From Helicobacteraceae bacterium (GTDB lineage: Bacteria; Campylobacterota; Campylobacteria; Campylobacterales; Sulfurimonadaceae): a stretch of DNA of 39,827 nt. The notes under the pieces are model-generated. The model did not search any database and was not told where the DNA came from. It worked only from the letters and a program-made list of their open reading frames with translations. The stretch is from assembly GCA_021163845.1 (NCBI GenBank), contig JAGGTH010000022.1, positions 1-39,827 of the forward strand. The letters run 5' to 3'. Of this stretch, positions 1 to 39,827 are shown piece by piece. Every line of letters starts with the position of its first letter. Position 1 is the stretch's first letter. A program made the position numbers and the translations under genes.

Positions 1-73
1 GATAAGAGTCTGAGAGGAAAGAGTAATAATATTATTTAAGGATAAATTTTATCTTTTAATCTTTTTTGAGAAA

Positions 74-94
74 CTTAAGGGAGAGAGGCTTAAG
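74..94. repeat. CTTAAG inverted repeat upstream of metK
   Basis: The palindrome CTTAAG occurs at 74-79 and again at 89-94, separated by nine purines, so the region can form a 6-bp stem. It lies upstream of the metK -10 box. No T-run follows, so a terminator for an upstream gene outside the window is not supported. Its function is unknown. Confidence 0.25.
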
Positions 95-126
95 ATGGAG
101 AGTATTTATATTTAAATATTCTTTGC

Positions 127-132
127 TATAAT
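127..132 (+). promoter_or_regulatory. metK promoter -10 box
   Basis: TATAAT preceded by TGC gives an extended -10 (TGnTATAAT), the usual strong sigma-70 signal in Campylobacterota, where a -35 box is often absent. It lies 48 bases before the metK ATG. An AAGGA ribosome binding site follows at 169-173. Confidence 0.7.
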
Positions 133-179
133 TGCGACGATTTATGGAGCAAGACTCTATACTTCAATAAGGAAAATCG

Positions 180-1337
180 ATGACTAAAGAGTACATTTTT
201 ACTTCAGAGTCTGTAACAGAAGGGCATCCTGATAAGATGGCTGATCAGATCAGTGATGCAATTCTGGATTATATTATTGAGCATGATCCAAATGCACGTG
301 TAGCGTGTGAGACATTGGTATCAAATGGTTTTTGTGTAATTGCAGGCGAACTGAAAACAACGGCGTATGCGCCTATGCAAGAGATTGCTAGACAAGTGGT
401 AAAAGAGATAGGATATACCGATGCGACCTATGGTTTTGACTATCGTTCGGCTGCAGTTTTAAATGGTATCGGAGAGCAATCTCCTGATATCAATCAAGGT
501 GTGGATCAGGCAAGTGGTGAGATAGGTGCCGGAGATCAAGGGCTTATGTTTGGATACGCTTGTCGCGAGACAGATGTATTGATGCCTTTACCGATATACC
601 TAGCACACAGACTTACGCAAAAACTTGCAGAGGTACGTAAAGAGGGAATTATCCCTTATCTTCGTCCAGATGGAAAAGCACAAATAAGCGTGAAATATAT
701 AGATGACAAACCTGTAAGTGTTGAGACGGTTGTTGTCTCAACGCAACATGCTCCAGATGTAGCACAAGAGAAGATCCATGAAGATGTGATCAATGAGGTG
801 ATCAAAAAAGTGATCCCTGCAGAGCTTTTGAGTGAAACGACTGTCTTTCACATTAACCCTACAGGGAAGTTTGTGATCGGTGGACCACAAGGGGATGCTG
901 GACTTACAGGAAGAAAGATCATCGTAGATACTTACGGTGGAAGTTGCCCGCACGGTGGGGGAGCATTTTCAGGAAAAGATCCAACCAAAGTGGATAGAAG
1001 TGCAGCATATGCAGCGCGCTGGGTAGCAAAAAACCTTGTAGCTTCAGGTGCTTGTGACAAAGCAACGATCCAAGTGGCTTACGCTATTGGTGTCGTACAA
1101 CCAGTTTCAATCATGGTAGATACACATGGAACAGGTAAAGTTGAAGAGAATAAAATAGAAGCATGTGTGAAAGAGCTTTTTGATCTTTCTCCAAAAGGGA
1201 TCATAGAATCACTTGATCTTTTACGCCCTATATATAGAAAGACAGCTGCTTATGGTCATTTTGGACGTGAAGAAGATACTTTTACGTGGGAAAAAACCGA
1301 TAAAGCTGATGCAATAAAAAAATACCTTGATCTTTAA
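180..1337 (+). CDS. metK: S-adenosylmethionine synthetase
   Basis: Makes S-adenosylmethionine from ATP and methionine in the cytoplasm and supplies the cell's methyl donor. At 385 residues it has the family's normal length. The ATP-binding GHPDK motif is at residues 15-19 with His16. Signature 1, GAGDQG, lies at about 116-121, and the glycine-rich signature 2, GGGAFSGKD, at about 259-267. The ATG at 180 has AAGGA seven to eleven bases upstream, and the protein begins in the conserved manner ([12 protein letters not shown]). It is transcribed alone from its own extended -10 promoter and is followed by a strong hairpin. In Helicobacter metK also precedes ndk, and that order is kept here with a ferredoxin gene inserted between them. 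Nothing is unusual in the reading frame. Confidence 0.97.
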
Positions 1338-1351
1338 AAAAAGATCTTTTC

Positions 1352-1377
1352 ATTTACGGTGATTTTTCACCGTAAAT
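1352..1377 (+). terminator. Hairpin after metK
   Basis: A perfect 10-bp stem (ATTTACGGTG / CACCGTAAAT) with a six-base loop begins 14 bases after the metK stop. No clear T-tract follows on the plus strand, so it may be a weak terminator or a 3'-end stabiliser. Confidence 0.6.
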
Positions 1378-1383
1378 CTACAT

Positions 1384-1398
1384 TAATAATCGTTATCA
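1384..1398. promoter_or_regulatory. Putative Fur box upstream of the ferredoxin gene
   Basis: The sequence TAATAATCGTTATCA matches the 7-1-7 Fur consensus TGATAATnATTATCA at 12 of 14 specified positions. It lies about 70 bases upstream of the -10 of the ferredoxin promoter, which is far for simple repression. Iron control is inferred, not shown. Confidence 0.45.
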
Positions 1399-1465
1399 AA
1401 ACCATAAAAATAGGCATTTTAGCAGGCTTAAATTGTAACGTATTGCTTTTTTTACTCGCCCAAAA

Positions 1466-1471
1466 TATAAT
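1466..1471 (+). promoter_or_regulatory. Ferredoxin gene -10 box
   Basis: TATAAT preceded by a T-rich stretch at about 1441-1454, the Campylobacterota sigma-70 pattern. It would give a leader of about 55 bases before the ATG at 1535, which has TAGGAG upstream. Confidence 0.6.
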
Positions 1472-1534
1472 TTTTAGCTCCCTTTAAAAATCTTAAGTGT
1501 ATAGTTACCCAAATTATATATTTAGGAGAAAATA

Positions 1535-1894
1535 ATGGCAGTATATATTAATGATACATGTATCAACTGTGGTGCTTGTATTGATGAATGTCCAGTAGAA
1601 GCAATTGTAGATGAGGATGATAACCCAACTGGTGAAGAAATTTACTATGTTTACCCAGATAAATGTGTAGAGTGTGTGGATCATCATGATGAGCCTGCAT
1701 GTGCTACTGCATGTCCAACAGAGGGCTGTATCACTTGGGATATGCCATTTACTGCTGAGTACAAAGATCACTTCAATGGTGCAAACTATGAAGATGGCAA
1801 AAATTATGTAATGGAAGATGCAGATGCTGAAATGCCTTTTCATGCTGACATTAGTATAGATGATCGTAAAAGTAAAGCGAACATCATCGACTAA
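1535..1894 (+). CDS. 2[4Fe-4S] ferredoxin (YfhL/FdxA-like)
   Basis: A small cytoplasmic electron carrier with two cubane clusters. Cluster ligands are visible as Cys9, Cys12, Cys15 and Cys19, the last followed by Pro, and Cys44, Cys47, Cys56 and Cys60, the last followed by Pro. There is an additional Cys65. The second motif has an eight-residue insertion between its second and third Cys (VDHHDEPA), which is typical of the YfhL-like group. The 119-residue protein carries an acidic C-terminal extension of about 45 residues beyond the ferredoxin core, longer than most homologues of about 80-85 residues. The gene stands alone with its own promoter, a Fur-box-like dyad upstream and a terminator downstream, so it looks individually regulated, possibly by iron. 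The electron-transfer partner cannot be told from the context. Confidence 0.93.
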   Translation: MAVYINDTCINCGACIDECPVEAIVDEDDNPTGEEIYYVYPDKCVECVDHHDEPACATACPTEGCITWDMPFTAEYKDHFNGANYEDGKNYVMEDADAEMPFHADISIDDRKSKANIID

Positions 1895-1899
1895 TCTTT

Positions 1900-1932
1900 A
1901 AGGCTCCCCCATGGGAGTTTTAAGCCTTTTTC
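1900..1932 (+). terminator. Rho-independent terminator after the ferredoxin gene
   Basis: The arms AAGGCT (1900-1905) and AGCCTT (1923-1928) enclose CTCCC/GGGAG (1904-1908 with 1913-1917). Together they give an imperfect hairpin followed by a T-rich run. It begins six bases after the stop codon. Confidence 0.7.
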
Positions 1933-1976
1933 CTCTTTTTTTCTTCCCTTTAAACTACAATCTATAAAATTTTTGG

Positions 1977-1982
1977 TATAAT
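1977..1982 (+). promoter_or_regulatory. ndk operon extended -10 box
   Basis: TGGTATAAT is an extended -10 preceded by a T-rich tract. The start of transcription would fall near 1989, leaving a leader of about 28 bases with TAGGAGA before ndk. It probably drives ndk-yceD-rpmF-plsX-fabH. Confidence 0.7.
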
Positions 1983-2016
1983 TCCACTCTATTTTTTATA
2001 CATACTAGGAGATTTG

Positions 2017-2430
2017 ATGGAACGAACACTATCAATAATAAAGCCAGACGCAGTTGCTAAAGGTGTAATCGGAAAAATTTTAGATCGTTTTGAAAGTAAT
2101 GGTCTTAAAATTGCTGCTACAAAAAAACTTCAACTTTCTCGTAAAGATGCAGAAGCATTTTATGCAGTTCACGCTGAGAGACCTTTCTTCAACGACTTAG
2201 TTGACTTTATGATCAGTGGTCCAGTTGTAGTTTCAGTTTTAGAGGGTGAAAATGCAATGGCTAAAAACCGTGACTTAATGGGTGCAACGAATCCTAAAGA
2301 AGCTGAGGCAGGTACTATCCGTGCAGATTTCGCTGAAAATATTGATGCAAATGCAGTTCACGGAAGTGACTCATTAGAAAATGCAGCTGTAGAAATTGCG
2401 TTCTTTTTCTCTGAGAGAGAGATTTCATAA
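2017..2430 (+). CDS. ndk: Nucleoside diphosphate kinase
   Basis: Transfers the gamma phosphate of ATP to nucleoside diphosphates through a phosphohistidine intermediate. The protein has 137 residues, the standard size. The catalytic His is in the HGSDS motif at about residue 115, and the N-terminal SIIKPDAV strand is conserved. I chose the ATG at 2017 over the in-frame TTG at 2014 because AGGAGA at 2007-2012 is properly spaced only for the ATG. It is the first gene of a tight operon continuing into yceD seven bases after the stop. The ndk-yceD-rpmF-plsX-fabH order is the same as in Helicobacter pylori. Confidence 0.96.
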
Positions 2431-2437
2431 TTCTTTT

Positions 2438-2812
2438 ATGAATATTCAATTAAGAAAAGTAACTTCAACACCACAAGATTTTGAGATTAAATCTGGGGAT
2501 ATAGCATTTAAAGGTTTTTTACAGTACCATAGCGGCAAATTAATTTTGCTCAAAGCAAACTTAAGTGGCTCTATGGATATTGAATGCGACGTTTGTGCTA
2601 CAAAGTTTGAGCTACCTTTAAACAACGACATTGAGTTTTTCATATCCGATGGTATTTATGAAGATGAAGATGGTATAGAATTGGATGTAGTTGAATCACT
2701 AAACTCATCTACAGATGTAGGTGAGCTTTTGAACTCAGAACTAGAACTGATTCGTAGCGACTATCATAGTTGTAAAAACTGTAAAGACTCTGACTATACT
2801 TTAGAGTTTTAA
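2438..2812 (+). CDS. yceD: YceD/DUF177 family protein (23S rRNA accumulation)
   Basis: A member of the YceD (DUF177) family, which is encoded next to rpmF in most bacteria and is linked to accumulation of 23S rRNA and large-subunit assembly. Its biochemical role is not settled. The protein has 124 residues when started at the ATG at 2438. The longer frame that begins inside ndk was discarded, because the resulting overlap would add a tail foreign to the family. Two CxxC pairs (CDVC near residue 47, CKNC near residue 112) suggest a zinc site. There is no strong ribosome binding site, and translation may be coupled to ndk, which stops seven bases before. Confidence 0.85.
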   Translation: MNIQLRKVTSTPQDFEIKSGDIAFKGFLQYHSGKLILLKANLSGSMDIECDVCATKFELPLNNDIEFFISDGIYEDEDGIELDVVESLNSSTDVGELLNSELELIRSDYHSCKNCKDSDYTLEF

Positions 2813-2860
2813 TAAAGAAGCTTCTAAAAAGCTTATCAAAATACAAAAAAAGGAAATAAA

Positions 2861-3010
2861 ATGGCAGTACCTAAAAGAAGAGTATCTCATTCTCGTTCAG
2901 CGAAAAGAAGAACTCATTACAAAATTGCTTTAGCACGTCCAGTGAAAGATAAAGATGGGACTTACAAACTTCCACACCATATCAATCCAACGACTGGTGA
3001 GTATAAGTAG
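2861..3010 (+). CDS. rpmF: 50S ribosomal protein L32
   Basis: A 49-residue basic protein of the large ribosomal subunit. The start [17 protein letters not shown] is the family signature, and the C-terminus (INPTTGEYK) is typical of Campylobacterota L32. It lacks the zinc-binding Cys pairs, i.e. it is the C-minus form. An AAAGGAAA ribosome binding site precedes the ATG at 2861. It lies between yceD and plsX, with plsX starting three bases after its stop. Confidence 0.96.
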
Positions 3011-3013
3011 TAA

Positions 3014-4012
3014 ATGATTACAATTGCTATTGATGCAATGGGTGGGGACTTCGGTCCCGAACCAATTGTTAAGGGTTGTGTTGCGGCACTGAAAACAAAA
3101 CTATTCAAGCCTATTCTTGTAGGTAAAAAGTCAGAAATTTTACCTCTGTTACCAAAAAGTTATAGAGATAAGATTTTAATTATCGATACAGACGATGTGA
3201 TCTCTATGTCAGATGCAGCGACAGATGCTGTAAAAAGAAAAGAGAGTACTATCTACAAAGCGATCGAGCTTGTAAAGAATGGTGAAGCACACGGGGTAGT
3301 ATCAGCAGGACACAGCGGTGCGACTATGACACTAGCGACTCTTCGCTTAGGTCGATTGCAAAATGTATCGCGCCCTGCACTCGTTACACTTATGCCTACA
3401 AAAACAGGGCGTCGTTCTGTTGTATTGGACGTAGGTGCAAATGTAGATTCTAAGCCAGAACACTTAGCAGAATTTGCCGTTATGGGTGGATGCTATGCTG
3501 AGGATGTACTCAAAATTGCTGAGCCAAGTATTGGTATTTTGGCAAATGGTGAAGAGGAATCAAAAGGGAACGAAGTCACAAAAGCTGCTCATAAACTTCT
3601 CAAAGGCTACAGAGGCTTTAAAGGCAATGTTGAGGGAAGCGATATTTTTAATGGTTCGTGTGATGTCATCACTTGTGATGGCTTTGTTGGTAACCTTGTA
3701 CTTAAAGCAAGTGAGGGTGTCGCTTCAACGATTAGCCAACTTATTAAAGAGTATATTCGTAAATCTCCAGTCTCTATCACGGGAGCACTCTTGATGCGAA
3801 AAGTGTTTAAACTTCTCAAAAAAGAGATCGATTATGCTGAGATCGGTGGGGCTCCTCTTATCGGTATCAAGGGATGTGCGATTGTGAGTCATGGGAAAAG
3901 TAATTCTCGTGCGATAGAAAATGCGATCTATCAAGCGATCCGTTACGTTGATACAGGTGTGAATGACCATATAGTATCAAGACTTGCAGAGTTGAAACAA
4001 AAGGACAAATAA
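3014..4012 (+). CDS. plsX: Phosphate acyltransferase PlsX
   Basis: Converts acyl-ACP to acyl-phosphate, the acyl donor for PlsY in phosphatidic acid synthesis. It is a peripheral cytoplasmic membrane enzyme. The 332-residue length is standard. The family's N-terminal motif [12 protein letters not shown] is present, as are the central [11 protein letters not shown] stretch (about residues 95-105) and the [15 protein letters not shown] region (about 213-227). It starts three bases after the rpmF stop and shares one base with the fabH start (TAATG), so translation is probably coupled. This places the entry steps of phospholipid and fatty acid synthesis under one promoter. Confidence 0.97.
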
Positions 4013-5010
4013 TGGCTTATGCAGCTTTTAGATCTATTGGTGCATATGCTCCAGAAAAAATCTTAACAAATCAAGAACTCTCAGAGATGGTTGATACATC
4101 TGATGAATGGATTGTTAAGAGAACTGGAATCAAAGAGCGCCGCATTGCTGCAAAAGATGAAACAACAAGTGATATGGGTGTCAAAGCTGCCGCACTTGCA
4201 ATTGAGCGTAGTGGGATAGAGAAAAAAGATATTGATATGCTTATTTGTGCAACGATATCACCTGATTATTTTTGTATGCCCTCAACTGCTACGATCATCT
4301 CAAGTAAACTTGGGCTTAATAATGTAACTGCTTTTGATATCTCTGCTGCTTGTACAGGTTTTGTTTATATCCTCTCCATTGCTAAAGCTTTTATAGAAGC
4401 TGGTATGAAAAAAAATATTCTTATCGTTGGGGCTGAAAAACTTTCTGCGATCACTGATTATACAGATAGAGGAACGTGTATCCTGTTTGGAGATGGTGCG
4501 GGAGCAGCTATTATAAGTGCGACTGAAGATAAAAGTGAAGCAATTATCGATATACACACGGGGGCTGATGGGACATTTGCAGACTTGCTAATGACGCCAA
4601 ATGGTGGAAGTGGTTCTGCACATGACTCTCTCGATCAAGAAGCTTCAAGCTGTTTTATGCAGATGAAGGGCAATGAAACATTTAAAGTTGCTGTGCGCAC
4701 CTTGACAAAAGATGTTGTCGACATCTTGCAAACGAATAACATCAAAAGCGAAGATATCAATCACTTTGTGCCTCATCAAGCAAACTACCGTATTATTAAA
4801 GCTGTAGGAGATGCTCTTGCTATGAAAGAGGAGCAGGTGGTCCTCACTGTTGCAAAATATGGAAACACTTCAGGTGCATCGATCCCTATGGCGATCAATG
4901 AAGTGTATGAGAGTGGCGATCTAAAAGCTGGAGAGCTTATGCTTCTTGATGCTTTTGGTGGAGGGCTCACTTGGGGAAGTGCCCTTGTTCCTTTCTCACC
5001 CTTAAAGTAA
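4012..5010 (+). CDS. fabH: 3-oxoacyl-ACP synthase III
   Basis: Condenses acetyl-CoA with malonyl-ACP to begin type II fatty acid synthesis. The catalytic triad is visible: Cys114 in SAACTGF, His255 in HQAN and Asn285 in GNTSG. Length is 332 residues, close to the usual 320-335. It overlaps the plsX stop by one base. Its 3' end runs nine bases into the convergent HIT-family gene, so no terminator lies between the two. The N-terminal [15 protein letters not shown] is typical of the family. Confidence 0.97.
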
Positions 5011-5391
5011 TCCCTCTTTTCGTGCTTCTCTATGGAGTGCGAGTAAAAGTCTCTTATGAAAGAGATCCTCATCTGGAAGTACTAAACTAGCTTCTCTTAC
5101 TTTCTCACCCCACATTGGATTTGGAAAATAACTATCCTCTTTGAATCGTGCCATTACATGAATATGTACACGTGGTAGCATATTTGCAAAAGATGCCATA
5201 TTGATCTTTGTAGGCTTGTAAAAGTCTTTAAGCTCTTGCTCTACAATATCATAAATATCCCATAAACGTTTTCGTAGCTCTTTTGGCATATCTCCGAGTT
5301 CTTTGTAGGGTTCTTTGGTAAAAATGAGGAGCCATGGGATCTCACTCTCTTGTGTTTGAATATAAAATTCAGCATCTTCATAAAGTAGCAT
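5002..5391 (-). CDS. HIT-family nucleotide hydrolase/transferase
   Basis: A 129-residue histidine-triad family protein; relatives hydrolyse dinucleoside polyphosphates or nucleotide adducts. The HIT motif is at residues 74-82 and reads RVHIHVMAR, where the usual form is HxHxHxx. Aligned to that pattern, the nucleophilic middle His (His76) and the third His (His78) are kept, but the first His is Arg74. The protein may therefore be altered in activity or belong to a divergent subgroup; the substrate cannot be named. It is transcribed from its own minus-strand promoter. Its stop codon lies inside fabH (antiparallel 9-base overlap). Confidence 0.82.
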
Positions 5392-5411
5392 GGGATGTAC
5401 CTTTTTTGCTT

Positions 5412-5417
5412 ATTATA
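5412..5417 (-). promoter_or_regulatory. HIT gene -10 box
   Basis: On the minus strand this reads TATAAT, 20 bases before the ATG of the HIT gene, with AAGG between them. Confidence 0.5.
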
Positions 5418-5463
5418 ACTGATTTGATTTGAAAAAGTGAAGGAAAAAGTAGGAAAGAAAAGT

Positions 5464-5482
5464 TTACTCCATAAAGGAGTAA
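5464..5482 (-). terminator. Terminator of the DEAD-box helicase gene
   Basis: A perfect 7-bp stem (TTACTCC / GGAGTAA) with a five-base loop. On the minus strand it is followed by a pyrimidine-rich, T-rich run, so it terminates the helicase transcript before the HIT promoter. Confidence 0.65.
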
Positions 5483-5499
5483 GAGGAAAAAAGAGCTAT

Positions 5500-7017
5500 T
5501 TAGTCTTTGTTTCCGCGGTATGAAGAGCCTGAGCCGCTTCTAGAAGATGATCTTGGCTTTGAAGAAGAACGTCCACGGCTGCTACTGTTTCCTCTATAGC
5601 CTCCACCACTTCTACTTCTTCCACCTTTACCTCGTGTGTCTCTTCTTTGACTTGCACGTGCAAGAATCTGCTCGATCTTATCAGCAGGGATACCAATAGT
5701 GTTTGGTCCTTTGATATCTTGTTTGTCTAGAATCATAGAGATAAGCTTAAAGATAATTGTCGGTTCATCGATATCTTCTTTGAGTGCATCAAGGATTCTG
5801 TGGGCTTCATCGTAGATAGATTGATCTTCGATGTTTTTTACGATAGCATCAATATTTAGTTTACGTAGATCATTTTTGCTTGGAACAAAAGCGTGTTCCA
5901 TTGTAGTTCCCACTTTTGCTTTGATCCGTTGAAGCTCTTTAAACTCAAGTGGAGTGAGTAGCGTGATCGCTTTTCCTTTTGTTCCTGCACGTCCTGTACG
6001 TCCGATACGGTGTACATAACTCTCAGGATCAAAAGGGATATGGTAGTTAAATACATGAGAGATGTTGTTTACGTGAATACCACGTGCAGCAACGTCTGTT
6101 GCAACAAGTACTTTTACCGAGTTGCTTTTAAAGCCCTTGATAACAGTTTCTCTTTGTCTTTGCTCCATATCACCATGAAGGCCATTTGCAAGGTATCCAG
6201 CGTTTGATAGAACATTAGAGAGACGATCTACTTCGCTTTTTGTACGACAAAAAACAATCGATTTTTCTGTTGTTTCAGAATCCATCAAACGGATGATCGC
6301 ATCATCACGCTCAGACTCATCGATCACATAGTAAAGTTGTTCGATATCAGCGTTTGTAGTTTCCCCTTTAGTGATCGAGATAAACTCAGGATCATGGAGA
6401 ATTCTATTAGCAAGTGTTTTGATCGGTTGTGGCATCGTTGCTGAGAAAAGTAATGTTTGACGACTTGTAGGGAGGTAAGAGAATATCTCGTTGATATCAT
6501 CTAAGAATCCCATATCAAGCATCTCATCTGCTTCATCTAAAACAACCATACTTGGTGCAAAGTCTTTGACCATATTCTTTTTGAGAATATCGAGTAAACG
6601 ACCTGGAGTTGCTACAACAACACTTGCACCTCTTTGGATAAGATCGATCTGGCGGTTGTATGAACTTCCACCAAAGATAGTAACTGTCTTGATCCCAAGG
6701 TTACGTCCGTATTTGAAAAGCTCATCACTTACTTGCGTCGCAAGTTCGCGTGTTGGTGTGATCACTAAAAGCTCTACACCACCTTTGTTGTGCATGTTGT
6801 TAAGAGCTGGCAGACCGAAAGCTGCAGTTTTACCTGTACCTGTGTGTGCTTGTCCGACCATGTCGCGGCCAGCGAGAACTACAGGGATTGCAGAAACTTG
6901 GATTGGGGAAGGTGCTGTAAATCCAGCATCTTTAATACTTTTAAGTATCTCTTTTTTAAGTCCTAACTCTTCAAAGAGGACTACTTTTTCTTCTTGTTGT
7001 GCATTTTCTTGCATCAT
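5500..7017 (-). CDS. DEAD-box ATP-dependent RNA helicase
   Basis: Unwinds RNA secondary structure in ribosome assembly, mRNA decay or cold adaptation. The two-RecA-domain core shows the Q motif (GFTAPSPIQ, 32-40), Walker A AHTGTGKT (57-64), PTRELATQ, the DEAD box, SAT, the motif V stretch VATDVAARG and motif VI HRIGRTGRAG. The last 45 residues are a disordered Arg/Gly/Ser-rich tail with several RG repeats, an RNA-binding extension like those of RhlE/CsdA proteins. Two ATGs abut at 7017 and 7014; AAAGG is three bases from the first and six from the second, so initiation at 7014 is at least as likely. A minus-strand TATAAT at 7082-7077 and the terminator at 5464-5482 make it monocistronic. Confidence 0.95.
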   Translation of the reverse strand: MMQENAQQEEKVVLFEELGLKKEILKSIKDAGFTAPSPIQVSAIPVVLAGRDMVGQAHTGTGKTAAFGLPALNNMHNKGGVELLVITPTRELATQVSDELFKYGRNLGIKTVTIFGGSSYNRQIDLIQRGASVVVATPGRLLDILKKNMVKDFAPSMVVLDEADEMLDMGFLDDINEIFSYLPTSRQTLLFSATMPQPIKTLANRILHDPEFISITKGETTNADIEQLYYVIDESERDDAIIRLMDSETTEKSIVFCRTKSEVDRLSNVLSNAGYLANGLHGDMEQRQRETVIKGFKSNSVKVLVATDVAARGIHVNNISHVFNYHIPFDPESYVHRIGRTGRAGTKGKAITLLTPLEFKELQRIKAKVGTTMEHAFVPSKNDLRKLNIDAIVKNIEDQSIYDEAHRILDALKEDIDEPTIIFKLISMILDKQDIKGPNTIGIPADKIEQILARASQRRDTRGKGGRSRSGGGYRGNSSSRGRSSSKPRSSSRSGSGSSYRGNKD

Positions 7018-7076
7018 AAACCTTTATGTAAGGAGATGATACATGTTAAATACCTTCCCCTAGAAATATAGATGGA

Positions 7077-7082
7077 ATTATA
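7077..7082 (-). promoter_or_regulatory. RNA helicase gene -10 box
   Basis: Reads TATAAT on the minus strand, preceded by a T-rich stretch. It would give a leader of about 53 bases, long for this window, which could allow post-transcriptional control of the helicase. No riboswitch class is recognisable. Confidence 0.55.
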
Positions 7083-7214
7083 GCGAAATAAAACAGTGTT
7101 CTAATTAAAATTTTATATATTTAAAATTACTTAAGTTTATATGTGTATAAATGTGCGCTGATGTGCTGTGAGTTTGCAGATTGTCATATTTTTGGGAAAT
7201 ATTTTTTTCTTAAG

Positions 7215-7220
7215 TATAAT
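7215..7220 (+). promoter_or_regulatory. rmuC -10 box
   Basis: TATAAT following a T-rich run at 7201-7212. Transcription would start near 7227. That leaves about five bases before the ATG at 7232 or about 17 before the ATG at 7244, and favours the latter unless the mRNA is nearly leaderless. Confidence 0.55.
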
Positions 7221-7231
7221 GATAGAAAAAA

Positions 7232-8479
7232 ATGGATGTGTATATGGATCTCTATTTAGCAGGCTTGATTCTGAGTTTTATTGTTGTGTTGGTATTGCTT
7301 TTTTTGTATCTCAAGCAACGTGATGAGCTCACTCAGATCAAAAACTATAAACAAGAGCTTCTCAAACAAAATAGTGATTATAAGCTTGAATTTGCTGTTT
7401 TAAAAGAGCGCTATGAAAATGAAAAAACTACAGCAAACGAAAAACTAGATGTTCTTAAAAATGCCAAAGAGGAGCTAAGTCGTGAGTTTAAAAATTTGGC
7501 AAACCAGATATTTGAAGATAAATCGAGACAATTCTCCCACACACAAAAAGAGCAACTCGATCTCTTTTTAAAACCGTTTCGCGAACAGATCACACTCTTT
7601 TCAGAACAATCCAAAGCGCAATACACCAATGAGCTCAAAGAGCGTCATCTTCTCAAAGATGAACTCAGTCGTCTCCAAGCGATGAATGCACAACTCTCTC
7701 AAGATGCCCTCAATCTCACCAATGCACTCAAAGGGGAGAACAAGACACAAGGAAATTGGGGTGAGCTTGTGTTGGAGCGTATTTTAGAGCAATCGGGTCT
7801 GCGCAAGGGGAGTGAGTATGAGCTTCAAGTCTCAAAAAAAGCAGAAGATGGTAAAAGATATCAACCCGATGTGATCATCCATCTTCCACAAGAGCGTGAT
7901 GTGATCATCGATTCGAAGGTCTCCCTTGTGGCGTATGAGAAGTTTATGAGTGCAGATACTCCTGAGCAAAAGGCAAGTGCGCTCAAAGAACACCTCTCAA
8001 GTATCTCGATGCATATCAAATCTTTGAGTGGGAAAAAGTATGAGAGACTTGAGGGGCTTGCTAGTCTTGATTTTGTCTTGTTGTTTATGCCTATAGAAGG
8101 GGCTTTTTTAGTTGCTCTAGAACAAGATGGAGAGTTTTTTAAACGCGCTTTTGATCAAAATATCTTAGTGGTCTCCCCCTCAACGCTCCTTGTGACATTA
8201 CGAACTATCGAACATATTTGGCGAACGCAAAGACAAGAGGAGCATGCCAAAAGGATCGTCGATGAAGCCGAAGCGATGTATGATAAACTCGTTTTGTTTA
8301 TTTCGGAGATGGAAAACATAGGTAGCCATCTGCATAAAACCCAAGATGCTTATGAAGGTGCAATGAAGCGACTCCATACAGGTCGGGGAAATGTAATAAA
8401 AAGAGCTCAAAATATGATAGAGTTAGGTTTAAAACCAAAAAAGACTTTAACACTTCAAAGTGAGGATGATGCAGGATGA
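7232..8479 (+). CDS. rmuC: RmuC-family DNA recombination protein
   Basis: RmuC proteins limit inversion and rearrangement at short inverted repeats and are predicted nucleases. The 415-residue protein has an N-terminal membrane segment (about residues 8-26), a long coiled coil (about 30-165) and the RmuC core starting at GNWGELVLERIL (about 173-184) with VIIDSKVSL. An alternative ATG at 7244 starts four residues later, directly before the membrane segment, and fits the promoter position better. The last four bases overlap the next gene (ATGA), so the two are co-translated. Length is within the usual range of 400-500. Confidence 0.9.
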   Translation: MDVYMDLYLAGLILSFIVVLVLLFLYLKQRDELTQIKNYKQELLKQNSDYKLEFAVLKERYENEKTTANEKLDVLKNAKEELSREFKNLANQIFEDKSRQFSHTQKEQLDLFLKPFREQITLFSEQSKAQYTNELKERHLLKDELSRLQAMNAQLSQDALNLTNALKGENKTQGNWGELVLERILEQSGLRKGSEYELQVSKKAEDGKRYQPDVIIHLPQERDVIIDSKVSLVAYEKFMSADTPEQKASALKEHLSSISMHIKSLSGKKYERLEGLASLDFVLLFMPIEGAFLVALEQDGEFFKRAFDQNILVVSPSTLLVTLRTIEHIWRTQRQEEHAKRIVDEAEAMYDKLVLFISEMENIGSHLHKTQDAYEGAMKRLHTGRGNVIKRAQNMIELGLKPKKTLTLQSEDDAG

Positions 8480-9393
8480 ATTTACTAAAAAAATATAAAC
8501 AGTTCTTTGTACTTGGAATGCTTTTGAGCATTGTGATGCTCGTGCTCCTTGGGCTTTATTTTATGAGAAGCGCAGCGATAGAAAAAGAGTATAAAGAGCG
8601 TCAAAACAATCTGATCAAAGAGTATATTGACCATAAAAAAGAGCGTGTTACCTCTGTAATCCATACACTCAAAGAGAACTTTCATCAAGAGAATAAGCTT
8701 GTCGAAGAGGAAGCGACCTATGAGCTCAAGAAAAAAGTAGATCATGCTTATGAAACTGCTCACCTGATCTATGACAAATACAAAAAGCTCAAAAGTAAAA
8801 AAGATATTCAGGAGCGGATCATAGAAAGTGTACGTTATGGTGGAGCTTGTGACGAGGAGAAAAGTCTCTTTATCAGCAACTTTGATGCAAATAGTGTTTT
8901 TGCACAAAAGCCAGAGAGTATTTATGAGGCTTTGGATGTAGATGCTGATGGACGCACTATCGCTCTAGAGATGATCCAGAAAGTGAGAAAATACTCAGAA
9001 ACATATATCTATACAAATACCAATCAAAAGACGCGTGAACTCATCTATGCTAAAAATCTTGATCTTTATGATTGGTTCGTTGGTGCATCTATTGATCTGA
9101 CTCAAAGATATGCGCAAAAAAAGCAAGCGTTTCTTGCAAATCTTGGTGCTCTTCCTTTAAGCCAGAGAGATTTTTTTGCACTTTATGACAAAAATAAAGA
9201 GCACTTTGTAGAGAAAAAAGTGGGAGAAAAGTTCGATGATCGCTTTGTGGATGCGGTTACATCCAATCTACTCAAAAAGAGTACTTGGTATGCAAATAGC
9301 ATCGATTCGAATTACTATTATAGTGATTATATCGAGAGTTTGGATCTCTATATCATTTATGGCTTTGATATGAAAAAGCTTTTTCAAAAGTAA
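8476..9393 (+). CDS. Membrane-anchored Cache-domain sensor-like protein
   Basis: A 305-residue protein with one N-terminal membrane segment (about 9-29), a Lys/Glu-rich helical stalk (about 35-110) and an extracytoplasmic Cache-type region. Cache hallmarks include the ESVRYG start (about 117-122), the DADGRTIALEMI stretch (about 155-166) and the closing DLYDWFVGASIDLT pattern (about 197-210), which resembles the W-hG-hYID end of small-molecule Cache domains. A second, weaker repeat of that pattern closes the protein. No HAMP, methyl-accepting, kinase or GGDEF domain follows, so any signal must pass to a partner. It overlaps rmuC by four bases, but a link to DNA repair is not evident. It could be a truncated chemoreceptor. 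Confidence 0.7.
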   Translation: MNLLKKYKQFFVLGMLLSIVMLVLLGLYFMRSAAIEKEYKERQNNLIKEYIDHKKERVTSVIHTLKENFHQENKLVEEEATYELKKKVDHAYETAHLIYDKYKKLKSKKDIQERIIESVRYGGACDEEKSLFISNFDANSVFAQKPESIYEALDVDADGRTIALEMIQKVRKYSETYIYTNTNQKTRELIYAKNLDLYDWFVGASIDLTQRYAQKKQAFLANLGALPLSQRDFFALYDKNKEHFVEKKVGEKFDDRFVDAVTSNLLKKSTWYANSIDSNYYYSDYIESLDLYIIYGFDMKKLFQK

Positions 9394-9396
9394 GCC

Positions 9397-10347
9397 TTAC
9401 TCTCTACATCCCATCTTTATCTCTTGGCGTGTTGCTTGCACGAGAGCTTGAATCTCAGCATTGTCTGTGACAACCTGATCGAGCAACTGGAGCGCCTCAT
9501 CTGATCTACCTGTTTGACACAAAAGATCAGCTAGATTATTCAAAGCAAAGGAATAGAGGGGATCGATCAATAATATATATCGGTAGATCTCCTCAGCTTG
9601 ATCGAGTTGATGGGACCTATAATAAGCATTTGCTAGGGCGAAAAGTAGAGGAATATCATCTTGCCAGCGTGTAAGTGCAGTTTTATAGGCAATGATCGCT
9701 TCGCTTGTCATTCCTATTTTTTCAAGATCATAGGCTGCACTTAAAAACTTTTTCGCAGTAGCAGATGTAGGTAACTTTTCTGGAGGTACAAGCACAACAC
9801 CCCAGTTTCCACTTCTCTCCCACAGCGCTGCAAATGTTGCAATTGGAAGTGCTTCCTTTGGTGTGTCAGCAAAATGGCTTAGGATCGTTTGCGCTTTTGC
9901 ATCGTATCCCAAAACAGGAGCATAGTGCCAGAGTGGATACCAAGAGTAACTTCTATTGACAAGTACAATCACTGGGTGATCGGCAGAGAGTTCAGCAAAA
10001 AGTGCTTCAAATGTAGGCTCTATTGGATACACAAGCATCCCATTGGCTCTTGCTGTGGCGATGAGTTCTATCTGGAGCGTTCCACCTTTTGCAGGGATGA
10101 GTGTTCGTGCATCCAACTCTTGAGCGGACAAGCGCGGAGTGTAAGATGTTTGCATTTGCCAATAAGCCGAGAGCATCTCTATGGATGTAGAAGCGCAATG
10201 CTTGGAACGGGGAGCGACAAAAGGGAGATCTATTTGAGATGAAGTGTAGTTGTTGTTTAGAGGTAGAGGATGTTTGGATGTGCAGCCACTTGAGAGAATC
10301 AAGATGGCTAGGACAATAACAAAAGAGAGAAACTTGGATCTTTGCAA
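9397..10347 (-). CDS. PA2778-type C39-like cysteine peptidase lipoprotein with TPRs
   Basis: Predicted exported protein with a hydrophobic signal and lipobox-like SSGC ending at Cys22; the -3 residue is Ser, so lipidation is likely but not certain. A C39-like papain-fold domain follows, with the likely nucleophile Cys51 (SKHCAST), His141 in LWHYAPVLGYD and Asp149. After it, about residues 190-300 form three TPR repeats. The order signal-C39-TPR and the neighbouring gene match the PA2778 family, whose substrate is unknown. The start is TTG at 10347, one base after the upstream gene's stop. No ATG would keep the signal peptide and no ribosome binding site is clear, so translation is probably coupled. 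It converges on the Cache gene with three bases between stops. Confidence 0.82.
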   Translation of the reverse strand: MQRSKFLSFVIVLAILILSSGCTSKHPLPLNNNYTSSQIDLPFVAPRSKHCASTSIEMLSAYWQMQTSYTPRLSAQELDARTLIPAKGGTLQIELIATARANGMLVYPIEPTFEALFAELSADHPVIVLVNRSYSWYPLWHYAPVLGYDAKAQTILSHFADTPKEALPIATFAALWERSGNWGVVLVPPEKLPTSATAKKFLSAAYDLEKIGMTSEAIIAYKTALTRWQDDIPLLFALANAYYRSHQLDQAEEIYRYILLIDPLYSFALNNLADLLCQTGRSDEALQLLDQVVTDNAEIQALVQATRQEIKMGCRE

Positions 10348-10348
10348 G

Positions 10349-10744
10349 TTAGTTGTTTGTTATTGGTTTTGTAAAGTTGAAAACTTTTGTCACCCCAAGA
10401 ATATCTGTGATGAGTAACACGATAAAAATAAAAACGATAGCACCCACGATGGACATCCCCGCATCTGCACCAGCTGGAAGCGTCTCTATCTGAAGTGCCA
10501 TTTTTGAAGCTTCTTCATTTGTCATAGAGGCGATCCTTGCTTCAATGATTTTTGAATCTACACCCATCTCTTCAAATCTTTGTGCTACATCCTCGCGAGA
10601 TAGGATCTGAACTAGCTTTTCTTTAGATGATACTGTGTCAGATTCTCCAAGAACTACCCCAGTAGAAGCCATTTGTGCCGATAAAACTTGAGTGAACAAA
10701 GATACACTCAAAACAAACGATAAAAGAAGTTTCGAAATTTTCAT
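10349..10744 (-). CDS. PA2779-family small membrane protein
   Basis: A 131-residue protein with a signal peptide (about 1-23, ending LSAQ) and one C-terminal membrane segment (about 100-120) that closes with LLITDILGVTKVFNF. This is very close to the C-terminal signature of the PA2779 family. Between them is a soluble stretch with a conserved short-helix pattern (SREDVAQRFEEMGVD, then RIASMTNEEA and LPAG). Starting at 10744 gives AGGAAA six bases upstream; a longer frame reaching 10798 has no such support. PA2779-family genes are nearly always beside a PA2778-type peptidase, as here. It may anchor, present or be processed by that peptidase, but this is inference. Confidence 0.82.
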   Translation of the reverse strand: MKISKLLLSFVLSVSLFTQVLSAQMASTGVVLGESDTVSSKEKLVQILSREDVAQRFEEMGVDSKIIEARIASMTNEEASKMALQIETLPAGADAGMSIVGAIVFIFIVLLITDILGVTKVFNFTKPITNN

Positions 10745-10857
10745 ACTATTTCCTGTGGAAAGTTTTTTAGCAAAAATAAGAAACTGGAACTTTATCATGA
10801 TGCGTTACCAATTCTAATCACATGAAGCTTTATTTAAACTTGGCAATTTTTTTAGCT

Positions 10858-11109
10858 TTATGCCTTTTTGAGTATGCTGATAGCATACAGCAAAACAACA
10901 GCACCAATGGTCGCCATAATAATAGCGCCTAATAATCCCCCTGTGGTAATCCCTAAGAAGCCAAAGATCAAGCCGCCAAGTATAGAGCCTAAAATCCCAA
11001 CGATAATATTACCGATAAGACCAAAGCCCCTGCCTTTCATGATGATGCCAGAAAGCCACCCGACTAATGCGCCAATTGCTAAAAACAGTATGAGGTTGAT
11101 GATATCCAT
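10858..11109 (-). CDS. GlsB/YeaQ/YmgE family membrane protein
   Basis: An 83-residue, very hydrophobic, glycine-rich protein with three membrane segments, of the transglycosylase-associated (GlsB/YeaQ/YmgE) stress family. Its exact function is unknown. Motifs visible are WLSGIIMKGRGFGLIGNIIVG (about 18-38) and the final glycine-rich helix. The ATG at 11109 has GGAGAG six bases upstream; the longer frame to 11142 crosses that site and was rejected. A minus-strand TATAAT at 11161-11156 drives it, divergent from the small gene that starts at 11226. It is followed by the PA2779/PA2778 pair but separated by 113 bases, so co-transcription is uncertain. Confidence 0.85.
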   Translation of the reverse strand: MDIINLILFLAIGALVGWLSGIIMKGRGFGLIGNIIVGILGSILGGLIFGFLGITTGGLLGAIIMATIGAVVLLYAISILKKA

Positions 11110-11155
11110 GATCTCTCCAATTTTAATTTTTTTAATACTCAAAAGAAACTAATTC

Positions 11156-11161
11156 ATTATA
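11156..11161 (-). promoter_or_regulatory. glsB-like gene -10 box
   Basis: Reads TATAAT on the minus strand, about 47 bases before the start codon at 11109. It lies 53 bases from the divergent plus-strand TATAAT at 11214, so the two promoters share a short control region. Confidence 0.5.
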
Positions 11162-11213
11162 GTGAACTAAAACTTAATCACTAAGATTAAAAAGCTTTTT
11201 ACCTTGACTTGAT

Positions 11214-11219
11214 TATAAT
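11214..11219 (+). promoter_or_regulatory. -10 box abutting the start of the small secreted-protein gene
   Basis: TATAAT ends six bases before the ATG at 11226, so transcription would start at or near the A of the start codon. The intervening bases GGAGAG also look like a ribosome binding site. That is useful only if transcription starts upstream of this box. Confidence 0.45.
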
Positions 11220-11225
11220 GGAGAG

Positions 11226-11522
11226 ATGAAAAAGATAAAAACTACTATTTTATCATTCTTATTGCTCAGTCTTTGTTTTGTGAGCTTCCATGACTATATG
11301 GTTGCACAAGATCATATCAAAGAGCTCTCTTGTAGTGAGATCCATTTAGAAAAAGAGAAATGTTCGGATAGTGTCGTACATGATTCTATGCATCATCTCT
11401 TCGCTCATCTTGAAATCGAAACATTTTCTTTGCACGAACTCAATAGGGAAAACCCTTCTTTTCAACAAGTAAATATGAGCTTTCATAAAGCATCTGTCCT
11501 TTTAAGACCCCCACTAAGTTAG
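11226..11522 (+). CDS. Small secreted protein ahead of metal efflux genes (CzcI-like position)
   Basis: A 98-residue predicted periplasmic protein. It has a Lys-rich N-terminus and hydrophobic signal (about 1-28), then a polar stretch with two Cys (SCSEI, EKCSD) and clustered His (VHDSMHHLFAHLE). The end is proline-rich (RPPLS). I do not recognise a family from sequence. Its placement before an efflux operon, its small size, signal peptide and His-rich middle resemble CzcI/CnrX-type small periplasmic proteins that precede RND metal pumps, so metal binding is a fair guess. A palindromic repeat lies between it and the outer-membrane component gene, so it may have its own transcript. Confidence 0.6.
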   Translation: MKKIKTTILSFLLLSLCFVSFHDYMVAQDHIKELSCSEIHLEKEKCSDSVVHDSMHHLFAHLEIETFSLHELNRENPSFQQVNMSFHKASVLLRPPLS

Positions 11523-11565
11523 ACTTTTTTATTATATATTCGACTCCTTGCATAAGCCATAAACT

Positions 11566-11597
11566 GCGTCACACTGAACTTGATTCAGGGGCTAGGT
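11566..11597. repeat. Short interspersed palindromic repeat, copy 1
   Basis: Contains CGTCA followed by the perfect stem CTGAA (11574-11578) / TTCAG (11584-11588) around a CTTGA loop, then GGGGCTAG. It shares the CGTCA arm, the CTTGA loop and the CTAG end with two copies downstream of the RND gene at 16959-17036. Confidence 0.6.
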
Positions 11598-11642
11598 TTT
11601 GCAAGAAATTTATTTCTTTTACATATAAAAAAAAGGTTTACT

Positions 11643-12836
11643 ATGAAAACTATACTACTTTTGTGTCTCTTCTTCTCTTTTGATCTGCTTGCACAAAGCC
11701 TTTGGGAGATACTACAGAGTACACCACAAAATAATAAACTCAAGGCACTCCAATACCGTCAAGATGCACAAAGTGCACAAACACAAGCACAACTCTCTTA
11801 TGAGGCTCCTACGATCTCTTTGGATGTAGGATCTGCTCAAGAGAAAGCAGGAGAAGATGGGGTGGAGTATGCTCTTGCATTTTCTCAAGAGATACAAACC
11901 CCTTTTGCCTTAGAGGAAAAAAACAGTGCCCAGCGTGCGATGATACGCTCTTTGGCTCTCTCTACAGAGTATGAGAACAATAGCTTTGTCTTAGATCTCG
12001 CACTCTCTTATCATCTTGCATGTGTGGATAAAGAGAGTTTTGAGCTTTTGCACCTTCTCGTAACTGAACAAAAAAAAGCATTTGATAGGCTTCGTGTAGC
12101 CTATGAGCTTGGAGAGATCTCACGAAAAGATCTGCTCTTTCATCAAGTCGAATATCTCAAACTTCAAGAGCAAGAGAGGTATTTTCAGAGACTTTATGAG
12201 CGTTCACTCTTAGCGCTTCAATCACAGGTACAAAACTTAGAGATAGATACTCTCACTTGCAGTGATATGATCTTACCATCAGAGGAAAATCTCAAGATAG
12301 AGCCACAAAAACATGCAAAACTTCAAGCACTTGCGTATGAAAGAGATGCAGCAACTTCGTATTTTAAGCTCTCAGATAGTTTTGTTCAATCTCTTGGGTA
12401 TTCCTTGTCGTATGAAAAAGAGCTTGATAAAAAGCGCTATGGGGTGATGGTGAGCATTCCGCTTACATCCTTTACATCCAAACAAGAGCAGCTTCAAGCA
12501 CAGTATCTTCATACACAAAGTGCGCTTGAAGAGGAACTCAATAGTTTGAGCTATGAACTCGACCAAAATGCCAAGAGTCTGCGTGCAAGGCTACACTCAA
12601 ACTATGAAAGTTATACTACGTACCAAGAGCAGGTAATCCCTCTTTCCAAAGAACTTCAAGAACTCTCTTTGATTGCCTTGTTTGAAGGGGAAGGAAGTGT
12701 GCTAGAGTCTTTAGATGCGACGCGATCGTACTTAAGTAATACACTTGGGATGTTAGAGAAAAAACGAACATACTACCAAGAGCTTTTTGCTCTTTATAAA
12801 ATAACAGATAGACGATTAGGAGAAATAAATGAATAA
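11643..12836 (+). CDS. TolC-family outer membrane efflux protein (CzcC/CusC-like)
   Basis: The outer-membrane channel of a tripartite heavy-metal efflux pump. A signal peptide covers about residues 1-18 (ending LLAQ). The rest is the long-helix pattern of TolC proteins, with alternating Gln/Glu/Leu-rich coiled coils at about 40-200 and 270-390. At 397 residues it is in the CzcC range. The ATG at 11643 has AAAAGG six bases upstream; the longer frame from 11580 lies in the palindromic repeat and was rejected. Its last eight bases overlap the fusion-protein gene, which starts the coupled set C-B-A. Confidence 0.9.
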   Translation: MKTILLLCLFFSFDLLAQSLWEILQSTPQNNKLKALQYRQDAQSAQTQAQLSYEAPTISLDVGSAQEKAGEDGVEYALAFSQEIQTPFALEEKNSAQRAMIRSLALSTEYENNSFVLDLALSYHLACVDKESFELLHLLVTEQKKAFDRLRVAYELGEISRKDLLFHQVEYLKLQEQERYFQRLYERSLLALQSQVQNLEIDTLTCSDMILPSEENLKIEPQKHAKLQALAYERDAATSYFKLSDSFVQSLGYSLSYEKELDKKRYGVMVSIPLTSFTSKQEQLQAQYLHTQSALEEELNSLSYELDQNAKSLRARLHSNYESYTTYQEQVIPLSKELQELSLIALFEGEGSVLESLDATRSYLSNTLGMLEKKRTYYQELFALYKITDRRLGEINE

Positions 12837-13896
12837 GTTATCGATTTTTTTAGTACTTTGTGTGTCCTTTTTGGACGCGCGTTTGATAGAGATGAGTGAG
12901 ACGCAAGCGGGAGACTTGGGTGTACGAACACAAAAAGCAGTTCAGGTTGAGAAGATCATCTTGCCCTCTTTGAATGCAAAGGTTATCCTCGCACCCAAAG
13001 ATATCATTACTATCACTCCAAGAGTGATGGGGGTGATAGCAGATGTTTATGTCAAGAAGTTTGATAAGGTGGCACAAGGGGAGAAGATATTCTCTCTTCG
13101 CTCCAAAGAGCTTTTAGAACTCCAGCAAGAGTATCTCAGTCTCTCTTTGGAGCATCAAAATAAACAACAAAACTACCAAAGAGATGAAAAACTTTACGAG
13201 ACAGGGCTTATTGCACACAAGCGACTTTTGCTCACTCAACAAGAGATGATGCAGAGCAAACTCCTTTTTGAATCTGTGCAAAATAAGCTCTTAGAGAGTG
13301 GATTTAATAAAAAGATGCTTGAACAAATACAGCAGAGCCTCTCTCCTTTGCGTGAGATATCCTACTACGCATCAAGAGCAGGACAGATCTATGCGATCGA
13401 TGCTAATGTTGGAAAAAGTGTTGCTCATGATGCAAAAATAGTGACACTTTATGCCGATGGTGCGCGCTCTATAGAGTTTGAAGTACCACTTGGGATGTTA
13501 GAGTTTATCTCTTTGGGAGATATCTGCTCGTTTGAGGGCTATAAAGCAAAGATAGTCGCACTAAGTGATCTTGTAAATGAAGAGTCTCAATCACTAAGTG
13601 TACGTGCTTTGATAGAGAATCCTCAAGATATTCGTATTCATAGTGTTTATCAAGTTAGCCTTGAGACAAAAACACAAGGAAAGTTCTTTAGAGTGATGAA
13701 ATCTGCTCTTGTTTTTAGCGAGGGGGATGCTTATGTTTTCAAAAAGGTTTCTGATGGATTTGAAGCACTTAAAGTAGGACTTGTGAGTGAAGATGAAGCG
13801 CACTATACTATTGATGCAGAGCTTACGAGTACGGATGATGTGGCAGTGAGTTCTACTGTGGCACTCCTAAGTGCAATGGAGCAAGAAAATGAGTGA
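12829..13896 (+). CDS. Metal RND efflux periplasmic adaptor (CzcB/CusB-like)
   Basis: Membrane fusion protein linking the inner-membrane RND pump to the outer-membrane channel. The 355-residue sequence has a short signal peptide (about 1-17), a biotinyl-lipoyl-like half (PRVMGVIADVYVKKFDKVAQGE, about 65-86), a central helical hairpin (about 95-170) and the second lipoyl half (SRAGQIYAI). The beta-barrel and membrane-proximal domains follow. It is somewhat short for CzcB and lacks an N-terminal His-rich metal-binding extension. AGGAGA lies six bases before its ATG. It overlaps the upstream gene by eight bases and the RND gene by eight bases. Confidence 0.9.
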   Translation: MNKLSIFLVLCVSFLDARLIEMSETQAGDLGVRTQKAVQVEKIILPSLNAKVILAPKDIITITPRVMGVIADVYVKKFDKVAQGEKIFSLRSKELLELQQEYLSLSLEHQNKQQNYQRDEKLYETGLIAHKRLLLTQQEMMQSKLLFESVQNKLLESGFNKKMLEQIQQSLSPLREISYYASRAGQIYAIDANVGKSVAHDAKIVTLYADGARSIEFEVPLGMLEFISLGDICSFEGYKAKIVALSDLVNEESQSLSVRALIENPQDIRIHSVYQVSLETKTQGKFFRVMKSALVFSEGDAYVFKKVSDGFEALKVGLVSEDEAHYTIDAELTSTDDVAVSSTVALLSAMEQENE

Positions 13897-16800
13897 AAGA
13901 CTCGTAGCCTTTGCTTTATCGCAAAAGTTTTTTGTTCTTCTTTTGAGTGTGGCGATCCTCTTTTTTGGTGCCAACGCTATGATGAAACTCCCCGTCGATG
14001 CTTATCCTGATATCGCTCCGACGCAGGTAAAGATCATCCTCAAAGCCTCAGGGATGACACCCGAAGAGATGGAGTCACGGGTGACAATACCTGTGGAACA
14101 AAACCTTCAAAGTATCGCAGATCAACGTATTATTCGCTCCCTTTCAAAATATGGGATCTGTGATATCACTATTGATTTTAAAGAGGGTGTGGATATCTAT
14201 TGGGCAAGACAGCAGGTAGCACAGCGTCTGAGTGAGGTGATGGATCAATTACCTTCGGATGTAAGCGGTGGACTCGCACCTATTACCACCCCTTTAGGGG
14301 AGATCTTGATGTTTACGATCGAATCAGACACCCTTACACTGATGCAAAAGCGCTCTTTACTTGACTGGGTGATCAACAAACGCATCCGCTCGATTGATGG
14401 GGTGGCTGATACCAATGCACTGGGTGGCTATGTCAAAACCTATGAGGTGGTACCCAATTATCTCAAGATGCAGCAGTTTGGTATCACTCTCGAGCAGCTT
14501 CAAACCGTGCTAGAGAAAAATAACAAAAATGATGGAATAGGGCGACTCTCAGTAGGGGAGCAAAGCCTTTATGTGCGCTCAGAGGGGCGACTTAAAACGA
14601 TAGAAGATATTCAAAAGCTCATCATCAGACAAGAGAAAAATGGGCGAAGTATCTCTATCTCAGATCTCGCAGAGGTGCGTATAGGCTCTCTCACGCGCGC
14701 AGGCTTTGTGACAAAAGATGGTAAAGCTGAAACGGTGCAAGGGTTGATCCTCTCACGCAAAGGGGAGGATACATCTGCAGTACTCACAAGGGTCAAAGCA
14801 GAACTAGAAATGATTCAAAAAGATCTGCCAGAGGGTGTAAGTATAGAGATATTCTATGATCGCTCAGATCTCGTCTCTAAAGCTATCGCGACCGTTTCTA
14901 AGGCTTTGATAGAGGCTTTGGTGCTTATTATTATTATTCTATTTTTATTTTTGGGCAATTTTGCTTCAGCGATGAGTGTGGCTATTATCCTCCCTTTTGC
15001 AGCGATGCTCACCTTTATGGCGATGGGCTATTTTGGGATAAGTGCCAACCTTATGAGCCTTGGCGGGCTTGCCATTGCGATAGGGATACTCGTAGATAGT
15101 GCCGTGGTGATGGTAGAAAATATCAGCGAGCATCTTCAAAATGAGAAGTACAAGAGTGAACCAAAACTCTCCCTCGTGCTCAAAGCTGCCAAAGAGGTTT
15201 CAGGCTCTATCTTTACGGGGATACTTATTATTATCATCGTCTTTTTACCGCTTTTGACCTTAGAGGGCTTGGAGGGGAAACTCTTTGTGCCTGTGGCGCT
15301 GAGTATTGTTTTTGCGCTTGGTTCTTCGCTTCTTTTGGCACTCACTTTTATCCCTGTAGTGAGCTATTTTGTGCTGAAGCAAGAGAGCCATAAACCTCCA
15401 CGTCTCATTACGTTTTTAGAGGCAAGATATAAAACGGTTCTTGGCTATTCGCTCTCACATCAAAAACTTGTCTTTGGTGTGGCGCTTGTGCTCTGGGTGA
15501 TAGCTGTACTTGCTTATACGCAGGTGGGAAAAACTTTTATGCCAACACTCGATGAGGGGAATGTGATCATCGGGATAGAAAAAAATCCATCGATCTCCCT
15601 TGAAGCGAGCCGTGATATCGATCTTAAAATACAGCAAGCACTTTTGCGTGAGGTACCTGAGATACTCTCTATTGTCGCACGTGGAGGAAGTGATGAGATA
15701 GGGCTCGATCCGATGGGGCTCAATGACACAGATACCTTTTTGGTGCTCAAACCAAAAGAGCAGTGGCGCGTGCCATCGAATGAATGGCTCTTAGATCAGT
15801 TTCGCGCGGTGCTCGATGGTTTTGTGGGGATAGAGTATAGCTTCACCCAGCCCATCGCGATGCGTGTCTCAGAGATGCTCAGTGGTTCTCGTGGGGATAT
15901 CGTGGTGAATATCTATGGGGAAGATAACGGCAAACTCGAAGAGATATCCAAACAAGTCGCCGCAATAGCTTCGGATGTAGAGGGAGCTTCGGATGTATAC
16001 AAAAAAGCAAACGAGGGTGTGGCCTACTGGCAGGTGGAGTTTGATGATGAGGTGATGGCACGTTATGGTGTGAGTCGCGATGCGCTCTCTTATTATCTCA
16101 AAACTGCCATCGATGGGGTGCAAGTGGGGATCATCCAAGAGGACCTCAGACGTATCAACCTCATGATAAAGGGCAAAGAGTCCTTGCAAAAAAGTATGAG
16201 TCAAAATAGTGCCTTGCATTATATTTTAGATAACGGCAAGAGCATCCCAATAGAGGAGCTAGTAAGATTTTCTAAAACACTCGGACCTGTACAGGTCAAC
16301 CATGAAAATGGGATGCGAAAATCTTTGGTGCAGATGGATGTTGTGGGGCGAGATCTTGTTGGTTTTGTCGAGGAGTTGCAAGCCAAAATCGAGACGAGCA
16401 TCACTCTTGAAGAGGGCTATTTTGTAGAGTATGCAGGGGAGTATAAAAACCAACAAAGAGCCGCTGCACGCCTCTCTTTTATCGTTCCGCTGAGTATTGT
16501 GCTCGTATTTATTTTACTTTTGATGACCTTTGGCTCTTCGCTTCAAGCGCTTTTGGTGCTCTTAAACATCCCATTTGCTCTGATAGGTGGGATATTTGGG
16601 CTTTATTATACGGGGGAATATATGAGCGTGCCTGCTTCTGTGGGCTTTATCGCACTCATGGGGATTGCCGTGCTCAACGGCGTGGTGATGCTCAACTATT
16701 TTAATAATTTGCGCCACACCCTCCACGACCCACTAGAGATAGTCACCCAAGGAGCCTTGCGCCGCTTGCGCCCCGTGCTTATGACCGCCGTGATCGCCGC

Positions 16801-16969
16801 ACTCGGGCTCATCCCCATGCTCTTTGCCACAGGACCAGGCTCTGAGATCCAAAGACCTCTAGCAATAGTCGTGATAAACGGACTCGTAAGCTCCACCTTT
16901 TTAACCCTTGTGCTTTTGCCTCTTTTGTATCATAGGTTTGTGCTTAAAAAGGGGAGCCCGTCATCCTGA
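13889..16969 (+). CDS. Heavy-metal efflux RND permease (CzcA/CusA-like)
   Basis: Inner-membrane proton-driven pump of the HME-RND family. From the ATG at 13889 (GGAG eight bases upstream) it has 1026 residues, the usual size. A membrane helix at 12-31, the first porter region, helices from about 335, and the TM4 motif AIGILVDSAVVMVEN (about 396-410) are visible. The Asp in that motif is the proton-relay residue. The second half repeats the plan. The motif does not match the CusA or CzcA versions exactly, so the metal cannot be named. The final residues (GSPSS) are encoded by a palindromic repeat that begins at 16959 and supplies the stop. The 16741-16800 stretch is much richer in G+C than its surroundings. 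Confidence 0.93.
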   Translation: MSERLVAFALSQKFFVLLLSVAILFFGANAMMKLPVDAYPDIAPTQVKIILKASGMTPEEMESRVTIPVEQNLQSIADQRIIRSLSKYGICDITIDFKEGVDIYWARQQVAQRLSEVMDQLPSDVSGGLAPITTPLGEILMFTIESDTLTLMQKRSLLDWVINKRIRSIDGVADTNALGGYVKTYEVVPNYLKMQQFGITLEQLQTVLEKNNKNDGIGRLSVGEQSLYVRSEGRLKTIEDIQKLIIRQEKNGRSISISDLAEVRIGSLTRAGFVTKDGKAETVQGLILSRKGEDTSAVLTRVKAELEMIQKDLPEGVSIEIFYDRSDLVSKAIATVSKALIEALVLIIIILFLFLGNFASAMSVAIILPFAAMLTFMAMGYFGISANLMSLGGLAIAIGILVDSAVVMVENISEHLQNEKYKSEPKLSLVLKAAKEVSGSIFTGILIIIIVFLPLLTLEGLEGKLFVPVALSIVFALGSSLLLALTFIPVVSYFVLKQESHKPPRLITFLEARYKTVLGYSLSHQKLVFGVALVLWVIAVLAYTQVGKTFMPTLDEGNVIIGIEKNPSISLEASRDIDLKIQQALLREVPEILSIVARGGSDEIGLDPMGLNDTDTFLVLKPKEQWRVPSNEWLLDQFRAVLDGFVGIEYSFTQPIAMRVSEMLSGSRGDIVVNIYGEDNGKLEEISKQVAAIASDVEGASDVYKKANEGVAYWQVEFDDEVMARYGVSRDALSYYLKTAIDGVQVGIIQEDLRRINLMIKGKESLQKSMSQNSALHYILDNGKSIPIEELVRFSKTLGPVQVNHENGMRKSLVQMDVVGRDLVGFVEELQAKIETSITLEEGYFVEYAGEYKNQQRAAARLSFIVPLSIVLVFILLLMTFGSSLQALLVLLNIPFALIGGIFGLYYTGEYMSVPASVGFIALMGIAVLNGVVMLNYFNNLRHTLHDPLEIVTQGALRRLRPVLMTAVIAALGLIPMLFATGPGSEIQRPLAIVVINGLVSSTFLTLVLLPLLYHRFVLKKGSPSS

Positions 16970-16987
16970 ACTTGATATAGGGTGACG
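16959..16987. repeat. Short interspersed palindromic repeat, copy 2
   Basis: CGTCATCCT (16959-16967) pairs with AGGGTGACG (16979-16987), with one G-T pair, around an 11-base loop containing CTTGA. It overlaps the last codons and the TGA stop of the RND gene, so the repeat has replaced or extended that gene's 3' end. Confidence 0.65.
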
Positions 16988-17002
16988 AAACTCCATACAC
17001 TT

Positions 17003-17036
17003 CGTCATTCCGTGCTTGACACGGAATCTAGTTTAC
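17003..17036. repeat. Short interspersed palindromic repeat, copy 3
   Basis: CGTC followed by a perfect 8-bp stem ATTCCGTG (17007-17014) / CACGGAAT (17020-17027) with a five-base CTTGA loop, then CTAG. It has the same CGTCA start and CTTGA loop as copies 1 and 2. The hairpin could also act as a 3' end for the efflux operon, though no T-run follows. Confidence 0.65.
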
Positions 17037-17064
17037 GAGTTTTACTAAAAGTTTAATATGAAAA

Positions 17065-17157
17065 CTTACCCATAGGTTTAGAGCTATGGGTAGAAAATAA
17101 TAAAATTTACCCATAGATCCAAATCTATGTAAAAAAACCACCTCAATTTACCCATAG
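17065..17157. repeat. Three TTACCCATAG direct repeats with hairpins
   Basis: TTACCCATAG recurs at 17066-17075, 17108-17117 and 17148-17157, a spacing of 42 and 40 bases. Copy 1 is the left arm of a 9-bp perfect stem (17067-17075 with 17084-17092). Copy 2 forms a 7-bp stem CATAGAT/ATCTATG (17112-17118 with 17123-17129) that can extend past a bulge. Copy 3 has no partner arm. No coding frame is apparent. It lies between the efflux and signalling operons; function is unknown. Confidence 0.6.
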
Positions 17158-17354
17158 CCCCAAACCTTTAAGCGTAAAAATTTAGGACACTTCCTAGACA
17201 CTTTTTTGATAGTATCCTCAGCGAAAAAATTATGAAATTGCTGTGGGCTATATTTAAAAAATCTTATAGATCTTGGGTACTACTCCTTTAAAATTATAGT
17301 AAGTTTTAAGACAGTCTTCTGCTACTATGGTTTTTATTAATTCAAAGGGAATAT

Positions 17355-20300
17355 ATGAACTCTAAAGAACTTATTGTTGTTGGGATTGGCTCTTCTGCGG
17401 GAGGGCTTGAAGCGCTCCAGATTGTGCTCGCCAAGATATCCAATGTAGAAAACTGTGCTTTTATTATCGCGCAGCATCTTAGCCCAACACACAAAAGTAT
17501 GATGACAGAGCTTCTCTCTCGCATCACTAAGATCCCAGTCATAGAGGTCAAAAATGGTATGAAGATCAAAAAACACACCATCTATATGACACCTGAAAAT
17601 AGTGATGTCTATGTCGCAGCTGGCAAAATATTTTTGACAAATATAGAACAAACCTATGGTCCAAAGCCCTCTATCAACTATCTTTTTAACTCTTTAGCCG
17701 AAGCTTTTGGTAGCAAAGCGATGGGAATCATCCTCTCAGGAACGGGGAGTGATGGGGCTTTTGGTATTCGCGCTATCAAGGCAAACGGCGGTATCACTAT
17801 CGCACAATCTCCTGCCACTGCCAAATATGATGGGATGCCCGTCTCGGCTATCAATACAGGCAAGGTAGATCTTGTCGTCTCGGTGGACAATATCAGTGAA
17901 GAGCTTCATCGCATCGTGCATAATCTCGAATCTGGGGTGGTAGAAAATATCAACGAGAGCATTACATCCCAAATGTATCAGATCATCTTTGATGAAAAAG
18001 GGGTAGACTTTTCTCAGTACAAGAAAAGCACCCTTGTACGTCGTATACAGAGGCGTTTAGCCACTCTCAAGATCGCTTCTTTGGCAGAATATGTCCAACA
18101 CCTACGCGAAAACAAAGAGGAGATCACCAATCTTTACAACGATATTTTGATAGGGGTCACTGAGTTTTTCCGTGACAAAGATGTCTTTGAAAAGGTGCAA
18201 GAGTATTTAGAGACCATTGTCGAGAAAAAAGAGCAGGGTGAAGAGATCCGTTTGTGGTGTATCGGATGTTCTACGGGGGAAGAAGCCTACTCTTTGGCGA
18301 TCCTTTTACACGAGATCTTACAAGAGAAGATCTCAAAATATAAGATCAAAATATTTGCAACTGATATCGATGATGAAGCACTCAAAATAGCGCGCGCAGG
18401 TATCTATGCAGAGACAAGCTTGGTCAATATAAAAAAAGAGTATCGTGAGCGTTACTTCACGATCGCAAAAAATCAGTTTGAGATCAAAAAGTCGATTCGT
18501 GAACTTGTTATCTTTTCAAAACATAATATTACAAGCGATTCACCCTTTTTGCGCATAGATTATCTGAGTTGCCGCAATATGCTGATCTATTTCAATCAAA
18601 ATCTTCAAGATAGGTTTTTCCCTATTGTCCATTATGCACTCAAAGAGAACGGCATCCTTACGCTAGGACTTTCAGAATCACTTGGAGGGCATCTTGAGCT
18701 TTTTATCCCTTTGGAGAAAAAACATAATATCTACAAAGCGCAATACACAGGGATCAAAGAGGCGCCAAAACTTTATAACTACAACGCTTCGTATCACAGT
18801 TTTGAAGATATCAAGCCACGCGTCAAAAAAAATGAGGAGGAGTTTTTAGAGGAGAGTATTGTGGAGGGTGTTTTGAATATGATGCTCAATCAGTGCGCAC
18901 TCATCAATAGCTCTCATGAGATCGTCTATATCAAAGGAAAGATTCCTTACATAGAGCAACCTCAAGGACGTGCTACAAATAATATCTTTAAATGTATTAA
19001 TCAAGATCTCTCCCTAGAGCTACGAACAGCACTCAATGAAGCTGTCAAAACAAAAACAATGCAAAGCACACCTGTGATAAGTATTGTTTTGCTTGATAGT
19101 ATAGAGAAATATCTCAAGATCGCCGTTGTGCCTATCAAAAATGAGAACAATGGCGAGTATCTTTATGCACTGTTCTTTCAGACCGAAAAGCTTGAACATA
19201 TTTATGGTTTTGTTTCTGAGGGTGCGAATGAAAATGAAACGATAGAGAAGCTCAAACTAGAGCTTACACGTACAAAAGCGCATCTTCAAAATGTGATCGA
19301 AGAGCTTGAGACGAGCTACGAAGAGATGCAAAGTCTCAATGAAGAACTCAGCTCATCCAATGAGGAGCTTCAAAGTTCTAACGAAGAGCTAGAAACCACA
19401 AACGAAGAGCTCCAAAGCACCAATGAGGAGCTTCAAACTGCTTATAGTGAGCTCAAGATCTTGTACGATGATAAAGAGGACAAAGCCAAAAAGCTCCAAG
19501 AGGTGACACAAAGTCTCCAAGCGGGGCAAGAGGCTATGAAGAAACAGCAAAAGCTTACCGATACTATCATTGAGTCGGTTCCTGTTGGTGTTATTATGCT
19601 CGATGGTGATGGACGACTCAGCGTGATGAATCAAAATGCAAAAGATATACTGCTTTTAGATGAAAAAGATGATGAAGAGCCACATTTTGGTTATGATGCA
19701 CAAGGGATCATAGAACAAAATCTTCCATTTGAGATTGTGAAAAAGACACATGAACCGATCTACAAAGTAGAACATACGATCGAAAAAGAAGGGCTTCAAG
19801 CTATTTTTATCACGGTCAATGGGGTTCCGTTGTTTAATCATCAAGGGGAGTTTATTGGAGCTGTTTTTAGTATTGTGGATAATCTGAGTACAGAGAATCT
19901 GAGTGCTAGTGTTAGATATGCAGGAGTTGATGAACAAAGTCTGTCCGAAGAAGAACAGTTTAGTATGGTCAAACTTGGGCTTCTTGATATCGCCTCGAAT
20001 CTTCAAAGCTATGTGAGTGATCTCTCCTTTTTTACACAAGCTCTTAGTCAGGGAAATGTAGCTTCGGATGTACAAATAAAACTTCAAGAGAATATCAACA
20101 AAAAAATCAATGAGATCACAACTATTATTGCGAGTAATGTCAACTACTATAAGGAACTTTTTGTGACAGAAAAAAGCTCTTTTTTCCCATTACTTAAGCG
20201 CTATATCAAGATTTTAAAGCAAACATTTGCAGAGGAACAACTCTTTTTTGAAGAGAGTCTTGGTAACAAGATCTTTTTAGAGTGTCGACCAAGAGAGACG

Positions 20301-20558
20301 AGCACTTTTCTGCTTGAACTCTTTAGTGGTATTTTTACTTTAGTGAAAAAAGAGATAGAGCAAAAAGAGGTCTTTATAGATATCTCGTATCAAAGCAAGC
20401 AAAACACTCTTGTGATATCTATCAAAGGGCTTGAACTTATACAAGAGAACCTTGATCGTTTCAGAGAATCCATGCCAAGCACACTCAAGAAAAGTGGTAT
20501 CAAAGGCTTGCATCATATATGCATACAAGATCTTTATGAGAAGAGTATATGCATCTAG
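17355..20558 (+). CDS. CheB-CheR fusion with coiled coil, PAS and degenerate kinase-like end
   Basis: A 1067-residue cytoplasmic signalling protein without membrane segments. Domain order: CheB methylesterase (about 5-185) with catalytic Ser14 (GSSAGG), His41 (AQH) and Asp133 (GTGSDGA) and no receiver domain. Then CheR methyltransferase (about 205-470) with the SAM-binding GCSTGEEAYSLA motif near 303-314. A spacer follows, then a coiled coil of repeating NEEL units (about 632-715), a PAS domain (about 735-848) and a C-terminal 200-residue part laid out like a histidine kinase. That part has no clear phospho-His box and no intact ATP-binding boxes. CheB-CheR-PAS fusions are known as hybrid methylation or signalling proteins outside classical chemotaxis. 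It heads a three-gene operon and overlaps the next gene by ten bases. No che genes or receptor lie nearby. Confidence 0.9.
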   Translation: MNSKELIVVGIGSSAGGLEALQIVLAKISNVENCAFIIAQHLSPTHKSMMTELLSRITKIPVIEVKNGMKIKKHTIYMTPENSDVYVAAGKIFLTNIEQTYGPKPSINYLFNSLAEAFGSKAMGIILSGTGSDGAFGIRAIKANGGITIAQSPATAKYDGMPVSAINTGKVDLVVSVDNISEELHRIVHNLESGVVENINESITSQMYQIIFDEKGVDFSQYKKSTLVRRIQRRLATLKIASLAEYVQHLRENKEEITNLYNDILIGVTEFFRDKDVFEKVQEYLETIVEKKEQGEEIRLWCIGCSTGEEAYSLAILLHEILQEKISKYKIKIFATDIDDEALKIARAGIYAETSLVNIKKEYRERYFTIAKNQFEIKKSIRELVIFSKHNITSDSPFLRIDYLSCRNMLIYFNQNLQDRFFPIVHYALKENGILTLGLSESLGGHLELFIPLEKKHNIYKAQYTGIKEAPKLYNYNASYHSFEDIKPRVKKNEEEFLEESIVEGVLNMMLNQCALINSSHEIVYIKGKIPYIEQPQGRATNNIFKCINQDLSLELRTALNEAVKTKTMQSTPVISIVLLDSIEKYLKIAVVPIKNENNGEYLYALFFQTEKLEHIYGFVSEGANENETIEKLKLELTRTKAHLQNVIEELETSYEEMQSLNEELSSSNEELQSSNEELETTNEELQSTNEELQTAYSELKILYDDKEDKAKKLQEVTQSLQAGQEAMKKQQKLTDTIIESVPVGVIMLDGDGRLSVMNQNAKDILLLDEKDDEEPHFGYDAQGIIEQNLPFEIVKKTHEPIYKVEHTIEKEGLQAIFITVNGVPLFNHQGEFIGAVFSIVDNLSTENLSASVRYAGVDEQSLSEEEQFSMVKLGLLDIASNLQSYVSDLSFFTQALSQGNVASDVQIKLQENINKKINEITTIIASNVNYYKELFVTEKSSFFPLLKRYIKILKQTFAEEQLFFEESLGNKIFLECRPRETSTFLLELFSGIFTLVKKEIEQKEVFIDISYQSKQNTLVISIKGLELIQENLDRFRESMPSTLKKSGIKGLHHICIQDLYEKSICI

Positions 20559-22954
20559 ATAAGATACTTTTACTGACCGATAAAGAGGAATTGATCTTTT
20601 CCTATGAGCTTCTACTTCAGCCCTATGGAGCTTTGGATGTAGAGCTTCTTTGTTCAAATAAGAAGATGGATACGATACTTTTTGAGGGGTATCAGATCAT
20701 TATTGTAGATTTGCAAGCAAAACAATATGTGCAAGAGTTTTTAGAGATCGCCAACTTTTATTCTTTTACGAGAGAACTCTTGGTATTGATCTCTTTTTTT
20801 GATAGTTCAGAGCTTCAAAAACTGAGTGTCTCTTTAAAAAATATAAGTTTTATTATCAAAAAACCTTTTATTACATCTAAGCTCACACAGTTCTTGGATA
20901 AAGAGATCTATAAAATGAAGCAGATAAGCCTCATCTCTAATAAGGCTGATATTCTTATAGATATTATCGACTTACACCCCTCTCGCATCGCTGTGTATGA
21001 TAGTGAGGGCTTTTTCTTTTATGCGAATTTGAACTATATTAATGCCTACAGTATCCTTGTACAACCCGATCAAGCAATCCATTTTGATACGATCAGTCCT
21101 TGTGAATATTCCTTTCATGCGATCAAGTCCAAACTTTTTGTCCTCAAAACATTTTCTCTTCAAGAGCAAGAACAAAACTCTTGGCAAGAGAGTCTCTTTT
21201 TTTATACCAATAGTAAATATATTATTCATGTCTCATCAGATATTACCTCCAAAAAACAAAAAGAGCTACGCTTAGAGCTTGCATCCAACTTTTTTGAAAA
21301 TACCAATGAAGGTATTATCGTAGCAAATAAACATGGTTACATAGAGTCTGTAAATAAAGCTTTTAGTGCTATTACGGGTTATTCTAAGGACGAAGCGATA
21401 GGACAAAATCCACGTATATTAAAATCAGGGTTGCACGATGTAAGGTTTTATGAAACGATGTGGAATGGGATCAAAGCAAATGGATACTGGAAGGGGGAGG
21501 TGTGGAATAAACGCAAGAATGGAGAGGTCTACCCACAAATACTCTCTATCTCTAAAACCACGAGTACCATCCATCAAGAGGAGTACTATATGTCTATATT
21601 TACAGACATCAGTTCACTTAAAGAGGCAGATAAAAAGATCTACTACCATGCAAATTATGATTCTCTGACGACACTTCCAAATCGTGCTTATTTTGAAAAA
21701 CAGCTTGAAAATATACTCCAAGACGCAGAGCAAAGTAAGACGCAGGTCGCAGTTTTTTTTATTGATGTAGATAAATTTAAAGATGTCAATGATAGTTATG
21801 GACACAATGTTGGGGATGCGATGCTTGTCTCTATCGCAAAAAGACTGCTCAATTCTACGCGAGAAAACGATTTTGTGGCACGTATTGGTGGCGATGAATT
21901 TGTCTTGATAGCAAAAGATATAAAGAATCACAAAAATGTAGAAAATCTTGCCAAAAAGATGCAAAAAAAAGTGAAACAAAGCTTGGAGGTAGAGGGACAG
22001 ATCTTTAGCATGAGTCTCTCTGTCGGGGTGGCGATCTACCCAGAGCATGGCAAAGAGAGTCAAGAACTCCTTAAAAATGCAGATATAGCCATGTATGAGG
22101 TAAAAGAAAATGGACGCGCTGATTTTCAAATATATGCAGGATATATGAGTAAAAAGATTATGACAAAGACCTCGATGCTCCTTGAGATTAAACGGGCACT
22201 TCTGAAAAAAGAGTTCGTGATGCACTACCAACCAATCATTGATTTTACAAATAACTGCGTAAGTGGTGTAGAAGCTTTGGTTCGCTGGAACCATCCAGAA
22301 AAAGGGATTATCCCACCAGATGCTTTTTTACACTATATTCTCTCATCAGAGTTAGAGCGAGAGTTTGGAGATTTAGTCATAGAGAGGGTTTTCCAAGATA
22401 TTCAGCGATTTAACCAAGTGTTTCCTGATACAAATCTTAGTATCTCTATCAATATATCAAGGGAGCACTTCTTTACCCCTAGCTTTTGTGCAGATATTGC
22501 CGTAATGATGAAAAAATATGCTGTTGAACCTTCTCAGATAGAATTGGAGCTTTTAGAGGTGCAAATCATGCATAATACGGAGCTTGCAAAACAAAATATT
22601 GATAATTTGCGTCTTATGGGATTTAAGATCTCTATTGATGATTTTGGTGTGGAATATTCTAGTCTGAATTATTTGAAACGATTTAATGTGGACAAACTCA
22701 AAATTGATAGATCTTTTATTCAAAATATAAGCGAAGATCCACACGATATCAAAATCGTACAATCCATTATCAACATAGGAAAACTTTTTGACTTAAAGAT
22801 CCAAGCTGAGGGTATAGAGACCTTACAACAATACAATATACTTAAACTTAATGGATGTGATTTTTCGCAAGGTTTTTACCATTCTAAGGCTATAGGTTTT
22901 GAAGAGTTTATTGGGTACTATAAGGTAAATAAGAAGAAAGCTAACAATGGATAA
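20549..22954 (+). CDS. Receiver-like/PAS/PAS/GGDEF/EAL cyclic-di-GMP protein
   Basis: An 801-residue soluble protein. The first 120 residues look like a receiver: Asp11, phospho-acceptor candidate Asp54 (IIIVDL), Ser82 and Lys105 (KKPF) are kept, but the second acidic-pair residue is Lys12. Two PAS domains follow (about 125-235 and 245-365). The GGDEF motif is exact at 447-451 with an I-site RxxD at 438-441, five residues before. The EAL domain has EALVRW (575-580), DDFG (697-700) and later EGIE and QGF motifs, so both cyclase and phosphodiesterase sites look intact. Which activity prevails cannot be told. It overlaps the gene before by ten bases and the gene after by eight. Confidence 0.93.
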   Translation: MHLDKILLLTDKEELIFSYELLLQPYGALDVELLCSNKKMDTILFEGYQIIIVDLQAKQYVQEFLEIANFYSFTRELLVLISFFDSSELQKLSVSLKNISFIIKKPFITSKLTQFLDKEIYKMKQISLISNKADILIDIIDLHPSRIAVYDSEGFFFYANLNYINAYSILVQPDQAIHFDTISPCEYSFHAIKSKLFVLKTFSLQEQEQNSWQESLFFYTNSKYIIHVSSDITSKKQKELRLELASNFFENTNEGIIVANKHGYIESVNKAFSAITGYSKDEAIGQNPRILKSGLHDVRFYETMWNGIKANGYWKGEVWNKRKNGEVYPQILSISKTTSTIHQEEYYMSIFTDISSLKEADKKIYYHANYDSLTTLPNRAYFEKQLENILQDAEQSKTQVAVFFIDVDKFKDVNDSYGHNVGDAMLVSIAKRLLNSTRENDFVARIGGDEFVLIAKDIKNHKNVENLAKKMQKKVKQSLEVEGQIFSMSLSVGVAIYPEHGKESQELLKNADIAMYEVKENGRADFQIYAGYMSKKIMTKTSMLLEIKRALLKKEFVMHYQPIIDFTNNCVSGVEALVRWNHPEKGIIPPDAFLHYILSSELEREFGDLVIERVFQDIQRFNQVFPDTNLSISINISREHFFTPSFCADIAVMMKKYAVEPSQIELELLEVQIMHNTELAKQNIDNLRLMGFKISIDDFGVEYSSLNYLKRFNVDKLKIDRSFIQNISEDPHDIKIVQSIINIGKLFDLKIQAEGIETLQQYNILKLNGCDFSQGFYHSKAIGFEEFIGYYKVNKKKANNG

Positions 22955-23666
22955 GAATAAAGTGACATATATTGCAGAAAATTTCTATTGGGATGGAGAT
23001 CTCAAAAAACTTTTTATTGAAAATCAAGAGGTAGAGCTCTCTGTTTCTCAAAAAAGATTGATTACTTATATGCTTAAAAATGCAAATAAAGCACTACAGA
23101 ATGTCGATATTTTTTATGAAGTTTATAATTCCATGGATAGGGAATTTAATGAAAAAAGTGTTCGAAATCTGATAAGTGCTTTACGAAAACTTATTCCTAG
23201 CATTAATATAAAAAATGATTATGGTGGCTATTACACACTTGTCACTTACACACAAGAGAATAAAGAATTTAAAAAATACCTTTTTGAGATTTTAGAACAG
23301 TCTAAGAATGCGATCGCGCTAACAGATCCAAATCAATTCGATAACCCGATCATTTACGTCAATCAGGCTTTTTTAGACCTTTTTGGATATAGCTCAGAAG
23401 AGCTTTTAGGTAATAATATACGTTTGCTCAATAATGGTGATACAACTCAAGAGGGTCTAACACAACTCAAAAAGGCGATACGAGCTGAGGAGTTCATAGA
23501 GGTCAATATTCGAGAGTATTCGAAAAAAGGGGACTTGATCTACGATGAGATTACCATTAGTCCCATTCTTGACACACAAAGAGAAAAACTTGTCTATTTC
23601 TTGAGTGTGCACAAAGATATCACCGCGACACAAGAGCTTTTACAAAAACTTCAAGAGATCTTATAA
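22947..23666 (+). CDS. Winged-helix DNA-binding protein with C-terminal LOV-like PAS
   Basis: A 239-residue predicted transcription factor. Residues 1-105 look like an OmpR/PhoB-type winged helix (SVSQKRLITYMLKNAN, then NEKSVRNLISALRKLIP and a GGYY wing) but without a receiver. Residues 110-235 are a PAS domain that follows the LOV pattern closely: DNPIIYVNQAFLDLFGYS, then ITISPI and a closing VHKDIT. The photoactive Cys of the NCRFLQ motif is Ile158 here (GNNIRLL). The positions that usually hold flavin-contacting Asn, Asn and Gln appear as Glu, Asp and His. Blue-light photochemistry is therefore not expected; redox or ligand sensing is possible. It is the last gene of the signalling operon and overlaps its neighbour by eight bases. 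Confidence 0.85.
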   Translation: MDKNKVTYIAENFYWDGDLKKLFIENQEVELSVSQKRLITYMLKNANKALQNVDIFYEVYNSMDREFNEKSVRNLISALRKLIPSINIKNDYGGYYTLVTYTQENKEFKKYLFEILEQSKNAIALTDPNQFDNPIIYVNQAFLDLFGYSSEELLGNNIRLLNNGDTTQEGLTQLKKAIRAEEFIEVNIREYSKKGDLIYDEITISPILDTQREKLVYFLSVHKDITATQELLQKLQEIL

Positions 23667-23692
23667 GCTTGTACTAAAAGTGAAAAAAACGC

Positions 23693-23698
23693 TATCAT
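23693..23698 (+). promoter_or_regulatory. -10-like box abutting the start of the 68-residue protein gene
   Basis: TATCAT seven bases before the ATG at 23705, after an A/T-rich tract. No Shine-Dalgarno sequence lies between, so a transcript from here would begin at about the start codon and be leaderless. Confidence 0.35.
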
Positions 23699-23704
23699 TC
23701 TTTT

Positions 23705-23911
23705 ATGAAAATACAAACACAATACACATACGAAAAATCGTGGGCAGATACACAAGAGGCTGATTTGCTTCGTATTATCGAAGAAGAGGTAGGCGATGCA
23801 GATCCAAAAGGGACACTCTCTTATATAAAAGAGGCGATCAAAGGGGGCAAAACGATCACTGTTGGCTCGTGTCGATTTAGATTCAAACCTGAGGAAGAGC
23901 AATGTTCATAA
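23705..23911 (+). CDS. Small conserved-looking protein of unknown function
   Basis: A 68-residue soluble protein that I do not recognise. It begins with a beta-like stretch, then an acidic amphipathic helix (EADLLRIIEEEVGDAD), a helix with YIKEAIKGGK, and a short strand (TITVGSCRFRFK). It has no signal peptide or membrane segment. The ATG at 23705 lacks a ribosome binding site but has a -10-like box seven bases upstream. The last ten bases overlap the doxX start (frame +1), which argues that the frame is translated. Its partner is probably the DoxX protein, though nothing shows how. Confidence 0.6.
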   Translation: MKIQTQYTYEKSWADTQEADLLRIIEEEVGDADPKGTLSYIKEAIKGGKTITVGSCRFRFKPEEEQCS

Positions 23912-24291
23912 GTCCAGATATAGCGAAATTACTTTTACGCTTAAGTGTTGGTATTTTGATGCTTTTTCATGGGATCCATAAGATCATCCATGGAGTTGGA
24001 GGGATCAAGAAAATGCTTGCAAGCTCAGGTATGCCCGAGTTTTTAGCGTACGGTGTGTACGTTGGTGAGGTGATCGTTCCACTCTTTATCATCCTTGGAC
24101 TTTATGCAAGAATTGCATCACTTGTTCTTGCTTTTAATATGCTTGTAGCGATCCTTTTAGCGTATGGCGGTTCTCTTTTTGCTCTTGGTAAACATGGTGG
24201 CTTAGCCATTGAGCTTCCTCTTTTTTATTTTATACTCTCTCTAGTGATTTTTTTACTAGGAAGCGGAAGGTATTCTGTTAATAATAAGTAA
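23902..24291 (+). CDS. DoxX family membrane protein
   Basis: A 129-residue integral membrane protein with four predicted helices (about 8-26, 48-66, 69-89, 100-121). The DoxX family signature is visible in LLLRLSVGILMLFHGIHKI near the start and GEVIVPLFIILGL in the second helix. DoxX proteins are associated with quinone, thiosulfate or oxidative-stress-related membrane complexes; a specific role cannot be assigned. It overlaps the small gene before it by ten bases, with GAGGAAGAG as a ribosome binding site inside that gene. Confidence 0.88.
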   Translation: MFISPDIAKLLLRLSVGILMLFHGIHKIIHGVGGIKKMLASSGMPEFLAYGVYVGEVIVPLFIILGLYARIASLVLAFNMLVAILLAYGGSLFALGKHGGLAIELPLFYFILSLVIFLLGSGRYSVNNK

Positions 24292-24381
24292 CACTTTTGG
24301 TTTTTATGGATTGAAAAATGCTTTTTTAATTGAATCTTAAGAGTTATAGAGATAGAGTTTGCGCAAACATAAAGGTCTGTT

Positions 24382-25266
24382 ATGAAAGATGAATCGGTTG
24401 TATTGATCGTGGATGATGTTGCTTCTAATGTTGAGGTTTTGGCGAATATTCTCAAAGATGAGTATCAGATCAAGATAGCTCAAAGTGGTGAAAAAGCGAT
24501 CGAACTTGCACTTAGAGCACCATTACCTGATATTATTTTACTCGATATTGAGATGCCAAGTATGGATGGTTTTGAGGTGCTCAAAGCTCTTCGGGGCAAT
24601 AGTGTAACCAAGGACATCCCTGTGATCTTTGTAACGAGTCATGATGCAACAGCACAAGAGGAAAAAGGCTTACAAGAAGGTGCTGTAGATTATATTACAA
24701 AGCCGATCCGCCCTATTATTGTGAAGGCAAGAATTAAAACGCACCTTATCATCAAAGAACAAAGAGACGAGCTTGTTTATGCTGCTTCTCACGATCAATT
24801 GACAGGTTTGTATAATCGTCACCATCTCAACGAAGAGGGTGGAAGAAAGTTTTCACGTGCTCTGCGTTATCAAGATAGACTCAGTGTGATTATGCTCGAT
24901 ATCGACCACTTTAAAAAGATCAACGATACCTACGGACATCTAGTTGGAGACAATGTACTCAGAGAAGTTTCTGTATTATTTAACACACATAAAAGAAACG
25001 AAGATTTTGCTTCACGATTTGGGGGAGAGGAGTTTGTGATTCTCTTAGACAATTGTGCGCTTGAAGATGCTGTGTATAAAGCAGAGATTATCCGCAAGAG
25101 CATCGAATCTCTAATGCCTGAAAATATTTTAGTGACAGCGAGTTTTGGTGTTGCGGAGCTAAGCTACGCGCATTCAAATTTTGAAGAGCTCCTCAAAGAT
25201 GCTGATACAGCACTCTATGAAGCAAAAGAGAGTGGTCGAAACAAAGTGGTTGCGTTTTACGAATAG
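24382..25266 (+). CDS. Response regulator with diguanylate cyclase domain (PleD-like)
   Basis: A 294-residue protein with a receiver domain (acidic pair Asp11-Asp12, phospho-acceptor Asp55, Thr85, Lys107) followed by a GGDEF-family cyclase. The active-site loop is GGEEF at 214-218, an accepted variant, with an I-site RxxD at 205-208. It should make cyclic-di-GMP on phosphorylation and be product-inhibited. AAAGG lies six bases before the ATG. No kinase is adjacent, so its partner is unknown. It converges on pssA with eight bases between stops. This is the second GGDEF protein within 5 kb; the other, at 20549-22954, is larger and also has EAL. Confidence 0.95.
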   Translation: MKDESVVLIVDDVASNVEVLANILKDEYQIKIAQSGEKAIELALRAPLPDIILLDIEMPSMDGFEVLKALRGNSVTKDIPVIFVTSHDATAQEEKGLQEGAVDYITKPIRPIIVKARIKTHLIIKEQRDELVYAASHDQLTGLYNRHHLNEEGGRKFSRALRYQDRLSVIMLDIDHFKKINDTYGHLVGDNVLREVSVLFNTHKRNEDFASRFGGEEFVILLDNCALEDAVYKAEIIRKSIESLMPENILVTASFGVAELSYAHSNFEELLKDADTALYEAKESGRNKVVAFYE

Positions 25267-25274
25267 AATCTTAT

Positions 25275-25832
25275 CTAAGGATGTGGGACTTTGAGGGTGG
25301 AGTTGAGACTCCAGCCAATGAAGATCATAAGCGCTGCTACACCGTATGCTGGAAGAAACTCATAGGTATTGGCAAGATAGACAAGCCACAAAAGAATAGC
25401 ACCTAGTGGTGTAGGAACCCCTATAAAATGCTTGGCTACACTTCCTGCATCTGTATGAAGATTAAAATGGATCAACCTTCTGAGTCCAGAGATCACATAG
25501 TAGATACTTACAAGTGCCACAAAAATTAAGGAGATCCCCTCAAATGAAGTGGTATAAACAGCTTGAAAGATCAAAAAGACAGGGACAAGGACAAAGCTTA
25601 AAAAATCTGCAAAACTATCGAGTTGAACGCCAAATTCGTTAGAGAGTTTGTATTTTCTTGCGATTTTCCCATCAAAAATATCAAAAGCTCCACCGATCCA
25701 TGCTAAAATGATCGCAAGAAAAAAATTATTTTGTGTAATAAAGTATGTCGCGAGAAGACCAGCTGTGATGTTGACAAAAGTGAACATATTCGCAAGATTA
25801 AAATGTGAAGCAGGAGTAAATAAAAACTTCAT
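25275..25832 (-). CDS. pssA: CDP-diacylglycerol-serine O-phosphatidyltransferase
   Basis: Makes phosphatidylserine from CDP-diacylglycerol and serine on the inner membrane, the first step to phosphatidylethanolamine. The CDP-alcohol phosphatidyltransferase motif is complete: DIFDGKIAR, eight residues, then GVQLDSFAD (about residues 51-75). Six or so hydrophobic helices make up the rest. At 185 residues it is on the short side for the family (often 170-250). The promoter is a minus-strand TATAAT at 25857-25852, and GGGAA precedes the ATG at 25832. The exact alcohol substrate is assigned by resemblance to Campylobacterota PssA proteins. Confidence 0.88.
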   Translation of the reverse strand: MKFLFTPASHFNLANMFTFVNITAGLLATYFITQNNFFLAIILAWIGGAFDIFDGKIARKYKLSNEFGVQLDSFADFLSFVLVPVFLIFQAVYTTSFEGISLIFVALVSIYYVISGLRRLIHFNLHTDAGSVAKHFIGVPTPLGAILLWLVYLANTYEFLPAYGVAALMIFIGWSLNSTLKVPHP

Positions 25833-25851
25833 AGTTTCCCTTTTTTTCGAA

Positions 25852-25857
25852 ATTATA
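25852..25857 (-). promoter_or_regulatory. pssA -10 box
   Basis: Reads TTGTATAAT on the minus strand, leaving a leader of about 13 bases before the pssA ATG. Confidence 0.5.
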
Positions 25858-25915
25858 CAACAAGAGTTTAAAGACGCCCTAAAGCTTATTAAAAATTTTT
25901 AATCAACAATTAATA

Positions 25916-25930
25916 TGATATCTATTATCA
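25916..25930. promoter_or_regulatory. Putative Fur box upstream of feoAB
   Basis: TGATATCTATTATCA matches the 7-1-7 Fur consensus at 12 of 14 positions, with a perfect right half. It directly adjoins the probable -10 (TATAAA at 25934-25939) of feoA, the place expected for repression by iron-loaded Fur. Confidence 0.65.
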
Positions 25931-25961
25931 TTATATAAAATAAAGAGATAAAGAATAAACT

Positions 25962-26189
25962 ATGCATACATTACTCGATTGTGACAAAGGTTCTATTGTT
26001 AAGGTTTTAAAACTTCATGCAGATAAAGAGCTCAAGCAAAGACTTCTCTCTTTTGGAATTATGAGAGAGGCGATTATAGAGGTGCTTGAGTATGCACCAA
26101 GAAAAAGTACTATAGAGATAAAGGTAGCAAAAATGAGAATAGCACTGCGTAATAAAGAGGCTGAGCTTATCGAGGTAGAAGCGATATGA
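25962..26189 (+). CDS. feoA: Ferrous iron transport protein A
   Basis: A 75-residue SH3-like accessory protein of the Feo ferrous iron importer. The conserved middle LKQRLLSFGIMREAIIEVLE is present (about 24-43). It starts at the ATG at 25962, about 23 bases after the putative -10. Its stop overlaps the feoB start by four bases (ATGA). It lies behind a Fur-box-like dyad, consistent with iron-regulated expression. No feoC is seen, as is usual in this phylum. Confidence 0.93.
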   Translation: MHTLLDCDKGSIVKVLKLHADKELKQRLLSFGIMREAIIEVLEYAPRKSTIEIKVAKMRIALRNKEAELIEVEAI

Positions 26190-28324
26190 ATGACGCTTTA
26201 GGTAAAGCGTGTCCTGTAACAGCAAATCATATCAAAGTAGCTCTTGTTGGACAGCCTAATGTCGGTAAGAGTATGCTTATTAACTCTATCTCTAATGCGC
26301 GCTTGCATGTGGGGAATTTTACCGGAGTGACGGTTGAAAAATCTGAAGTACTCTTTGACTATAAATCTTATCATTTTACCGTTGTAGACTTACCTGGAAC
26401 ATATGCTTTTAGCGACTACACTATCGAAGAGCGTGTCACGCATGATTATCTTTGCGCTCAGAGTTATGATCTTATTATCAATGTCGTTGACTCCACAAAC
26501 TTAGAAAAAAACCTCCAGCTCTCAGCAGAGCTTATGAGTATGAGCAAGAGCATGGTGATCGCTCTTAATATGAGTGATGAAGCCAGAAAAGAGGGGATCG
26601 AGATCGATAGTGAGTATATGAGTGAACTCCTCGCTATCCCTTGTGTCAAAGTCTCTGCTGCAACAAAAGAGGGAATTGAAGATCTTATAGAAGCACTTAT
26701 CGCTCAATATGAGCTCCAGCATCAAGAACCAAAACTTGTTTTAAGTGAGCCAGTGGAACAAGAGATAGCAAATATTGTCTCTATCTTGAAAAAAAATAGA
26801 TACGATTCTGTCAATAGTTATCGCAATGTAGCGATCAATCTCCTCAAAAACAATAAAAAAACTTATCAGAAAATTCACGATAACCCAATATGGACAGAGC
26901 TTCAACCTGTACTTGTAGAAGCGATCAAACACGTACAACTCCACCATGACAGTGATGATATCAAAGAAGCTTTTGCTGAGGAGTACTCCTCTTTTACGCG
27001 TGGAATCACCACAGAGGTACTCAAGCAAGAAAAGCGTATAGAGGAAAAAACACTCACAGAAAAGATAGATCAGACCTTGATCCATCCACTTTTTGGAATC
27101 CCTATTTTTCTCTTTTTTATGTGGAGTTTGTTTCAGATCACTTTTGAAATTGGTTCGATCCCAATGGATTGGATCGATGGCTTCTTTGCTTGGTTTGGAG
27201 AGACTATAGGTGCGACAATAGCCAATGATGACGTGCGCTCACTTGTCGTCGATGGGATCATTGCCGGGGTTGGTGCTGTGGTACTTTTTGTGCCAAATAT
27301 CGTGATACTCTTTATTGGGATCGCTCTTTTAGAAAGCACTGGGTATATGTCACGTGTCGCTTTCTTACTTGATGGTTTTTTCCATAAATTTGGGCTTCAC
27401 GGACAGTCTTTTATCCCACTGGTCACAGGCTTTGGATGTTCGATACCAGCGTATATGAGTGCGAGAATTCTTAAAAATGATAGAGATAGATTGCTCACCC
27501 TTTTTATCATAGGATTTATGAGCTGTGGAGCAAGGCTTCCTGTATATGTGCTTTTTGCGGGGGCATTTTTTTCTCCTGAAATGGCGGGGAATGTACTCTT
27601 CTTGATCTATATCTCTGGAGCACTTTTGGGACTTATTGCTGCAAAGATCTTAAAACTCACAGCCTTTAAAGGAGCGGATGAACCTTTTGTGATGGAGATG
27701 CCAAAATATCGTCTCCCTTCGATGAAGCTGATCTGGCACACTGTAGCTACAAAAACTTGGATGTATCTCAAAAAAGCGGGTACATTTATCGCTGCAGCAT
27801 CGATGTTGATATGGTTTTTGAGTAACTATCCAAAGAATCTACAACTCGAAGAGGAATATGCACAAAAGATTGAAGTCGCGTCGACCCATGAGCAAAGAAT
27901 TATGCTTGAAAACACTTTGGCAAGCCTGCATTTAGAGCAGAGTTATCTGGGTACTATCGGAAAATTCTCTGAGCCTATATTTGCACCGCTTGGATTTGAC
28001 TGGAAGATGAGTGTAGCACTTCAAACAGGACTTGCAGCCAAAGAGGTCGTTGTTTCTACTCTTGGTGTGTTGTATTCCCTTGGAGAGAGTGTAGATGAAG
28101 AAAATATCTCTTTAAAAGAAGCGATCAGTAAAAACATCCCTTTTGCTTCAGCGATCTCTTTTATCGTAGTTATCATGATCTATTTGCCATGTTTGGCAGC
28201 TTCCATTGTTTTTACGCGTGAGGCTGGGGGAATCCGTTATTTCTTTTACCTTTTAGCTTTTACGTCGATAACGGCTTATCTATTAGCATTTATTGTTTAT
28301 AATATTGCAAAACTACTCTTATAA
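26186..28324 (+). CDS. feoB: Ferrous iron transport protein B
   Basis: The inner-membrane ferrous iron transporter with an N-terminal GTPase. G1 is GQPNVGKS at 22-29, G2 lies in the NFTGVTVEK stretch, G3 is DLPG and G4 reads NMSD. A helical linker follows, then the membrane part with two Gate-type regions containing GFGCSIPA and SCGARLPVY. The 712-residue size is normal. It overlaps feoA by four bases and is followed after 21 bases by the two-component pair, so all four genes are probably one transcript. The substrate is presumed to be Fe(II) by family. Confidence 0.96.
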   Translation: MNDALGKACPVTANHIKVALVGQPNVGKSMLINSISNARLHVGNFTGVTVEKSEVLFDYKSYHFTVVDLPGTYAFSDYTIEERVTHDYLCAQSYDLIINVVDSTNLEKNLQLSAELMSMSKSMVIALNMSDEARKEGIEIDSEYMSELLAIPCVKVSAATKEGIEDLIEALIAQYELQHQEPKLVLSEPVEQEIANIVSILKKNRYDSVNSYRNVAINLLKNNKKTYQKIHDNPIWTELQPVLVEAIKHVQLHHDSDDIKEAFAEEYSSFTRGITTEVLKQEKRIEEKTLTEKIDQTLIHPLFGIPIFLFFMWSLFQITFEIGSIPMDWIDGFFAWFGETIGATIANDDVRSLVVDGIIAGVGAVVLFVPNIVILFIGIALLESTGYMSRVAFLLDGFFHKFGLHGQSFIPLVTGFGCSIPAYMSARILKNDRDRLLTLFIIGFMSCGARLPVYVLFAGAFFSPEMAGNVLFLIYISGALLGLIAAKILKLTAFKGADEPFVMEMPKYRLPSMKLIWHTVATKTWMYLKKAGTFIAAASMLIWFLSNYPKNLQLEEEYAQKIEVASTHEQRIMLENTLASLHLEQSYLGTIGKFSEPIFAPLGFDWKMSVALQTGLAAKEVVVSTLGVLYSLGESVDEENISLKEAISKNIPFASAISFIVVIMIYLPCLAASIVFTREAGGIRYFFYLLAFTSITAYLLAFIVYNIAKLLL

Positions 28325-28345
28325 ATACGAACAAGGGATAAACCA

Positions 28346-29008
28346 GTGAAAAAAATATTAATGATTGAAGATGATTTAGAATTAGCAGAGATACTCACAG
28401 AATTTCTTGAACAATTTGATTTTGAGATCGTTACTGAGGATGATCCGTTTAAAGCGGTAAGTATTTTAAAATTAGAGCCATTTGATCTTGTGATATTAGA
28501 TCTTACACTCCCAGGAATGGATGGTCTTGAAGTATGTGAAGCGATACGTGAACGTCAGGATATTCCTATTATTATCTCTTCTGCGAGAAGTGATGTGACG
28601 GATAAGATCAAGGCCCTTGAACTTGGGGCAGATGACTATCTTCCAAAGCCTTATGATCCACGGGAGCTTGAAGCACGTATTCATTCAGTCCTTAGACGTT
28701 ATGCTGCAAAAGTGGAAGCAAAAGAGGAAAATAAGAGCGATTTTAGATGTGATCCATCTACAATGACTATTACCTATAAAGGGCGTAATATTGATCTGAC
28801 AAATGCAGAATTTGGTATCCTCTCTTATATGATTCAAAAGCAGGGACTAGTAGTCTCTCGCGAGGATCTTATTCACAATGTGAGCGCGATCAATGAAGAC
28901 TCATCAAACAAAAGTATCGACGTGATGGTGGGAAGAATCAGAAACAAACTGGGTGATAAAACACTTATAGAATCTGTTCGTGGTGTGGGGTACAAGTTAT
29001 TAAAATGA
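28346..29008 (+). CDS. OmpR-family response regulator (ArsR/HP0166-like)
   Basis: A 220-residue regulator with a receiver domain (acidic Glu8, Asp9, Asp10; phospho-acceptor Asp52; Lys near 101) and a C-terminal winged helix with the SIDVMVGRIRNKLGD recognition region and GVGYK wing. The start is GTG at 28346 with AAGGGA ten bases upstream. Similarity to the acid-responsive ArsR of Helicobacter pylori is suggested by the linked ArsS-like kinase, not by any proven function. It follows feoB after 21 bases and overlaps the kinase gene by four (ATGA). Confidence 0.88.
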   Translation: MKKILMIEDDLELAEILTEFLEQFDFEIVTEDDPFKAVSILKLEPFDLVILDLTLPGMDGLEVCEAIRERQDIPIIISSARSDVTDKIKALELGADDYLPKPYDPRELEARIHSVLRRYAAKVEAKEENKSDFRCDPSTMTITYKGRNIDLTNAEFGILSYMIQKQGLVVSREDLIHNVSAINEDSSNKSIDVMVGRIRNKLGDKTLIESVRGVGYKLLK

Positions 29009-30306
29009 AACAACACGCAGTTTTAATCACTGTTCTCTTTGCCCTGAGTGTCACCCTTTTTGGGGTGAGCGCTATCTTTTATGAATTTTATAAAATCAAT
29101 CGCATACAATATATCGATCATATTTTTTCGAAGTACTCTGTTATCACTCAAATTTATCGCCAACATCAACAAAGAAAAAGTTCCGAGATCATGCTTGAGG
29201 CAAATCTTGCTGTGTATAAACTCCAAACACAAAAAGATAAAAAGATGCAAGAACATGTCCTCTCTAAGGGAAAAATACTCAAACGTGAAGGTTTTCAAAG
29301 TGTAGATGATGCCATTATGCTAAACTCACAAGGGATCTATACACAAAAAGTGGTGAGTGATCTTCGTGCAACAATGATCCAACATAAAAATATGATCTAT
29401 TTTTACATCCAAACACCTCAAGGTTCCATTTTGATCCAAGATGAGGAGCTTAAGCCTTATAGACCTTGGAGTATTCTATACTCTTATGCAACGATGATAG
29501 GTATTATTTCGATCTCTTTTTTTCTCATTTTGAAAAAGCTTCAGCCACTGATCCGTTTACGCAGAAAAATAGCTCTTTTTGGAAATGGAAATTTGCAAAT
29601 ATCGTTTAAAACGCCTGGAAGCGATGAAATAGCCCTTGTCGCCAACGAACTTGATTCTGCGAGAAAAAAGATTAACACGATCCTGGATTCTCGCACTCTC
29701 TTTTTACGTAATATTATGCATGAGCTCAAAACACCTATAGCTAAAGGACGTATAGCGACGCATATGCTTGAATCTCCAAAGCAACGTGATCGTTTTTCTT
29801 CCATATTTGGAAGGCTTGAGTCTTTGGTCAATGAGTTTGCAATGATCGAAGAGGTAACAAGCTTAGGGGACAAAAAAGACTTTAGCGAATATCGTCTTGT
29901 AGATATTATCGATGGTGCGATCGACCTTGCGATGGTAGATCGTGAGTGTGTGAGTATTGATGTCGATGCGAGTATCAAACTTTATGCAAATTACAAGCTT
30001 TATACAACAGCGATAAAAAATATGATCGATAACGGCATCAAATATTCACCCGATGGGCATGTGACAATACACTATATTGAAGGTGAACTCCATTTTGAGA
30101 GTAAGGGGAAATGTATAGCACATCCCCTCCATTATTATGTCGAGCCCTTTACAAAAGATAACCCTTCTAAAAATAGTTTTGGACTGGGACTTTACCTTGT
30201 GGACTCGATTTTAAAAGTACATGATCAAGTTTTAGCCCATGAATACGAGGATGGAGTCAATCGTTTTATCTTTGTCTCCAATGCACAACATAAATTTTTA
30301 AGTTAG
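29005..30306 (+). CDS. ArsS-like sensor histidine kinase
   Basis: A 433-residue membrane kinase. Two membrane helices (about 7-29 and 156-175) flank a periplasmic domain of about 125 residues. A HAMP linker follows, then the phospho-acceptor His239 in RNIMHELKTPIAKGR, a wording characteristic of the ArsS family. The ATP-binding domain shows an N box (KNMIDNGIKYSPDG) and the SFGLGLYLVDSI glycine box; the usual DxGxG box is replaced by a stretch around ESKGKC, as in other ArsS-like kinases. The paired regulator overlaps by four bases. Linkage to feoAB hints at iron- or pH-related control, which is inference. Confidence 0.9.
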   Translation: MKQHAVLITVLFALSVTLFGVSAIFYEFYKINRIQYIDHIFSKYSVITQIYRQHQQRKSSEIMLEANLAVYKLQTQKDKKMQEHVLSKGKILKREGFQSVDDAIMLNSQGIYTQKVVSDLRATMIQHKNMIYFYIQTPQGSILIQDEELKPYRPWSILYSYATMIGIISISFFLILKKLQPLIRLRRKIALFGNGNLQISFKTPGSDEIALVANELDSARKKINTILDSRTLFLRNIMHELKTPIAKGRIATHMLESPKQRDRFSSIFGRLESLVNEFAMIEEVTSLGDKKDFSEYRLVDIIDGAIDLAMVDRECVSIDVDASIKLYANYKLYTTAIKNMIDNGIKYSPDGHVTIHYIEGELHFESKGKCIAHPLHYYVEPFTKDNPSKNSFGLGLYLVDSILKVHDQVLAHEYEDGVNRFIFVSNAQHKFLS

Positions 30307-30321
30307 ATTTTAGTAAACTCT

Positions 30322-30348
30322 ACCCCTTGCAGAGATTTTTTAAGGGGG
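30322..30348 (+). promoter_or_regulatory. Hairpin that can sequester the mltF ribosome binding site
   Basis: CCCCTT at 30323-30328 is complementary to AAGGGG at 30342-30347, which is the strong Shine-Dalgarno sequence ten bases before the mltF ATG. The arms are 13 bases apart. If formed, the stem would hide the ribosome binding site. Confidence 0.45.
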
Positions 30349-30357
30349 TGAAAAGCG

Positions 30358-31779
30358 ATGACAAAAGCAGTTCAATTTGCAATCTTGATACTCTTTTCTT
30401 TATCGTTCTTTCTCTTTGGCTGGCTGAGTCATATGGCATACGAGCCATCAAAACCTCTTAAACCCACCTTACTTTCTCAGATAAAAGCATCAGGAACAAT
30501 CAATGTTGTTCTTTTAAACTCCCCTTCGACTTACTATATTGGTCCTGATGGTCCTCAAGGTTTTGAGTATGATTTGCTTCACTCATATGCTCAACATTTG
30601 GATGTAGATCTTAATATCACGATGGCCAATACAGTCAAAGAGGCGATAGAATTAAGTAAAAATCCCAACATCCATATCACATCCGCTTCCCTTGCAAAGA
30701 CACAAGAAAGAGTAGGAAAATTTAATTTTGGTCCCTCTTACTTTGAGGTGCAGGAGCAGGTGATTTGTCACCGTGGAATGATAGGAAGTGGAAAGTTTCC
30801 AAAAGATGTAGATAGCCTTGCAGGTCTACACCTTATGGTGGGTGAGGATACCAGTTATAGTGATACCATCAAGACTTTTCAAGCTGATGGTTATGATATT
30901 AATGCTACCTTTACATCCGAATATTCCACCGAAGAGCTTTTAGAAAAAGTGGCAAATCATGAGATTGATTGTACCATTGCTGATTCCAATATCTACTCCC
31001 TTAATCTTCGATACTTTACAGAGATACTTTTTGCTTTTACAATAAGCGGACGCGAACAACTTGCTTGGGTCTTAGCCCCTGATTCTAAAGAACTTGAGTC
31101 TGATATGTATGCTTGGCTTAATAATTTTTACCAAACAGGGGCAATGGCACAGCTCAAAGACCACTATTATAGCTATGTGATGCATTTTGATTATTACAAT
31201 ACGAAGATGTTTTACAAAAGACTCCAAAGCCGCTTGCCAAAATATAAAGAGATGTTTATAGATGCTGGAGAGCGTTATGATATACCTTGGAAGCTTTTAG
31301 CTGCAGTCTCGTATCAAGAGTCTTATTGGAATCCAAAAGCAAAAAGTTTTACAGGGGTACGGGGAATGATGATGTTAACACTTTCTACTGCGAAGATTCT
31401 AGGGATCAAAAATAGGCTTGATCCCAAGCAGAGTATCATAGGTGGTACGCGACATCTCAACCAAATGATGAAATTTGTTCCAGAAGAAGTAGTGGGAGAA
31501 AACCGTCTTAAATTTGCGCTTGCTGCATACAATGTGGGGATGGGGCATATTCACGATGCGCGAGAACTTGCTGTACGATTGGGACTCGATGAGAATGTGT
31601 GGAGTGATCTTAAAAAAGTACTTCCGCTCTTAGCCCAAAAGAGATATTATCAAACACTCAAACATGGGTACGCGAGGGGAAGTGAACCTGTAAAATATGT
31701 GGAGTCCATCTATAACTATAAAGTTATCTTAGATAATTATTTTGATGAAAATAATAATCCAAAAAGTGGAGGAGATTAA
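30358..31779 (+). CDS. mltF: Membrane-bound lytic transglycosylase MltF-like
   Basis: A 473-residue periplasmic murein-cleaving enzyme. An N-terminal hydrophobic anchor (about 6-26) is followed by a solute-binding family 3 domain (about 40-280) and a soluble lytic transglycosylase domain (about 295-450). The catalytic Glu is Glu321 in YQESYWNP, and GVRGMMMLT and AAYNVGMGH are the other family motifs. This order is diagnostic for MltF, whose binding domain regulates the lytic domain. There is no lipobox, so it is probably anchored by the uncleaved helix or released as a periplasmic protein. The start has an AAGGGGG ribosome binding site that is part of a hairpin. The last four bases overlap the convergent rsfS. 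Confidence 0.9.
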
Positions 31780-32111
31780 AGCCCGTCTCCCTCTTTCCCA
31801 TTGCTAAGTTGGCTTAAAAAGCTCTCCATATCGTAACGTACTCTGTATTCAGGTGTCATGATGTGGATGAGGATATCACCTAGATCGATCACGATCCAAT
31901 CACCACTTTCATCGACATTATTAAACTTCTCTGCTGGTTTTAAATCTTTTTTGAGGTGATCTAGAAGTGCTAAAGTGTGTTTTGTCCCTAAAGAAGATGC
32001 GATGATCGCATAGTCTACAAAGTAGTTTTTCTCACGTAGGTCGAAAACCTCTATCCCCTCTGCTTTATTTGTATCGAGAACTTTAATGATACTTTCTATT
32101 CTATTTTCCAT
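31776..32111 (-). CDS. rsfS: Ribosomal silencing factor RsfS
   Basis: A 111-residue cytoplasmic protein that binds L14 on the large subunit and blocks subunit joining in starvation. The family motifs VDYAIIASS (about 32-40), then [15 protein letters not shown] (about 71-85) and [10 protein letters not shown] are clear. It is translated after nadD, whose last 11 bases it overlaps, an order shared with Campylobacter. Its stop overlaps the mltF stop region by four bases. Confidence 0.94.
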
Positions 32112-32643
32112 TCTTTTCCTTGTAAAATTGTAGTATTTCTACTGCACACTCTTTTGGTAGTTTCTCTACATCTATATTCTCTCGAAGAGACGATGAAGAA
32201 ACTTTCTCTTTTACATCCAAACGGATAAAATCATCAGGTATCATGATGTCATCTCTGCTCGCCACGATAAAGGTGACAAGCTCTTTGAGATCTTCATAAT
32301 GATTCCACTGTTCTAGGGAAGCAAGATTGTCCGCACCTATGACGAGATAGATCTTTTTATACTGGTTCAAAAGATGTTTGACACTCTCTATCGTAGGGAC
32401 TTTTTTGCCTAAATCGACTTCGTAACTCTCAACGATCACCCTCTTATTTGAGGCGAAAATTTTTCTGAGCCATTTTAGTCTTTGTGTCGCATCTGCATGC
32501 GATTTTGATTTAAAAGGATTTAAATAAGTTGGCATAATAACAACTTTATCAATAAATCCTAGCTGCAAAAGAGCATGAACAACAGCTTCGTGTCCGATGT
32601 GTGGTGGGTCAAATGAACCGCCAAAAAGTGCAATAGTTTCCAT
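32101..32643 (-). CDS. nadD: Nicotinate-nucleotide adenylyltransferase
   Basis: Adenylates nicotinate mononucleotide in NAD synthesis. The nucleotidyltransferase motif GGSFDPPHIGH is at about residues 8-18, and the C-terminal SSSSLREN motif near 150. The 180-residue length is typical. A minus-strand TATAAT sits at 32660-32655, 12 bases before the ATG at 32643. No Shine-Dalgarno sequence is apparent, so the leader is very short or absent. It is divergent from gap and leads the nadD-rsfS pair. Confidence 0.94.
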   Translation of the reverse strand: METIALFGGSFDPPHIGHEAVVHALLQLGFIDKVVIMPTYLNPFKSKSHADATQRLKWLRKIFASNKRVIVESYEVDLGKKVPTIESVKHLLNQYKKIYLVIGADNLASLEQWNHYEDLKELVTFIVASRDDIMIPDDFIRLDVKEKVSSSSLRENIDVEKLPKECAVEILQFYKEKNGK

Positions 32644-32654
32644 ATTTAAAGTGA

Positions 32655-32660
32655 ATTATA
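32655..32660 (-). promoter_or_regulatory. nadD -10 box
   Basis: Reads TATAAT on the minus strand. The predicted start of transcription lies about five bases upstream of the nadD ATG. Confidence 0.5.
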
Positions 32661-32672
32661 ACTAAGTTTAGA

Positions 32673-32678
32673 TAAAAT
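32673..32678 (+). promoter_or_regulatory. gap operon -10 box
   Basis: TAAAAT in the context GATAAAATATG, 35 bases before the gap ATG. It probably drives gap-pgk-tpiA-fabI; it lies only 12 bases from the divergent nadD box, so the two compete for space. Confidence 0.4.
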
Positions 32679-32713
32679 ATGAGAATTTTATTTTGTAAAT
32701 ATAGGAAAAGAAT

Positions 32714-33715
32714 ATGGCACTAAAAATAGCAATTAATGGATTTGGTAGAATTGGTCGCTGTGTAGCGCGTATCGCCGCTACAAGAGATGATGTAGAGGTG
32801 GTGGCTATCAATGATATGGCTAGTATAGATATGATGGTATATTTGCTCAAGCATGACTCAGTGCATGGTACTTTTGATGCAGATATCGAGATGATCGATG
32901 AGCATCATATCAGCATTAATGGCAAAAGTATCAGGCTCTTTTCAGATCGTGACCCTAAAAACCTTAAATTTGCTGAATATGGTGCAGATATGGTTTTAGA
33001 ATGTACAGGTGTGTTTTTAACACAAGAGAGTGCGCAAGTACATATTGACAATGGTGTGCAAAAGGTTCTTTTCTCTGCACCTTCAAAGGATAAAGAAACT
33101 GCTACATTCGTAATGGGTGTAAATGAGCATCTATACGCAGGAGAGAAGATAGTTTCAAATGCTTCTTGTACAACAAACTGTCTTGGCCCTGTAGCAAAAG
33201 TTCTTGATGATGCATTTGGGATCGAAAAAGGTCTTATGACGACGATTCACTCTTATACAAATGATCAAAACATCCTTGATGTAAAACACTCAAAAGATAA
33301 GCGCCGTGCAAGAGCAGGAGCGATCAATATGATCCCAACAACAACAGGTGCAGCAAAAGCTATTGGGCTTGTACTTCCACAGCTTGTAGGAAAACTCCAT
33401 GGACAAAGTGTACGTGTACCGACTCCGGATGTATCAATGGTCGATCTCAACGTTATTGTGAAGAAAAACACAACGATCGAAGAGGTGACAGCTGAGTTTA
33501 ATAGAAGAGCAGACACAGATCTCAAAGGGATCATCCTAATGGATAAAGATATGCGTGTATCTCAGGATTTTGTTGGATGTGAGTACAGCTCTATTGTAGC
33601 TGAGGATTTGACACAGGTAATTGATGGCAATATGGTTAAGATCATGGCTTGGTATGACAATGAGTGGGGATATTCGACTCGTCTTCTTGATATGGCACTT
33701 CACATTAGTAAATAA
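32714..33715 (+). CDS. gap: Glyceraldehyde-3-phosphate dehydrogenase, type I
   Basis: Interconverts glyceraldehyde-3-phosphate and 1,3-bisphosphoglycerate. The 333-residue sequence has the Rossmann start INGFGRIGR, the catalytic Cys152 in SNASCTTNC and the closing WYDNEWGYS. The Asp in the AIND stretch near residue 34 is compatible with NAD use. The ATG has TAGGAAAAG upstream. It is followed eight bases later by pgk, whose AAGGGA ribosome binding site overlaps the gap stop. In an autotroph-like Campylobacterota these genes would run mainly in the gluconeogenic direction, which is inference. Confidence 0.97.
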
Positions 33716-33723
33716 GGGACTCA

Positions 33724-34923
33724 ATGGAACTATTTAATATAAAAAACCTCGACCTCGCTAGTAAGAAAGTCTTTATCCGCTGTGACTTTAATGTCCCAAT
33801 GGATCAGTTTGGAAATATCTCAGATGATCGCCGTATCCGTTCTGCAATTGCGACGATACACCATTGTCTTGATCTTAACTGTGCGGTGATCTTAGCATCT
33901 CACTTAGGGCGTCCTAAAGGTGAGTTTGAAGAAAAATACTCACTCGCACCAGTTGCACGAAGGCTCAATCAGCTTCTCAAAAGAGATGTGATCGTAGCGA
34001 AAGATGTAGTGGGTGAAGATGCGATGCAAAAAGCAAAAGATCTTAAAGAAGGTGAGATACTTCTTTTAGAGAATCTTCGCTTTGAAGCAGGAGAGACGAA
34101 AAACAATCCAGAACTCTCAGAGAAACTAGCGAGTATGGCAGAATTTTATATTAATGATGCTTTTGGAGTATCTCACCGCGCGCACTCTTCGGTAGAGGGG
34201 ATCACACATTTCTTTGATGATGAGCACAAAGCTGCAGGATACCTCCTTCAAAAAGAGATCCAGTTTTTTGGTAAATTGATCCAAAAACCTGTGCGTCCTT
34301 TTGCTGCGATTGTCGGTGGAAGCAAGGTCTCAGGAAAACTAGAAGCGCTTGTGAATCTTTTGCCACGTGTCGATAAGATCCTTATCGGTGGGGGAATGGC
34401 GTTTACATTTCTCAAACAGATGGGCTACGATGTGCAGGCTTCACTTGTGGAAGATGATCTTTTAGAAGATGCAGGCCGCATCATGGAAGAGGCAAAAAAA
34501 CTAGGTGTGAAATTTTATCTCCCTGTAGATGTGATCGCTGCAGATAAGTTTGCTGAGGATGCGGTGAGCAAGATCGTTACATCCCAAGAGATTCCAAAAG
34601 ACTGGATGGGTCTAGATATTGGACCTGCGACAGTGAGACTCTACCGCGAAGCGCTTAATGATGTACAAACGATCCTTTGGAATGGTCCAATGGGTGTCTA
34701 TGAGATCGAAAAATTTGCACGCGGCTCCAACAAGATCGCTCATTTCGTAGCAGATAGCTATGCGACGACAGTTGTGGGCGGTGGCGATACTGCAGACCTT
34801 GTTCAGAGAATCAACCTTGATGAAGAGATGACTTTTATCTCTACAGGCGGGGGTGCTTCTCTTGAACTCTTAGAGGGAAAAATGCTTCCAGGCGTGCTTC
34901 CTCTTGTACAAGATGAGGACTGA
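33724..34923 (+). CDS. pgk: Phosphoglycerate kinase
   Basis: Transfers phosphate between 1,3-bisphosphoglycerate and ADP. The 399-residue protein has the substrate motif RCDFNVP (about 19-25), ASHLGRP (about 60-66), the GGSKVSGK region and the nucleotide-binding GGGDT stretch. It lies between gap and tpiA, all in one direction with very short gaps, the same order as in Campylobacter jejuni. Nothing unusual is seen. Confidence 0.97.
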
Positions 34924-34927
34924 CTCT

Positions 34928-35638
34928 ATGATTATTGCTGCAAATTTAAAGACGAATCTAACACGTAGTGAGACAAAAAAATATCTCGATGCTCTAGAGA
35001 GTTTTTTAAATGCACAAAATATAGATCAAAGAGTGATGGTCTTTCCTGCGATGACATCACTCCAAGAGCATAGTGGCAAAGTGTGTGTAGGCGCACAAAA
35101 TGCCTATGCAACACAAAACGGTGCTTTTACAGGAGAGATCGGGCTCGATCATCTCAAAGAGTTTGGGATCAACACAATTCTGATCGGGCATAGTGAAAGA
35201 CGTCATATCTTAGGTGAAACTCAAGAGAGCATAGTAGAGAAGTTTAACTATTATAAAGAGCTCGGTTTTGAGATCGTCTATTGTATCGGTGAGCCTTTGG
35301 ATGTAAGAGAAGCGGGTGAAGAAGCGATGCTAAACTACCTTGATGCACAGTACCAAGGGATAGATACAGAGTATGAAAAACTCACTATAGCATACGAGCC
35401 CGTATGGGCGATCGGTACAGGTAAAGTCCCGACACTCGAGGATATCGAATCGCTACATACAAAACTCAAAGAGAAATCTTCAGCTCCACTTTTATATGGT
35501 GGAAGTGTGAAGGTCTCCAATGCAAAAGAGATCCTAGCTCTTACTCATGTTGATGGCGTTTTAGTGGGTGGTGCCGCTTTATATGTAGAGCACTTTAGCA
35601 CGATGTGTGCATACGCACAAGAATTAGAAAACAAATAA
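34928..35638 (+). CDS. tpiA: Triose-phosphate isomerase
   Basis: Interconverts dihydroxyacetone phosphate and glyceraldehyde-3-phosphate. From the ATG at 34928 it has 236 residues, slightly shorter than the usual 250. It carries AANLKTN (Asn/Lys of the active site), the GHSERR motif with the electrophilic His, catalytic Glu157 in AYEPVWAIGTGK, and the GGSV phosphate-binding loop. Upstream in-frame starts inside pgk (34904 TTG, 34913 ATG) were rejected because the family begins with MIIAANLK. GAGGA at 34915-34919 serves as ribosome binding site. Confidence 0.96.
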   Translation: MIIAANLKTNLTRSETKKYLDALESFLNAQNIDQRVMVFPAMTSLQEHSGKVCVGAQNAYATQNGAFTGEIGLDHLKEFGINTILIGHSERRHILGETQESIVEKFNYYKELGFEIVYCIGEPLDVREAGEEAMLNYLDAQYQGIDTEYEKLTIAYEPVWAIGTGKVPTLEDIESLHTKLKEKSSAPLLYGGSVKVSNAKEILALTHVDGVLVGGAALYVEHFSTMCAYAQELENK

Positions 35639-35664
35639 ACAAATATTTTAAGGAGAACAGCTAA

Positions 35665-36486
<822 letters not shown>

Positions 36487-36492
36487 TTTGGA

Positions 36493-36512
36493 AGCGATGG
36501 CTTGCCTTCGCT
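36493..36512 (+). terminator. Hairpin after fabI (first)
   Basis: AGCGA at 36493-36497 pairs with TCGCT at 36508-36512, with an inner GG/CC. It starts seven bases after the fabI stop but has no T-run, so its role in ending transcription is uncertain. Confidence 0.35.
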
Positions 36513-36554
36513 CTTGGCTGTCATAAAAGCCCTACATCCCAAATCCACTCTTTA

Positions 36555-36573
36555 CCAAAGGCCAAGCCTTTGG
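36555..36573 (+). terminator. Hairpin after fabI (second)
   Basis: A perfect 8-bp stem CCAAAGGC / GCCTTTGG with a three-base loop, followed by CTTTATT on the plus strand. It is the likelier end of the gap-fabI transcript. On the minus strand it lies 27 bases beyond the stop of the lipoprotein-like remnant. Confidence 0.5.
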
Positions 36574-36599
36574 CTTTATTCTCTGAATAAACCTTCGCT

Positions 36600-36757
36600 T
36601 TATCTACGATACTCTTGAAGTGTAAAAGCTCTTTTTTTATTCTCATTGACTTTTTTGATCTCTTCATCTTTTCCTACTGTAGATGCCGGAGATTGTACTG
36701 TAGAAGAGCAAGTACTTATGCTAGACTGATGATTATAGGTACATATGGTTTTTTCAT
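36600..36757 (-). pseudogene. Frameshifted small lipoprotein-like gene remnant
   Basis: From the ATG at 36757 the frame reads MKKPYVPIIISLA and stops at 36716. The neighbouring frame is open across the same point and continues with STCSSTVQSPASTVGKDEE, then a Lys/Glu-rich helix ending FTLQEYRR at 36600. Joined by one frameshift near 36718-36725, the two halves make a lipoprotein of about 51 residues: Lys-rich start, hydrophobic core, lipobox-like Cys and polar tail. No start codon exists in the second frame, so only the joined version makes sense. The ribosome binding site is poor (AGGT abuts the ATG). It could be a dead gene, a sequencing error or coincidence. Confidence 0.4.
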
Positions 36758-36804
36758 ACCTGGATTAAACACTTAAAGCTCAAATATTTATATAAAACAT
36801 TGGT

Positions 36805-36821
36805 TGATTAAAAATTAATCA
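36805..36821. promoter_or_regulatory. TGATTAA-N3-TTAATCA operator-like dyad upstream of porin 1
   Basis: A perfect 7-3-7 palindrome centred about 31 bases before the predicted transcription start, so it covers the -35 area. The 12-mer AAAAATTAATCA from its right side recurs upstream of porin 2 at 38299-38310. Confidence 0.5.
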
Positions 36822-36831
36822 GTTTATTGTC

Positions 36832-36837
36832 TATAAT
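36832..36837 (+). promoter_or_regulatory. Porin 1 -10 box
   Basis: TATAAT after a T/A-rich stretch. It would yield a leader of about 68 bases before the ATG at 36912. Confidence 0.6.
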
Positions 36838-36877
36838 AAAATCCTAACGATGTATACTTTTACTACATTTAAATTAT

Positions 36878-36893
36878 GTATGAGAGATCATAC
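36878..36893 (+). other. Porin 1 leader hairpin with GAGA loop
   Basis: GTATGA pairs with TCATAC around a GAGA (GNRA-type) tetraloop, seven bases before the AAGGA ribosome binding site. It may protect or regulate the mRNA 5' end. Confidence 0.45.
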
Positions 36894-36911
36894 GAACAAA
36901 AGGATGAGAAA

Positions 36912-38144
36912 ATGAAATTAGTTAAAATGAGTTTGGTAGCATCGCTACTAATTGGTTCAAGTGTTTTTGGTATTGAGAATGTCAAAGTGGCTGGGGATGC
37001 ACAACTTTTTTATCATACAGATGACACTGCAAATGGAAGTATGTTTGATAAAGATCAGTCATACGCTGATGCTGCCTTACACGTAAATGCAAGTGCAGAC
37101 TTAAATGAGTATGTAATTGCAGGAGCTGGAATTACAGCAATCTCTAGCCTTGGCTTAGAAAACAATCTTGTAAGTAATACATGGGCATCATCTCATGGAA
37201 TTGAAACTGGCACAGGCTCAAATTTTCTTGGTGGTGTAAAAGTAGAGAATGCAAAATGGGTAGACTCTTTGTATATTGGTGCTGCATATGGAAAAACAAC
37301 AGCAAAAATAGGGCGTATGGAACTAGACACTCCATTAGCATTTACTGAAACATGGACAATTGAGAAAAATACATTTGAAGCGGCAGTAGTCACAAACAGT
37401 GATCTTCCAGAAACTACACTTGTGGGTGCTTATATTGGAAATGGAAATGGTACAGAAACTTTTGGTGATGGCGGTGCTAAAAATGGTCCAATAGGTATGG
37501 GTATTGTCAACGAAGATGGAAAATTCGCTACTTATGGTTCCGATGGAGCATATGCAATAGGTGCTATTAATAACTCATTCGAGCCACTAACTGCTCAAGG
37601 ATGGTATTACAACGTAAGTAAAATAGCACAAGCATATTGGCTTCAAGCTGATTTAGCACTTGATAGTGTAATGGTCGGTGCTCAATATACAGGGATAAGT
37701 TACGATGAAAAAAGTGGAGCTGATGGCTTAGATTCTAGTGCTTATGCTGTTATGGCAGGGTATGAGATGCCAGATACTTTTCTAGCAAAAATTGCTTACT
37801 CAAGTGTAGATAAAGAAGCAGGTGCAGGTTTTAATACAGCTACATCTACAGGTGCAGCACAATCAAAGCTCTATACAGAAGCGTGGTGGATGTATGGACA
37901 AGTGACACAAGCGGGTGCAGATGCTGTAAATGTAACGCTTGAAGCGCCTGTGGCTGGTGTTGATTTAGGACTATATACTACTATGATTATGCATGAGGCA
38001 GACAACAGTGATGTAACTGAGGTAACTCTTACAGCATCAAAATCTTTTGGTCCACTTGATACATCCTTAGCATATATCTATGTAGATGATGAAGCAGATG
38101 ATAAATGGAATGCACTTCAAGTGTATCTTTCACTTAATTTCTAA
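36912..38144 (+). CDS. Outer membrane porin (Campylobacterota MOMP-like), paralogue 1
   Basis: A 410-residue predicted beta-barrel porin. The signal peptide is MKLVKMSLVASLLIGSSVFG (1-20). The mature part alternates polar and aromatic residues and ends in the C-terminal Phe of outer-membrane proteins (QVYLSLNF). Conserved blocks shared with the next gene include IGRMELDTP, the TFEAAVV stretch and GAYIGNGNG. The ATG at 36912 was chosen over a frame starting at 36876, because it matches the paralogue's start and has AAGGA seven bases upstream. The specific substrate is unknown; MOMP-like porins are general diffusion channels. Confidence 0.88.
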   Translation: MKLVKMSLVASLLIGSSVFGIENVKVAGDAQLFYHTDDTANGSMFDKDQSYADAALHVNASADLNEYVIAGAGITAISSLGLENNLVSNTWASSHGIETGTGSNFLGGVKVENAKWVDSLYIGAAYGKTTAKIGRMELDTPLAFTETWTIEKNTFEAAVVTNSDLPETTLVGAYIGNGNGTETFGDGGAKNGPIGMGIVNEDGKFATYGSDGAYAIGAINNSFEPLTAQGWYYNVSKIAQAYWLQADLALDSVMVGAQYTGISYDEKSGADGLDSSAYAVMAGYEMPDTFLAKIAYSSVDKEAGAGFNTATSTGAAQSKLYTEAWWMYGQVTQAGADAVNVTLEAPVAGVDLGLYTTMIMHEADNSDVTEVTLTASKSFGPLDTSLAYIYVDDEADDKWNALQVYLSLNF

Positions 38145-38168
38145 GACCAAAGATTCATTTCACTCCTC

Positions 38169-38190
38169 CGCCTCATGCTAGCATGGGGCG
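38169..38190 (+). terminator. Hairpin after porin 1
   Basis: CGCC-CATGC pairs with GCATG-GGCG across one internal mismatch and a minimal loop, 25 bases after the porin 1 stop. A second A/T hairpin (38211-38230) follows closely, so the pair could end the transcript. Confidence 0.5.
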
Positions 38191-38210
38191 CAAATACTCC
38201 CCTTAACGAT

Positions 38211-38230
38211 TCAAAAAAGCAATTTTTTGA
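38211..38230 (+). terminator. A-tract/T-tract hairpin after porin 1
   Basis: TCAAAAAA (38211-38218) pairs with TTTTTTGA (38223-38230) around GCAA. The T-run forms the right arm. It may serve as the T-tract for the preceding GC-rich stem or as a weak terminator itself. Confidence 0.4.
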
Positions 38231-38258
38231 TGAAGTGTTACACTTTTGTAACACTTCA
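38231..38258. promoter_or_regulatory. 11-bp perfect inverted repeat between the porins
   Basis: TGAAGTGTTAC (38231-38241) and GTAACACTTCA (38248-38258) are exact inverted copies, six bases apart. The inner core is TGTTACA-N4-TGTAACA. TTGTAACA recurs at 38264-38271, 18 bases after its first copy. This could be a hairpin ending porin 1, or an operator for porin 2. Confidence 0.55.
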
Positions 38259-38517
38259 CAAAATTGTAACAATTATAACGTATAGAAGAAAATCTTATAA
38301 AAATTAATCATAAGCTATGAAATATAACAACTCTAAAATATCGCAATATAGGCACTTTTAGCCACAATTTAATACAAAAAAACAAAATTGATCTCTTTAG
38401 TATTTTAAATATTAATTATAACTTTTATAAGAAAATTAACTTTCTTTCTAAAAGGTTTAAGCAATGTTTCAGATACAGAGTTATAAGATACCTAATCGTT
38501 AAGGATAAGGAGAAATA

Positions 38518-39827
38518 ATGAAATTAGTAAAAATGAGTATGGTAGCAGCGCTACTAGTAGGTTCAAGTGCATTTGCAATTGAGAACATTAAAGTAAGTGG
38601 AGATGCAAATATCTACTATTTAACACAAGATGGTGATTTGACACCAAACGTTTTAGCTGCTGACGAGGCATCTTTATTTGCTAAAGATTCATCTGCTGCA
38701 GATGCTTCGTTAAATTTGGATGTAAGTGCTGATCTTGTGAAAAATGATCTTGTAACTGTTAGTGCGAAAGCTGGTTATACTGTGCTTTCAACTTTAGGTC
38801 TAGAGAATAATTTTGTATCAAATGTTTGGGGTTCTGGGCATACTGCAGAAATTGGAACAGGTGCTAAATATGCTGGTTCTTCACATAGTGCTGTTATCCC
38901 TGGAGGACTTGGTGGTGCAAAAGTTGAAAATGCAAACTATTTTACAGAAGCATATGTAACTGTAGCATCTGGTAAAAGTGCATTACAATTAGGACGTATG
39001 GAGCTTGACACACCGATCGCTTTTTCAGAAAAATGGTCAGCTGAAACGAACTCATTTGAAGCAGCAGTTGTAATGAATCAAGATATTCCAAATACAACAG
39101 TTGTTGGTGCATATATTGGAAATGGAAATGGAAACGAAACATTTGGACAAGATCTACGTAGTAACGTATATTCAATTCCTGCAAGTTTAGGTGCTCCCTC
39201 TTTAGCTGTTGCTGGAGTGGTAAATGGCGAAGGAAAATTTGGAACATTTGGAACTGATGGAGCGTATGCTTTAGCTGTTGTTAATAATTCTGTTGAACCT
39301 TTAACTGTTCAAGCGTGGTATTACAGAGTAACTAATGTTGCAGATGCTTTTTGGATTCAAGCAGATTTGAATCTTGCAGGTATTATGGCAGGTGCTCAAT
39401 ACTCTATGATCGATTTGGATGCAGGGATTGATTCAAGTGTAATGGCTGCTATGTTAGGGTACGAAGTAAAAGATGTTGTAACTGTAAAAGCTGCTTACTC
39501 TACAGTAGATACTGATTTTGCTGCGGGTTTCAATGTGGCTACAACTACAGGTGATACAAAACTTTATACAAAAACTTTCTGGAACTACGGTTTTGGAGCA
39601 GGTGTAACTGCTGCAGACACAGATGCAATGAAACTTAGTGTAAGCTCACCTGTGAATGGTCTCTTTGATGTATGTGCTTCATACACTGCTGTAAGCCATA
39701 CAAATACAGATTTTAACGAGATCGCTCTTGTTGCAAAAAAATCTTTTGGGCCACTTGATGTAAAAGCTGCACTTGTCAATGTAGATGATGATTCTACTGA
39801 TGCTGTAAATATGGTGCAAGCATACCT
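38518..39827 (+). CDS. Outer membrane porin (MOMP-like), paralogue 2, 3' end outside window
   Basis: The frame is open from the ATG at 38518 to the window end, 436 codons without a stop. Its signal peptide begins MKLVKMSMVAALLVGSSAFA, near-identical to porin 1. The blocks GRMELDTP, FEAAVV and GAYIGNGNG are in the same order. The last codons (NMVQAYL) correspond to the paralogue's final NALQVYL, so only about four to five codons are missing. AAGGATAAGGAG is a strong ribosome binding site. It is the second of a tandem pair and has an insertion of about 15 residues near the glycine-rich loop at residues 120-140 compared with porin 1. Substrate unknown. Confidence 0.88.
   Translation, partial: MKLVKMSMVAALLVGSSAFAIENIKVSGDANIYYLTQDGDLTPNVLAADEASLFAKDSSAADASLNLDVSADLVKNDLVTVSAKAGYTVLSTLGLENNFVSNVWGSGHTAEIGTGAKYAGSSHSAVIPGGLGGAKVENANYFTEAYVTVASGKSALQLGRMELDTPIAFSEKWSAETNSFEAAVVMNQDIPNTTVVGAYIGNGNGNETFGQDLRSNVYSIPASLGAPSLAVAGVVNGEGKFGTFGTDGAYALAVVNNSVEPLTVQAWYYRVTNVADAFWIQADLNLAGIMAGAQYSMIDLDAGIDSSVMAAMLGYEVKDVVTVKAAYSTVDTDFAAGFNVATTTGDTKLYTKTFWNYGFGAGVTAADTDAMKLSVSSPVNGLFDVCASYTAVSHTNTDFNEIALVAKKSFGPLDVKAALVNVDDDSTDAVNMVQAY

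Follow-up and report, generated by a model that had tools for sequence, protein, structure and literature searches.

A probable self-regulated CheB-CheR and cyclic-di-GMP operon of likely photosensory descent in a bacterium of the Sulfurimonadaceae

We analyzed three overlapping genes in a stretch of 39,827 nt (the window: positions 1-39,827 of contig JAGGTH010000022.1) from the assembly GCA_021163845.1 of a Helicobacteraceae bacterium assigned to the Sulfurimonadaceae. In the reading that we favour, and that we consider likely, the three genes form a single self-regulated signalling operon, in which a CheB-CheR (CheBR) protein and a cyclic-di-GMP (c-di-GMP) enzyme are placed under a DNA-binding protein of photosensory descent that is now probably light-blind. 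The genes are intact open reading frames on the + strand (Table 1), and the domain order along the operon is CheB-CheR-PAS, REC-like-PAS-GGDEF-EAL and winged helix-PAS. An earlier note on this DNA had described a three-gene overlapping module, and the reading frames, both overlaps and the Pfam domains confirm it. Overlaps of 8-10 bases are frequent among bacteria and are weak proof by themselves.

Table 1. Positions of the features discussed, in window coordinates
Feature	Positions	Strand	Evidence or remark
Tandem direct repeat GACACTT-N4-GACACTT, probable operator (autoregulation)	17186..17203	+	exact
-10-like hexamer TAGTAT, six bases past second repeat	17210..17215	+	spacing as in relatives
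Gene 1: CheB-CheR-coiled coil-PAS protein with degenerate C-terminus, 1067 aa	17355..20558	+	
CheB methylesterase domain	17379..17906	+	Pfam; Ser-His-Asp triad aligned with 1chd
CheR methyltransferase, N-terminal and SAM-binding domains	17982..18719	+	Pfam; alignment
PAS domain of CheBR protein	19560..19880	+	Pfam
C-terminal region; position of histidine kinase in relatives	19887..20555	+	H, N and G boxes absent
Overlap of genes 1 and 2, 10 bases	20549..20558	+	
Gene 2: REC-like-PAS-GGDEF-EAL protein, 801 aa	20549..22954	+	
Degenerate receiver-like domain; intact receiver there in relatives	20549..20923	+	no Pfam match in window
GGDEF domain	21650..22117	+	GGDEF motif and RxxD inhibitory-site motif
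EAL domain	22184..22888	+	EAL, DDFG and other catalytic motifs
Overlap of genes 2 and 3, 8 bases	22947..22954	+	
Gene 3: winged helix-LOV-type protein, 239 aa	22947..23666	+	
OmpR/PhoB-type winged-helix domain	22947..23261	+	recognition-helix region well conserved across family
LOV-type PAS domain, flavin-pocket residues lost	23280..23636	+	

Recurrence of the gene set and its light-related context

Of 200 genomes of the family, 33 gave a match to the product of gene 3, mostly full-length, and matches also came from two other families of the order. In a comparison of the neighbourhoods of 33 loci outside the window, a winged helix-LOV gene, a CheBR gene and a GGDEF(-EAL) gene were adjacent in 16, two additional loci ended at a contig edge after the winged helix-LOV and CheBR genes, and ten loci combined the winged helix-LOV gene with a GGDEF(-EAL) gene only. 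The earlier note had proposed a search for the same three-gene order in other genomes; the gene set recurs as envisaged and the order varies, with the winged helix gene coming first in 13 of the three-gene loci and the order of the window being found in three (L046, L053 and L054). A fixed gene order is ruled out by the existence of these two arrangements, and chance overlap of unrelated genes is ruled out by the recurring gene set. Because an association that recurs despite rearrangement is stronger evidence than a fixed order, a functional link between the genes is favoured. The 8-base overlap between the CheBR and receiver-GGDEF genes is itself found again in most sister-genus loci, and six orthologues of the GGDEF-EAL protein from the genus of the window's organism adjoin a winged helix-LOV gene (G064, G093, G164, G146, G081 and G073), while a further one, in G091, lies beside a B12 protein. 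The earlier proposal of a regulatory module is thereby widened to a unit conserved across genera and families that joins CheB-CheR, c-di-GMP and DNA binding; the photosensory-looking origin of this unit had gone unnoticed, as had the replaced LOV cysteine, the kinase and receiver parts of the relatives' proteins and the tandem site upstream.

Signs of such an origin lie at and around the module. Phytochromes are uncommon in the family, being found in 9 of 200 genomes; the five genomes that combine one with a winged helix-LOV gene all have a phytochrome within about 8 kb of the latter, a proximity with a rough chance estimate of 1e-10 that ignores shared ancestry. Heme oxygenase genes stand between the two in four loci, and in a locus from another family (L125) a phytochrome-GGDEF gene directly precedes the winged helix-LOV gene. 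At locus L119, whose CheBR protein is the closest to that of the window, the third-gene slot is occupied by a protein with B12-binding domains and the motifs Wx9EH and ExH, for which the best PDB match is a photocobilin (8j2x). The resemblance to photocobilins and CarH-type B12 photoreceptors (PMC10979010) thus belongs to the B12 domains and motifs of the L119 protein and not to any feature of the window, and the L119 protein differs from photocobilins in that its extra domain is N-terminal rather than C-terminal, the photoglobin identity of that domain being only a hint. With LOV, phytochrome and B12-photoreceptor-like genes all seen, three presumed kinds of photoreceptor occur at the module position. 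This context suggests that the module has a photosensory ancestry, which we regard as the best-supported inference of the analysis. Phytochrome and BLUF genes, considered as an alternative light input, were not found in the window's own genome.

Intact and lost motifs in the three proteins

The product of gene 1 matches the Pfam families CheB, CheR_N, CheR and PAS, and alignments with 1chd, 5ftw and 1bc5 show the CheB catalytic triad and the CheR SAM-binding motif to be present. In known systems, CheB demethylates and CheR methylates chemoreceptors. About 20 chemoreceptor (MCP) genes are found in the genome of the window. In its first three parts the protein resembles CheB-CheR-PAS hybrid histidine kinases, which share CheB, CheR and PAS with it and which, among the relatives, end in HisKA and HATPase; these two domains are present at the CheBR C-terminus of L049, for instance, and the sister-genus CheBR protein carries a C-terminal histidine kinase whose H, N and G boxes are intact. 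In the window protein, by contrast, these kinase motifs are lost, and neither HisKA nor HATPase gives a Pfam match. Because the similarity of the window C-terminus to the kinase of the relatives is not significant, a label of "pseudokinase" would be a positional inference only, and a kinase-like fold was set aside as a candidate since the predicted model was too poor for use.

A similar pattern is seen in the second protein, which matches PAS, GGDEF and EAL in Pfam and which, with both motifs standing, is by sequence a GGDEF-EAL c-di-GMP enzyme. At its N-terminus, Asp54 and Lys105 align with those of a receiver, while the acidic pair is broken and the profile similarity is weak; in other words, this part of the window protein has no Pfam receiver match and lacks the full set of receiver residues (acidic pair, Asp, Ser/Thr and Lys). 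The corresponding protein of the sister genus has an intact N-terminal receiver, and together with the kinase of the CheBR protein there, this suggests a kinase-receiver pair inside the module. In NCBIfam, gene 2 comes closest to DibA/PdeR-like PAS-GGDEF-EAL enzymes, with every match below the cut-off; these enzymes are alike in domain order, and the window protein differs from them in its added N-terminal receiver-like domain and its operon context.

For the third protein, Pfam gave matches to Trans_reg_C and PAS. The Trans_reg_C match is marginal (26.8 bits against a cut-off of 26.2), and a winged-helix secondary structure is seen in the predicted model. The YtvA blue-light family is the best NCBIfam match for the PAS part, LOV photoreceptors are the best solved relatives in the profile comparison, with EL222 among the PDB matches, and the AlphaFold model matches LOV structures with Z up to 17.6, as expected of a LOV/PAS fold. 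Where the earlier note had spoken of a LOV-like DNA-binding protein, the winged helix and the LOV-type PAS domain are both upheld, but by sequence this is not a working LOV domain. The motif GxNCRFLQ reads GNNIRLLN in the window, so that the adduct-forming Cys62 (YtvA numbering) has become Ile, and only four of the ten hallmark residues of the pocket are kept, the other changes being Phe64 to Leu, Gln66 to Asn, Asn94 to Glu, Asn104 to Asp and Gln123 to His. All four flavin-contact residues (Q66, N94, N104 and Q123) are among those replaced. The pocket is complete, with all ten hallmarks, in eight relatives (L049, L050, L052, L055, L058, L062, L065 and L067), and nine hallmarks are found in some of the others. 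Considering that Gln123 is also missing in several relatives, part of the winged helix-LOV family may use other chemistry. A scan of genome contigs gave a single distant cyanobacterial PAS relative.

A candidate operator upstream of the operon

Upstream of gene 1, we identified a tandem repeat of GACACTT that had no match in 100 shuffles. Its general form, GACACTT-N4-GACACTT-N6-(-10), is found upstream of nearly every module in the relatives, where it stands before whichever module gene comes first. In the 1.3 Mb of DNA of the loci, all sites with at most one mismatch precede a module gene, bar one in L125, which precedes an MCP gene adjoining the winged helix-LOV gene. A site matrix built without the sites of the window and of clade A relatives gave the window site a score of 25.5, while sites before non-module genes scored at most 13.6, the L125 MCP gene aside. 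Four of five CheBR loci without a winged helix-LOV gene have no site; the one that keeps it, L126, holds a sister-type module. Upstream repeats of TTTACCCATAG, of which the genome has just four exact copies, were rejected as an operator.

For PhoP, too, the reported target consists of direct repeats of 7 bp set 4 bp apart (PMC4832192). The module-specific co-occurrence, together with this PhoP-like 7+4+7 geometry, leads us to pair the winged-helix protein with the tandem site as its putative operator, and the case by co-occurrence is strong. The protein shares Trans_reg_C with PhoB and PhoP, regulators of the OmpR/PhoB family, and unlike them has no receiver domain, its sensor being the C-terminal LOV-type PAS domain. 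No further convincing intergenic site was found in 1.41 Mb of the organism's own genome plus the window (about 65% of the genome), the seven next-best sites that we inspected all falling within reading frames or at their borders. Over this share of the genome a wide regulon is rejected, and autoregulation is therefore likely to be the main task of the winged-helix protein.

Proposed mechanism, alternatives and relation to known systems

In the mechanism that we propose, the product of gene 3 probably binds the tandem site, which lies in the -35 region, and would thereby set the transcription of its own operon. The outputs, judged from domain families, would be the action of CheB and CheR on chemoreceptors and that of the GGDEF-EAL enzyme on c-di-GMP. 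In relatives, the complete LOV pocket, the CheBR-linked kinase and the true receiver suggest that blue light controls expression of the operon and that the kinase phosphorylates the receiver of the c-di-GMP enzyme. In the window, decay has reached the LOV pocket, the kinase motifs and the receiver, while the CheB, CheR, GGDEF and EAL motifs stand. This copy is therefore probably light-blind, and may either be driven by another cue through its remaining PAS domains or be constitutive.

The strongest competitor to this reading, which we consider a serious possibility though on balance doubtful, holds that the LOV-type domain now serves as a PAS domain that recognizes some other small molecule or a partner protein. 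The regulator would then be active with a different cue, and what it does today would need no history of light sensing. The protein is indeed full-length, its scaffold and recognition-helix region are conserved and its operator is exact. Clade A relatives have also lost Gln66, Asn104 and Gln123 with the Cys kept, which argues for a lineage-wide change of the pocket and not the random decay of one gene. Against this, the idea has no candidate ligand to offer, and with no near kin of the window copy among the relatives compared, conservation specific to its pocket could not be demonstrated. That the protein still senses light or redox, as a Cys-less LOV domain acting by flavin photoreduction or chemical reduction, we consider unlikely. 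Flavin photoreduction does allow LOV proteins that lack the cysteine to signal, and Cys-less LOV-like proteins are found in nature (PMC4682037); the LOV scaffold is also well kept, at about 46-62% identity to relatives. However, those natural proteins are recognized by keeping nearly all other conserved LOV residues (PMC4682037), whereas the window copy has lost five of the nine besides Cys62, and a Gln-to-His change at the active site, as at position 123 here, abolished light responses in the three model proteins YF1, NmPAL and AsLOV2 (PMC9098866).

Two further explanations carry far less weight with us. The decay of three separate input or relay elements could mean that the operon is on its way to becoming a pseudogene with no present function, but full-length genes, standing output motifs and an exact operator make this quite improbable, as does L119, where the CheBR protein and the receiver have decayed as in the window and the output domains are intact. 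It is hardly credible, finally, that the genes lie together by accident and that each protein has a task of its own. These bacteria do have many signalling genes, which are also mobile, CheBR and GGDEF-EAL proteins are frequent and turn up in other settings too, and solo winged helix-LOV genes are known (L058, L062, L064 and L065); set against this are the repeated adjacency in two gene orders, the conserved overlaps and the shared operator before the first gene. We therefore retain the self-regulated operon of photosensory descent as our preferred reading.

LOV-HTH proteins as such are already known. EL222 from Erythrobacter litoralis is, like gene 3, a one-component regulator that combines a LOV domain with an HTH DNA-binding domain, and a survey of 2014 arrived at no more than eight HTH-LOV proteins from bacteria (PMC4844311). 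Gene 3 differs from EL222 in having an OmpR/PhoB-type winged helix N-terminal to the LOV domain, a tandem 7+4+7 candidate operator, and an operon shared with CheBR and a c-di-GMP enzyme, and the window copy in addition lacks the photoactive Cys. What appears novel is this winged helix-LOV variant in a CheBR/c-di-GMP operon: no paper joining a winged helix with LOV was found in the literature searched, whose coverage leaves out most subscription journals. The statement in the earlier note that no described pathway joins a CheB-CheR fusion with a winged-helix-PAS protein holds within the same incomplete coverage.

For the family as a whole, the evidence leaves us evenly divided on a broader proposal, namely that these proteins, with their OmpR/PhoB-type winged helix and LOV domain, are a class of photoreceptors not described before, which autoregulate through the tandem GACACTT site and, with the CheBR kinase and the receiver-GGDEF-EAL protein, couple light to chemoreceptor adaptation and c-di-GMP, the sensor slot being filled by LOV, phytochrome or B12 proteins and some lineages having become light-blind with their outputs kept. 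If true, one small operon would bring together the sensing of light, the adaptation enzymes of chemotaxis, c-di-GMP and direct control of transcription, and optogenetics would gain a new LOV-DNA-binding architecture whose operator is well defined. The window copy would then be a natural photosensory module that has lost its sensor and kept its wiring.

Genes and repeats flanking the module

The three overlapping genes of the signalling module are preceded by an RND efflux operon and followed by a short open frame, a DoxX gene and a separate receiver-GGDEF gene. A Pfam search with the short frame returned no match, and in the relatives there was no indication that the receiver-GGDEF gene is a member of the module. 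Upstream of the tandem operator, the predicted site of the winged-helix protein, three imperfect copies of a (TT)TACCCATAG element lie at 17066-17170; in a whole-genome count, TTTACCCATAG has four exact copies, two of them within this interval.

Features flanking the module in the window
Feature	Position	Strand	Placement
RND efflux operon	11580-16969	+	3' end ~390 bp before the module
AcrB-family pump	13871-16969	+	Part of the RND efflux operon
Open frame, 68 aa	23706-23912	+	Between module and DoxX gene
DoxX gene	23902-24291		Between module and receiver-GGDEF gene
Receiver-GGDEF gene, PleD/DgcR-like	24382-25266	+	~700 bp 3' of the module, past DoxX

Putative sensor domains in relatives

In the sister locus L119, the third slot of the CheBR/GGDEF-EAL operon is occupied by a B12-binding protein (L119:13020-14120) with photocobilin-like motifs, whose extra domain may be an N-terminal photoglobin in permuted order; three more relatives were found among 228 family genomes.

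The LOV cysteine (Cys62 in YtvA numbering) is replaced by Pro or Ser in three natural winged helix-LOV proteins (L057:8552-9340, L064:5081-5788 and L048:9230-9958), which retain most of the remaining pocket residues and are good candidates for Cys-less LOV chemistry. Phytochrome genes adjoin the winged helix-LOV genes in L057 and L048. A LOV-like domain also forms the N-terminus of a PAS-GGDEF-EAL protein (G087, L154:1480-3951), with Leu for the Cys (GKNLRFLN) and the Gln123 equivalent retained.

Chemotaxis genes beside winged helix-LOV genes

In three further loci (L058, L062 and L065), a solo winged helix-LOV gene is divergent from an MCP gene and from a gene for an Aer-like PAS protein, an arrangement that counts as one event because these loci are closely related, and that is possibly another link to chemotaxis. 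An MCP gene (4HB_MCP, MCPsignal) adjoins winged helix-LOV at L125:1-1543; a separate copy of the tandem operator belongs to this gene, which is a possible second regulon member.
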